Below, piece by piece: positions 1-44,343 of a stretch of 44,343 nucleotides of DNA. The DNA lies in the IMG/VR virus record IMGVR_UViG_3300005663_000088, positions 1 to 44,343 of that record; one strand, 5' to 3'. The stretch is from a virus. The notes beneath the pieces are model-generated. The model had not been told where the DNA came from and ran no database searches. It saw only the letters and a list, made by a program, of their open reading frames with translations. The stretch's first letter is position 1. Every line of letters begins with the position of its first letter. Made by a program: the position numbers and the translations under genes.

Positions 1-77
1 CGCTTAATGACTCCGCCCCCTTCCCAGAAATATCCAACGCGCACTGCTGTTGTTCGATCCCATATGTAGACCGTGAC
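1..77. repeat. Terminal direct repeat (left copy), contig closure overlap
   Basis: Bases 1-73 are identical to 44267-44339. The next four bases differ (TGAC here, AGGT at the right end). A tail gene reads through the join in frame, so the repeat most likely reflects an assembler overlap on a circular or circularly permuted genome rather than a biological terminal repeat. The four mismatching terminal bases look like an end-of-contig error, because the left version gives the coding sequence that continues from position 422. Confidence 0.85.
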
Positions 78-422
78 ATCCTTCGGCGTTATGGGAGGCG
101 TCACGGCGTCAGGCATAACAACCCCATCCCAATCTGGCTCCCAGTGTCCCTTCAGCGGCAACCGCCACTTTGCCAATCCGCTGCCAAATTCCGCACCCGT
201 ACTGGCGAAATCAGTCGCGTCCCACTGGTTGATTGCCGCCTCCAAACGAATACTATGCATCTGTGCCGTAATATCAGTTCCATCATAAATTACCCATATG
301 CCAGGCCCCCCGGTTGGCGGAAGCTGCGTAATCTCGACATAGACGCCTGCCTGCGTAACAACAACAGCGTCGCCGCCTTGTTCGATGTAGACGCCCGCCT
401 GAGTAACCCTTGCCTGCCCCAT
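1..422 (-). CDS. Tail-tube-like protein, third paralog (N-terminal part; continues at right edge)
   Basis: An ATG at 422, three bases after the stop of the upstream LamG-like gene, opens a frame that runs off the left edge. It continues from 44266 to the stop at 44179, giving 169 aa in total. Residues about 5-40 hold two near-identical repeats of the form VTQAGVYxE. The remainder resembles the major tail protein at 4645-5052: both have a DATDFAST or DVTDFAST motif, then a W-x-(I/L)-P step, then PDAVTP, and both end in LxLAGAPNR. The seen similarity implies a tail-tube fold; its position after tape measure and distal tail genes suggests a tail-tip or baseplate role rather than the tube itself. 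Confidence in the fold is good; confidence in the exact role is low. Confidence 0.8.
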   Translation of the reverse strand, partial: MGQARVTQAGVYIEQGGDAVVVTQAGVYVEITQLPPTGGPGIWVIYDGTDITAQMHSIRLEAAINQWDATDFASTGAEFGSGLAKWRLPLKGHWEPDWDGVVMPDAVTPPITPKDVTVYIWDRTTAVRVGYFWEGGGVIK

Positions 423-425
423 GGA

Positions 426-1451
426 TTAGTATGATCCCGCACTTTCGAGCAATACCTCCATAGCGTTGCCATCTGCTTCATTCCAGCTCGTACTATCCGG
501 CTGTGTTGTGTGCCGTGACCAGATGACGCTATAATCCGCACTTAGGTCCTGCGCACCGCTCAGGCTCTGGGCGACGCCGTCATCGAAGCCAACCTTTAGT
601 TGTTCGCCGCTGCCTGTCTTGCGGGCTAGTACAGATGCAATTTCCGCTGTTTGTATATAGCCTGCCAGTATGCTGTAGCTTGTCGTATTGTAGCTGTCCT
701 GATTGCCGCTTGCCCCTGTATAATTATAGGTCGTATCGTCATCCGGCGGATCTTCGTCCACTTGCTCGAAATTATTAACTTGGTTACCGTCACTGCCATT
801 CCATTCGCTATTAGTTCCGTTGCCGCCGGCAATGCGCCAACCAAATTGCCTTAGCGGTACGAACACGTCCGCCTCGCCTCCCGAAGCGGTATCTACATAG
901 AAATCATCGAAATAAGCATATGGCAACCAGCCAATAGATACCTTTCCACCAAAATATATGGCCGCCAAACTCGAACCCGTATTAACAGAAGTGGCGGTCA
1001 AAATCTTTGTACCATCCAGGTAAAATGACGCCCAACCCGTTGACGCATGACATTTTATGACAATACCGCAATGAAACCACTGATCCACATTAGTAAAATT
1101 GCCGGTCACATCTGTTATGCTATCAACTACCGAACTGTTTACAACTAATTCCAAGAGATCGCCATAATTATTCCAGCGTACGCCATCCGCAGCGCCCCAT
1201 CGAAAAATCCAAGCGCGTCTTGAACTTGAAGTAATAGAAGAACTATTATGATTCAACCAGACGCCAGCTCGTATCTGTGTTGCTGCTGTGAAGGACTTTC
1301 CAACGGAATCCGTACCAGTCGTATAACGCACGCTATATGTACCTGTTTGTTTTTTCGTACTGCTAACCGTTGGTTGCGTACTGCCATTGAGTAACCATTC
1401 TGCAATATCATTGTGTTCTGCACCTATCTGACCCGCCCGCGTCCATGCCAT
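426..1451 (-). CDS. LamG/concanavalin-like tail protein
   Basis: The 341-aa product begins MAWTRAGQ and has no signal peptide. Residues about 30-195 show the alternating pattern of a laminin-G/concanavalin-like jelly roll, including a WFHCGIVI strand, a FYLDGTKI strand and a final DDFYVDT strand. These are typical of phage and secreted LamG domains that bind glycans. The C-terminal 140 residues are Ser/Thr/Gly/Asn rich and contain an acidic DEDPPDDD stretch. The gene lies two bases downstream of the distal tail gene and just before a tail-tube paralog, so a peripheral tail or host-surface-binding role is likely. The ligand is unknown. Confidence 0.75.
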   Translation of the reverse strand: MAWTRAGQIGAEHNDIAEWLLNGSTQPTVSSTKKQTGTYSVRYTTGTDSVGKSFTAATQIRAGVWLNHNSSSITSSSRRAWIFRWGAADGVRWNNYGDLLELVVNSSVVDSITDVTGNFTNVDQWFHCGIVIKCHASTGWASFYLDGTKILTATSVNTGSSLAAIYFGGKVSIGWLPYAYFDDFYVDTASGGEADVFVPLRQFGWRIAGGNGTNSEWNGSDGNQVNNFEQVDEDPPDDDTTYNYTGASGNQDSYNTTSYSILAGYIQTAEIASVLARKTGSGEQLKVGFDDGVAQSLSGAQDLSADYSVIWSRHTTQPDSTSWNEADGNAMEVLLESAGSY

Positions 1452-1453
1452 AC

Positions 1454-1834
1454 CTACACCTCCCTCAACCGCAACGTGGTAGACCAGCGCAACGTGTTAC
1501 CGGCTATGATGATGCTCTCCCATTTCAAGGTCCGCTGCGACGGGTGGCGCGTGACGGTGTATTGCGTGTTGGTTGGAGATGTAAAATTGTTGTTGTTGTA
1601 ACCCGTTTTGATGGCAGCAAACGCTGTTTCTAGCGTGCTCTTTTCCCCCGACGTTATGCCGATGAACTTCAACGTGAATTCATGTTTGGCGGTCGCACTT
1701 ACTAGGTCATATTTGACGGAACCGTCTGCCATTTCTACCGACGCGCCTCGGTATAATATTTCTTCGATGTAACCGTCTTGCCAGTGCGGTTCGGCTAGCG
1801 TTTGCGCTTCAAGTACCGGCGTTGTGGTTGCCAT
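1454..1834 (-). CDS. Distal tail / minor tail protein
   Basis: A 126-aa protein whose ATG overlaps the tape-measure stop (TAATG). The sequence is beta-rich, with a HEFTLKFIGI strand, a central segment about a stretch of four asparagines, and a C-terminal RTLKWESIII...STTLRLREV pair of strands. Small proteins with this layout directly after the tape measure gene are usually distal tail or tail-tip adaptor proteins in siphoviruses. The assignment rests on position and strand pattern; no diagnostic motif is visible. Confidence 0.6.
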   Translation of the reverse strand: MATTTPVLEAQTLAEPHWQDGYIEEILYRGASVEMADGSVKYDLVSATAKHEFTLKFIGITSGEKSTLETAFAAIKTGYNNNNFTSPTNTQYTVTRHPSQRTLKWESIIIAGNTLRWSTTLRLREV

Positions 1835-4002
1835 TATTGCGCCTCTGTCTGCGTCTGCTCTATGGCTATATTGGCCTGTACGCCCGGCGTAATCAGCGTT
1901 ACTAGCAATGCAATGAGTGCAGACGGAACGTTGCTAGATACGGTCTCCAAGAATCCACTACCCCAAGAAATGCCATATGTGCTGCCGGCAGTGCGTATCA
2001 GCGCCACGTTACTCTCCAACTTCAATTGCATATTCAGCGTTGCTACCATCTGCGTTCCGGCATCGCCCACGCCTTGCACGGCTCCCTGTCCGAATATGTC
2101 GCCGGTTTCTTTACCCTTTAAGTCGCCTAGATCAACGATGCCCAGTGCCCGATTGACCAGAGAGCGCACGCCCGACACCGGTACGTTACCCATTTCGTCG
2201 GCTAGTTCGGTTGCAATCTCCTGTGCAAGTTCAGCCATATTTGCATCGCCAACCAACATAGTGCGTACGCGTTCCTTGGCCGCTTCTTTGTCAAGTAGTT
2301 CGGGACGCAATCCTTGCTCGAATTGGCGTAAAATACTGGCAGCCTGCATTTTGATATCGCCGCCGTCCATCGTGCCGCTAAACGCCTCAGCCCATAGTGC
2401 CGGAAATTCCTTCTGGAAATATGCAGCCCAGGGCGAGTCCCACCCGCGCACAGCCACATCTGCCAGCCGGCGCGCGTCCTCGTTGATGGCATCCTGGCGT
2501 GGCAACATATCATCCAAATCAATGCCAATGTCGGCGGATATGTTTAGCGAGGTGGATAGAATTGATTCAATTGTGCCCTTCAGTTTGTTGAATTCGGTAT
2601 TGACTTCTCCAGCAGCACTCGCATAAGTTCTGGTTGCCGTCGTGGTGTCATAAATTGTTCTATACTGGTTGCGTAGTTCGACACCGCGCGCCTCGACCAG
2701 GAAGTTGATTTTATCTTCATCGGTTTCAATCAAATATAATTGCGCTCGATAATCGACAAGCTGCGTGTTAATGTCTCGATAGATGGCAAAGGCCGCTTCG
2801 CCGCCTACAGCCCCAGAAACGCCCATGGCGATTCCCCTCGCCGTGGCCCCAATACTGGACATCATGCGCTCACGCGCTGCATTTAGCTTATCCACTGCTG
2901 CACGCAATGTATCCATCGCCGCCGCTTCATCGTAGGCGGCCTGTTCTGACACCTGCATACCGGCGCTATATTGCTCTAGTCGTTGGGCTGCCTGTTGTAG
3001 TGCAGCCGTTTGGGCTACGGTTGCACTAGTCTCTTCGATAATCGCTTGTGCCAACTGAAGCGCCCATTGCGCCTGATTTATTTTCGACTTGATATTCTGG
3101 CGGTCCCACCAGGTCGCAGTCTCCATTTCCTTCGAATATTGCTCAATAAGAGTGGTTAACCGTTCGACTTCGACCGCGGCGATTCTATATGATGCACCTA
3201 GATCACCACGTGCTTGCATCGCATCATTTGCCGCGTTCAACCCTTCTGCAACATTGGTTAGCAGAGCGGGCAATGGCGTAGATTCCGCAATGAATGTTGC
3301 AATACTACCGGTAAAGTTCATCCAGCTTGCTGATAGCTGTTCGACTGGACTGATAATAACTTCCACTCCGGTTCCCGTCTGCGCCAGAACCGCGTTAACA
3401 AGCGCCTGTTTCCTTTCCACCTCGGTCAAGGCCGCGGCAGTCTTGCCCAAACTAGCGGCATATTCTTTGTTGACCTCGGTTAAATTAACCGTGATGCCTA
3501 AATTATCGAGGATCAATGCCGAACCGCGACCCAATCCGGTTACAATGTCGTTGAACGCCTGCGACATACTGAGGCCCATTGCCTGCCCGCGCTCGCCGGC
3601 AATGGTCATCAACTTCACCAGGTCATCCGTATTCTTAGCAACGCCCAGCAGCATGGCCTTATTTGCAGATAGAACGAGTTCACTGTCAGCGATCATGCCG
3701 TGGCTAGCTTTACGCATACCCGCTAGCATATCGTCGGCGTTCTGTCCCATTCCCCTCGCCAGACCACGAAATGAGACGTTCAGCCGTTCGATATTTACGG
3801 CGGTATCGACCATCTTTATTGATAGTGCGCTCAGCGCCAGAACGGTTGCACCGCCCGCTACCATGCCCAACGCACCCAATCCGCCGGTAGCAATGCCAGC
3901 CGCCTTGTCTAACCCTTTCAGGTCGCCCTGCACCTGCCGGATGGGGCCAGACGCTTTGTTTTTTGCTTCCAATAATATCTTTAGTTTGCTAGTTGCTGGC
4001 AT
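1834..4002 (-). CDS. Tail tape measure protein
   Basis: The 722-aa product starts with a tape-measure type N-terminus (KILLEAKNKASGPIRQVQ), followed by a glycine/alanine-rich membrane-like segment (about residues 36-62) and then long alpha-helical stretches with repeated Ala, Glu, Gln and Leu (about 330-480). It has the family's usual position, immediately after the G/GT chaperone pair, and its ATG overlaps the end of the GT frame by 14 nt. Tape measure length sets tail length; at roughly 0.15 nm per residue this would give a tail of about 110 nm (inference). No lysozyme or peptidase domain is obvious. Confidence 0.9.
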   Translation of the reverse strand: MPATSKLKILLEAKNKASGPIRQVQGDLKGLDKAAGIATGGLGALGMVAGGATVLALSALSIKMVDTAVNIERLNVSFRGLARGMGQNADDMLAGMRKASHGMIADSELVLSANKAMLLGVAKNTDDLVKLMTIAGERGQAMGLSMSQAFNDIVTGLGRGSALILDNLGITVNLTEVNKEYAASLGKTAAALTEVERKQALVNAVLAQTGTGVEVIISPVEQLSASWMNFTGSIATFIAESTPLPALLTNVAEGLNAANDAMQARGDLGASYRIAAVEVERLTTLIEQYSKEMETATWWDRQNIKSKINQAQWALQLAQAIIEETSATVAQTAALQQAAQRLEQYSAGMQVSEQAAYDEAAAMDTLRAAVDKLNAARERMMSSIGATARGIAMGVSGAVGGEAAFAIYRDINTQLVDYRAQLYLIETDEDKINFLVEARGVELRNQYRTIYDTTTATRTYASAAGEVNTEFNKLKGTIESILSTSLNISADIGIDLDDMLPRQDAINEDARRLADVAVRGWDSPWAAYFQKEFPALWAEAFSGTMDGGDIKMQAASILRQFEQGLRPELLDKEAAKERVRTMLVGDANMAELAQEIATELADEMGNVPVSGVRSLVNRALGIVDLGDLKGKETGDIFGQGAVQGVGDAGTQMVATLNMQLKLESNVALIRTAGSTYGISWGSGFLETVSSNVPSALIALLVTLITPGVQANIAIEQTQTEAQ

Positions 4003-4620
4003 TGTTTTCGTATTTTTCTAAAATGCGCGCGTGTTCCAGTATTTCCGCATGTTCTGCCTGCGAAACGTCCTTTGCTTTTAGCTCGTTGCTATTAAGCAAT
4101 TCGTGTTTTTCCTCGATATCCTCGATATGCTCCGCTTCCACAGCCCGCAGATAGCGTGCATAATCCATGCCGTCGATTTCTTCCAGGAAGCGACCCGGAA
4201 AACGACGCAGTAGCCACGCATCCACCTGCGCACTGATTGCGGGAGCGTAATCTTCACTTTTCGGATTTGTGCGACTGTCTAGGTCCGCCCTGTACCATCT
4301 GATGACAGCCGCGCGCTCCAGTTTCCCAAGCTGCGTAGATGCTCACGCGCACGGTATAGCACGCCGACGATGAATCCCCACAGCCGTAAGTCGATGTCCT
4401 CGCCTAGATTCTCTTCGCTCAGTTCCGCAATATCATTGATCACCACATCGTCCGGTAGCACAATATGGCAGGCTTCGCCCAGCCGGTGTAGCTGCTCGAA
4501 ATATGGCTCCATGTCTTCCACGGCCATCAACTGTTTGTCATCCCTACGCGTCCACACAGAGCCGACTTCGATCCAGTTATCTTGCATACCGTCGATCTCA
4601 CAGTAGAATCTGATAGCCAT
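3989..4620 (-). CDS. Tail assembly chaperone GT fusion made by -1 frameshift
   Basis: The G frame (starting at 4620) can shift -1 at the heptamer GGGAAAC (4327-4321). It then continues in an open frame beginning LERAAVIRW and running to a stop at 3989. The fusion would be 210 aa: 100 residues of G plus 110 of T. The T frame has no plausible start of its own upstream of the shift: the first in-frame GTG (4225) lies well inside the open frame and has no good ribosome binding site. The organisation matches the lambda G/GT system, whose shift site is GGGAAAG, in which the two products chaperone tape measure and tube assembly. The C-terminal part is rich in Glu and Ala and probably helical. Confidence 0.85.
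4279..4620 (-). CDS. Tail assembly chaperone G (non-shifted product)
   Basis: A 113-aa acidic protein starting MAIRFYCEIDG and ending at a TAG 42 nt beyond the slippery site. It sits between the major tail proteins and the tape measure gene, the usual place for the shorter member of the tail-chaperone pair. Ribosomes that do not shift at 4327-4321 make this product; those that shift make the 210-aa GT fusion. Role by family: it binds tape measure during tail tube polymerisation and is absent from the mature tail. Confidence 0.85.
   Translation of the reverse strand: MAIRFYCEIDGMQDNWIEVGSVWTRRDDKQLMAVEDMEPYFEQLHRLGEACHIVLPDDVVINDIAELSEENLGEDIDLRLWGFIVGVLYRAREHLRSLGNWSARLSSDGTGRT
4321..4327 (-). 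promoter_or_regulatory. -1 ribosomal frameshift slippery heptamer GGGAAAC
   Basis: On the minus strand the heptamer reads G GGA AAC in the zero frame (Leu-Gly-Asn of chaperone G). It allows both tRNAs to re-pair as GGG AAA after a -1 slip. This is a canonical X XXY YYZ site at the expected place in a G/GT gene pair, and the -1 frame is open from it to 3989. GC-rich sequence just downstream (AGCGCGCGGCTGTC) may provide a stimulatory stem, but I did not resolve a clear pseudoknot. Confidence 0.88.
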
Positions 4621-4644
4621 TAGTCCTCCATACTATACGATATT

Positions 4645-5052
4645 CTAGACTGAGCTCCGGTTAGGTGCACCCGACAACTTCAGGTCGCACGAAAACATAA
4701 TAACGCCACTTGGATCGGAAGCATCAACCGAATAATTCTCGATTTCGCCATTGCTAGTCCAGGTATAAGTTACCGTAGTACCGCCATCATCAAATGCAAT
4801 CACACATGTTCTCTGCGTACCCGGCGTTACTGCATCAGGCGCCAAATAACCGTCCAATGTCGGGTCCCACTGCCCACCCATCGGAATCGTCCATTCTGCA
4901 AAACCAGTCAACCACTCATTGGCGGTCGACGCGAAATCAGTTACATCGATTGTATTTAATGCCGCCTGCATCGAGGCGGAATTGATGTATGAAGTGAGTG
5001 CGTTACTGTTGTAGGTGACAGCCACATGCCCCGCTGACTTTACTTTAGCCAT
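4645..5052 (-). CDS. Major tail (tube) protein, paralog A
   Basis: A 135-aa protein, MAKVKSAGHVAVTYNS..., with the strand pattern of phage tail-tube proteins: a DVTDFAST box, then WxxGFAEWTIPMGG, PDAVTPG, and a C-terminal IMFSCDLKLSGAPNR segment. It is directly upstream of the chaperone pair and downstream of the tail terminator, the normal position for the tube protein. It is clearly related to the gene across the contig join and more distantly to the gene at 5062. The compact size suits a single tube domain without added Ig-like domains. A good ribosome binding site (GGAGG) precedes the ATG. Confidence 0.82.
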   Translation of the reverse strand: MAKVKSAGHVAVTYNSNALTSYINSASMQAALNTIDVTDFASTANEWLTGFAEWTIPMGGQWDPTLDGYLAPDAVTPGTQRTCVIAFDDGGTTVTYTWTSNGEIENYSVDASDPSGVIMFSCDLKLSGAPNRSSV

Positions 5053-5061
5053 AATTTCCTC

Positions 5062-5799
5062 CTAATAGGTGATTCCGGAAGCACAGGCAATACCCACAAC
5101 CGTAAAACTAGTTGCCGTGCCCAAATCCGTACAACGTAATCGGATATATCGATCTATAGTCCCGCTAAGTGTTTTTTCCTCAGCGCCAACCGCTGAGAAT
5201 GTCCATGTACATTCAGTTGCAGCACTGCTAAAACCGGTATTATCGTCAGATTCCAGGATTATCACGGCATTAGTTGCGCCGTCTACGATGGCTTGTATGT
5301 GCAGATAAGCAAATCCGCCTGCCGTAGCCTGTGCACCCAGATCGATGTAAGCGGGCGACGTCTGCGCAGCCATGCTGCTGAATGTGCCCGTCCACATACG
5401 CAGTCCGCGCCGAATGGTTCCTATCCAGTTGCCATTCACCATTAGCGCGCCTTCGATAGGTGTGTCAATTTCAAACGTATCCGTATAAGTGGCTGAAAGA
5501 ACATACGAAGGACAAGCATCCGTATTCGTACCGACCTGGGCCGTTACAATAGCAGAGGTGGAACTGCCTATGCGGTCGTATATTTCCTTTTCCAGCGTGC
5601 CTTCTGAGGTGGAAGGAATCATAAATCCGCCATGCACAATGCTGCCGCTAGGGAAACTGCTTAACCATTCATAGGCAGTTGCCTGAAAACAAGTTACGTC
5701 GATTGACGGAATGGCAATGGCAATCGACAAACTGTTACTATCCGTGCTAAAATCGTATTCATCTACCAGAATTCGAGTATATTTTGCAAGTGTTGCCAT
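5062..5799 (-). CDS. Tail-tube-like protein, paralog B with extra C-terminal beta domain
   Basis: A 245-aa product. Residues about 30-120 align with the DVTDFAST...PMGG region of the 4645 gene (here IDVTCFQATAYEWLSSF then VHGGFMIP). The C-terminal half (about 145-245) looks like a separate all-beta domain (YIDLG, AYLHIQAIVDG, RYIRLRCTDLG), reminiscent of the Ig-like or discoidin-like additions found on tail tube proteins. The gene starts adjacent to the tail terminator stop and precedes paralog A. It could be the main tube protein with A as an initiator, or the reverse; the sequence alone does not decide. Confidence 0.72.
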   Translation of the reverse strand: MATLAKYTRILVDEYDFSTDSNSLSIAIAIPSIDVTCFQATAYEWLSSFPSGSIVHGGFMIPSTSEGTLEKEIYDRIGSSTSAIVTAQVGTNTDACPSYVLSATYTDTFEIDTPIEGALMVNGNWIGTIRRGLRMWTGTFSSMAAQTSPAYIDLGAQATAGGFAYLHIQAIVDGATNAVIILESDDNTGFSSAATECTWTFSAVGAEEKTLSGTIDRYIRLRCTDLGTATSFTVVGIACASGITY

Positions 5800-6200
5800 T
5801 AGCCGCTCGCCTCTACTGCTGTAATCAGCAGCCAGTATGCTGTATCGCCTATAGTTTCTTCCACTATACGCATCTCCCAGCTATCTATGCCTACTCCATC
5901 CGCACCCGCCCGAAGTCCCGTGTCCAGCGCGTCCATCAGACTCAACGCCGCCGCGAAGTTCACCGCCTGGAGGTTCTGTAGTACTGGCTCAATCACTATC
6001 ACCAATTCACATGTTGCCTCCAGCAATCCACTTGATACGTCGAAAGCAACAATTTCGCCGTGCCCGGTCGGTAAACGCGGATACATGAGAGGCAGCCCGC
6101 CTGACAACTGTGTCGGCGGCTCATCTAGCTTGGTTGTCACGCCGCTAACCGAAATGTCCATTAGCGTAGGCACAAATGCCGCGTATGTTGTGAATGCCAC
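5799..6200 (-). CDS. Tail terminator / tail completion protein
   Basis: The 133-aa product (MAFTTYAAFVPTLMD...) sits between the head-tail connector and the tube genes and overlaps each neighbour by one base or codon, the position of gpU-type tail terminators. It has a GHGEIVAFDV strand, a CELVIVIEPVLQ strand, and a long helix (LQAVNFAAALSLMDALDTGL), matching the alpha/beta pattern of that family. Terminators cap the tube and join it to the head. The evidence is mainly position and size. Confidence 0.65.
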   Translation of the reverse strand: MAFTTYAAFVPTLMDISVSGVTTKLDEPPTQLSGGLPLMYPRLPTGHGEIVAFDVSSGLLEATCELVIVIEPVLQNLQAVNFAAALSLMDALDTGLRAGADGVGIDSWEMRIVEETIGDTAYWLLITAVEASG

Positions 6201-6793
6201 TAGACCAGCCTCTTGTACGTCTTCACGAAATCACGCACAGACTGCGGCCACTGACTGGGTAGTATGGTAGCGTTGCCAGCGATGATAGTGCGTTCCAAAT
6301 CGATTGCATTGTCCTTCGCGTGCCAATGGTATGCCGCTAGAAGTAGACATGCTTCCTCGGCAGCTGGCAACACGACTCCTTCAGCCTGGTCGGTATGTGC
6401 CCATCTACCTACAACAGTGATAGCGTTTTCATGATCATCTTCATACGTCCATGAAATACCCGAACTTGCCAGCAGTTTAATAGCATGGTATGGCGGGATA
6501 CTGCGCGGCTCGGTCACATAATCCGTTACTGCAAGTTCATCATCATCGCCGTTCGTGATGCTGGTGATAACTGCCAGATCGCTTCCTACACTGGTTAAAT
6601 ATAGCGTCCGCCCGCCTACGTCGTCGATAGCGTCCAGATATTTCGTGCTGTCTGCCGTCGCCTCGAACACGCGATCCGTCATTGATTCCAGCTTGGTCTG
6701 AGCGCGTGCGATAAATCTCGATAGTCGCACATCCTCGGTACTCTCCGAAATATTGAGATACGTTTTCAGGTCGTCCAGCGTGCAATAGCTCAT
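6200..6793 (-). CDS. Head-tail connector (gp6-like adaptor)
   Basis: A 197-aa protein beginning MSYCTLDDLKTYLNI and continuing RLSRFIARAQTKLESMTDRVF, the hallmark helical start of gp6-like head-tail adaptors. A beta-hairpin-containing middle and helical C-terminus (EEACLLLAAYHWHAKDN, SVRDFVKTYKRLV) follow. By family, twelve copies bind beneath the portal and create the docking site for the tail. The gene is tightly coupled with its neighbours (overlaps of 4 nt and 1 nt). Confidence 0.82.
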   Translation of the reverse strand: MSYCTLDDLKTYLNISESTEDVRLSRFIARAQTKLESMTDRVFEATADSTKYLDAIDDVGGRTLYLTSVGSDLAVITSITNGDDDELAVTDYVTEPRSIPPYHAIKLLASSGISWTYEDDHENAITVVGRWAHTDQAEGVVLPAAEEACLLLAAYHWHAKDNAIDLERTIIAGNATILPSQWPQSVRDFVKTYKRLV

Positions 6794-7107
6794 TTCAATA
6801 CCAGCCTAACGCCGATAATGCGTGCATCCGTATTAGCGTATTCAACCCGGAGCGCATCGCCCGTATCCAGCCGCAAGTCAATCTCGGTAAGCGCCACACT
6901 GGTCGTGCTAATCAAATCCTTCCCATAAATTACCACATCGTGCTCGCCGCCGTCCACGCTATCGAGAGTGACGGTCAGAGATTCTGATGTGGTTGGCGCT
7001 GTGTTGACGTTGACCAGGATGGCTGACAGGGTTTGTGGCCCTGTCAGCGGCCCGTACGTGCTGTCAATAGCGCCGCCCTCGCTTTTAATTGCGTGACGGT
7101 AGCCCAT
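6790..7107 (-). CDS. Small beta-sandwich virion protein, unknown role
   Basis: The 105-aa product MGYRHAIKSEGG... is Thr/Ser/Val/Asp rich with strands such as ESLTVTLDSVDGG and HDVVIYGKDL. It lies in the head-to-tail joining region, downstream of the jelly-roll protein at 7118 and overlapping the connector start by 4 nt. It is similar in general character, but not clearly in sequence, to the 125-aa protein at 40869. It may be a head fibre, decoration or neck protein. No specific family recognised. Confidence 0.6.
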   Translation of the reverse strand: MGYRHAIKSEGGAIDSTYGPLTGPQTLSAILVNVNTAPTTSESLTVTLDSVDGGEHDVVIYGKDLISTTSVALTEIDLRLDTGDALRVEYANTDARIIGVRLVLK

Positions 7108-7117
7108 TTATCCTCCT

Positions 7118-7831
7118 CTACTGGCACTGAATGACGCGTAGCCAATCAATGCTCATCTCATCAGTCGTGGTCACGACGCCACTTAGCAAATGGAACGATG
7201 GCGTAAGAACCATATCGTCCGGGAAGTTAGCGTTACCGGATTTTAGAACTGTAGCCTGTAATATTCCATCCACGTAGACATAAACGTTGATGCCATCATA
7301 GTAAAACTCGTATGTGACATCAGTCGCCGCCACTGCGGTATCTACCGCGACCAGGGTTTCATTACTATTTTTCTCGATCACAAAGTTGACGGTTGTCGTG
7401 CCGTCCACCTTACGAAATCCAATCCCGTCCGTGACGCCGGCCAGAATATCCGTATCAGTTACGGTTAATCCGACCCAATAGTCGACCTGTGTCGTTACGT
7501 CGACCTGGAATTTAACGCCGTAGTACAACGGCTGCATCGCATTCAGCTGGAAGGCCAGGCCGTCCAGCGTCATATTGATGCCATCATCTTCGTTCGTACC
7601 GGTGGTGATGAGCAACCGGCCACCCTTGACGGTCGTTACTGCCACCGTCGATTGACCGGCGCCCTCGACTATAGTAGATGTCCAACCGTCCAACTGGTCA
7701 GCATCTGCAAACGGCAAATACTCATAATGCGTCAAATACTTGACAACGTTCTGCCCAACTGCATCCAGCCAACGCTGAGGGGCTTCATACCAAACTAAAG
7801 CATTGTTTACATTTTTGGTTAGTACACTCAT
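7118..7831 (-). CDS. LamG-like jelly-roll virion protein
   Basis: A 237-aa protein. After an N-terminal helix-rich 40 residues (NNALVWYEAPQRWLDAVGQNVVKYL), it reads as a concanavalin/LamG-like sandwich: GWTSTIVEG, GRLLITTGT, YYGVKFQVDV, YEFYYDGINVYVYVDG and a final MSIDWLRVIQ strand. Its location between capsid and connector genes suggests a capsid-surface or neck decoration that may bind carbohydrate. No signal peptide is present. Confidence 0.68.
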   Translation of the reverse strand: MSVLTKNVNNALVWYEAPQRWLDAVGQNVVKYLTHYEYLPFADADQLDGWTSTIVEGAGQSTVAVTTVKGGRLLITTGTNEDDGINMTLDGLAFQLNAMQPLYYGVKFQVDVTTQVDYWVGLTVTDTDILAGVTDGIGFRKVDGTTTVNFVIEKNSNETLVAVDTAVAATDVTYEFYYDGINVYVYVDGILQATVLKSGNANFPDDMVLTPSFHLLSGVVTTTDEMSIDWLRVIQCQ

Positions 7832-7842
7832 GTCATATCTCC

Positions 7843-9915
7843 CTATGTCACCGTCGCGCCTGCGACCAGAGGTCGCCAGACCATTTCCCAGCCAATGGCC
7901 CCGTTCTGGTTGCCAGTGTCGCCGAATACGGTCTTAATGGTTCCACTTGTGACACAGGTGGCAACTATAGAGTTGGCCTGTCCAGGAGCCAGCGCGCCTA
8001 CTCCATCACTTGCCAACATGGCATTGGCCGCCGTGCCAGTGATACTTAACAAAGTACCCTCGTCAAGACCCGTGAGGTCTTTAGCGGCACAAATATTGTG
8101 TAGCGTACCCGAATCTGCCGTAATTTTCAGCAGACAGGTATTTGCCTGGGCCGGATGGACGGTAGTCATGCGCCCGATTAAATGAATAATCTCAATCGAG
8201 CCGGTATAGGTAAAAATTGTCCCATCGGTTAGGTTGGCCGTGCTGGTCGCAGTTGCCAACTGCGGTAGCTGATTGGCAGTTATGTAGCGGATAGCTTCAG
8301 CGAGGCTTACGGTATCCGCTGCCTGTGCCGCCGCTGGCCAGGTAGTGATTCCTGGTGTCCCCATCAGGATATCGTGCAGCGTATCAGTCTTCAGTCCAGC
8401 CCCACCCAGCAGGTCGTAGATGCTGTTATCTGCCAGTTCCGTATCCGTGCCAAGTTTGCCGTGAATGCTCTCGGTGGTGCCCAGGTCAGCAGTACCCATT
8501 GCCGCTGCATCTGTGATCGCAGCAGTCACTATTTGCTTTAGATAACCCATGAAGGTATCAGTTGAGGTCACTGCTCCCGCCGCCGCAGCATCGGTTTTAT
8601 TGCCTATGACCTCGTTGATCTGAGCATTCAGCGTATTATTCTGCGCCGGAACATCGTGGTATTCATCGATAGTGACCAAAGACGCTGTTGCGGCGATGGC
8701 ATCAGCTACAATCTGCTTGACATATGCTATTATCGTGTCAGTCTCGGTTACTGCCCCAACCGCCGTAGTATCTGTCTTGTTGCCGATGACCTCATTGATC
8801 TGGGCATTCAAGGTGTTGTTCTGGGCAGGTACGTCGTGAAACTCATCGATAATCACCGTAGCTGCGGCCTCTGTGATGGCTGCCGCTACAAGCTGCTTGG
8901 CATATGCTACTATCGTGTCAGTAGTTGTCACTGCACCGGCGGCGGTCGTGTCAGACTTATTGCCAATCACTTCATTGATCTGAGCATTAAGCACATTATT
9001 AGCGCCAGGTACGTCGTGGAACTCATCTACAATCACGACTGCGGCAGCCAGTGCACTCAGATCGTCTGCCGCCAGTGCGCTGCCAGAACCACCGGCAAAC
9101 GCATAGCCGCCCACAAGATCCCAGCAATCAACCGCGTCCCAGGTGCTACCTGTTGCCGTGTCTACGACGTTCAGGCTCAGTGCCGTCCCGACGTTGTTGA
9201 AGATGCAGTCGCGTACATGAACGTTGTCTACTGCCACCGAAAAGTTGACGAACGCTGTGCTGGCTATGCCGTCGAAAATAGAATTCTCGATGAGCACGTC
9301 ATCACAACCGGCCAGATCAATGCCTATGGTACAAGCATCCCCTGTTGCCACATCCCCTCGATACTGCAAGCGGTTGATGTGCAACCGGTCGGCTGCATTT
9401 GTAGTAAGAATGCCAGTTACAAACTCAACGGCGGCGGCATCCCGAATCTCTATATCTTCCAACGTACAATCTGTAGCGCTGATGGTGAGTGGAGCCATTA
9501 CGGAATCCACTCCACAAACAATCAGGAAGTTCTTCCACAGTGTATTTGCGGCGCTGATTGTCATAGCCGCACCCGTATGCGATAGGGTAAGCGTCGGACG
9601 ATCCGCGCCTTCACCCTGACCAAGAATAGTCAGCCCGGCCTTATCCAGGGCCAATAGTGAGCCAGTTACGCTCTTTGTCTCACTGTGTCCCGGCATGACA
9701 TGAATGATATCCCCGTTGTTAGCTGTTGCTCTGCCAATGGCATAGTCCACGGTCGCAAATGGGCTATCGGGATTCTGTCCAAAGCCCACAGCATCACTGG
9801 CAGCAGATGCCCCACTATCCACCCACCAGTGGTTACCGGTAGTCTCGCCCTCATTGGCGACGGTAAACATTCCGCCGCTTTGCTTTCGTACAAATAAAGG
9901 TGTTTTGGTAGTCAT
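7843..9915 (-). CDS. Right-handed beta-helix protein with three 60-residue tandem repeats
   Basis: The 690-aa product has three parts. Residues about 25-285 show a parallel beta-helix (pectate-lyase-like) signature: SPFATVDYAIGRA, then repeating coils with LTILGQG, CTLEDIEIRD and DVLIENSIFDG. Residues about 290-475 are three copies of a 60-residue helical repeat with the core DEFHDVPAQNNTLNAQINE followed by VIGNKTDT and a KQxVxxAI helix. The last about 200 residues are an Ala/Thr-rich beta domain. Such proteins are typically surface fibres on capsid or neck, and the repeat may be a trimeric stalk. The location within the head gene cluster supports a capsid fibre or decoration role. No catalytic residues can be assigned. 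Confidence 0.75.
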   Translation of the reverse strand: MTTKTPLFVRKQSGGMFTVANEGETTGNHWWVDSGASAASDAVGFGQNPDSPFATVDYAIGRATANNGDIIHVMPGHSETKSVTGSLLALDKAGLTILGQGEGADRPTLTLSHTGAAMTISAANTLWKNFLIVCGVDSVMAPLTISATDCTLEDIEIRDAAAVEFVTGILTTNAADRLHINRLQYRGDVATGDACTIGIDLAGCDDVLIENSIFDGIASTAFVNFSVAVDNVHVRDCIFNNVGTALSLNVVDTATGSTWDAVDCWDLVGGYAFAGGSGSALAADDLSALAAAVVIVDEFHDVPGANNVLNAQINEVIGNKSDTTAAGAVTTTDTIVAYAKQLVAAAITEAAATVIIDEFHDVPAQNNTLNAQINEVIGNKTDTTAVGAVTETDTIIAYVKQIVADAIAATASLVTIDEYHDVPAQNNTLNAQINEVIGNKTDAAAAGAVTSTDTFMGYLKQIVTAAITDAAAMGTADLGTTESIHGKLGTDTELADNSIYDLLGGAGLKTDTLHDILMGTPGITTWPAAAQAADTVSLAEAIRYITANQLPQLATATSTANLTDGTIFTYTGSIEIIHLIGRMTTVHPAQANTCLLKITADSGTLHNICAAKDLTGLDEGTLLSITGTAANAMLASDGVGALAPGQANSIVATCVTSGTIKTVFGDTGNQNGAIGWEMVWRPLVAGATVT
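8511..9050 (-). repeat. Three tandem 180-bp coding repeats
   Basis: Equivalent bases recur at exact 180-bp offsets: the strand-reversed DEFHDVP codons lie near 8650, 8830 and 9010. The copies have diverged at both nucleotide and protein level. They encode the 60-residue repeats in the middle of the beta-helix protein; the outer boundaries are approximate. Confidence 0.8.
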
Positions 9916-9929
9916 TTTCTAATTTCCTT

Positions 9930-9967
9930 CCGGGTTCAAACCGGTGTAGGTGGGGGCGAGTCGCCCC
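9930..9967 (-). terminator. Two adjacent hairpins between decoration and beta-helix genes
   Basis: GGGGCG-AGT-CGCCCC (9953-9967) is a perfect 6-bp GC stem, and CCGGGTTCAAACCGG (9930-9944) is a second near-palindrome. They fill the only sizeable gap in the capsid region, just after the stop of the 153-aa gene. There is no T-tract, so they more likely stabilise the 3' end of capsid mRNA or cause partial termination than act as a strong terminator. Confidence 0.45.
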
Positions 9968-9979
9968 GCCCCCCGAAAT

Positions 9980-10441
9980 CTAGCTCAGCAACGTAACCGG
10001 CGTCGGCTCGTAGCGGCCATCGATAACGATGGCCAGTACGCCAGCCGTGACCGCCTGCGCTGTCGTTTCATCCCCGCTCAGCCGCACGAAACCGTACCCC
10101 TCCTCAGCCAGTTCCGCCGTATCTACATAGATTTGGTGCATGGCATTTGCCACAGCCGAACTCGAAATTCCCGCTGTAGTTGCCGCAGTCCAGTCGCTCC
10201 AAACGTCAGTAGCCACGCAAGATCGATATATGAACGGAACGGTTGCCACTGCCGACGCCGTATTCGTCGAACATGCCTCGACAGTGATAGTCGATATTCC
10301 ACCGGAAGCGTTGGCCCCCGTTTGAATAATGAACAGCACACCGGCACCCTGCGCATTGATAATATCGCTGTCGAACGAGGTATTAAACGCATCGGCCACT
10401 GGCACTACTGCATTGATCACATGAAAATTCGGAATACCCAT
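9980..10441 (-). CDS. Putative capsid decoration protein
   Basis: A 153-aa protein beginning MGIPNFHVINAVVPVAD, directly downstream of the major capsid gene with 9 nt between them. It is rich in Ala, Thr and Val with beta strands (GVLFIIQTGAN, TITVEACST, YGFVRLSGDE, GVLAIVIDGRYEP) and no charged coiled coil. Small all-beta proteins in this position commonly bind the capsid surface as decoration or cement proteins. Assigned by position and composition only. Confidence 0.6.
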   Translation of the reverse strand: MGIPNFHVINAVVPVADAFNTSFDSDIINAQGAGVLFIIQTGANASGGISTITVEACSTNTASAVATVPFIYRSCVATDVWSDWTAATTAGISSSAVANAMHQIYVDTAELAEEGYGFVRLSGDETTAQAVTAGVLAIVIDGRYEPTPVTLLS

Positions 10442-10450
10442 TTTTTCCTC

Positions 10451-11872
10451 CTATGCCCGCTCAGCAAGATTGACATAAGCCGAGACGGTATTGCCGCCAT
10501 TAGCCGGGGTCAACGGCGCTCGCCAGATAGGCTGTCCATCGACGCGCCAGATAAATCGATATGCGGTCTCGCCCTCAAGGAATCTCACATGAATCGAGGA
10601 AGCTGATGTAATGCCCCCCTTCTCGATCATCTGATATTCACCCAAATCGAGCAGTTGAATATCGCCTACATCGCCCACGTTATCACAAGACTCATGTACG
10701 GCTACGGGTCGCCCGAAGATGTTGCCGTACGGTGCAGCCGTAGCTCCACCCGGCGGCGTATAGACAGGCACGCCGCCCGTACCCACATCCAGTGTCATCA
10801 GCATCAATTGCGGCTCTACGTCCTGGCTTATCAACCAGATCGCATTTGGCTTAGAGCGCGGCCACAATCGCGACCACATATAGACAAGATTTTCATAGAC
10901 GACCGTATCCGCCGCTTGACCGGTTTCTTTAGCCTGCGTAATGATGGCATTACTGCCCTCGATTCCAGCAGGCATACCAGACCCCGTACCATTCAGGATG
11001 GAATCCTCAACACCCCAGCGAAGTTCCTCAGGCATAATGCGCATTACATACGACTCGAGGGCCGTTGAATCCTGTAACTGTTCCTCGGTTACATAGACTA
11101 GAGCGCCCGCCTTTTTTAGCTTCAGGTCCATATTCTCGAACTTCGGCCTGCTTGGAGTAGGGGCTTGATTCTCACTTAGCCAGTAAAACTGTACTCCCCC
11201 TCGCCTGCTACCCGTTGCTCGACTTGATTCCGCTTCCACGTGGTACGTTATACTATTAAAATTCGGGCCGATGGGGTCCATAGCTACCCGACTCAGTAGG
11301 AATGAACTGTCATAAACACGCGATAGAATGCTAGTTGGCTGTTCAGTGCCTACTAGGATTCCGCCATACTGCGGCATGCTTTCACCCAGTCCGGTTGGCG
11401 CAGCTTTGAAACTCTTTGTACCTGTCTGCGCTGCCTTCAGGCTACCCACAAAATCATCGCCCATGGCGCCGGCGACAGAGAATCCGTATTCGTCAACCTG
11501 GTCTGTCGATTGCAGGCTTGCGAGTCGCGGATCCATCCAGTTGTTTGTTGCCGCTTTGACCGCCAGTAGGAATTCGCCCATACTTTTGAACGGATTGCGC
11601 TTGTTCGCTTTGTCGGCTTCGTCCTCGGTGACAATGACAGTCCCGGCCCCGTTAGTTGCCGGAGCCATCGCCGCCTTGTCCAGCTTCGCCTTGAGTTCGT
11701 CGCGCTCCTTCTGCAGCGCCTTCATTGCCTCGCTGTCTTTGTCATCTTCGTCAGGCTCTAGCTCCATAATGGCTTTCAGAGCTTTTGCCTGGTCATATAG
11801 TTTAGTTGCCTCTTCCAGATTGCCCGCTGTAATAGCCGCTTTGGCAGCCTGAATCAGCTCCTTCAAATTCAT
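10451..11872 (-). CDS. Major capsid protein, HK97 fold with N-terminal scaffold (delta) domain
   Basis: The 473-aa product has a highly charged helical N-terminus (residues about 1-75, with a KALQKERDELKAKLDKA coiled coil) typical of the HK97 delta domain that is removed by the prohead protease. An HK97-type shell domain follows: the E-loop region about 170-215, the spine helix and P-domain segments (LYVTEEQLQD-like KKAGALVYVTEEQLQDS, EDSILNGTGSGMPAGI), and the A-domain (FGRPVAVHESC, LLDLGEYQMIEKGG). The protease gene lies one base upstream, as in HK97. The first residue after cleavage cannot be fixed from the sequence. Confidence 0.93.
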   Translation of the reverse strand: MNLKELIQAAKAAITAGNLEEATKLYDQAKALKAIMELEPDEDDKDSEAMKALQKERDELKAKLDKAAMAPATNGAGTVIVTEDEADKANKRNPFKSMGEFLLAVKAATNNWMDPRLASLQSTDQVDEYGFSVAGAMGDDFVGSLKAAQTGTKSFKAAPTGLGESMPQYGGILVGTEQPTSILSRVYDSSFLLSRVAMDPIGPNFNSITYHVEAESSRATGSRRGGVQFYWLSENQAPTPSRPKFENMDLKLKKAGALVYVTEEQLQDSTALESYVMRIMPEELRWGVEDSILNGTGSGMPAGIEGSNAIITQAKETGQAADTVVYENLVYMWSRLWPRSKPNAIWLISQDVEPQLMLMTLDVGTGGVPVYTPPGGATAAPYGNIFGRPVAVHESCDNVGDVGDIQLLDLGEYQMIEKGGITSASSIHVRFLEGETAYRFIWRVDGQPIWRAPLTPANGGNTVSAYVNLAERA

Positions 11873-11873
11873 G

Positions 11874-12503
11874 TCATACCTCCAACTCCATCAAATTCAA
11901 TTCCGTCAATAATCGTTTTGCGTCCGCTTCTGCGTTTGCAACTTCCTGTTCCGACGCTGTGCTGGCGTCCTCTGGCAGCAATGCCGCAAATCGTTCATCC
12001 GCTTCCGCTAAATGTTGCACGCTTTTCAGCGTTGTTACCTGTGTGTGCTGCAGCCCTGCGGCAGGTGTAGGTGTTAGACTGGCGTCACTGCCCAGCGGCC
12101 AATGCTTAATCCAATTGGCTTTCTTCACCGGCTCCCGCTCAATCAAGTTGGGCAGTGTGCCGCTAGACCAGCCCAGCTTGCCACTCTCTGCCATGTCATA
12201 GATTGCCTTCTCGTACTCGTCACGCATGGCAAGCTGTGTTTCTATCCACACGCCCACGCTGTCAGTCTCGACGGTTCCCTTGCTCAACTTGCGTTTCTTC
12301 AGCACCGGGTCAAGACCGTGGTTGTAATAGACGGTCACACGGTCACCACGCTCTATGTCGAAATCGGTATCCTTGGTAAAGAAATCGTTCTCCATATCGG
12401 GTGTATCGGCGTCGGTAAAACGCACCAGATAGCCGCCCAGCTTCCCGTTGCCAAGCGCCTTGATCTCCCCCCCCAGAACTACTAGCATGTCATCATTTTT
12501 CAT
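11874..12503 (-). CDS. Prohead protease (HK97/U35 family)
   Basis: I chose the ATG at 12503 (MKNDDMLV, 209 aa) because a GGAG lies 8 nt upstream. The longer GTG start at 12539 would fall inside a strong inverted repeat. A catalytic His is visible in YYNHG (residue 62) and the catalytic Ser in GWSSG (113 or 114), with the expected spacing for U35 peptidases. A helical Glu/Ala-rich tail (about 165-209) follows. It should mature the prohead by removing the capsid protein's delta domain, whose gene is next. Confidence 0.88.
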   Translation of the reverse strand: MKNDDMLVVLGGEIKALGNGKLGGYLVRFTDADTPDMENDFFTKDTDFDIERGDRVTVYYNHGLDPVLKKRKLSKGTVETDSVGVWIETQLAMRDEYEKAIYDMAESGKLGWSSGTLPNLIEREPVKKANWIKHWPLGSDASLTPTPAAGLQHTQVTTLKSVQHLAEADERFAALLPEDASTASEQEVANAEADAKRLLTELNLMELEV

Positions 12504-12518
12504 ATTTCCAACTCCAAT

Positions 12519-12569
12519 ATAAAGCGCCTTAGTCGCCACGCTTGATGCGTTTTGGCTAAGGCGCTTTAT
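12519..12569 (-). promoter_or_regulatory. 14-bp perfect inverted repeat before the prohead protease
   Basis: ATAAAGCGCCTTAG (12519-12532) is the exact reverse complement of 12556-12569, with a 23-base spacer. In the late transcript it makes a 14-bp stem ending about 15 nt before the protease start codon. The weak run of U/A after it (TATATT) is poor for intrinsic termination. RNA processing, attenuation or control of protease and capsid expression is more likely, or a protein operator. Confidence 0.6.
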
Positions 12570-12605
12570 GCTGCTGCGCTAGTTATGCTGTTGTGCAGTT
12601 ACGTA

Positions 12606-12797
12606 TTAGTCTAGTTCAATCTCCTCGTTCAGTACTGCGTCCGCCATACTTTGCATTGTGTGCTTGATTTTCTTTCTCCAATATTCCTCGAACCGTGCAA
12701 ATGCAACATAATGCAAAGTATCATCCCTGTCGTCCAGAGGATATCGAATCTTTAGCCTGTACTCCAACATTGTCGCCGTCTTGCGTTCTGTCATCAT
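12606..12797 (-). CDS. Small hypothetical protein (63 aa)
   Basis: MMTERKTATMLEYRLKIRY... ending EEIELD. It is charged, probably alpha/beta, without membrane segment. It overlaps the stop of the preceding 72-aa gene by 4 nt in the late operon between neck and protease genes and ends 36 nt before the inverted repeat. No family recognised. Confidence 0.6.
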   Translation of the reverse strand: MMTERKTATMLEYRLKIRYPLDDRDDTLHYVAFARFEEYWRKKIKHTMQSMADAVLNEEIELD

Positions 12798-13012
12798 TCT
12801 GCTTCCAGCCTCAGCGCAGATTCATCTGTGCGCTCAGTGTTGAAATCAACATCACGCAATTCAAACCACGAATTGAGACGCTCTTGAAATGTCATGCCGC
12901 CATTAAGGCGTCCTGCTGGCCATGTAACCCACTCTTCCCCCCACCCTTTCGCCAAGAGTATGCGATCCCCCGTCTTGCTGTCTACTATCCACAATCTCCG
13001 ATTCGCCATCAT
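12794..13012 (-). CDS. Small hypothetical protein (72 aa)
   Basis: MMANRRLWIVDSKTGDRILLAKGWGEEWVTW.... A strong AAGGAG lies 5 nt before the ATG pair. The sequence reads as a small beta-rich domain with a charged tail. Its first 110 nt overlap the end of the 81-aa gene in another frame, an unusually long overlap; the ribosome binding site makes this frame the safer of the two. Confidence 0.65.
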   Translation of the reverse strand: MMANRRLWIVDSKTGDRILLAKGWGEEWVTWPAGRLNGGMTFQERLNSWFELRDVDFNTERTDESALRLEAE

Positions 13013-13148
13013 CTGCGCTCCTTAATTGCGCTAAGTCTATCAGGGCCACTTCACTCCTGTCTACCACGTACATAATAGCACGTTCGAAATCTATTTTGCA
13101 AATGAAACGGCCCGTTATCGGATGCCGGATCACCGTGTATTCGTTCAT
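12903..13148 (-). CDS. Small hypothetical protein (81 aa), C-terminus overlapped
   Basis: MNEYTVIRHPITGRFICKIDFERAIMYVVDRSEVALIDL... has a good AGAAGG ribosome binding site and a convincing first 50 residues (beta strands, balanced charges). The last about 37 residues, Gly/Arg rich, share DNA with the following gene and may be only loosely constrained. No family recognised. Confidence 0.55.
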   Translation of the reverse strand: MNEYTVIRHPITGRFICKIDFERAIMYVVDRSEVALIDLAQLRSADDGESEIVDSRQQDGGSHTLGERVGGRVGYMASRTP

Positions 13149-13182
13149 TTGCCTTCTAATGTCTTGTCTATCACCTTTTGCA

Positions 13183-13491
13183 TTATTTGCCCCCCAGCCA
13201 TCTATCTAGCCATTTGTCCACCAAATGCAACCATGAGTTACTGAAACCAGTATTATCGTTTTGGGGGATCGGCAGCGGTAGCTGTTCAGGTTTATATTCC
13301 AATGCCGGATAGTATGCTCCAATCCAGGGCACTATTTCCGCATTATTTCCCCGCACAACATCAAGTTCTAGTGGGCCAATACAATCAAACGGAGATGTAC
13401 AGGCCGCGAATGCCTTATCGCGATCCGAATAGATACCCAAAACACCGATTGGCATATCGGGATTGTGTCGCAAAGCTAACCAAAGCATCAT
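13183..13491 (-). CDS. Hypothetical protein (102 aa)
   Basis: MMLWLALRHNPDMPIGVLGIYSDRDKAFAA... follows the gp10-like gene without a gap (TAGATGATG). The N-terminal 45 residues look like a compact domain of the GIYxDxxKA type often seen in small phage proteins. The tail ends with an amphipathic WLHLVDKWLDRWLGG helix. The role in the head region is unknown. Confidence 0.62.
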   Translation of the reverse strand: MMLWLALRHNPDMPIGVLGIYSDRDKAFAACTSPFDCIGPLELDVVRGNNAEIVPWIGAYYPALEYKPEQLPLPIPQNDNTGFSNSWLHLVDKWLDRWLGGK

Positions 13492-13914
13492 CTATCCCTT
13501 CAGCGCCTTATCTACGGCTCGCTTGAATGCGCGATTGATTAACCGTCGCATATAATTGCCCTCAACTACCTGCTTGTCAGTCTGCCATCGGCCCTGATGC
13601 ACCTTTGCCTGAAAACGCTCTGATTGCACAAGCGGCCCATAGCTGACAGGATTGCCTACCGTACCCACTACTCCGCCACCTTTTCGTTTGACCTCTTTTG
13701 ACCAATTCTTGCCAAGTTGTTCAGATGTAGCCGATCCCCCCTTATACCCATAGCCGCGAATATAACGGCTACCTGGAATTTTGGGTGGATATTGTTTCAT
13801 CGTCGTTTCAACATACTGTACAGATTCGTGCATAGGACGTACTAATACCTCTATTGCCGCCGCCTTACCTAGCTTTTTGTATAATTTATCTAATCCCTGT
13901 ATTTGAATACTCAT
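13492..13914 (-). CDS. Neck protein, HK97 gp10-like
   Basis: The 140-aa product starts MSIQIQGLDKLYKKLGK, the characteristic opening of HK97-gp10-like neck/head-closure proteins. The family's central variable part follows, with YGPLVQSERFQAKVHQGRW and a C-terminal helix (MRRLINRAFKRAVDKALKG). Its start codon overlaps the last base of the MuF-type gene. Family knowledge suggests it joins the connector to the tail or closes the head. Confidence 0.8.
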   Translation of the reverse strand: MSIQIQGLDKLYKKLGKAAAIEVLVRPMHESVQYVETTMKQYPPKIPGSRYIRGYGYKGGSATSEQLGKNWSKEVKRKGGGVVGTVGNPVSYGPLVQSERFQAKVHQGRWQTDKQVVEGNYMRRLINRAFKRAVDKALKG

Positions 13915-14711
13915 TATCCAACCACCGCTATCTTACGGTTAGCCAGCTTGCCGCAAATCGGACATACCTTTTCATCTGCTGAAGTCAACCAAATATATGA
14001 CCAGTTACCCTTTCCATCTTCAATCAGCCCCGGCCAACATCTGCAACCAGGGTGCGAATCGTTGGGTGGTCGAATCTCTGGCGGCCCAGAGACCAGGCCC
14101 GAATCAATATATGATTCAATTGTTCCTTCAGCAAATGCCCTTGTAATCTCGGTCTGCGCTATTAGCTGCGCACGTTGTTCACTAAACGGTACAGCCCGTA
14201 AATCATCAATCAATCGTTGTAGCGGCTCCTGATTGCCTATCCACCGGCTAACCGATTGCTGCACCATGCGCTCGGTAGTAACGTCAATGTCTCGTATCAA
14301 CTGCCCGGCGTATTGTTCGGCCCAATCGCGTGCTCGTGTATTGGTCATTGTCCAGTCGAAACCGAAGCCGCCTATATTCTCAAACTGGTCTACAGCTACT
14401 TGTACGCCCAGGTCAACACCCTGCAATAGTGCACGACTTAGAGCATCCGCTAACTGCGGTCTGTTTCTATCGTATGCCCTGCGATATGCTTCCATCGCGC
14501 GTAACATATCGGCTTCCATTTCCTCCGGGTAGTATTCTCGAAAATCGCCGTTGATACGGTTGAATATCCTGCGTAGTCTGGCTGCCGTATTTTTTTCCAA
14601 GGCCATGCGAATAGCCCGTTCGGCTTCATCATCATCTGGATCAAGCTGCAACAATAGTGCCTTGTATGCGTCACGGGTAATCGGCCCATTCGGTAGCTCG
14701 AAAGGGCGCAT
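13914..14711 (-). CDS. Head morphogenesis protein, MuF-like
   Basis: The 265-aa product has a helical N-terminal 150 residues, then the MuF domain with TEITRAFAEGT and the diagnostic HPGCRCWP box (about residues 220-227). An extra C-terminal CPICG motif could help bind zinc. MuF-type minor head proteins attach near the portal and are packaged in small numbers. The gene overlaps the end of the portal gene by 41 nt, as often seen with portal/MuF pairs. Confidence 0.87.
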   Translation of the reverse strand: MRPFELPNGPITRDAYKALLLQLDPDDDEAERAIRMALEKNTAARLRRIFNRINGDFREYYPEEMEADMLRAMEAYRRAYDRNRPQLADALSRALLQGVDLGVQVAVDQFENIGGFGFDWTMTNTRARDWAEQYAGQLIRDIDVTTERMVQQSVSRWIGNQEPLQRLIDDLRAVPFSEQRAQLIAQTEITRAFAEGTIESYIDSGLVSGPPEIRPPNDSHPGCRCWPGLIEDGKGNWSYIWLTSADEKVCPICGKLANRKIAVVG

Positions 14712-16068
14712 TCTCGCCTTTAGCGCCCCCTTCAGCTTTCAGTTCGGCCAGCACAGCCGCACGGTCTGCACTGGTTAGGATGGCACTATTAAATGCCATC
14801 AAATCAAATGTTTTGCTATTTATTCGTCGCTTTGCCCAGCGTTTGAAACGCTCCAGTTCCTCCATACGCTCAGTTACGTCCTGCTCTGGCTCTGGTTCCG
14901 GCTGCACATCCAGCAATGCCCGGTCAAAATCGGCCGGCAGCGTGATACCAAGCACCTCTACCGCAACTGATAACGGCATGCCCGCTTGTACATAATTAAG
15001 TACGGCTTCGCTACGTTGTTCTTCATCCTCCTGGTAGATACTCAATTGCTGCGGCAGAAACTGGAAGCGAAGCCCCTGCGGCTTGAATAACTGGTCGTTC
15101 AATGCCCGCTCGATACGTATACATTCCGGAATGATCGTCGTGTCGAACAGATTGAGCCGGTCTGCATCGGCGGCGGCATCAGTAGCAATCTGACTCATTA
15201 CTATCGCGTGCGGAATGCCGAATGCAGTTGCAATTTCCTCGCGTCGCTCTGTGGTCAGGCTGCTGTTACTCAGGCTCTCTAGCCCCTCGCCGACGGGAAT
15301 AATCGTTACCGCATCGGCGTTGATTGCCTTTGCCGCCCAGGCTTTGCTAATACCTGTTATAGCTCGATTAAACCATGATTCAAGCTCTAACTTATCTTTA
15401 CGCTGCGTAGAACCCGGCACGGCCAAAATGCTCGCCTTGATTGCGCCGCGCTCGAAGAATTGTTTGACGAACTCATCGACGTTGAAAAGCACACCCGCCG
15501 CATTCATGGCCGCCGCAGCAGGTGACCCTTTTGGCTCGGTCTCTGATGCGCCTGTCAGCCAGAAATACACTACATCCTCTAGCGGCAAATAAATCGGTAC
15601 CTGATTGCCGCCTAGCGTGCGTTTGAATTGAGTGATGCCGTCCGATGTCCATATCGGTTTCATGCTGGAGGGCGTAAGCCAGCGCAGCTCTAATATCCGT
15701 GCGCCGTTGCGCTCTAAGTGCAAATAGGCTCTACTGACAATGGATAGCGACTCCTCGATACGCGGTATCAGTGGCGGCAGTCCGGCCAGCCATTCGTATT
15801 GCAATCCTACCGGCGGCTCAGGTTCATCAGACGCCCATATCGGCGTCTCACCGCGCACTATCTGCCACGGCACAGTTGCTACAGCCGCCGCACGTACATC
15901 GATGCAGCGATACATGTATGCGACCTCGGCGGCGTACTTGGCCACTTTGCCTTCTGGAAGCTGGCCGCCCATCGGCAGCCAGGCTTCCGGCGGCAGATCG
16001 GTGATTGGGATCGCTTTCTTACCGTCAACAAATTGGTAGCCTGTCAAATAGTGTTTGGTGTCAGCCAT
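14671..16068 (-). CDS. Portal protein, HK97 family
   Basis: The 465-aa product has a portal-type wing/stem arrangement: YMYRCIDVRAAAVATVPW near residue 50, a loop with PSSMKPIW (about 132), FKRTLGGNQVPIYLPLEDVVYFW (about 145-170), and FGIPHAIVMSQ with ERALNDQLF helices (about 290-345). A charged C-terminal tail with an EPEPEQ stretch follows. It lies directly after TerL. The family forms the dodecameric DNA channel and packaging motor docking site. Confidence 0.9.
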   Translation of the reverse strand: MADTKHYLTGYQFVDGKKAIPITDLPPEAWLPMGGQLPEGKVAKYAAEVAYMYRCIDVRAAAVATVPWQIVRGETPIWASDEPEPPVGLQYEWLAGLPPLIPRIEESLSIVSRAYLHLERNGARILELRWLTPSSMKPIWTSDGITQFKRTLGGNQVPIYLPLEDVVYFWLTGASETEPKGSPAAAAMNAAGVLFNVDEFVKQFFERGAIKASILAVPGSTQRKDKLELESWFNRAITGISKAWAAKAINADAVTIIPVGEGLESLSNSSLTTERREEIATAFGIPHAIVMSQIATDAAADADRLNLFDTTIIPECIRIERALNDQLFKPQGLRFQFLPQQLSIYQEDEEQRSEAVLNYVQAGMPLSVAVEVLGITLPADFDRALLDVQPEPEPEQDVTERMEELERFKRWAKRRINSKTFDLMAFNSAILTSADRAAVLAELKAEGGAKGENAPFRATEWADYP

Positions 16069-16077
16069 GCCGCCTCG

Positions 16078-17265
16078 TTATATTAGCCACGGTATGTTGT
16101 TCGCTTGCCACAGCATCAATGCCCGTGCCATTACGGTATCATCGTGCATCCCTTGCGGTGCGCTGTAGGCACTGCGTCCGGTAGTTGGACTCACCTGGCG
16201 CTCGTATGCTTCCAGTTCCGCCGTCCATATCGGATCGTCCAGGAAGGCGAACTCTGTTTTCTCCATCGACAACGCTAGATTTTCGATGAGCGGCGGCTTG
16301 CTGCTGCCGGTCGTCTCGAAAGCATATACTGGCATCCCCTCGCGCTGCAACATCTCGAAGTTGGGCCAGCCGATGCTATTGACTTCGATATTGATTGCAC
16401 TTGGCTTCCACTGATCGCATAGAGCAATCAACCGGCCGCGCTGGAATATGTAGTCGATTTTGTTAAATCTGTCCTTCGCTATCTCACATTTGCAATCGAC
16501 GCAGCCTAGCGAAATGGTTGTAAAATCCTGCTGTCTGCCCCAGTCCACGCCGGCCACAATATTATGCCCTTCATGTTGTTCCGGCGACGCGCCCGGTGCT
16601 ATCATGTTAGCTGAGATATTGCGAAATACGGTTCCGGCATTTTCAAGGAATTCGGCAAGATACTCTTGCTCGAATGTCAGTTCCGGCAATGTATCCCGCG
16701 CCGCCTCGATCTCAGATGCTTCGATGTATGGATTATCACTGGTCGGCAATCGCCAAGACATCCACTCGTTTTGGTCATCTAAGCCGCGCTGCCACATGCG
16801 CCAGAACCAATTGCGCCCCTTCGGCGTACTGATGAACATGGCCCGGCCCAGGCGGTCTGATAGTGCAGGACGCAATGCCTCTATCCAAGCATCTTCAGCG
16901 ATAAAGGCACATTCGTCTAGTACGACAAAATCGAGGCCCTCGCCGCGCAATGTATCTGGTTTATCTGCGCTGCGCACCGTCACATCACCGCCGCCGGGAA
17001 GTACAATCTGACGATCTGCACGCCGAACCTCAGCGCCAATTTTGTTGCCCATCCTGCGTAATGGTCGCCATCCGACTTCGCCCATTTTGTAGTTTGGCGC
17101 AACCCACCAGGCACGGCCGCCCATGCTAGCTATATCCAGACATTCATTGACGCCCAACCGAGTTTTGCCCCAACGCCTGCCGGCTGCCAGTACCCTGAAT
17201 CGCGCTGGGTGCTGTTGCACCATGCCCTGCCCGGGATGCGGATGCGCCTTAATCGTTATCGTCAT
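16078..17265 (-). CDS. terL: Terminase large subunit
   Basis: The 395-aa protein carries a Walker A GRRWGKT (residues 29-35), a Walker B FVVLDECA (Asp117, Glu118), a coupling STPKG motif (146-150) and a nuclease domain with GVDWG (Asp241), INIEVNS (Glu294) and HDDTVMA (Asp375/376). All catalytic residues are present. It overlaps the end of the small subunit by 17 nt and is followed 9 nt later by the portal gene. It drives ATP-dependent packaging and cuts the concatemer; the circular permutation of the contig would fit headful packaging, but this is inference. Confidence 0.95.
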   Translation of the reverse strand: MTITIKAHPHPGQGMVQQHPARFRVLAAGRRWGKTRLGVNECLDIASMGGRAWWVAPNYKMGEVGWRPLRRMGNKIGAEVRRADRQIVLPGGGDVTVRSADKPDTLRGEGLDFVVLDECAFIAEDAWIEALRPALSDRLGRAMFISTPKGRNWFWRMWQRGLDDQNEWMSWRLPTSDNPYIEASEIEAARDTLPELTFEQEYLAEFLENAGTVFRNISANMIAPGASPEQHEGHNIVAGVDWGRQQDFTTISLGCVDCKCEIAKDRFNKIDYIFQRGRLIALCDQWKPSAINIEVNSIGWPNFEMLQREGMPVYAFETTGSSKPPLIENLALSMEKTEFAFLDDPIWTAELEAYERQVSPTTGRSAYSAPQGMHDDTVMARALMLWQANNIPWLI

Positions 17266-17593
17266 CCCAGTTGACTACTACGCTGCCGCTATGTTGTACC
17301 TCGGAACGCTCCACATAGCCGCGCTGCTTAGCCTGCGTCTTTAGATAAAATATAATGGCCGTCGTGTCCTCGGAATCAATACGTTTCATCAACGCATTTT
17401 CCACGTAATCATGTCGTCTCTCGCGCGCCTCCTTGAAGGCCGCCGCAACCGTTGCATATTTATTCTGATAATTGTGAACTGTCTGTATCACGCACCCGAG
17501 TTGATCCGCCGTCTTGCTGACGAAACCGCGACTGTTTATGGCGGCGTCCGCCACTTCCTTTGCTGTATATCGATCTCCGTTTTTTTTAGGCAT
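17249..17593 (-). CDS. terS: Terminase small subunit
   Basis: A 114-aa protein with a helix-turn-helix near residues 10-45 (YTAKEVADAAINSRGFVSKTADQLGC), a helical oligomerisation region (AAAFKEARERRHDYVENALMKRI) and an acidic end (NWDDDND). It is coupled to the large subunit. It recognises the packaging start site; no obvious repeat or pac sequence was found in or near the gene. Confidence 0.85.
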   Translation of the reverse strand: MPKKNGDRYTAKEVADAAINSRGFVSKTADQLGCVIQTVHNYQNKYATVAAAFKEARERRHDYVENALMKRIDSEDTTAIIFYLKTQAKQRGYVERSEVQHSGSVVVNWDDDND

Positions 17594-18782
17594 CCAAAAT
17601 ATCCACCAATACGGGTACTATTCCCGTGTGATCAACAAATCTTTGGAGACAAACTCCGACATACGCTGGACTGATTTCGATTGCCCTGCACTTGCGGCCC
17701 AAATTCTGGCACGCGATGACACATGTTCCTGAACCAAGAAACCCATCGAATACAATGTCGCCCTTCTTGCTGCTGTTTGTGATTGCTCGTTCAAATAGTG
17801 CTGGCGGCTTCTGCGTCGGGTGCAATTCGTTGACCGATTCCCTGTCGATATCCCAAACGGTAATCTCGGTTGCATCACCCGCCCAATATGGTGCATGTCC
17901 TTGCAGGTGGCAGTACAGAAACGGTTCATGCTTTTGCTTGTATTGCTGAGACAACGCCCCGTACTGTGCCAGATTCTTATTCCAAATCAAGTTTCGCCGC
18001 ACTTGCCAGCCCGCTTGCACTACCGCTTGCACTACCGCTTGATCGCCGTCTGCGTACCAGAGATATAGCGCCACATGCTCAGCACAAAAAGATTGCCAGC
18101 AATCCAGCGCTGGATAGTAGAGCACAGGCAATTCGTCACCGCTCAACTTCTCGCGTGTCGTGGTTCCTCCGTCATAACTCACGCCATACGGTGGATCGGT
18201 CACAACACAATCAATGATTTCGCTCTCAAGCACCCTAGCCACAACATCCACATCCGTGCAATCGCCGCATATCAGCCTATGCTCACCGAGCTGCCACAAT
18301 TGCCCCGCCTGTACGCCCCACTTCTCGCGCAGTTCCTCAGCACGGTCTATCTGCGGTTCGGTATCTTCGCCCGCTTCCGTTTCCTCGCCATCCAGCCCCA
18401 GTTCCCAGTCCTCGAAGCCCCATTCGAGCAATTCCTCTACCTCGAATTCATTGGCCAGTAGCTCGAAATCCCATTCGCCAGTCGTGCCCTTATGCAGATA
18501 GATGACCAGCTGCTCGCGCTCCTTCTCGGTCAGGGTACGACTACTCTGCCGAGCATCTATCACATAGTCCGGACCGTGTTGCTGACGGAGCACGTTTAGC
18601 CGCTGATGGCCGTTGTATACCTCGTTGTCTGGCCCGATAGCAATAGTCTCTACCTGCCCGAACGTATCGAAGCTATCTGCTAGGCGCTGCGCCTGGTCTT
18701 TGCGAATGTGACGCGGGTTGCGCGGCCACGGTTGAAGGTCGCCTAACTGCACCTGTACGTTTGCCCAGGTGATATCAGCCAT
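17586..18782 (-). CDS. ParB-like nuclease domain fused to DNA adenine/cytosine-N4 methyltransferase
   Basis: The 398-aa product has an N-terminal ParB/Spo0J-type domain (residues 1-100, with the YNGHQRLNVL motif) and a methyltransferase C-terminus with DPPYG (196-200) before FLGSGT (348-353). This is the order of beta-class amino-methyltransferases. ParB-methylase fusions are common next to phage terminase genes and probably modify phage DNA at a specific site, protecting it from restriction or marking it for packaging. A 12-bp triplication gives a VVQAVVQA repeat near residue 250. Confidence 0.88.
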   Translation of the reverse strand: MADITWANVQVQLGDLQPWPRNPRHIRKDQAQRLADSFDTFGQVETIAIGPDNEVYNGHQRLNVLRQQHGPDYVIDARQSSRTLTEKEREQLVIYLHKGTTGEWDFELLANEFEVEELLEWGFEDWELGLDGEETEAGEDTEPQIDRAEELREKWGVQAGQLWQLGEHRLICGDCTDVDVVARVLESEIIDCVVTDPPYGVSYDGGTTTREKLSGDELPVLYYPALDCWQSFCAEHVALYLWYADGDQAVVQAVVQAGWQVRRNLIWNKNLAQYGALSQQYKQKHEPFLYCHLQGHAPYWAGDATEITVWDIDRESVNELHPTQKPPALFERAITNSSKKGDIVFDGFLGSGTCVIACQNLGRKCRAIEISPAYVGVCLQRFVDHTGIVPVLVDILDA

Positions 18783-18942
18783 CGGCCATCCGCTCTACTT
18801 CAGTGCATCCACCCCCCACCCACATTGCCAGCCGCAATAATTGCAACATTAGCCATAGGCGCGCTTTTAACGGATATGATAATCTCACCTCTACAACCAG
18901 ACCGGTGAGGTCGTGCAGCGTTATCGTCCCAAGGTTAGCCAT
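18775..18942 (-). CDS. Small membrane-associated protein (55 aa)
   Basis: MANLGTITLHDLTGLVVEVRLS..., with one hydrophobic stretch (LWLMLQLLRLAMWVGG) and an acidic end. Its ATG overlaps the endolysin stop and its stop overlaps the ParB-methylase start, so it fills the gap exactly. Small phage proteins with this pattern (a beta pair followed by one amphipathic or membrane helix) are common near lysis and terminase genes. Function unknown. Confidence 0.6.
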   Translation of the reverse strand: MANLGTITLHDLTGLVVEVRLSYPLKARLWLMLQLLRLAMWVGGGCTEVERMADG

Positions 18943-20419
18943 TGGCCATTACTTCCAGCAGGTCAATCAGTCGGTTTCGCCAGCCATCGCCAAATTCGTC
19001 CGCGTTCTCGCTGTCTCGATACAGGCGCAACCGCCTGGCAAAAATGCTATAATCGAACATTTGGCCTGCCTGTTCCTGCCATCCGACAGCGGTTGTCACA
19101 CCATGCAACACGGCCGTATCGAACAGCAATAATGAGAACGGCCAGTCCAGCTTATCTGCACCGGACGGCAACCAATAGTACTTGTAATCTATGAATCTTG
19201 CCTGGGCTCTGGTCAGGTTCGGGATATCGTACCTGTGCGCCCATGACGCCGCGCTGATACCATACTTTGTACCGATTAACTCGCCCTTATACCAATTGCC
19301 GGGGTCCTTCGGATTTTTCTGGAACCCGCCTTCCGCCTTGAATATCCACTGCATGGCGCGGTCGAACGCAGACAAATTATCATCGGCCCTGTCGGTAGGT
19401 TCACGCTCGCGTTGTATTACCGTTACTGTATGCTGATTTTTCGGCGGCAATAGAATGATAGGTTCCTCGCCGGCATTGTTCGGTATATCGACATCTATTC
19501 GTGCAACCCACTCCTCGATATGATCAAGAACATCGACGTAATTGAAACTCCACCATTCATCGTTTTGGTAGTCTAGAAGAAACGGGCACTGCGCCAGCAC
19601 GCGGTTGTCAAGCGCCTGATGCGCTTCCAGCAGCATTTGCGCATATGTGTAGGCTTGTACGCCATACTCTTTCCAGCCCCAACGAGGATTGCGATTGTAT
19701 ATACCGCCATCAATACCAGTTTCATCCAGCACTATAGGCACGTCCTGCAGCGGGAACCCATGATGCCGACCAGCCAGATAGGGGTAGTCTTCGCGTAGCT
19801 TGCCTACTTCGTCAGTCCATGAGTGCATCGGGCCTTCCATCTGGAAATAGGCGTGTAGCCCGACTATACTGCCAGTTTCGACAATCAATTCCTCTAGCTC
19901 AGGATCGTCGAATGCCGACCAGTCTACGGAACCGTCAGGATTCAAATCACTTGGATGTCCTACGCCAGTTCGAATCACCAGGAACGGAAATCCTTCTTGC
20001 TTGGCCTTGCGCAAGAGATATTTAGTTCCTTCAACGATCCTGGCATATGTCGTATGCTGGTTCAGCTCATTCCATGCGGCGCCTATCAAATGCCATTCGT
20101 CTGGGAACGGTCTGCCGTCAGCTTGCGCTCGCGCAATCCATTTGTCGCGTTTGCGCAGGTAGCGGTCTAGCAGGTCAACCGCGGCCTTCTCCGGGTTGGC
20201 GTCCAGAGCCTTGCTTGCCTTGCCCTTACCGCCGTCGTCTATTTCCCACACACGCCCGCAAATTGGGTGCACAAACTGCTCCCACGCCTCGGAAATGGGC
20301 ATATAATCCTCGGTCGCTATCAAACCGAAGTTGGGCTGTATCGTGGCGATGTGTTGCAAGATACGCCCGCGATACTGGTCGTACTGTGGATACCAGCTAT
20401 ACCCCTGCCGATGTTTCAT
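18935..20419 (-). CDS. Two-domain endolysin: TIM-barrel glycosidase plus GH108 lysozyme
   Basis: The 494-aa protein has an N-terminal clan GH-A-like barrel (residues about 1-315) with acid/base candidate Glu118 in WNELNQ and nucleophile candidate Glu233 in VLDETG. After a proline-rich linker (about 318-345) comes a GH108-type N-acetylmuramidase domain with the EGG motif (Glu363), NPKDPG, TKYGIS and a DTAVLHG segment, plus a helical C-terminus. No signal peptide is visible, so a holin should release it. The barrel is related in style to the glycosidase at 36284. Fusing a glycan-degrading barrel to a lysozyme is unusual and suggests a host wall with a secondary polysaccharide. Confidence 0.85.
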   Translation of the reverse strand: MKHRQGYSWYPQYDQYRGRILQHIATIQPNFGLIATEDYMPISEAWEQFVHPICGRVWEIDDGGKGKASKALDANPEKAAVDLLDRYLRKRDKWIARAQADGRPFPDEWHLIGAAWNELNQHTTYARIVEGTKYLLRKAKQEGFPFLVIRTGVGHPSDLNPDGSVDWSAFDDPELEELIVETGSIVGLHAYFQMEGPMHSWTDEVGKLREDYPYLAGRHHGFPLQDVPIVLDETGIDGGIYNRNPRWGWKEYGVQAYTYAQMLLEAHQALDNRVLAQCPFLLDYQNDEWWSFNYVDVLDHIEEWVARIDVDIPNNAGEEPIILLPPKNQHTVTVIQREREPTDRADDNLSAFDRAMQWIFKAEGGFQKNPKDPGNWYKGELIGTKYGISAASWAHRYDIPNLTRAQARFIDYKYYWLPSGADKLDWPFSLLLFDTAVLHGVTTAVGWQEQAGQMFDYSIFARRLRLYRDSENADEFGDGWRNRLIDLLEVMANG

Positions 20420-20691
20420 GCGTTCGCCTTACGGAATTCATCTAGTGTTTCAGTAGATACCGAACACCAAATCTCACCTTTGCCCAACTCGTACTGTTCC
20501 TGAGCCGTTAAAATATATTGGGGAACATGCGCAGTTGTATTTGATGTAATTATTTCGGGTCTATTATTCATTGCCTCAAGTGCATGTACATATTCCTGCT
20601 GCACCATCTGATACGTTTTCATAGCCTCTACAATATCGAAATTCTCCATTGCTTCAGCCATGATTGCGTCATACTCTTCCTGTCGGCTCAT
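20416..20691 (-). CDS. Hypothetical helical protein (91 aa)
   Basis: MSRQEEYDAIMAEAMENFDIVEAMKTYQMVQQEY... is a mostly helical acidic protein with an EALENF-type motif (here EAMENFD) also present in the neighbouring 90-aa product. It is linked by ATGA overlaps on both sides. The shared motif suggests the two genes are distant paralogs. Function unknown. Confidence 0.62.
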   Translation of the reverse strand: MSRQEEYDAIMAEAMENFDIVEAMKTYQMVQQEYVHALEAMNNRPEIITSNTTAHVPQYILTAQEQYELGKGEIWCSVSTETLDEFRKANA

Positions 20692-20960
20692 GCGTTCACC
20701 TCGGTCGTATCCCCGTCCAGAATTTTGATGGCGAAGGGCAAGCTTGTCGTGTTGCCTGCGCGATAATCTTCCTCCGCCCGTTCCACCATTCGCTCGAAAT
20801 TCTCCAGTGCTTCTGCGCTTAGTTCGTCCCAGAATTTCATCTCCTCGCGCATCTCAGCATCGAGGACGGTGAAGTCGGCATCTGGAGCATGACCGGTATT
20901 ATGCGGGTGGGCGTAGTCAGAACTGAATGGGCCATTATCATTGGATGCTGTGCGTGTCAT
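20688..20960 (-). CDS. Hypothetical helical protein (90 aa)
   Basis: MTRTASNDNGPFSSDYAHP..., with a disordered first 30 residues, then an acidic helical part (EMREEMKFWDELSAEALENFERMVERAEEDY). The ALENF motif recalls the next gene. Coupled by 4-nt ATGA overlaps in the late operon between methylase and endolysin. Function unknown. Confidence 0.62.
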   Translation of the reverse strand: MTRTASNDNGPFSSDYAHPHNTGHAPDADFTVLDAEMREEMKFWDELSAEALENFERMVERAEEDYRAGNTTSLPFAIKILDGDTTEVNA

Positions 20961-21136
20961 GCCGGATACCCCGCCGGAATCACCTCCGGCAAATTATCGT
21001 ACTCGCCCGCTGCCAGCCTGACCCGCACCAATGTGCGTAGGCCGTGCCGCTTGGCCTTGATTTCTGCCTTATAGCCAGTGGCTCCGCTTCTGCGCACATA
21101 GCGACACTGGTGACATTTGCAGACGAGCACCTTCAC
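20957..21136 (-). CDS. Small cysteine-rich protein, possible zinc ribbon (59 aa)
   Basis: I place the start at the GTG at 21136, which overlaps the methylase stop (GTGA); longer versions would run far into the methylase gene. The product MKVLVCKCHQCRYVRRSG... has CxCxxC followed by a basic stretch, similar to small phage zinc-ribbon proteins. Function unknown. Confidence 0.6.
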   Translation of the reverse strand: MKVLVCKCHQCRYVRRSGATGYKAEIKAKRHGLRTLVRVRLAAGEYDNLPEVIPAGYPA

Positions 21137-21957
21137 AGTGTGCTGCCTGTCAGCAGCGTGGGTAGAGGCGTAACTTGTGGCGCAATTAGTGGCTCTTCCA
21201 TACAATATAAGTATTCTTCTGAATAATACTCCCATTTACTAACATTATTAGTATCTAAAAGAACGGGTTGCATTCGCGCCTCTGCGATTCTCTTTTGCGC
21301 TATGTTAAAATAATCCTCGCTTATTTCTATACCTATGAAGTTACGATCTGTCTGCATGCAAGCCACTCCCGTTGTGCCAGAACCCATAAAAGGATCGAGA
21401 ATGATGTCGCCCGGATTAGAACTTTTCTCAATGGCTTTCGCTATTATTTCTACTGGTTTTTCTGTCGGATGCACTTTTCCTGAACGTATGCAAGAAGTAA
21501 GATTATCTTTCCATACATCGCCACAACGTTTTCCATGCAATTCGTGTCTTCCCTTAGTTGCAAAATAAATGGATTCATGTTGCGGCCCGTAGGTTGTTTT
21601 TAGATCGCCAGCACCGAAGTGAGACTTTATCCAAATAATCCTATTCCGAACTACAAATCCCACTTTCTCAAGAGCGTGTTTCCAGACTGATTCTGTTCTC
21701 CAGTGAGAAAACATATAAATTGCTCCGCCATCTATTATTAAATCGAAAGCATTACTTAAGAAATCGGTATTTGGATAATTATCTCCACTTATTTTTCTGC
21801 CAACCCATTTTGTTTCCATATTCATTCTGCCACGGTTGGAACCATCGTGATATCCTATCCCATACGGCGGATCGGTTATGACCACATCCACGCTGCCGTC
21901 TGTCAATGTGGGCAGAATGTCTAGGCAATCACCGTGAAATAACGTTACAGAAGTCAT
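21133..21957 (-). CDS. DNA amino-methyltransferase (beta class)
   Basis: The 274-aa product has TDPPYG (28-33), SAM-binding DPFMGSGTTG (188-197), and HPTEKP (163-168). This is the order and length of beta-class N6-adenine or N4-cytosine methyltransferases. The gene region is visibly richer in A/T than the surrounding late genes, a sign of separate acquisition. It probably protects the phage DNA from a host restriction enzyme; the target site is unknown. Overlaps its neighbours by 4 nt at each end. Confidence 0.88.
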   Translation of the reverse strand: MTSVTLFHGDCLDILPTLTDGSVDVVITDPPYGIGYHDGSNRGRMNMETKWVGRKISGDNYPNTDFLSNAFDLIIDGGAIYMFSHWRTESVWKHALEKVGFVVRNRIIWIKSHFGAGDLKTTYGPQHESIYFATKGRHELHGKRCGDVWKDNLTSCIRSGKVHPTEKPVEIIAKAIEKSSNPGDIILDPFMGSGTTGVACMQTDRNFIGIEISEDYFNIAQKRIAEARMQPVLLDTNNVSKWEYYSEEYLYCMEEPLIAPQVTPLPTLLTGSTL

Positions 21958-22217
21958 GTTTCCCGCTCTGCTGACAATGACGTAGGCACTGCCGGAATTT
22001 CCAAAATATCATCCGCTATCTGCTGGCAAAATCGTATGAGCCACAGCGCGTTCTGCTCAGTCGGAGGCGGTGACCCAACCAGTATGATAACCGCGCGAAT
22101 ACAGCCCGCCATCGCGCCATCTCTAGAGGCTTCTCCAAGCTGGTCAGGTGGCGGTTCAACCCAAGTGCACGCACTCAGCAGTAATGTGGCTAGTACTAGA
22201 ATAAATATGACTCGCAT
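21954..22217 (-). CDS. Lipoprotein, possible lysis accessory protein (87 aa)
   Basis: MRVIFILVLATLLLSACTW... is a clear type II signal peptide with lipobox LLSAC (Cys17). A Pro-rich start (EPPPDQ) and a helix-rich acidic region follow. It lies near the holin gene and before the methylase and endolysin. Spanin-like o-spanins are small Pro-rich lipoproteins, but this one is longer and has no partner i-spanin, so lysis accessory or superinfection-exclusion roles are both possible. Confidence 0.7.
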   Translation of the reverse strand: MRVIFILVLATLLLSACTWVEPPPDQLGEASRDGAMAGCIRAVIILVGSPPPTEQNALWLIRFCQQIADDILEIPAVPTSLSAERET

Positions 22218-22408
22218 ATTTTCTTGCCATTGATATAAAATCGGCCGGTCAGTTTCGATTCATCCAATAATTCGAAGCCAAAGCCATATATCCAGCCGCG
22301 ACCAGCCGATTCATTTCACTCGCCGGGATTATCAAAGTAGACGAAACCCTGCTCGACAAGATAATCCTCAAACGAGATCATGTCTTGCAGTGGATCACCG
22401 GGCAGCAC
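22196..22408 (-). pseudogene. Small gene interrupted by one in-frame TGA
   Basis: A frame starting at GTG 22408 (AAGG ribosome binding site 5 nt upstream) encodes 30 residues (MLPGDPLQDMISFEDYLVEQ...) and meets a TGA at 22318-22316. The same frame is open for another 39 codons, including a coding-like stretch GRGWIYGFGFELLDESKL, to a TAG at 22196. No other start codon fits the second half. The gap between holin and lipoprotein is otherwise empty. It is a decayed gene, a sequencing error (TGG to TGA), or a TGA read as Trp or otherwise recoded; other genes here use TGA as a normal stop. Confidence 0.5.
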
Positions 22409-22428
22409 AGCTACCTTGTTTCCGACGG

Positions 22429-22860
22429 TTATTCATCGCCGAATACCTTGTCGTGTACCATCGCCAGCCCTGTAACTAAGAATGTCGGAATCTTCAGGCC
22501 CGAACGGAGCGCATTTTCGACGATGCTCATTGCCTCTGCCCCAGCGAATCCGATGGCCGCAAATCCAGCCAGCATTGGCCCGGGCACTTGCGTATCACTC
22601 AATACGGCGCCAACTGCCTGCACCTGAAGCTGATAGACCAGGAGCACGACAATCCATGTCAGCACCTTGTTGCGAATCCCTCGCCATGCTAGCGCGCTTC
22701 TCAGTTCATGCCGATTATTGGCAGCCAGCAGTCCGCTGACCACGTCCAATATCTGGCAGATCAACAGGAGTTTGAACGCGCCAGGCATACCGATCCATAT
22801 TGCAAGAATCACCCCTGCCGTCCACTTCGCCCCGAACCAGAATGTTTTGCCAAGTTCCAT
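22429..22860 (-). CDS. Holin (toxin-secretion/phage holin 4-like)
   Basis: The 143-aa product has three to four hydrophobic segments (about residues 15-40, 68-85, 92-115). It shows the pattern of the Bacteriophage_holin_4 family: ICQILDVVSGLLAA, SxxxWRGIRNKVLTW and a C-terminal MSIVENALRSGLKIP. It is the first protein gene of the late operon and should permeabilise the membrane to release the endolysin encoded about 2 kb downstream. Confidence 0.85.
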   Translation of the reverse strand: MELGKTFWFGAKWTAGVILAIWIGMPGAFKLLLICQILDVVSGLLAANNRHELRSALAWRGIRNKVLTWIVVLLVYQLQVQAVGAVLSDTQVPGPMLAGFAAIGFAGAEAMSIVENALRSGLKIPTFLVTGLAMVHDKVFGDE

Positions 22861-23101
22861 GATTTGCTCTCAGAAAAAGAAAAAGGCGCATCGCTATCGG
22901 CGGCGGGACTGGACAGACGGGCGCAAGCAAATCCATTCACAAGGAATGGAGGCTTTGTCATGTCCAATATGGGGGCAGACGAATTGAACGTCACCGCTCG
23001 TCAGCGGGCTTTTCTGCACCCCCCGTGTTTCCTCAACAATATACTGAGTGCGCCTCTTAGGACGACCTCGTTACTCCTTCTACATTGGTAGATGAGCTAG
23101 G

Positions 23102-23173
23102 TAACGGGGTCGGGAGTCGAACCCGACTAAACGAGTTTATGAGGCTCGTCGCAGCACCGGCCGCATCCCCGCT
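23102..23173 (-). tRNA. tRNA with anticodon CAT (Met or lysidine-dependent Ile)
   Basis: The minus strand folds as: acceptor AGCGGGG/CCCCGTT with one G-T pair; D stem GCGG/CTGC with a short loop containing GG; anticodon loop CTCATAA on a 4-bp CGAG/CTCG stem closed by a C-A mismatch; and a perfect T arm TCGGG-TTCGACT-CCCGA. CCA is not encoded; discriminator A is at 23102. The short D loop and mismatch are atypical but tolerable in a phage tRNA. It lies about 8 nt after the expected start site of the late promoter, so the tRNA would be the first element of the late transcript. Confidence 0.78.
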
Positions 23174-23187
23174 TACCCCTTTCTTAT

Positions 23188-23216
23188 AGCATAACACAGC
23201 CGTGTCATATTAGCAA
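23188..23216 (-). promoter_or_regulatory. Putative late promoter
   Basis: TTGCTA (23216-23211), a 17-bp spacer and TATGCT (23193-23188) on the minus strand match sigma-70 boxes at 4 of 6 positions each with ideal spacing. The spacer contains ACACGGCTGTGT, an imperfect palindrome that could bind a regulator. The expected start at about 23181 lies just before the tRNA and upstream of the whole minus-strand late block. No second convincing late promoter was found. Confidence 0.5.
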
Positions 23217-23272
23217 GCGCGTAAAATGTAGAAAATTTAAGGTTGAATGTGCGAAATTGGTGCTCTAAATGC

Positions 23273-23301
23273 TTGACAAATGTATAGCAATATGATATAC
23301 T
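23273..23301 (+). promoter_or_regulatory. Strong sigma-70-type early promoter
   Basis: TTGACA (perfect, 23273-23278), a 17-bp spacer, and TATACT (23296-23301, 5 of 6). This is the best promoter in the window and fires into the early block. A GAAAATTTAAGG box lies 30 bp upstream and is duplicated before the second early promoter. Confidence 0.88.
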
Positions 23302-23445
23302 ATAGATAGTAAAGAGGAAGAGAGAGAGAGAAAGGGAAGGAGGAGAGGGAAAGAAAAACCAGAAGAAACCAAATAGCGGCCCGGAGCCACCGGGAGACGG
23401 CCCCAAGGGGCGAACCGGGGAAAACCCGCACAGAGCAAGAGAAAC
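23302..23445 (+). promoter_or_regulatory. Structured, purine-rich early leader
   Basis: After the promoter comes a stretch of almost pure A/G (about 23310-23352), then three consecutive hairpins: CCCGG/CCGGG (23380-23394), GCCCCAAGGGGC (23400-23411) and CGGG-GAAAA-CCCG (23416-23428). There is no coding potential. Together with the following hammerhead-like element it makes a leader of about 210 nt before the first early gene. Confidence 0.65.
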
Positions 23446-23500
23446 GGAAGTCAGCGATAACCTAATCGCTCCGATGATGGCCTGAATGGCCGAAACTTCC
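23446..23500 (+). ncRNA. Type III hammerhead-ribozyme-like element
   Basis: The order is that of a type III hammerhead. Stem III is GGAAGT/ACTTCC (23446-23451 with 23495-23500). The putative cleavage triplet GTC ends at 23452. Stem I is AGCGAT/ATCGCT with loop AACCTA (23453-23470). The core CCGATGA (23471-23477) follows, then stem II GGCC/GGCC with loop TGAAT (23479-23491), then GAAA (23492-23495). It differs from consensus in two places: C instead of U at core position 4, and an extra T (23478) before stem II. Cleavage would free the mRNA 62 nt before the first early start codon. The fold is very specific; activity is uncertain because of the core changes. Confidence 0.6.
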
Positions 23501-23514
23501 ACGGGAGACAGAGT

Positions 23515-23898
23515 ATGACACGGAACACAAAAGAATACTGGGAGCAGAGAGACAAGGAAATGCTAGAAGATATAGCTGTTGACAAGAAATATGTCAACAG
23601 CTATAGGGGACGAATACACGGCCTGAGTATCAAGCTGAGCGCCTGTCCCGACTGGGACAAAGACGCGCAGGCAATCATCCTTGGCGAAATGGCAAAACTC
23701 GAAGCGGAAGAGACCGCCACGGAAGAGACCGCATTTGTAGCAGAGTGGACGCCGGAAGTGACGGCGGTCCGACGAGCCGAATGGAATGCCTGGGTCAAAC
23801 AAGCACAACCGACCCCAGTGCAGATAACACGAAAACAGAACGAACAAGGATGGCGGCTAGAAGAGCTAAAGAAAGCCGTACAACACTATAACGATTGA
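23515..23898 (+). CDS. First early protein, unknown (127 aa)
   Basis: MTRNTKEYWEQRDKEMLEDIAVDKKYVNSYRGR... is a helical, highly charged protein without recognisable family. A GGGAG lies 8 nt upstream of the ATG, directly after the hammerhead-like fold. Its position as the first gene behind the strongest promoter suggests an early host-takeover or regulatory protein (inference). Codons about 19-31 contain a 13-bp perfect inverted repeat. Confidence 0.72.
   Translation: MTRNTKEYWEQRDKEMLEDIAVDKKYVNSYRGRIHGLSIKLSACPDWDKDAQAIILGEMAKLEAEETATEETAFVAEWTPEVTAVRRAEWNAWVKQAQPTPVQITRKQNEQGWRLEELKKAVQHYND
23571..23605 (+). promoter_or_regulatory. 13-bp perfect inverted repeat inside the first early gene
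   Basis: TATAGCTGTTGAC (23571-23583) and its exact complement (23593-23605) flank a 9-nt spacer. It can be an mRNA hairpin about 56 nt after the start codon or a double-stranded operator. The encoded residues (ValAspLysLysTyrValAsn) show no protein-level repeat that would explain it. Confidence 0.6.
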
Positions 23899-23918
23899 CC
23901 TTCCCAAAGGAGATTGGC

Positions 23919-24134
23919 ATGCGGACCATAACATTAACATTAGAACGCAGAAATCCAGATGGGAAAATGTGGCAGAAAACGTATGTAGTTCTGCACGAGG
24001 GACCATATGGATTTGACCTACAGGAACTGCACAGTAAGAAGCTATATACAGCAGTACGAAATCAGCAGACCGCTGACTGGATCACAGTTCTGGACGGCAA
24101 GGGCGGCGTAACATTTCAGGGCATGATAGTCTAA
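23919..24134 (+). CDS. Small early protein (71 aa)
   Basis: The start at 23919 follows a strong AAAGGAG at 7 nt; a longer version would ignore it. MRTITLTLERRNPDGKMWQKTY... has alternating strands and ends GGVTFQGMIV, suggesting a small beta domain. It is the second gene of the early unit. No family recognised. Confidence 0.65.
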   Translation: MRTITLTLERRNPDGKMWQKTYVVLHEGPYGFDLQELHSKKLYTAVRNQQTADWITVLDGKGGVTFQGMIV

Positions 24135-24143
24135 CCACCCACA

Positions 24144-24170
24144 GCCTGCCGGCGGGCATTGTACACCGGC
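24144..24170 (+). promoter_or_regulatory. Intergenic hairpin 1 of the early unit
   Basis: Alternative stems GCCTG/CGGGC (24144-24157) and GCCGG/CCGGC (24148-24170) lie between two early genes, just before the AAGGAG of the next gene. The choice of stem would change access to the ribosome binding site. Three further GC hairpins sit in the next intergenic gaps. Confidence 0.4.
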
Positions 24171-24183
24171 TAAGGAGCACATC

Positions 24184-24417
24184 ATGACAGAAGAAGAACT
24201 GCAAGAATATGTTCTTGAGCAAGAAACCTTCACGGCAGCAGGCATGCTTTACTCAGGTAAGGCCGTGCAATGTGCCCGAAAATGCCGGGATCACGGTATC
24301 GAGCAAGCCGACGTGATGCACCTTCTCGAAGTTCTAAAGCTGCCAGCGCACCAGCTGGCATACTTCAAGGACGATTTCCTCAGAGCAATGTCACACATCG
24401 AGACCGAATTAGTTTGA
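24184..24417 (+). CDS. Small early protein (77 aa)
   Basis: MTEEELQEYVLEQETFTAAGMLYSGKAVQCARKCRDHG... is helical and acidic, with no membrane segment. A strong AAGGAG precedes the ATG. Flanked on both sides by intergenic hairpins. The CARKCRDHGIEQADVMHLLEVLKL segment may form a helical hairpin. Function unknown. Confidence 0.65.
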   Translation: MTEEELQEYVLEQETFTAAGMLYSGKAVQCARKCRDHGIEQADVMHLLEVLKLPAHQLAYFKDDFLRAMSHIETELV

Positions 24418-24428
24418 CCATCCAGCAC

Positions 24429-24454
24429 AGCCCGCGGGTGGGAACTCGCGGGTT
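24429..24454 (+). promoter_or_regulatory. Intergenic hairpin 2 of the early unit
   Basis: CCCGCG (24431-24436) pairs with CGCGGG (24447-24452) around a 10-nt loop, extendable by A-T and G-T pairs. There is no T-tract, so it is more likely an mRNA-stabilising or translational element than a terminator. Confidence 0.45.
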
Positions 24455-24489
24455 GACCTGGGCAGTCAAACACACAGGAGGATTTATTT

Positions 24490-25209
24490 ATGCCAAAGAA
24501 GTTGATTTCGATGAGAATCAGCGGTCTGACCGAACGTCAGATCGCTGAGCTTACGGCTCGGCTGGGCATGAACCAGACCGAGGTGGTTACGGTTGCCGTA
24601 GACCAATTCTACGGCAGACAGGAGACCGGCAGCATGAAGATCACAATCGTAGATACGAAACCTGAACTGGACCCATATCATGCCGATACCGGTGGAGCCA
24701 GCTACACCGGTATACACCTCGAACCAGTCAACCGCGAGATCCACGTCTACCAGGAGTACCACGACAATAGTACTCCCATGGAGGAATGGTTATTCCAAAC
24801 AATCTCCTGGTCCCTCCATGAACATCCACTCGAATCACGAATGTGCGACTGGCTGGAAACACACATGGAAGATTTCGCGGTCATGTGCGATAACCACGTC
24901 GTAGAATGGGATGGCAGCAATCAGCGCGGCAAGTTCACCAGCGATGCCGCCGGCGAAGCCTATGACCGCATCAACGAGGAACTGGCCTCGGGTTACCTGT
25001 GTTGCTACGGGCCAGAGGATGGGTACAGTCTCTGGAATACGGATGTCTGGCTGGAAGCGGTGGAACACCAAGCCGCAGGTAAAACCAATGCCGAGCTTAA
25101 ACAGATGGCCCCCGACTTCGAGCCAGACGACGAGGAGCACATCGTCCTGATCGAAGACATCCTAGACGTGCTCAAACGCTACCGTGACGAAGCAGCCGAG
25201 AACGCCTAG
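24490..25209 (+). CDS. Early protein with N-terminal ribbon-helix-helix-like domain (239 aa)
   Basis: The first 45 residues (MPKKLISMRISGLTERQIAELTARLGMNQTEVVTVAVDQFY) fit a ribbon-helix-helix DNA-binding fold: a beta strand, then two helices with the GMNQTEVV turn. The rest is acidic, with a Tyr/Trp/Glu-rich middle and a GYLCCYGPEDGYSLWN segment, and looks like an unrelated domain. An AGGAGG lies upstream of the ATG. It could be an early transcription regulator with an effector domain. Confidence 0.68.
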   Translation: MPKKLISMRISGLTERQIAELTARLGMNQTEVVTVAVDQFYGRQETGSMKITIVDTKPELDPYHADTGGASYTGIHLEPVNREIHVYQEYHDNSTPMEEWLFQTISWSLHEHPLESRMCDWLETHMEDFAVMCDNHVVEWDGSNQRGKFTSDAAGEAYDRINEELASGYLCCYGPEDGYSLWNTDVWLEAVEHQAAGKTNAELKQMAPDFEPDDEEHIVLIEDILDVLKRYRDEAAENA

Positions 25210-25230
25210 CCTCATCCACTCACTCACTCA

Positions 25231-25250
25231 GCCCCGGCTACGGTCGGGGC
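25231..25250 (+). promoter_or_regulatory. Intergenic hairpin 3 of the early unit
   Basis: GCCCCG (25231-25236) pairs perfectly with CGGGGC (25245-25250) around an 8-nt loop. It lies 23 nt before the ATG of the next gene. A short CACTCACTCA repeat precedes it. No T-tract. Confidence 0.45.
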
Positions 25251-25273
25251 ATACACTCACAGGAGATAACAGC

Positions 25274-25480
25274 ATGAACGACAACGACTATGAATGGACA
25301 TTTTACGAATCTGCATTCGGCCGCATGGCCGTACGCGTCGGCCTGGAATGGGTCTCATTCCAAGCCGACGGAACAATCATTAATTCCAAATTCATGGGTT
25401 CACCACCCCATGAACTCCCAGAATGGCCGGGAGATGATGAGGCGGAATACCGAACATACAATTTCGGTTTTCACGCATAG
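25274..25480 (+). CDS. Small early protein (68 aa)
   Basis: MNDNDYEWTFYESAFGRMAVRVGLEWVSFQADGTIINSKF..., start set by AGGAG 9 nt upstream. Beta-rich start and an acidic EWPGDDEAEY end. It is the last gene before the terminator of the first early unit. No family recognised. Confidence 0.65.
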   Translation: MNDNDYEWTFYESAFGRMAVRVGLEWVSFQADGTIINSKFMGSPPHELPEWPGDDEAEYRTYNFGFHA

Positions 25481-25483
25481 CCC

Positions 25484-25515
25484 AAGCCCTGCCCTAACCG
25501 GCGGGGCTTTTTTTT
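25484..25515 (+). terminator. Rho-independent terminator of the first early unit
   Basis: AAGCCCTGCC (25484-25493) pairs with GGCGGGGCTT (25500-25509), one G-T pair, loop CTAACC, followed by an unbroken run of eight T (25508-25515). A textbook intrinsic terminator. Confidence 0.93.
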
Positions 25516-25559
25516 GTTTCGGTCTCAATAGGCACCACACAGCTTGTTCAAATGAGTGC

Positions 25560-25571
25560 GAAAATTTAAGG
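25560..25571 (+). promoter_or_regulatory. GAAAATTTAAGG box, second copy
   Basis: The 12-mer GAAAATTTAAGG occurs exactly here and at 23231-23242, each time upstream of an early promoter (20 and 30 bp before the -10 and -35 boxes respectively). The sequence GTGCGAAA occurs nearby in both copies. It may be an operator for an early regulator such as the ribbon-helix-helix protein encoded next, or an UP-like A/T element. Confidence 0.4.
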
Positions 25572-25590
25572 ATGCGATTCACGTTATCTA

Positions 25591-25599
25591 TGTTATAAT
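25591..25599 (+). promoter_or_regulatory. Extended -10 promoter of the second early unit
   Basis: TGTTATAAT contains a perfect TATAAT (25594-25599) preceded by TG at the extended -10 position. No -35 match is present at 16-18 bp, which extended -10 promoters do not need. It lies between the terminator and the ribbon-helix-helix gene. Confidence 0.7.
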
Positions 25600-25644
25600 A
25601 GTAGTATAGAAAATAGTCAATATGATTCAATGGAGAATATCAAT

Positions 25645-25836
25645 ATGGAAGTACCAGAGAAAGTCTTGTTTAGCCTGACGAAACAGGATAAACAAATGCT
25701 TAAAGAGATTGCCGCGTTTGACGGTGATGCCAGTATGTCGGCCATGCTACGCAAATTGATCCGCGCAGAGTGGCGCCGCCGTCAGCCGCAGCCATCCCAG
25801 CAGGCGGCACATAATCACAATGGAGATACGGAATGA
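25645..25836 (+). CDS. Ribbon-helix-helix regulator (63 aa)
   Basis: I take ATG 25645 (GGAG 9 nt upstream) over ATG 25630, which has no ribosome binding site. The product reads MEVPEKVLFSLTKQDKQMLKEIAAFDGDASMSAMLRKLIRAEWRRR, then a Gln/His-rich tail. A beta strand (KVLFSLT) followed by two helices with ASMSAMLRKLI is the ribbon-helix-helix/CopG pattern. As the first gene of the unit it probably regulates the early promoters. Confidence 0.75.
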   Translation: MEVPEKVLFSLTKQDKQMLKEIAAFDGDASMSAMLRKLIRAEWRRRQPQPSQQAAHNHNGDTE

Positions 25837-26057
25837 GCATATTGTGCAAGGCACGCAAGGCATTAGAACGCGCCGAAAGTTGGCGCAACAATGATTATGG
25901 TGACTTTCCGCAAGTCATCATTGCCCATGAGTTACAGGTCTCCATTGCTCAGGCCCAGATAGCCCAGGCCGAAGCGCTGGAGGGAATATACGATCTCCTG
26001 GTCAATACCAACGACAGCCTGGACCGTATCGCCGAGCAGGAAAGGAAGCAAGAATGA
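25833..26057 (+). CDS. Small helical protein (74 aa)
   Basis: MSILCKARKALERAESWRNND..., with a long amphipathic helical part rich in Ala and Gln (QVSIAQAQIAQAEALEGIYDLL). It overlaps the preceding stop by 4 nt (ATGA). Similar Gln/Ala-repeat phage early proteins are common and uncharacterised. Confidence 0.6.
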   Translation: MSILCKARKALERAESWRNNDYGDFPQVIIAHELQVSIAQAQIAQAEALEGIYDLLVNTNDSLDRIAEQERKQE

Positions 26058-26299
26058 ACCGCATCGAAATAGCGAATAAACTGGTACATGATGCGTGGGT
26101 ATATTCAAGCAAATCCTATGAGCACTATCGAACAACAGTCAAGTATTTGTCAATTAAGGACCGGTTTCTGGTCGAGTGTCCGAACCAGCTGGACACAATA
26201 GTCGGCAATGCAAAGGCTGCCGTCGATACGGTAGTCGAATACCTAGAGAGAGAGGACGACATGAGCAAGAAACCTGAGTGCGGCGAAGCGACTCGTTGA
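26054..26299 (+). CDS. Small hypothetical protein (81 aa)
   Basis: MNRIEIANKLVHDAWVYSSKSYEHYRTTVKYLSIKDR... is an alpha-helical basic/acidic protein that overlaps the preceding gene by 4 nt. It ends before a 108-bp gap that contains an inverted repeat. No family recognised. Confidence 0.6.
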   Translation: MNRIEIANKLVHDAWVYSSKSYEHYRTTVKYLSIKDRFLVECPNQLDTIVGNAKAAVDTVVEYLEREDDMSKKPECGEATR

Positions 26300-26307
26300 G
26301 TTTAACC

Positions 26308-26341
26308 ATCATGTCAAATCATTTCCTTTACGTGACATGAT
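26308..26341. promoter_or_regulatory. 9-bp inverted repeat in intergenic gap
   Basis: ATCATGTCA (26308-26316) and TGACATGAT (26333-26341) are perfect complements separated by 16 bp, so the half-sites are 25 bp apart centre to centre. There is no T-tract. An operator for a dimeric regulator or a weak mRNA hairpin is possible. Confidence 0.45.
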
Positions 26342-26407
26342 CAACGTCTCGAAATGGATTCTTGACCAACAACCCTAACCCCCACACACACACGAACGGA
26401 GGCGAAT

Positions 26408-26677
26408 ATGACAGCAATACTAGCCCCACGCCGCACAGCAGAACGAGTATCAGTTGCATGGATATTTGGCTGGGAAGATGGCGCGAACCACAATCCGTTC
26501 GCACCGGAAGCGCTCTTTGGCAGCTACGATGATCATCGCCGCTACACATCGGGATTCCTTACTGCGCAACCCAGCAACTGGTCGGCTCAGAAATGGTTCG
26601 AGCACATGTGGCAGGAATATGTAGAGGACACGGAACCTGTAGGATTCGACCCAGCCTCGGAGGTACTGTACGAATGA
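26408..26677 (+). CDS. Hypothetical protein (89 aa)
   Basis: MTAILAPRRTAERVSVAWIFGWEDGANHNPFAPEALFGSYDDH.... An ACGGAGG precedes the ATG. The Trp-rich sequence with WFEHMWQEYVED near the C-terminus looks like a compact alpha/beta domain. Overlaps the Sak4 gene by 4 nt; a recombination-linked role is possible but unproved. Confidence 0.6.
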   Translation: MTAILAPRRTAERVSVAWIFGWEDGANHNPFAPEALFGSYDDHRRYTSGFLTAQPSNWSAQKWFEHMWQEYVEDTEPVGFDPASEVLYE

Positions 26678-27831
26678 GCATGTTCCAACGAGCAACCAAA
26701 GATGAAGGGAAACTACGATTGGCAATCATCGGTCCGTCCGGTAGCGGCAAGACATTCACCTCACTCGCCATCGCTATGGCGATGGGTGGGCCGGTCGCCG
26801 TCGTAGACACCGAGCACGGAAGCGCCAGCAAATACGCTGACCAGTTTGAGTTCGACGTAGTAGAAATGCACGCACCGTTCAAGGTAGACAAATATCTAGC
26901 GGCTATCGCTGATGCACAGCAGGCCGGATACAACATCTGTATCCTCGATAGCATTTCTCACGCATGGATGGGAACCGGCGGCATTCTCGATTTTGTGGAC
27001 GAAACCGCCAAGCGCATGAAGAATGCCAATACTTTCGCAGCATGGAAGGAGGGCACGCCACTTTACAATAGCCTGGTGAATGCCATCGTAGAGAGTGATA
27101 TTCATGTCATCGCTACCATGCGCAGTAAAACCGAGTATGTAATGGAAGCCAATAACCGGGGCAAGCAAACCCCTCGCAAGATCGGCATGGCTCCAGTTCA
27201 GCGCGATGGCTTCGAGTATGAGTTCGATGTACTGTTCGACATGGACATGGACAACAACGCCATCGTTTCCAAGACGCGCTGCCCTGCGCTAAATGGAAGA
27301 ATATTTGCCAAGCCGGGTGCAGATGTGGCGGAAATCCTGACAACCTGGCTATCCGCTACACCGCCACAGGAAGCCCCAGAACAGACGTTGTCCCACGATT
27401 CGACACAGAGTACCAGTCCGGGCCCGAATGGCACAGGGCGCCCCACACAGCCAGCCACAGGGGAAACGGTGGGACCACAACAGAACGAACAAACGTTCAA
27501 CCGCGAGAAGACAACACGCAACATGCACCGCATGGGCACGAAACTATGGCCCGAAACATGGGACGAAGCACGACACACCTGCTGTCAAGAAATAACCAAG
27601 GGGCGCACCGAATCAAGCAAGGAACTAAGCGACAACGAACTCGCCAAGTTCGCATTGATCTTGGAGGTACACGAATATGCCTTCGAACAACTCGGCGACG
27701 AAGAGGGCGCTGCCGCACTAACCAAATCGGAAGAGAAATTTGAGGTTGACATCTGGGACTGGACTACTCCGCAACTGAGACAAGTCCACGCCTGGATCAC
27801 GGCCAAAGCAGCCATCCAGGAGACGCCATGA
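26674..27831 (+). CDS. Sak4-like single-strand annealing recombinase (RecA-core ATPase)
   Basis: The 385-aa start at ATG 26674 is set by the ATGA overlap with the previous gene. Residues 1-230 form a RecA-like core with Walker A GPSGSGKT (20-27) and Walker B ICILDSIS (88-95), typical of phage Sak4/AAA_24 proteins. A Pro/Ser/Thr-rich linker (about 231-275) is followed by a helical C-terminal domain (about 275-385) with WPETWDEARHT. Sak4 proteins promote single-strand annealing in phage recombination and replication. Confidence 0.88.
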   Translation: MSMFQRATKDEGKLRLAIIGPSGSGKTFTSLAIAMAMGGPVAVVDTEHGSASKYADQFEFDVVEMHAPFKVDKYLAAIADAQQAGYNICILDSISHAWMGTGGILDFVDETAKRMKNANTFAAWKEGTPLYNSLVNAIVESDIHVIATMRSKTEYVMEANNRGKQTPRKIGMAPVQRDGFEYEFDVLFDMDMDNNAIVSKTRCPALNGRIFAKPGADVAEILTTWLSATPPQEAPEQTLSHDSTQSTSPGPNGTGRPTQPATGETVGPQQNEQTFNREKTTRNMHRMGTKLWPETWDEARHTCCQEITKGRTESSKELSDNELAKFALILEVHEYAFEQLGDEEGAAALTKSEEKFEVDIWDWTTPQLRQVHAWITAKAAIQETP

Positions 27832-28091
27832 CAGATACAGAGATACGACCATTCAGCAATAATTCACAATGGGAGGATTGGTATAACGCGAACTGTTGCA
27901 AGTGCAGAAAGTCGATTGAGTTAATCGACCCAGGCGGTCTCTCATGGCCGCCACAATGTAAGATTGAGGAGGCAAACGTGACGGCATCCTGCATCACTGG
28001 CACGGTAAGCGAAGCCATCGCCCAGCGCATGGGCTACCTCGAACACAGTGGCTGCTACAACTGGCAATGCAACGAACGGGAGCCCACATGA
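27828..28091 (+). CDS. Small cysteine-containing protein, possible zinc finger (87 aa)
   Basis: MTDTEIRPFSNNSQWEDWYNANCCKCRKSIEL... contains CCKC early and C-x3-C-type residues later (SGCYNWQCNE), consistent with a treble-clef zinc site. This family is common beside phage recombination genes and of unknown function. ATGA overlaps at both ends. Confidence 0.68.
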   Translation: MTDTEIRPFSNNSQWEDWYNANCCKCRKSIELIDPGGLSWPPQCKIEEANVTASCITGTVSEAIAQRMGYLEHSGCYNWQCNEREPT

Positions 28092-28174
28092 CACAGACGC
28101 TTATCATGCTGCTCGCCATCGCGTGGCTGTGCGTGGCGGCGCAGGCATATGACATGTACAGGAGGCGGATGTAA
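28088..28174 (+). CDS. Tiny membrane peptide (28 aa)
   Basis: MTQTLIMLLAIAWLCVAAQAYDMYRRRM: one transmembrane helix followed by a basic tail. It overlaps the previous stop by 4 nt and its own stop overlaps the next ATG (TAATG), so translation is coupled on both sides. Many phages carry such peptides in early operons; function unknown. Confidence 0.55.
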   Translation: MTQTLIMLLAIAWLCVAAQAYDMYRRRM

Positions 28175-28422
28175 TGACCTTGATAATAATCCTCTCCGTG
28201 ATAAGCCTGGCTCTGTCGGTCATGTTCGCCGTTGCGCTGGCCGCGTATCTTTGCGAGCGGAATGCTCACGCCGAGACGCTGCATCGATACAAAACGGCCG
28301 TTGAGGAATGGGGAAATACCCTAGACGAAATAGAATCTGCCTGGGCAGCAATAGAAGCAGTAGCCGACCAGTATGACACGCAAAAAGCTGACTTGGCCAA
28401 ACAAAACTGGAGATGGAACTGA
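28174..28422 (+). CDS. Single-pass membrane protein (82 aa)
   Basis: MTLIIILSVISLALSVMFAVALAAYLCER... has one N-terminal transmembrane segment (about residues 2-26) followed by a long acidic helical domain with coiled-coil character. Couples to the neighbouring genes through TAATG and TGATG overlaps. Paired with the preceding tiny membrane peptide; role unknown. Confidence 0.6.
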   Translation: MTLIIILSVISLALSVMFAVALAAYLCERNAHAETLHRYKTAVEEWGNTLDEIESAWAAIEAVADQYDTQKADLAKQNWRWN

Positions 28423-28910
28423 TGAAGTATAAACACATGCCCAGCCGCAGCGAGTTAGCTGAGCTCCTAGAACAACTCAGCGCAGACCAGTGGGGCGACA
28501 CTAGCCATCCGAACTGGGCCGTGACGCGCATGGGTTATGAGAAGCAACGCCCGAACGGATGGACAGGCGTGTCGGGCCTGGCTACCCGCTACCAGGTAGC
28601 CCAGAACATGACAGGCTGGGCCATCCTGGTCGACCGGCTAACGGGCCGCCACGTACCCAGCAAGGCGGAGGGCAACCGATTTTTCATCAGTCGCACCTTA
28701 CCAACGCGCGGCTCGCAGGAGATGAATGCGGACATTGACTGGGCCGATGTAGACGCAAGGCGCCAGGCGCATGATAGTCGCGAACGACTGGAACTGGCCT
28801 GTATGGGCCGCTTTGTCGTGATCCCCACTTGGCGACACATCATGGCGTGGTACTGGCCGGAAATGCGTTGGAAGCCGGTCGGCTACGAGCAGGTACTGGC
28901 AATCCGCTGA
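28422..28910 (+). CDS. Hypothetical early protein (162 aa)
   Basis: I use the ATG at 28422 (TGATG overlap, GGAG 8 nt upstream). MKYKHMPSRSELAELLEQLSADQWGDTSHP... contains a basic SRTLPTRGS region and a C-terminal Trp-rich MAWYWPEMRW. It may be a two-domain alpha/beta protein. No family recognised; overlaps the sulfurtransferase-type gene by one base. Confidence 0.6.
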   Translation: MKYKHMPSRSELAELLEQLSADQWGDTSHPNWAVTRMGYEKQRPNGWTGVSGLATRYQVAQNMTGWAILVDRLTGRHVPSKAEGNRFFISRTLPTRGSQEMNADIDWADVDARRQAHDSRERLELACMGRFVVIPTWRHIMAWYWPEMRWKPVGYEQVLAIR

Positions 28911-29713
28911 TGGCACAGTTGCGTACCTTCAGCTTTGGCGGCGGAGTACAATCAACGGCTGCACTAGTACTCGCAGCCCAGGAACGCATCGACTTCAACA
29001 TATTTCTTTTTGCTAATGTGGGTGACGATAGCGAGAACCCTGCCACGTTGCGCTATGTGGAGGAGTACGCCAAGCCCTATGCTGCGGAACATGGTATCGA
29101 GCTACATGAGTTACAGCGTATCCCCAAAAAGGGCAAGTATAAAGGGCAGATCGAGACAGTGTATGGTCGCTGTGTTGGCGACAACCGAAGCATTTGCATC
29201 CCGGTTCGTCTGAGCAACGGGGCGCCAGGCAGACGGAATTGCACTACCGATTTCAAAATTGCGGTCATCGGCAGATGGCAGCGCGAGCATGGAGCAACAA
29301 AAGACAACCCAGCAGTCTGCGGACTGGGTATCAGCATAGATGAGATTCAGCGCATGCGCAGCGATAGCGGCATCAAAACACAAGTGCTGGAGTACCCGCT
29401 AATTGATCTGCATCTTACTCGTTCGGACTGCCGCACCATCATAGCCAATGCTGGACTGCCAGTGCCACCGAAGTCAGCGTGCTGGTTTTGTCCTTTTCAG
29501 CGACATAGCCAGTGGCAAGACATGCGGCGGGAGGACCCTGAACTGTTTCAACGTGCAGTCAAATTGGAACAACGCATCAACGATAAGCGCAACGCAATCG
29601 GTCGGGATCGAGTATATCTACATCCATCTGCAAATCTACTAGCTGACGCCGTCGCACTGCAATACACACTATTCGAGGAGACTACCTGTGATAGCGGTTA
29701 TTGTTTTACATGA
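28910..29713 (+). CDS. PAPS reductase-like / PP-loop family protein
   Basis: The 267-aa product begins with a PP-loop, SFGGGVQST (8-16), after which come ANVGDDS (35-41) and a C-terminal CWFC (191-194). This is the architecture of phage PAPS reductase-domain proteins (adenine nucleotide alpha-hydrolase superfamily). Relatives include sulfate reductases and the DndC protein used in DNA phosphorothioation. With three methyltransferases in the genome, a nucleic-acid modification role is attractive but unproven; sulfur scavenging is the alternative. Confidence 0.82.
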   Translation: MAQLRTFSFGGGVQSTAALVLAAQERIDFNIFLFANVGDDSENPATLRYVEEYAKPYAAEHGIELHELQRIPKKGKYKGQIETVYGRCVGDNRSICIPVRLSNGAPGRRNCTTDFKIAVIGRWQREHGATKDNPAVCGLGISIDEIQRMRSDSGIKTQVLEYPLIDLHLTRSDCRTIIANAGLPVPPKSACWFCPFQRHSQWQDMRREDPELFQRAVKLEQRINDKRNAIGRDRVYLHPSANLLADAVALQYTLFEETTCDSGYCFT

Positions 29714-29722
29714 AGTTCGCTG

Positions 29723-30616
29723 ATGGCTAACGGGCGATTTATTAGCACGAGCATACGCGATGACTTTAGACTAAATAGCCTCAGCCTGGAATCCGAGTGG
29801 CTCTTTCTCAAAACCGTACCCCACCTGAATCGCGATGGCATCATCGGATTCGACACACTCTGGGCAACGGTCTGCCCGCGCAGGAAAGAGATGTTCGACC
29901 GTACAGATAAACTAGTCAACGAGTGGATACAACAGAACCTTGTCATCCTGTACCCAACCGCCGAAGGCGATGCACTGTTCTTCCCCAAGTTTCTGCAAAA
30001 TCAGCAGGGCCTGAAATGGAGCCGTGAAAAACCGTCTAGATACCCACTTCCTGACGGGTTCCAGCATGTATTCGGAGACAAGCCGGATAACGTACAGATT
30101 GTTTCTGATGATAGTCCGGAGCTTATCCGGAATGAATCCGGAGTGAATCCGGAGCTTATCCGGAATGAATCCGGAAGTGGTACGGCCCAAGAGCAAGTAC
30201 AAGTACAAGTACAAGTTAAAGATCAAGTACAAGATCAAGTAGAAGTACAAGTTGAAGTTGAAGTACAAGAGCAAGAGCAAGAGGCTGCGCCGCCATCATC
30301 ATCATCTACCATCCGCCAGCAGGTATTTGACAGACTTGCCGGAGAATGGGGGACGGTAAACTCCACACAGCTTGATAAGCACCTAGAATTGGTAGAACGA
30401 TATTGCCTATCTGATTGGCGGCGGGGCTTTGACGCGACCAAACGCGGCGCGCGCGCCAATCCGACTTACGTAGAGAAAGTCATCATATCAGAACAGGAGA
30501 AAGCAAACGAAAGAGGACCGCCGCATCAACCCAAATCAAAGGTTGAGAAAAGCATGGATGCAGTCGACGCTGTGATGGATGCGGTCAAACAGGAGGGCAT
30601 ACAGGGATGGGAATAG
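29723..30616 (+). CDS. Replication initiator with internal iterons
   Basis: The 297-aa product has an N-terminal winged-helix region (residues 1-110, with LTVKPHLN-like KTVPHLNRDGIIGFDTLWATV), then two 11-residue repeats ending in PELIRNESG (about 131-152), a very long Gln/Val/Glu low-complexity tract (about 155-195) and a helical C-terminal part (about 200-297). The layout matches phage helix-turn-helix replication organisers encoded just before a G39P-type loader. DNA repeats within the gene probably form the origin, as in lambda O. Confidence 0.75.
   Translation: MANGRFISTSIRDDFRLNSLSLESEWLFLKTVPHLNRDGIIGFDTLWATVCPRRKEMFDRTDKLVNEWIQQNLVILYPTAEGDALFFPKFLQNQQGLKWSREKPSRYPLPDGFQHVFGDKPDNVQIVSDDSPELIRNESGVNPELIRNESGSGTAQEQVQVQVQVKDQVQDQVEVQVEVEVQEQEQEAAPPSSSSTIRQQVFDRLAGEWGTVNSTQLDKHLELVERYCLSDWRRGFDATKRGARANPTYVEKVIISEQEKANERGPPHQPKSKVEKSMDAVDAVMDAVKQEGIQGWE
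30071..30180 (+). repeat. Phased 11-bp iterons (putative replication origin)
   Basis: The palindrome TCCGGA occurs six times at exactly 11-bp steps (30115, 30126, 30137, 30148, 30159, 30170) within two 33-bp direct repeats. Degenerate copies TTCGGA (30071) and GCCGGA (30082) lie upstream in the same register. All sites fall on one face of the helix, as expected for cooperative initiator binding. Confidence 0.7.
30191..30285 (+). repeat. Hexamer repeat tract CAAGTA-like beside the iterons
   Basis: About fifteen degenerate 6-bp units (CAAGTA, CAAGTT, CAAGAT, GAAGTA, CAAGAG) run without interruption. They encode the Gln/Val/Glu tract. One strand is poor in C and rich in A, so the tract may act as an unwinding element next to the iterons. 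Confidence 0.6.
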
Positions 30617-31131
30617 GGCAAATTATCAAACAACTATTTGCAGCATATCCGAATTCACAGGTCACGGAACAGACTGTCGTGGTATATTTGAAACTCTTGC
30701 AGGATATTCCGCTCGACGAGTTGCAGACTATCATCGACCAGTGCATTGCACAATTGAAATTTTTGCCAACCGTGGCAGAACTGCGCAATATGCACCATAC
30801 ATTGACAACTAGCCTGGCGCAACCGTCTGCAGCTGAAGCATGGGGTGCAGTGCAAAAACAGTTGAGTAGTGTAGGTAACTGGGGTGTACCTCAATTTGAG
30901 GATTCTCTTGTCGGACAGGTAGTAGAGATGATCGGCTGGCAGGATCTATGCGCAAGCGAGAATACAATGGCAGACCGAGCGCACTTTCTGAGGATGTATC
31001 AACAGGTAGAACAGCGGCGCCAGCAGGGCAAGAAGTTACTGCCGGCCGCACGCCGGCTGGCAGAGAAGAGCGGGTACAAACCGCAACTTACACATATTGG
31101 GCAACTATTGTCAGATATAGAAAACAACTGA
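30607..31131 (+). CDS. Helicase loader, G39P-like
   Basis: The 174-aa product resembles the G39P loader/inhibitor family: an N-terminal domain with FAAYPNSQVTEQTVVVYLKLLQDIPLDEL and LPTVAELR near residue 58, a helical middle, and a C-terminal tail ending PQLTHIGQLLSDIENN. It overlaps the initiator stop by 10 nt. G39P delivers the replicative helicase to the initiator-bound origin. No phage helicase gene is present, so a host DnaB-type helicase is the likely partner. Confidence 0.78.
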   Translation: MGIGQIIKQLFAAYPNSQVTEQTVVVYLKLLQDIPLDELQTIIDQCIAQLKFLPTVAELRNMHHTLTTSLAQPSAAEAWGAVQKQLSSVGNWGVPQFEDSLVGQVVEMIGWQDLCASENTMADRAHFLRMYQQVEQRRQQGKKLLPAARRLAEKSGYKPQLTHIGQLLSDIENN

Positions 31132-31184
31132 TGATCAGCAGTTATAGTCATGTCAGCCTGCGTGCTGGCAGGAAGGATTAACCC

Positions 31185-31643
31185 ATGATGGAGGATACTC
31201 AAAGATGTGAAGATACAACCGTAGAGTTATCTGAGGGTAGCAGAATACACCTTACATTATTCCCGTGGCTTACATACTGTGGAAAACACCTAGATGATCA
31301 TCTATCCGCCGTGGAAGTAAAACAAAACGGGAAGAAAATGTGCAAGGTGTGCCTGAAAGCCAGGCCAGCATTTTATGCCGAAATATATAGCATTGGTGTT
31401 TTGGAATGTGGTATCCAAATTGATGAACAGCACTATTCATTTGGAAGCTCGCATTCGTATAGTTGGCGGATAAGATTTCGCCAAATTGAAGAACCATACC
31501 CAATTGATGACAGGCAGTTTGGAGAGATAAAACATGCTTGGATTGGTGGTTCGATAGATGCGCCTGATTTTGGGTTAGTCCTGATTGTTGCCCATGGTGT
31601 TGCACAATATGTAGCTAAACTAGGATGGAGGAAGCCAGCATAA
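31185..31643 (+). CDS. Hypothetical protein with possible zinc-binding cysteines (152 aa)
   Basis: MMEDTQRCEDTTVELSEGSRIHLTLFPWLTYCGKHLDD... includes YCGKHL and MCKVCLK (about residues 30-60), which could bind zinc. A beta-rich C-terminal part with SYSWRIRFRQIEEP and LVLIVAHGVAQY follows. AAGGA precedes the ATG. The region appears richer in A/T than neighbouring genes. No family recognised. Confidence 0.58.
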   Translation: MMEDTQRCEDTTVELSEGSRIHLTLFPWLTYCGKHLDDHLSAVEVKQNGKKMCKVCLKARPAFYAEIYSIGVLECGIQIDEQHYSFGSSHSYSWRIRFRQIEEPYPIDDRQFGEIKHAWIGGSIDAPDFGLVLIVAHGVAQYVAKLGWRKPA

Positions 31644-31804
31644 TGGAACAGAATCCACAATTGGAAGCGCATGATGAGCGTAAACAACTAACACACATCG
31701 GGCAACTTCTGCCTGGCAACGGGAGCGAAGATGGAAATACTTCTACTGGTAATGCTTTTGATAACCAACATAGCATTATTGCGAACAAATCTTCGAGCAA
31801 ATAA
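31643..31804 (+). CDS. Small protein sharing the loader's C-terminal motif (53 aa)
   Basis: The ATG overlaps the previous TAA (TAATG). MEQNPQLEAHDERKQLTHIGQLLPGN... repeats QLTHIGQLL, which is also in the loader's C-terminus (31076-31110), and then runs into a Ser/Asn-rich tail. The shared nine residues are encoded by different codons, arguing for selection on the peptide rather than a recent copy. It overlaps the next gene by 74 nt in another frame. It could compete with the loader for its partner. Confidence 0.5.
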   Translation: MEQNPQLEAHDERKQLTHIGQLLPGNGSEDGNTSTGNAFDNQHSIIANKSSSK

Positions 31805-31856
31805 GTTGGAACACAGAATTAGAAAACTGGAAGTTTCAATTAGCGGAGGCGAATGA
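31731..31856 (+). CDS. Small single-pass membrane protein (41 aa)
   Basis: MEILLLVMLLITNIALLRTNLRANKLEHR...: one transmembrane helix and a basic coiled-coil-like tail. GGGAG lies 5 nt upstream of the ATG, and the stop overlaps the next ATG (ATGA). Begins inside the preceding small gene. Function unknown. Confidence 0.55.
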   Translation: MEILLLVMLLITNIALLRTNLRANKLEHRIRKLEVSISGGE

Positions 31857-32155
31857 TGGACGTACTGGCAGCAATGAATTACATCCTGGTGGAGGGCGTA
31901 GACGATCACTGGCGCACGTATCCAGAAAACGAGGCAGTCATAGCGATGGTGAGTGCTTTTCTAGAAGAACACCAGAAACACAAAACCATCGCAGCATTGC
32001 GTCAGGTGATAGAGCGCGTTACCGGCGACCACATACAGGCGCGTATGGAAGCGGACGCGCTTGCTGCGGAAGTAGAGGAACTCAAAGCCAAGCTCGATGC
32101 TCAGCCGCGAATGTTTAGTTTCGATCCATATCAAGAGCCCTGGGAGAACGCATGA
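31853..32155 (+). CDS. Hypothetical helical protein (100 aa)
   Basis: MMDVLAAMNYILVEGVDDHWRTYPENEAVIAMVSAFLEEHQKHK... is acidic and helical with a coiled-coil stretch (ALAAEVEELKAKLDAQ, about 65-85). It resembles many uncharacterised phage early proteins. ATGA overlaps at both ends. Confidence 0.6.
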   Translation: MMDVLAAMNYILVEGVDDHWRTYPENEAVIAMVSAFLEEHQKHKTIAALRQVIERVTGDHIQARMEADALAAEVEELKAKLDAQPRMFSFDPYQEPWENA

Positions 32156-32781
32156 TGATACCGGATGATGTTGTGAAAGATATTCGTTACCTAGGCAAGT
32201 TCGTGGCAGAACTACAGAATGCAGACCCGCGCGCAAAGGGCGTGGACGAAGCGTTTGATGCGGTAGACAGGTTATGGGACTGGCTGGACTCTCAGCAGCA
32301 GATGCCGCAGGGCGATGACCTGCGCGAACGGTTGGCGGATGTGCAGCACGAGATATGGGCGCATTGGATGCAGTACTTGTGCAGTACGTGCTATGTGTAC
32401 GATGACGAAACATGCGAGTTACCAGTGAACAAGGTCCGCCGCTGGCGCCGCCAGATGGAGACGCCCTACGCCGAATTGTGCGAAGCGGAGAAAGAGAGCG
32501 ACCGCGAGCAGGCAGATAAGGTGCTGGCCGTACTGGACCTGCCACAGATACCGCAGTCGGACTGGAGTGATGCGCCAGACTGGGCGGAGGCCCACTTTTT
32601 TGATTGCCACGGATACGGTATGTGGTCAGATACGGAGAAATTGAGAGTTGCACGCGAGTGGCCTAGTGGCTGGGAATCCTATCCGAACGTCTTTTTCCTC
32701 ATCGATTTTAGTGACTTGCAATTACCGCTCGGCATTGACTGGCGGCAGACGCTAGAGTGCAGGCCGCAGGAGGACACATGA
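32152..32781 (+). CDS. Conserved phage protein of unknown function (209 aa)
   Basis: The central part has the conserved phage motif series HEIWAHWMQYL (about 67-77), VRRWRRQMETPYAEL and KESDREQADKVL (about 97-125). These recur in many siphovirus early regions, often near replication genes. The C-terminal 80 residues are variable and acidic with aromatic residues. The biochemical function is not known. Confidence 0.72.
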   Translation: MMIPDDVVKDIRYLGKFVAELQNADPRAKGVDEAFDAVDRLWDWLDSQQQMPQGDDLRERLADVQHEIWAHWMQYLCSTCYVYDDETCELPVNKVRRWRRQMETPYAELCEAEKESDREQADKVLAVLDLPQIPQSDWSDAPDWAEAHFFDCHGYGMWSDTEKLRVAREWPSGWESYPNVFFLIDFSDLQLPLGIDWRQTLECRPQEDT

Positions 32782-32984
32782 GTGAGTGGAAAATGGTAGT
32801 CTGGCCGGGTGTGCCGCTCCTGCTGGCGCACAATATGAACGAAGCCTATGAGAAAACACCGGGAATCAACAAGGTTGGAATCGTGGAAAGCGCGGCCGTA
32901 TTCCGAACGATAGAAACCAATAAACGGTACGTGGTCTATCAGACGAAAACGATGCGGGTGTTCCGGCCCACTGAGGACGCATGA
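32778..32984 (+). CDS. Small hypothetical protein (68 aa)
   Basis: MSEWKMVVWPGVPLLLAHNMNEAYEKTPGINK..., start set by ATGA overlap with the preceding gene. Alternating strands (YVVYQTKTMRVF) and no membrane helix. It ends by ATGA overlap with the overprinted methyltransferase-region ORF. Confidence 0.6.
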   Translation: MSEWKMVVWPGVPLLLAHNMNEAYEKTPGINKVGIVESAAVFRTIETNKRYVVYQTKTMRVFRPTEDA

Positions 32985-33754
32985 GACAAATTCTTGTGCG
33001 CTCTATATGTGTAAACGGGGATAAATCATGCGAGAACTCAGCTTGTTTACCGGCGCCGGAGGAGGCTTACTCGGAACCATGTTGCTCGGATGGCATCCGG
33101 TCGGATACGTCGAATGGGACAAATACTGCCAGCAAGTCATTGCTGCCCGCATCGCAGACGGATACCTGCCTGCAGCTCCCATCTTCGTTGACGTGCGTGA
33201 GTTCATACAGTCCGGTGCAGCCGCAGAATATCGAGGAGTTGCGGACGTGGTTACGGCAGGATTCCCATGTCAGCCGTTCTCAGTTGCCGGAAAACGAGCA
33301 GGAGCGGACGACGAACGAAACATGTGGCCCGCAACTATTAAGTGCATCCGCCTGGTACGACCGCAGTATGTATATCTGGAGAACGTTCCAGGCCTGCTTA
33401 CTAGTGGATACTTTGGAACCGTTCTCGGAGACTTGGCCGAAAGCGGGTATGATATGCGATGGCGTATTCTATCCGCAGCTGAATTGGGTGCACCGCATAA
33501 GCGAGATAGGCTCTGGATTGTGGCCTACACCAAGGGTATGGATGGCACATGGTGCCATCCGGAAGAAGATCAATTCCAAATGGGCAAAAGTGCAAAACCT
33601 AGAGGATCTTTGTGGTGGAAGGCCAGATGTACCCCTTGTCGAATGGATGATGGGCTGGCCTATGGGGTGGACCGACTTAAAGCCCTTGGCAATGGACAAA
33701 TTCCGGCAGTGGCAGCGGCAGCATGGCGTCTGCTTACGTAGGAATAACGCATGA
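32981..33754 (+). CDS. Overprinted +1-frame gene within the C5 methyltransferase region (257 aa)
   Basis: This frame overlaps the whole methyltransferase gene in the +1 frame. Its ATG overlaps the previous stop and its stop overlaps the next ATG (both ATGA), the operon's normal junction. The product carries motifs I know from phage proteins next to cytosine methylases: EELRTWL, SETWPKAGM, GLWPTP and VEWMMGWPMGWTDLKPL, ending KFRQWQRQHG. Both frames thus look genuine across about 700 bp. The function is not known; a methyltransferase-linked partner is plausible. Confidence 0.55.
   Translation: MRQILVRSICVNGDKSCENSACLPAPEEAYSEPCCSDGIRSDTSNGTNTASKSLLPASQTDTCLQLPSSLTCVSSYSPVQPQNIEELRTWLRQDSHVSRSQLPENEQERTTNETCGPQLLSASAWYDRSMYIWRTFQACLLVDTLEPFSETWPKAGMICDGVFYPQLNWVHRISEIGSGLWPTPRVWMAHGAIRKKINSKWAKVQNLEDLCGGRPDVPLVEWMMGWPMGWTDLKPLAMDKFRQWQRQHGVCLRRNNA
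33028..33741 (+). CDS. DNA cytosine-5 methyltransferase
   Basis: The 237-aa product has motif I LSLFTGAGGG (4-13), motif IV GFPCQPFS with catalytic Cys81, motif VI ENV (118-120), VIII-like KRDRLW and motif X LKALGNGQIP. It is short for the family, and its target-recognition region (about 165-215) is small. GGGG precedes the ATG by 9 nt. It probably protects phage DNA from restriction. The complete second reading frame across it (32981-33754) is unusual. Confidence 0.85.
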   Translation: MRELSLFTGAGGGLLGTMLLGWHPVGYVEWDKYCQQVIAARIADGYLPAAPIFVDVREFIQSGAAAEYRGVADVVTAGFPCQPFSVAGKRAGADDERNMWPATIKCIRLVRPQYVYLENVPGLLTSGYFGTVLGDLAESGYDMRWRILSAAELGAPHKRDRLWIVAYTKGMDGTWCHPEEDQFQMGKSAKPRGSLWWKARCTPCRMDDGLAYGVDRLKALGNGQIPAVAAAAWRLLT

Positions 33755-34038
33755 GACAAGCCGCACGCGTAGACGACAACCAGGCCGACATTGTGCAGGC
33801 GCTGGAAGCTGCCGGCGCTACCGTGCTACACCTGCACCAGCTAGGCAAGGGGGCCCCGGATATTCTGGTCGGATTTCGGAAAGTCAATCATCTAATGGAA
33901 ATCAAGGATGGCGACAAATCACCTAGCCGCCGCGTGCTAACGGCAGACGAACTGACATGGCATAGCAACTGGCGAGGCGACGTGCTGATTGTGACCAGCG
34001 CCGACGATGCGCTGAGAAAGATTGGAGCAACAGAATGA
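33751..34038 (+). CDS. VRR-NUC-type nuclease
   Basis: The 95-aa product has the VRR-NUC/PD-(D/E)xK core: GAPDILVGF (Asp37), LMEIKDG (Glu50, Lys52), and a C-terminal DVLIVTSADDAL strand-helix. The size is right for a stand-alone phage VRR-NUC, which can resolve branched DNA. With Sak4 and the loader it completes a small recombination/replication set. ATGA overlap at each end. Confidence 0.85.
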   Translation: MRQAARVDDNQADIVQALEAAGATVLHLHQLGKGAPDILVGFRKVNHLMEIKDGDKSPSRRVLTADELTWHSNWRGDVLIVTSADDALRKIGATE

Positions 34039-34364
34039 AATATACACCAGGGCAGATAGTTATGGTTACTGGTAGGATTCGGCGTCATTATGATGATGAC
34101 CATCGGACATGGGAACGAGAGAATTTTGATGAGTCGTGCGAGGTCATGGTTTTGGGCTATACCACGAAACTGGTGGGCACGGTAACCGCGAATGAGTTTG
34201 AGCTTGTACCTGCATATAATACCAATGACGTAAAAGAACAATTCTGCGGCGGCGGCATTGATGTAGAGAACACGGTCCCGGCACTCATGGTCATGCCCGT
34301 AGCCAAATATCGCTATCGCGTGCCGTTTCCAGTGCATGTCGACCAGGTGCAGGAGGAAGCATAG
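34035..34364 (+). CDS. Hypothetical beta-rich protein (109 aa)
   Basis: MKYTPGQIVMVTGRIRRHYDDDHRTWERENF... looks like a small beta-barrel domain (KOW/SH3-like strands: GQIVMVTGRI, SCEVMVLGY, YRYRVPFPV). It overlaps the nuclease by 4 nt. About 50 nt of non-coding sequence follow before the next gene. Function unknown. Confidence 0.6.
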   Translation: MKYTPGQIVMVTGRIRRHYDDDHRTWERENFDESCEVMVLGYTTKLVGTVTANEFELVPAYNTNDVKEQFCGGGIDVENTVPALMVMPVAKYRYRVPFPVHVDQVQEEA

Positions 34365-34414
34365 CATGGACTTTACCACATAGCTATGAATGCACTATCC
34401 AAGATTGGAGCGAC

Positions 34415-34639
34415 ATGATGATCGATTATGACAAGGTGATGTTACAAAAGGAATTGGACCTAATACGGGAGGCTTTAATAAAACCCCTCCTATATGCACT
34501 TGATGAAATGGAGCACGGGAATTTAATGTCCAATGCCGAAAGAATCACTGAAGAGATTAATTCTGCGCTCGCTCATGCAGAGGCAATCGTGCGAGATATG
34601 AAAGAATTGCGGGCGGCGGAGGAGGCGAACGATGACTGA
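34415..34639 (+). CDS. Small helical protein (74 aa)
   Basis: MMIDYDKVMLQKELDLIREALIKPLLYALDEMEHG... is entirely helical and acidic, with no membrane segment and an ELRAAEEANDD end. GGAG lies 6 nt upstream of the ATG. Overlaps the next gene by 8 nt. No family recognised. Confidence 0.6.
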   Translation: MMIDYDKVMLQKELDLIREALIKPLLYALDEMEHGNLMSNAERITEEINSALAHAEAIVRDMKELRAAEEANDD

Positions 34640-34997
34640 CATCTATACCGGAACCGTAGATCATGATGGCAACCCTCCTCCCAAAATCAATATCGTGAAC
34701 GATGAGGGAGAAGGTGCGCTAACTGATGCTATGCGCGCGCTGGCTGAGGTCGTGGCGGAAAAGGTAATTGATTGCCGCTCTGTGCACATGATTCATGGAT
34801 ATGATATATGTGATGATATCTGGACGGGAGAACGCATAGTCGTTATTAGCGTGCGGGTAGAAGGAGAGCCGCTTGTATTTAAGGAGTGGCTGCAAGGCCA
34901 ATTCATATTAGATGTAAATCCTGTTCACCTGGCCGAAATGATAGTATCCGACCTAGATGCAACACGCCCGGAGGCAAACGATGGAACACACGATTGA
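34632..34997 (+). CDS. Hypothetical protein (121 aa)
   Basis: MTDIYTGTVDHDGNPPPKINIVNDEGEGALTDAMRALAEVVAEK..., then a beta-rich C-terminal half (ERIVVISVRVEGEPLVFKEW). GGAGGCG is the ribosome binding site, inside the previous gene. Overlaps the last gene of the operon by 17 nt. Function unknown. Confidence 0.6.
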   Translation: MTDIYTGTVDHDGNPPPKINIVNDEGEGALTDAMRALAEVVAEKVIDCRSVHMIHGYDICDDIWTGERIVVISVRVEGEPLVFKEWLQGQFILDVNPVHLAEMIVSDLDATRPEANDGTHD

Positions 34998-35163
34998 TGA
35001 GACGAAACAAGCGAAACTAAAACTGGAAGCAGAAATCGCGCGTCTGTTGAAAGATTTTGACCAAAAATATCACTGCAAAATCCACTATATCACCATCCGC
35101 CAGGTTGAACGCTTTGATAGTGAAGTGGTGCGATATCTGGTTGAACTGGATATCCGGCTATAG
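34981..35163 (+). CDS. Last early gene, small coiled-coil protein (60 aa)
   Basis: Start ATG 34981 has GGAGG 7 nt upstream. MEHTIDETKQAKLKLEAEIARLLKDFDQKYHCKIHY... has an N-terminal coiled coil followed by a beta strand pair (IHYITIRQ, VRYLVELDIRL). It ends the plus-strand block before the convergent region. Confidence 0.6.
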   Translation: MEHTIDETKQAKLKLEAEIARLLKDFDQKYHCKIHYITIRQVERFDSEVVRYLVELDIRL

Positions 35164-35182
35164 TACCGCCGCTGGCTATAAC

Positions 35183-35276
35183 GCAATAACTGCAATGTTT
35201 GCATGCAATAGGGGTACGATTACACGAGTGCGCGGCTATCAAGAAAACGCAATAGAGTACGCAATAGCATGCAATA
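35183..35276. repeat. GCAATA repeat cluster in the convergent intergenic region
   Basis: GCAATA occurs five times (35183, 35205, 35249, 35261, 35271) plus one GCAATG (35192) in 94 bp. GCATGCAATA occurs twice. The cluster fills the 150-bp gap between the converging early and late blocks, where no gene is present. It could be a protein-binding array or secondary origin. I see no T-rich intrinsic terminator there. Confidence 0.55.
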
Positions 35277-35313
35277 CCAGCTACAGGCGCACCTCCTGCC
35301 CGAAAATGACGTG

Positions 35314-36153
35314 TTACCTGGCCCTCAGCGCATCGACGTGTATGTTGTTTCTGCATCGCGGATGATGCTCGAATACCAGCCAGGCTCCGCCTATTGCTGC
35401 AGGAGCCATGGCCCTCTCAATAGAATATCCGCCCTTTAGCTTCCATTCGTTTTTGAGTGTTGGCAAACTGATGTGCAGCGTTTCGTCCACAACCTCTTTG
35501 CCGCTAGGTGCAACCGTTACGCGCGGACGGTTAATGCGCCATTCATTGTGAACATGTCCGCCGACATAAATATCTGCAACCGCCCATTCCTGCCAACGTG
35601 CGGACCGTTGCGTACCCTTGCTGACAACCCCTCCCTCTTTGCCATGATGGAAGAACAACAGCTTACTTGACTTGTGCCCGCCGGTATTCTTCTTGAACAT
35701 ATATCGCTCGAATCCGGCATAGCCCATATGCGGCACGCCCAGCGTATTGCACACGCGTTCCAACAAGTCGGTCTCTAGATATTTCCGCATCTTCACGTCA
35801 TGGTTACCGTCGCTGATGTGCATTAGGATCGGCGCATATGGGCGTAGAAACTCAACTGAGTCTTCCACCAGCGCGTCGCCATATGCAACGACGCCCGCGT
35901 ATTCTTTGCGAAGTTCTGCTAATGTTCGACGTGGATCATTGCGGCTCTGCATGGCGTCGTGCCAGTCGCCATATATCGACACAGGCGCGTTCTGTTCCAG
36001 CGCCTCATCCAGCAGGGCTCGCAGTAGTCGCCGGTCACAAAACGGGCTGTCGAAATGCACGTCCGCCAACTTGAGAAATGGTTGCCGCCATCCCTGCCCT
36101 GTCGTCTCCATGCGTATGGTTATCACATTTTCGCTTGTGTGTGACCACTCCAT
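35314..36153 (-). CDS. Metallophosphoesterase
   Basis: The 279-aa product has the calcineurin-like metal-ligand series: LADVHFD (Asp31, His33), YGDWHD (Asp63, His65), DGNHD (115-119), FFHHG, and GGHVH. The family hydrolyses phosphodiesters, including nucleic acids and cyclic nucleotides. It is the last gene transcribed in the late block, just behind a terminator-like hairpin, with its own GGAGG ribosome binding site, so its expression may depend on read-through. Role in infection unknown. Confidence 0.85.
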   Translation of the reverse strand: MEWSHTSENVITIRMETTGQGWRQPFLKLADVHFDSPFCDRRLLRALLDEALEQNAPVSIYGDWHDAMQSRNDPRRTLAELRKEYAGVVAYGDALVEDSVEFLRPYAPILMHISDGNHDVKMRKYLETDLLERVCNTLGVPHMGYAGFERYMFKKNTGGHKSSKLLFFHHGKEGGVVSKGTQRSARWQEWAVADIYVGGHVHNEWRINRPRVTVAPSGKEVVDETLHISLPTLKNEWKLKGGYSIERAMAPAAIGGAWLVFEHHPRCRNNIHVDALRAR

Positions 36154-36164
36154 TTTCGCCTCCG

Positions 36165-36193
36165 AAAGAAAAGGCGGACCCGTCAGGCCCGCC
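36165..36193 (-). terminator. Rho-independent terminator after the glycosidase
   Basis: On the minus strand GGCGG (36193-36189) pairs with CCGCC (36177-36173), with further CC/GG pairing inside, followed by TTTTCTTTC (36172-36164). It sits between the glycosidase and the metallophosphoesterase start, and the T-tract almost touches that gene's ribosome binding site. Confidence 0.7.
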
Positions 36194-36283
36194 GTTGCCG
36201 TATGTGCCGTATGTGCCGTTGTGTGTCATCTATGAATGGTTAGCTGCGTTGTGTTGCATGACTCGCCACAAGTGCAACACAAA

Positions 36284-37045
36284 TCATGCCGTTACTAGCG
36301 GCAGGTTCAGCAAGTGTTGCTCTGCCACGAACGCCTCGCCAAGCTCTGTCAGTTTACCCGCCGCCGTCAATAGTGACGAAAACGCCATATCAGTCTCGTA
36401 GTATGCCGAGAACCAGGCCGCGGCATGGATGTCGCCCTTCGCCAACGCTTGCCGAATCGCGCTCATGACCTCCTGTGGTCTATTATCATCCCGTCTCCAA
36501 CTGGCGACTTCGCTGACAATGATCGGTATGCCGTCGCCAAACTTCTTTTTCCATGAGCCAATGCGCGAATGAATCATCATTGCGTTCGGCTCATATAAAT
36601 GAATATGCCAGTAATCAGGCAGCGGCCCGCCTGCATCCAAATATGCCTGTGTCCAGTTCTTTCCGCCGCTCATATAATCATGCAGCACGCCAGGTATGGC
36701 TATTGGTACGACCCAGCTTCCCGTCTGCCGTTTTAGTTCACGCACAGTCTCGGCGAATACCTCCGGCGGCGTGTCGCTTTGTTCTGCTCGTTCCGGTTCG
36801 TTTCCAAGTAGCCATAAATGCGTCGAATATTGTTTTATGGTAGGCAGTGCACGCGCCAACCATTCGAGATTCATGCGCCAGATCATCGGCACAAAATTAT
36901 CGAACTGCCCGCAGAGATCGTATTTCCAATTATAAAACCAATTTGGTTCCAACATTGTCAGCGCATGGACATACCAGGACGGGTCATTTACAGCCCGTTG
37001 CCAGGGAATACCCACTGCTAGGCCACTTGGTAAATCAGTGCGCAT
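36284..37045 (-). CDS. Glycoside hydrolase (GH catalytic-core, GH128-like barrel)
   Basis: The 253-aa protein is a single TIM barrel with WLLGNEPE (acid/base candidate Glu83) and IIVSEVASW (nucleophile candidate Glu179), typical of the Glyco_hydro_cc family. No signal peptide. It closes the tail-gene block, so it may be a virion-bound depolymerase or act with the endolysin, whose N-terminal barrel is of similar type. The start lies right beside the HNH gene promoter and has only a weak ribosome binding site. Confidence 0.82.
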   Translation of the reverse strand: MRTDLPSGLAVGIPWQRAVNDPSWYVHALTMLEPNWFYNWKYDLCGQFDNFVPMIWRMNLEWLARALPTIKQYSTHLWLLGNEPERAEQSDTPPEVFAETVRELKRQTGSWVVPIAIPGVLHDYMSGGKNWTQAYLDAGGPLPDYWHIHLYEPNAMMIHSRIGSWKKKFGDGIPIIVSEVASWRRDDNRPQEVMSAIRQALAKGDIHAAAWFSAYYETDMAFSSLLTAAGKLTELGEAFVAEQHLLNLPLVTA

Positions 37046-37055
37046 ATGCTATAAT
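37027..37055 (+). promoter_or_regulatory. Promoter of the HNH endonuclease gene
   Basis: TTGGTA (37027-37032), 17-bp spacer, perfect TATAAT (37050-37055). It lies inside the first codons of the oppositely transcribed glycosidase gene. The following leader (37073-37124) contains a GCCGCAG...CTGCGGC stem and a CGGAA...TTCCG stem before the ATG. Confidence 0.72.
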
Positions 37056-37124
37056 TTTATTATCTATAAATAATGCCGCAGCAGTGCTTGGAACACTCTG
37101 CGGCCCACCGGAAACGAGGTTCCG

Positions 37125-37619
37125 ATGCTTATCCCAAATTCTACACGAAAATATCATTCGCTCCAACAAGCCATGCGGCGCAATACTGACTTTGGATTGC
37201 CCGACGAATGCTGGGAATGGCAAGGCAACATCGACAAGAATGGATATGGAAGATTCAATATGATGAAGCACACGTATTTCGCGCATCAAACTGCTTACCT
37301 TCTTCATTATGGCGAACGCCCTAGCGGTATTAACGTGTGTCATCATTGTGATAATCCCGCTTGCGTAAACCCTTACCACTTGTTCATTGGTACTCAGGCT
37401 GACAATGTTGCCGATTGCATCGCTAAGGGCAGAAAAACTAATCCACCAAAACATATAGGTTCTAAACACCCGCATTCAAAACTAACAGAAGATGACGTGA
37501 AACAGATTCGGATACTTCGTGCCGACGGTCTTACATATCGTGCAATTGGCAATAGGTTCAGAGTAACATATTACGCTATCTACGACGTATGCAATCGTTC
37601 TTGGAAGCATGTCACCTGA
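37125..37619 (+). CDS. HNH homing endonuclease
   Basis: The 164-aa product reads CWEWQGNIDKNGYGRF, then VCHHCDNPACVNPYHLFIGTQADN: an HNH_3-type core with the His-Cys zinc pattern. A C-terminal KLTEDDVKQIRILRADGLTYRAI helix-turn-helix region binds DNA. It is on the strand opposite to all neighbours and interrupts the late block. Free-standing HNH genes of this kind are mobile and cut homologous sites lacking them. Confidence 0.88.
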   Translation: MLIPNSTRKYHSLQQAMRRNTDFGLPDECWEWQGNIDKNGYGRFNMMKHTYFAHQTAYLLHYGERPSGINVCHHCDNPACVNPYHLFIGTQADNVADCIAKGRKTNPPKHIGSKHPHSKLTEDDVKQIRILRADGLTYRAIGNRFRVTYYAIYDVCNRSWKHVT

Positions 37620-37670
37620 TATGCCCACGCCCAGGCCAGACGGAATTATGGGTGGGAGAACGGCGGTCAT
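37617..37670 (-). pseudogene. Orphan gene start cut off by the HNH gene
   Basis: ATG 37670 opens MTAVLPPIIPSGLGVGI; the similarity to the starts of neighbouring genes ends exactly at the HNH stop codon. It resembles the glycosidase start (DLPSGLAVGIP). It looks like a truncated 5' end separated from its gene by the HNH insertion. The frame continues only as antisense of the HNH gene. Confidence 0.45.
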
Positions 37671-37678
37671 GTACTCAC

Positions 37679-37795
37679 CTAAAACTTATTAACCAATCGC
37701 GATAACGGGAAGTTCTCATCAACCTGAAACCCATCCAGAATCTTCAGCACCGTCGTGCTATTGAGCGGGATGCCTACGCCGAGTCCGCTTCTCAT
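37679..37795 (-). CDS. Tiny protein with SGLGVGIP start (38 aa)
   Basis: MRSGLGVGIPLNSTTVLKILDGFQV...LVNKF ends in TAG. Its start directly follows the 102-aa gene stop (TAACATG). The first residues match the glycosidase and the orphan start, so three SGLxVGI segments occur within 800 bp. It may be a small tail protein or a fragment of an older duplicated gene. Confidence 0.5.
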   Translation of the reverse strand: MRSGLGVGIPLNSTTVLKILDGFQVDENFPLSRLVNKF

Positions 37796-37796
37796 G

Positions 37797-38105
37797 TTAC
37801 AGAGCCACGCTCACAGGAAATGTTATCAATGCGTCTAGCTTAGTCTCTGCATCATCAGCCGTGTCTATGCCGCGACTGGCTACCTCAACCCGAAATAGCT
37901 CTGACAATGCAGTACGCTTTTTGTTATCAGTTCCCGCACCGTCAGCGATAGTCATTATTACTGCACCGTTCAATACAACGGTGAAATGGCCATTAGGTAC
38001 AGTTCGCACCCATTCACTGCCAACGTATTTTTCCACCCAGGTATCCAGATGTACATCACCATTTGCTGCCGCCTCCGAACTCTCTACTGTGAACCTGTAT
38101 GCCAT
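37797..38105 (-). CDS. Hypothetical small virion protein (102 aa)
   Basis: MAYRFTVESSEAAANGDVHLDTWVEKYVGSEW... is a beta-rich protein with strands GHFTVVLNGAVIMTI, then helix KRTALSELFRVEVASRG. It sits in the tail-fibre gene group after the large LamG protein. Probably a small structural or chaperone protein; no family recognised. Confidence 0.6.
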   Translation of the reverse strand: MAYRFTVESSEAAANGDVHLDTWVEKYVGSEWVRTVPNGHFTVVLNGAVIMTIADGAGTDNKKRTALSELFRVEVASRGIDTADDAETKLDALITFPVSVAL

Positions 38106-38121
38106 TCTGTGTGCCTCCTAT

Positions 38122-40392
38122 CTATGCCGGTGCTGCGAATGTTGCATCGGCTTGTTTCGTGCCTGCTTGTGCCTGTCCCCAATACACTATGGTGGGAGTC
38201 GTGGCAAAGCTAAGTGCTGTCGTAATCGTTATCTTCACAACCCCGCCAACCTTCAGCGTCATAGCTGCTGCGGTGTAGTCGATAACGAGTTCATATTTCG
38301 TACCCGCTTCAATTGCGCCGGTCGCATTCCAGTTGTCTGTATGCTCCCCGCCGCCATCATTGAATGCCAGCGTTATCGTGTTGGCTGCGCTCCAGTAGAG
38401 ACGAATGTAGTTATCCGCCGCCCCATAGAATTCTGCAATCATCGCCTCATTTGATGCCGTACCGAACTTCACCGCATCAGCCGCATCGTGGCGTGGCGTG
38501 TAGGCCAGCCGCATATTCCCTAACGTGGCAGCCAGTTCTGTGATAGGCTGTGTCATGATGTCCAACCCATCCACACGCAAGCCGGAAGTTTCGGTGCTGT
38601 TGGCTTCGCTTGCGGGAGTGACGGTTAGGGAGACGGCGTCGAGGGCAAATACGTAGACATCGTCTACGTATTGAACCTGCCCATTGCCGTTAAATTTTAT
38701 TGAGTTTATATATGGCTTGAATAAATTACTCGCTATCCCCACGCGCCAGTTTGTAAACCAATTCCCCGTTGTTGTAGAAGAAGGTTGAATCATGGCTTGA
38801 CCTAGAGCAGAATTACTTTGTAAATATGCAAACGCTCTGTCATATAGTCTTGACCACTGATCAGCAACTGTAACATAATTCGAGAAACCCACCATACAGT
38901 GTCCAGAAAAATCTAAGCTGGAACTCGTGTTGAGTCCTTCGTTCAGTGCACTTGCATTATATTGCACAGAGGATGACCCGCTACGAACAATTGTCAATTC
39001 CTGCTCTGAGTCACCTGCTTCTAAACCCGCATTCGTCCACCCATCAGGAATCCAGGGATCACCGCTTCCAGTCTCCAACGACGGGTTATCGACCAAGTTC
39101 TCCAACAATTCAAACTGGTGCAGATACACTTGCTGCGATGCCGCCGTACCCTCAACCGCGATAGTAATAGCCACACAGTCAGAGCCTACGCCATTACGTG
39201 CCGCTGTCGGCAGTTCAAATGTGATGATAGCTACACCAGGAGTGTCGCGGTCTGAAGATGCGCCGAACTCATACGTCACGATGTCAGCACTATTGGTATC
39301 GTCAGTGATGCGGATACGCAAATCGTTGGCGTCGTTCACGTGAGCCAAGCAGCGCAGCACGTAATCCTGTCCTGCCGCGAGACTGGTTAGTGATTGCTCG
39401 ATGCCTTCGGCATTAGCATCACATGTCCAGTCGTAGCCCCAGGCGAATATCTTGTCGGCGTCTGCTAGGTCTGCCGGTGCAGTGGATGGTGTGTTTTTTG
39501 TGCTCCATCCACTGCTGCCGTATGTGGTCTGACAGAAGCCATCGGTAAGTACATTGTTGCTGTGCGGATGCGACCATGCCTCTCCTGTGCCGGTGGCTAA
39601 TGCACCTGCACTGGAATCAGTTGGCAGACAGAAGCATACATCCCAACTGCCTGTGATCTCGGTGGGGTCTTTGCCTGCGCCAGCCGCATAAATGAGATTG
39701 ATTTCGTCGCCATTGCCTACATCTATGCCGTATGTGCTGTCATAAAGCGGGCGGCGGTAAACGGTGAATCCTTCGATGATGGAATCAGCGGCAATATATG
39801 TTCCAGACCTATACCCCAAAAAAATAGTATTACTAGGCGCAACAGTCGCATATGGAGGTGAAGTAGAATATGAATGAATGTCATTTATGGATATAGAACC
39901 GTAGTTTATGCCATCCAGTGATACTTTACTATCCCATCGCGCCACAACGCAGTAAGTGTTTCCAGCGACCCATGCAGAGATATCTAACTGTGCATATGCA
40001 CCGAGTCCAAACGAAACCACTTGGAGAAAATTCGTTTCAGTCTTGCTTACAAATATATTTCCGGTAGAAGTGCCAGACATAAATATGTAATGACTTTGTC
40101 CGTCATCCCCATCCCATTCCGGCGTAATCCAGAACACAATAGACCCTTGATATGTATCAAAAGTCTCGTAGAAATGTCCCAATATTTGACTACCCCGCAC
40201 ACAAGAAACTTCGTCCGTTGCTGCGCTAGTATTCCACTTCCCCTGTACGATGGGCGCGGCGGCAAACGGGCCTGAAGCCGCACGCTTCGCCATGCCTGCC
40301 GTGAATGTGGACAATGCGGCAGAGAAGTCGAAGTTATCCACGACCGCCGCCTGCTGCATGTGCGGCCTTACTGCCGCTACCGGATATGGCAT
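38122..40392 (-). CDS. Large LamG/CBM-type tail fibre protein
   Basis: The 756-aa product has two LamG/concanavalin-like sandwiches. One is at about residues 55-250, with GSIVFWITPEWDGDDGQ, ANTYCVVARW and a DSIIEGFTVYRRPL strand. Another is at about 625-755, with RLAYTPRHDA and KYELVIDYTAAAMTLKVGG. Carbohydrate-binding-module-like segments lie between them (about 290-600), with LENLVDNPSLETGSGDPWIPDGW. This multi-domain make-up fits a receptor-binding tail fibre. The glycan ligand is unknown. Confidence 0.78.
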   Translation of the reverse strand: MPYPVAAVRPHMQQAAVVDNFDFSAALSTFTAGMAKRAASGPFAAAPIVQGKWNTSAATDEVSCVRGSQILGHFYETFDTYQGSIVFWITPEWDGDDGQSHYIFMSGTSTGNIFVSKTETNFLQVVSFGLGAYAQLDISAWVAGNTYCVVARWDSKVSLDGINYGSISINDIHSYSTSPPYATVAPSNTIFLGYRSGTYIAADSIIEGFTVYRRPLYDSTYGIDVGNGDEINLIYAAGAGKDPTEITGSWDVCFCLPTDSSAGALATGTGEAWSHPHSNNVLTDGFCQTTYGSSGWSTKNTPSTAPADLADADKIFAWGYDWTCDANAEGIEQSLTSLAAGQDYVLRCLAHVNDANDLRIRITDDTNSADIVTYEFGASSDRDTPGVAIITFELPTAARNGVGSDCVAITIAVEGTAASQQVYLHQFELLENLVDNPSLETGSGDPWIPDGWTNAGLEAGDSEQELTIVRSGSSSVQYNASALNEGLNTSSSLDFSGHCMVGFSNYVTVADQWSRLYDRAFAYLQSNSALGQAMIQPSSTTTGNWFTNWRVGIASNLFKPYINSIKFNGNGQVQYVDDVYVFALDAVSLTVTPASEANSTETSGLRVDGLDIMTQPITELAATLGNMRLAYTPRHDAADAVKFGTASNEAMIAEFYGAADNYIRLYWSAANTITLAFNDGGGEHTDNWNATGAIEAGTKYELVIDYTAAAMTLKVGGVVKITITTALSFATTPTIVYWGQAQAGTKQADATFAAPA

Positions 40393-40393
40393 G

Positions 40394-40867
40394 TTAGTAA
40401 CCTGCCACGCGCTGATGCACGGTCTCTACATCCTGCTCGTTCACCAGCGGCAAGCCAAGCTCCATCGCCCTTGACGGCAGCAGTACGGTTGCCGTCCACA
40501 ACGGATCGGGTTCGGTTTCCTGGAACGCAGTCGTAACCGCCGTCACGCTAGCGGCGTCCAGTACGGTTGCCAGCCCTCGCCATAGGGAAAGCATAAGGCC
40601 GCGCTCGTTGTTTTCCAGCGCAGCGCGTAAATCGGGGGCGAGTTGCCCGAAATCGAACATAACCGGAATGTCGGTGGGTAGCAGCTTGTCCATGAATGTT
40701 GGCCACGTGAACTGTTTGAGCGTGTTCGTTCGTGCCACCGGATTCGGTATGGACTCGCGTTCATTCAGCAGACCCGCGACCGTATCGTATTCGCGCGCTG
40801 TCAGTAACTCAGCATAGGCAACGTCGTTCAACTCGGCGGCCAGTCTTGCAAATTGTTTTATGTTCAT
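40394..40867 (-). CDS. Tail protein of unknown function (157 aa)
   Basis: MNIKQFARLAAELNDVAYAELLTAREYDTVAGLLNERES... has a helical first half, then TWPTFMDKLLPTDIPVMF and a C-terminal segment ending HQRVAGY. Proteins with this opening occur in the tail-fibre gene group of related phages. It is between a small beta protein and the large fibre gene; perhaps a fibre assembly chaperone. Confidence 0.6.
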   Translation of the reverse strand: MNIKQFARLAAELNDVAYAELLTAREYDTVAGLLNERESIPNPVARTNTLKQFTWPTFMDKLLPTDIPVMFDFGQLAPDLRAALENNERGLMLSLWRGLATVLDAASVTAVTTAFQETEPDPLWTATVLLPSRAMELGLPLVNEQDVETVHQRVAGY

Positions 40868-40868
40868 G

Positions 40869-41246
40869 CTATGCCTCCGAAAAATAAAATGCGCTCACAG
40901 AAATATTGCCCGCCCCGTCCGTATTCACGTGAAGTTTCTTATCAGCTGTGGGCAGCTTCAACTTACTGCGAGTGATCACCGGAATCCATGCGTTGGCCGC
41001 CGCAGGAATCGAGAAAAAAATAGTGCCGGATGTTTCTTCTTCTATCTCGATCAGCATGGCCGTGTCCGTACCAATGTATATGTCCGTAATCACCAGCTTC
41101 TTGCCGCTTGTCGGTGCGTCCGTGACCGCCACCGTCGACGATGCGTCCGCACTTTTGAATGCCGCACCGGATACGCCGAATACAGAATTCCATTCCGGGC
41201 CTTTATCGGTTGCGGCGATCATCTCTACACCATTAACTGTTTGCAT
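40869..41246 (-). CDS. Small beta-sandwich virion protein (125 aa)
   Basis: MQTVNGVEMIAATDKGPEWNSVFGVSGAAFKSADASSTVAVTD... shows regular strands (KKLVITDIYIGTDTAMLIEIEEETSG, KLHVNTDGAGNISVSAFYF), the pattern of small phage tail or decoration proteins. It is preceded by a 21-bp gap with a GGAAGGAAA ribosome binding site. No specific family recognised. Confidence 0.62.
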   Translation of the reverse strand: MQTVNGVEMIAATDKGPEWNSVFGVSGAAFKSADASSTVAVTDAPTSGKKLVITDIYIGTDTAMLIEIEEETSGTIFFSIPAAANAWIPVITRSKLKLPTADKKLHVNTDGAGNISVSAFYFSEA

Positions 41247-41267
41247 TAGATTTTCCTTCCAAATTAT

Positions 41268-41612
41268 CTATATCAGACCAGCACGAAATATGATGAAACC
41301 CGTCATGTTTACGGTTTCTGCGCCCGACAGCACATATTTGGCCTCATGGTAGTATACGCCGTCCAGATCATCGGTGTCAGTGTCGGCTATGACTACGGTC
41401 GCTGTAATAGCTGAATTGCTCAGCGTGACGCCAGTGCCGATTCCCTTTGAAAATTCAGCGGTTGCATGGACGTTCGTCGCCACGCTATAGGTATAGATGG
41501 TGATATTATCTACATCGTCACCCGACAGCGCGTCGCCGTTCTCATCGACCAGAGCAATCGTGATGGTCGTATCTTCACCGGCAAATCTGATTTCCTTTTG
41601 CAGTGTTGCCAT
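41268..41612 (-). CDS. Baseplate upper-protein-like N-terminal domain protein (114 aa)
   Basis: ATG 41612 is chosen because it overlaps the preceding stop (TAATG). MATLQKEIRFAGEDTTITIALVDENGDALSG... has the strand pattern of BppU N-terminal domains that attach receptor-binding modules to the baseplate. Thr/Val/Asp-rich, beta throughout, ending MTGFIIFRAGLI. Role inferred from position and strand pattern. Confidence 0.62.
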   Translation of the reverse strand: MATLQKEIRFAGEDTTITIALVDENGDALSGDDVDNITIYTYSVATNVHATAEFSKGIGTGVTLSNSAITATVVIADTDTDDLDGVYYHEAKYVLSGAETVNMTGFIIFRAGLI

Positions 41613-41992
41613 TATGGTATTTTGTCCTCCAGGCAAAAGACGAAATCCTTGGGCAGATATAGTTTGCCCGGCGTCAGCCAGCTAATCTCTTTCAGGTCAT
41701 ATGTCAAGATGCTTGACCCGCTGCCAGTAACATTTACGGTATCGCCCACACCAGACGGGTCAGTGATTTCGCCATTGCCTCGATATATCAGATAGCGATA
41801 GCGATGTACCATATAGTAATCAGAGTTAGCGAAGTTCGTACCATCATAATTCTCATACGACCATAGTTGTGCTGGCATATTGACGGCGCTCAGCGAGGCG
41901 TTGATAGCATTTAAACTGTCGCTGTATTTGTTCATAATTGCAGCGGTCGGAATGTCTCCATGCGACCACTGCCGCGGTTTGCTATAGGTCAT
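41612..41992 (-). CDS. Tail protein (126 aa)
   Basis: MTYSKPRQWSHGDIPTAAIMNKYSDSLNAINASLSAV... begins with the conserved phage tail motif in which Trp-x-x-Gly-Asp is followed by a helical Asn-Lys-Tyr-x-Asp-x-Leu. It then has a beta-rich VHRYRYLIYRGNGEI region. It is adjacent to another gene with a similar opening (41993). A tail-tip or fibre network protein. Confidence 0.65.
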   Translation of the reverse strand: MTYSKPRQWSHGDIPTAAIMNKYSDSLNAINASLSAVNMPAQLWSYENYDGTNFANSDYYMVHRYRYLIYRGNGEITDPSGVGDTVNVTGSGSSILTYDLKEISWLTPGKLYLPKDFVFCLEDKIP

Positions 41993-42634
41993 TTACAGAC
42001 TCGTTTGATCTGATTCTAGCAAGTAATCGATTGTGAAGGTAAAAAGATTCTCGTTGGTATAGACATACATCTGATAGCGTGTGCCTACCGTCCAAATATT
42101 TACATCTGTACCCAGGTCCTGCCAGTCAGCAGGCACGCCCGTCGGTTCCTCATTGGTCGTAATTTCGGCATACCAATAATGACTTTCGTGTAATACGATG
42201 TCATATTTAGTATATTGTCCTGCACCCCACGCACCTTGATAAACATTTTCATCTCCGCTGCCCGGCGTTAGACCAATTACCCATGTCGTTACATCTTCCA
42301 GATCGATATAACCCTCGTACGTGTACGGATTGCTGCGAGGTTCATTGTCCACGAAGATTCTGATATCCCATGCGCCGCGCGTGATGAAAATGTTGTAATC
42401 ATTATTGTCGTTTGACGTTACGCGTGCCTTATGATGTAGATATTGATACGCATGACGCAGGAGCCATTGATTATTATTATCGCGCAGATCAACGGTTGTA
42501 GTGATAGAGTTGAATGGCGTGTTGACGCCGGATACCAGACCGTACAGGTACTCGATGTCATCGCTCAAAATATTGAGTTGCGCTGCCGTTAGAATATTCG
42601 TATCTACAAATGTGGGTGGCGTGGTAAAGCTAAT
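41993..42634 (-). CDS. Tail protein with probable ATT start (213 aa)
   Basis: The open frame extends 22 codons upstream of the TTG at 42568 and carries the conserved tail opening SFTTPPTFVDTNILTAAQLNILSDDIEYL. The first codon after an excellent ribosome binding site (AAGGAAGG, 6 nt spacer) is ATT at 42634. No ATG, GTG or TTG lies between the site and 42568. The C-terminal part is beta-rich (NIFITRGAWDIRIFVDN, YWYAEITTNEEP). Likely a tail-tip component. Confidence 0.7.
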   Translation of the reverse strand: MSFTTPPTFVDTNILTAAQLNILSDDIEYLYGLVSGVNTPFNSITTTVDLRDNNNQWLLRHAYQYLHHKARVTSNDNNDYNIFITRGAWDIRIFVDNEPRSNPYTYEGYIDLEDVTTWVIGLTPGSGDENVYQGAWGAGQYTKYDIVLHESHYWYAEITTNEEPTGVPADWQDLGTDVNIWTVGTRYQMYVYTNENLFTFTIDYLLESDQTSL

Positions 42635-42664
42635 TTGACACCTTCCTTTCGGGAACGTATGCCA

Positions 42665-44179
42665 TTAGTAAAATACCCTTCCATTGTCCGGGTCAGCCGC
42701 TCCCAGTTTATTCGTACCCAAAATAAAATAGCTGGGGTCTGTTGTAAGGTACTGGTATAATGCCGTGCCATCCACAGCTTCGTAATTTTGCAGGAATGGG
42801 CCGCCGCGCTCGAAGCGCCAGTCAATCGCCGTTAGAAACATAATGCGCGAGCTAATAGACATGCTGGCATCCGAGACTGTTATGCGGTCGCCTAACCTGC
42901 GCTGCGGGTCACCACGTACACCATCAATTTTGAAAAACAGACGCGGCGTTTCCATGCGGTCAAGCAGAAATTCACTCAGAAAAGATAACTGCGCCTGCGT
43001 CTGAATCCACGGGTTGCCAGTCAACTTCCTGTCCCGCCCCTCCCTATCAGTCCAAAATCCGTCCGAGGACTCTTCTACTACTGATACATCATCTAGGCTA
43101 GTAATCGGACTACCCGTAATCGTAAGATTGTGAATTTCGATTGCTTGCGTTGCATGTCCGTTGACGAAGGACATTGATACGCGCGCCGCCCAGTCTGTTG
43201 GATTCATTGTGATACTGGCGCTCATATCCACACCACCCGAATTAACCGCATCGTAAGTCACGGTATCTTTTGAAAATGCCGGATTATCTAATACAGCCTC
43301 TATCAATACCGTTTCGCCGGCTGGAATGATATAGACCACATCCGACTCCCACAGCGTATCTGCTATCGTCGTCTCGCGTGGATACGATACAACGCTGACA
43401 GACTCATACAACTCGCGGTCGTTATAAAAAGGTGTCAAGCGTTGAAAGTCGCCGATGGTCAGGGTCGCCTGACTGCTTGTGTGCGCTGAGCCAGTCAACC
43501 AATGGCGACTGTTCTCATAAGCATATTTACCGTCAGGCGTGTAGTAAAAGCGCCCGCCGCCCGCTGCCGCCAGCTTCCAGCATGTTTCTATCGGCGACTC
43601 CTGGTCTATCCACATCCACGGAATGCAAAATGTGCCTGCATCCATATCCTGGTCGCCAGCACCAATACCGGCATCTATCAGCACGTTGGCAATGTAGTCG
43701 GCCTCGTTGTAATCCAGATTGTGGCGCGCTATAAAGTTCGTCGCCGTGGTCGTGGTCAACTTGCTGAGAATAGGCTCTTCGAGACTACGGCAATCGATGG
43801 TGATAATTGCCGTCTCTTTGCTGGTAGAACCCATCTCTCTTGGTATCTTAATCACGCCAGCAAATACGGTATAGTAGTTGCTGCCGCCGTTGATGCTGAC
43901 CTCTATATACATCGGCGCGTTGTAGGCTTTGCCATCGCGTATATCGCCATATAATGCGCCACCGGTATTGAGCGGAGAGAAGCGGCCCGTACTATTATCG
44001 AGCGTCAGCGTGCAGCGGTCTACGATGCCTGAGCCAGTCCAGATGCCCGTTGCCGGTGGGTGGAAGCGTAGGCTGCCGTCGGCGCGTATCAGATAGTCTG
44101 TTTCTTCAGTGTAGGCGTCGTCGAAATCCCAGTCGATGAATAGCTTGGCGCTGATGACGCGTGCGTAAGTGGTCGCCAT
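42665..44179 (-). CDS. Tail-tip / baseplate hub protein
   Basis: The 504-aa product MATTYARVISAKLFIDWDFDD... has a beta-rich domain typical of baseplate hubs: GSGIVDRCTLTLDNSTGRF (about 48-66), a FAGVIKIPRE segment, then ITIDCRSLEEPI. A middle domain with YTPDGKYAYENSRHW follows. A C-terminal domain has GDPQRRLGDRITVSD, as in hub or tail-associated proteins. It overlaps the tail-tube paralog stop by one base (TGATG). It likely forms the tail tip beneath the distal tail ring. Confidence 0.75.
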   Translation of the reverse strand: MATTYARVISAKLFIDWDFDDAYTEETDYLIRADGSLRFHPPATGIWTGSGIVDRCTLTLDNSTGRFSPLNTGGALYGDIRDGKAYNAPMYIEVSINGGSNYYTVFAGVIKIPREMGSTSKETAIITIDCRSLEEPILSKLTTTTATNFIARHNLDYNEADYIANVLIDAGIGAGDQDMDAGTFCIPWMWIDQESPIETCWKLAAAGGGRFYYTPDGKYAYENSRHWLTGSAHTSSQATLTIGDFQRLTPFYNDRELYESVSVVSYPRETTIADTLWESDVVYIIPAGETVLIEAVLDNPAFSKDTVTYDAVNSGGVDMSASITMNPTDWAARVSMSFVNGHATQAIEIHNLTITGSPITSLDDVSVVEESSDGFWTDREGRDRKLTGNPWIQTQAQLSFLSEFLLDRMETPRLFFKIDGVRGDPQRRLGDRITVSDASMSISSRIMFLTAIDWRFERGGPFLQNYEAVDGTALYQYLTTDPSYFILGTNKLGAADPDNGRVFY

Positions 44180-44343
44180 CAGTCAACCGTCCGATTTGGT
44201 GCGCCGGCCAATACTAGTTCCATATTCCATTGCAAGGCAGAAGTAACGTCGCCGCCAACATCAACTCGCTTAATGACTCCGCCCCCTTCCCAGAAATATC
44301 CAACGCGCACTGCTGTTGTTCGATCCCATATGTAGACCGAGGT
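44179..44343 (-). CDS. Tail-tube-like third paralog (C-terminal part; continued from left edge)
   Basis: This frame runs from the right edge to a TGA at 44181-44179. It is the continuation of the gene that leaves the left edge: residues YIWDRTTAVRVGYFWEGG occur in both because of the 73-base repeat. The unique part ends GDVTSALQWNMELVLAGAPNR..., which parallels the end of the 4645 tail-tube protein. The first two codons differ from the left copy owing to the mismatched last four bases. Confidence 0.8.
   Translation of the reverse strand, partial: TSVYIWDRTTAVRVGYFWEGGGVIKRVDVGGDVTSALQWNMELVLAGAPNRTVD
44267..44343. repeat. Terminal direct repeat (right copy)
   Basis: Bases 44267-44339 equal 1-73; 44340-44343 differ from 74-77. 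See the left copy. Closing the circle at this repeat gives a genome of about 44,266 bp. Confidence 0.85.

Follow-up and report, generated by a model that had tools for sequence, protein, structure and literature searches.

The question raised by this locus is whether a hammerhead-like fold with an altered core, standing in the leader of the first early gene of a virus, is a working ribozyme or the remains of one. The window, by which the whole analysed stretch of 44,343 nucleotides is meant (IMG/VR record IMGVR_UViG_3300005663_000088), carries its leftward genes between 22860 and 426, while its rightward genes start at 23515. An earlier note had recognised the fold before the first rightward gene and proposed either an active ribozyme with a variant core or, if inactive, a decayed or repurposed one. 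Comparison with related elements in other phages indicates that it is probably a variant type III hammerhead, which would cut after 23452 and so define where the early mRNA begins.

Architecture of the element and its leader

All parts of a type III hammerhead occur in order within 55 nt on the plus strand (23446-23500), and the coordinates and parts given in the earlier note are borne out by descriptor scan, by folding and by a covariance model built without the window. The 5' strand of stem III, GGAAGU (23446-23451), forms six base pairs with ACUUCC (23495-23500), closing with U 23451 and A 23495. The GUC triplet occupies 23450-23452, and from the position of its C17 (23452) in the motif cleavage is predicted between 23452 and 23453. 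Stem I (23453-23470) consists of six pairs between AGCGAU (23453-23458) and AUCGCU (23465-23470) around the loop AACCUA. It is followed by the core strand CCGAUGA (23471-23477), an extra U (U10, 23478) and stem II (23479-23491), in which two GGCC strands (23479-23482 and 23488-23491) form four pairs around the loop UGAAU. The core letters GAA (23492-23494) then run into the 3' strand of stem III, completing GAAA. As the note had described, the core strand matches CUGAUGA at six of seven positions, with C for U at position 4 (23472), and the extra U separates A9 from stem II.

Stem III is open and stems I and II are closed by loops, the arrangement of a type III three-way junction, and the cleavage triplet is of the NUH type with a U16.1-A15.1 pair. 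The consensus core, CUGANGA directly abutting stem II and then GAA(A), is departed from at C4 and at the U inserted after A9. Each of these deviations has been reported from viroid hammerheads, and the element is therefore filed here as a variant and not as a consensus hammerhead. An exact consensus hammerhead in another core register was ruled out, because no register removes both deviations. The three-way junction is both the minimum free energy and the centroid structure of the isolated 57-nt RNA (-20.7 kcal/mol; z -4.6), and none of 200 shuffles was equally stable. A relaxed type III descriptor, allowing one core mismatch and one optional inserted base with stems of at least 5/4/5, has a single match in the window, namely 23446-23500. 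The same descriptor gave 16 matches on 5224 dinucleotide shuffles, or 0.003 per window, a figure that covers one ribozyme type and not all motifs a reader could seek and hence is not proof.

A sigma-70-type promoter (TTGACA-17-TATACT with TG before the -10; 23273-23301, plus strand) is predicted upstream by consensus scan with 11 of 12 matches, placing the predicted transcription start near 23308 and giving a leader of ~205 nt. The element had been described as lying directly behind the strongest promoter; this is indeed the sole promoter of the region by consensus scan, but the element lies ~140 nt inside the leader. In between are a purine tract (23313-23352, plus strand), whose GGAAG copies could compete with stem III as judged from sequence and pair probabilities, and then three short GC-rich hairpins (23376-23432, plus strand) seen in the leader fold. 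One of these hairpins has a GAAAA pentaloop (CGGG-GAAAA-CCCG) and resembles a boxB hairpin. An antitermination leader of the nut/boxB or put type was considered and set aside, the hairpin being suggestive only. The position claimed just before the first start codon stands: ATG 23515 is 14 nt past the element end, with a Shine-Dalgarno-like GGGAG (23503-23507, plus strand) 7 nt 5' of it. The first early gene (23515-23898, plus strand) encodes 127 amino acids and gave no match to a recognised family in a family search.

Folding of longer transcripts changes the picture of stem III. Its pair probability, from secondary-structure energies alone, is 0.99 in the isolated element, 0.55 when the RNA starts at 23376, 0.002 when it starts at 23308, and 0.11 once the transcript extends to 23700. 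In the full leader the energy rules prefer the purine-tract copy GGAAG 23335-23339 paired with the stem III 3' strand; such leader folding ignores tertiary stabilisation and folding during transcription.

Some other features of the window were observed. A tRNA-like sequence on the minus strand (23103-23173) has the lysis genes on one side and the early promoter on the other; its anticodon loop (CUCAUAA) contains CAU, and its T arm is good. It matches the tRNA clan at 31.5 bits (E 9e-5), below gathering, and ARAGORN reported none. Two DNA methyltransferase genes are found among the late genes (17586-18782 and 21133-21957), one with an N-terminal ParB-like domain. The ends of the window form a near-perfect direct repeat (1-77 and 44267-44343), in which 73 nt from the left end reappear at 44267 and the match breaks down over the final few bases of the contig; this suggests a genome that is terminally redundant, or circular and almost closed.

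Recurrence and covariation in phages

The Rfam models Hammerhead_1, Hammerhead_3 and Hammerhead_II (RF00163, RF00008 and RF02276) represent the same ribozyme class as the window element. Rfam fails to recognise the element even at E 10, and with these three models neither it nor the tested members of the group described below reach the gathering score. Close relatives of the window were of little help. Eleven IMG/VR contigs share its terminase at 33-80% identity, having mainly packaging and structural genes in common with it and largely unrelated early regions. RF00008 and RF00163 found no hammerhead in these eleven, and the model built in this study found no element in them, barring one weak match at E 0.03. 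Searches with the first early, 239-aa early, Sak4-like and 756-aa proteins as queries produced no usable leader relatives.

A wider group was found by scanning viral contigs of IMG/VR with the pattern GATGATGGCC N3-8 GGCCGAAAC, in which the extra U and stem II are prescribed while position 4, stem I, stem III and the triplet are free. It matched 63 contigs. In 52 of the 67 viral placements it is accompanied by a hammerhead triplet, in nearly all cases GUC, by 5-8 bp of stem I and by at least 3 bp of stem III, features that it did not demand. Bacterial and archaeal genomes amounting to 257 Gb gave 89 placements of the same pattern, eight of them with stems; the remainder resemble coding sequence in which positions 3 and 4 hold random letters. 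These matches being mostly chance coding sequence, the viral set cannot be put down to background. When 400 genomes from a single bacterial family were surveyed, only one further genome with a weak match came up, which indicates that the group is viral rather than chromosomal. A first scan, for a C4-U core with free stems, had returned chance matches only and was later used as a null set: among its 123 database placements with the core strings in order none has all three stems, and the best summed stem length is 9 versus 16 for the window element. Dozens of phage elements thus have this architecture together with the extra U, whereas the packaging-gene relatives of the window lack the element.

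The element is present two or three times in some contigs (L159, L160, L179 and L183; L309 and L372 are one contig). The three hammerheads of L183 (3956-6344) are one with U4 and no insert, one with U4 and U10 and one with C4 and U10, with a loop I GUGU and an A-rich loop II; side by side they make up a natural series for the core dependency. Contigs L152 and L162 additionally carry an ordinary Rfam Hammerhead_II.

A covariance model (R1) was trained on an alignment of 42 other elements, not including that of the window. It recovers the window element at 47.6 bits (E 1.5e-11) over all 58 model positions, while the next-best match in the window has E 1.4. In the 42-member alignment 93% of cells pair, compared to 64% with shuffled partners and 34-45% when the alignment is slid by one to three columns, controls that do not fully remove relatedness among members. 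Thirteen of the 17 pairs vary on both sides; counted by cell, there are 198 such double changes, where shuffles give 60. Covariation is strong in stems I and III, and in stem I, which is 99.6% paired in the group, each of the six pairs shows changes on both sides. The picture of covariation was the same in another alignment, fitted to the model and comprising 69 distinct rows. The covariation and conservation in relatives on which the earlier note had made its proposal depend are therefore present in a recurrent phage group.

Contacts between hammerhead loops are important for the speed of cleavage. Loops I and II covary in the group as a kissing pair, a contact that formed no part of any search: at least 3 bp can form in 32 of 49 distinct loop pairs (for example UGCU/AGCA, UGCC/GGCA, UCC/GGA and AUGCC/GGCAU), compared to 11.7 in shuffles, with a maximum of 20 in 2000. 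Unlike most members, the window copy has loops, AACCUA and UGAAU, without Watson-Crick pairing. Its placement is that of the group, since 47 of 58 U-insert members end at most 60 nt before a Shine-Dalgarno-led start codon in the same direction (median 21 nt) and the window element ends 14 nt from its ATG. The sequence comparison thus points to a widespread and apparently uncatalogued group of phage hammerheads with an altered core.

The two core deviations, C4 and U10

Phage and prophage hammerheads are known to flank genes, and hammerhead cores match the consensus almost without exception (Perreault et al. 2011, PMC3088659). The insertions mentioned in the text of that paper lie after A6, at 13a or near C3, and none of them after A9. 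The window element resembles the type III hammerheads described there in stem order, GUC, C3, G5, A6, G8, A9 and GAAA, in its phage setting and, at the level of the group, in the pairing between the loops of stems I and II; it differs from them in C4 and the extra base after A9 (Perreault et al. 2011). One extra base at this place has been described for a viroid. The plus-strand hammerhead of chrysanthemum chlorotic mottle viroid (CChMVd) has an additional A10 between A9 and G10.1 (de la Pena and Flores 2001, per PMC3705267). At this viroid position A moderately lowers the rate, C or G is strongly detrimental and U raises the rate 3-4-fold (PMC3705267). The viroid element is a replication ribozyme with an extra A, whereas the window element combines an extra U with C4. 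C at position 4 is likewise known from a viroid: the U4C variant had considerably lower activity in vitro, yet enough in vivo (Ambros and Flores 1998, cited in PMC3088659). The combination of extra U and C4 was not found in the literature searched, which covered the viroid work through later papers.

Among distinct elements in the model alignments, all loci taken together, C4 occurs in 22 of 71 with an insert, the window element counted, versus 0 of 42 without (Fisher 1e-5). With a coarse clustering that lumps most members the counts become 8 of 30 and 1 of 25 (p 0.03), and the sole exception without insert is weak, its stem I having 4 bp. Many members being related and the clustered p being 0.03, the dependency of C4 on the inserted base is likely but not settled. 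The U that the earlier note had sought at the position of 23472 in relatives is present in other members of the group.

In a further scan of viral contigs the insertion point could be empty or hold any single base. Among the matches listed, placements with stems comprised 34 without insert, 16 with T, two with A, one with G and none with C. An inserted G instead of U follows A9 in three members (L190 3219, L207 2969 and L217 2808), the base reported to be detrimental in the viroid ribozyme (PMC3705267). The order of inserted bases, with U far above A and G and C nearly absent, fits the viroid kinetics and what would be expected from selection for cleavage. C4 being tied to the insert in the phage set, U10, which speeds a viroid hammerhead, may buffer the activity loss from C4.

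Readings of the element and their meaning

The preferred reading has the element transcribed within the early leader and folding once the 3' strand of stem III emerges. Self-cleavage of a hammerhead leaves 2',3'-cyclic phosphate and 5'-OH ends. A self-cut between 23452 and 23453 would release the upstream 145 nt; the early-operon mRNA would then carry a 5'-hydroxyl, open with the stem I hairpin and have its new end ~60 nt 5' of the first start codon. The likely benefit would be a defined, structured 5'-OH end resistant to 5'-end-dependent decay, and a ribosome-binding site free of upstream structure. We infer the cleavage, its rate and its effect on the mRNA from the architecture, the group and the placement described above. 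What speaks against this reading is that U4C alone considerably lowers activity in vitro (PMC3088659), that the loops of the window copy are unpaired, that stem III has a probability of 0.002 in the full leader and that the terminase relatives are without the element. Unpaired loops or competition by the purine tract could make this particular copy slow, regulated or dead.

Much of the same evidence can be read as decay, in which C4, the absence of the loop contact and competition from the leader abolished the cleavage of an active ancestor, and the element was kept only as a 5' stem-loop. We consider this unlikely. The slowing of cleavage by U4C in vitro (PMC3088659), the unpaired loops I and II and the competition of the purine tract with stem III would suit such a history, but all three stems are perfect and every core letter other than position 4 is intact. 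Furthermore, C4 together with U10 recurs in many intact phage elements and is thus not a private lesion. In such elements the triplet and the invariant core letters are retained, the stems covary and a start codon follows closely, which favours a variant core over the decayed or repurposed ribozyme that the earlier note had offered as the alternative. Quite improbable, in our estimation, is a regulated or slow ribozyme, in which GGAAG of the purine tract pairs with the stem III 3' strand and the leader acts as a switch, cutting being dependent on translation, transcription speed or a factor. The predicted drop in stem III probability from 0.99 to 0.002 with the tract included is what such a switch would show; yet it has no comparative support, a purine-rich tract contains GGAAG copies by composition alone, and the energy model ignores the tertiary fold of the ribozyme. 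That the three-way junction arose by chance in a structured leader rich in purines, without descent from a hammerhead, would agree with the failure of Rfam to recognise the element even at E 10 and with its absence from the terminase relatives. This explanation is already disfavoured and we give it very little credence, in view of the 0.003 matches expected per window, the E value of 1.5e-11 by an independent model and the rare core combination common to dozens of phage elements at the same position. A variant type III hammerhead remains the reading that we prefer.

Position 4 and the junction of A9 with stem II are hammerhead parts that are usually held fixed in searches. If phages possess a large branch in which U10 occurs and C4 is found only alongside it, the number of phage ribozymes in current catalogues is too low. 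That such an uncatalogued branch of phage-leader hammerheads exists, in which U10 frees core position 4, and that it combines a two-site dependency with a 5'-end-making device for phage genes, we regard as an evenly balanced proposition. The group would offer dozens of natural sequences for testing how one core change permits another, and the recurrent site just 5' of the ribosome-binding site would be a setting for testing what phages gain from such ribozymes. An altered core of this kind would ordinarily be read as broken, yet it recurs in many viruses.
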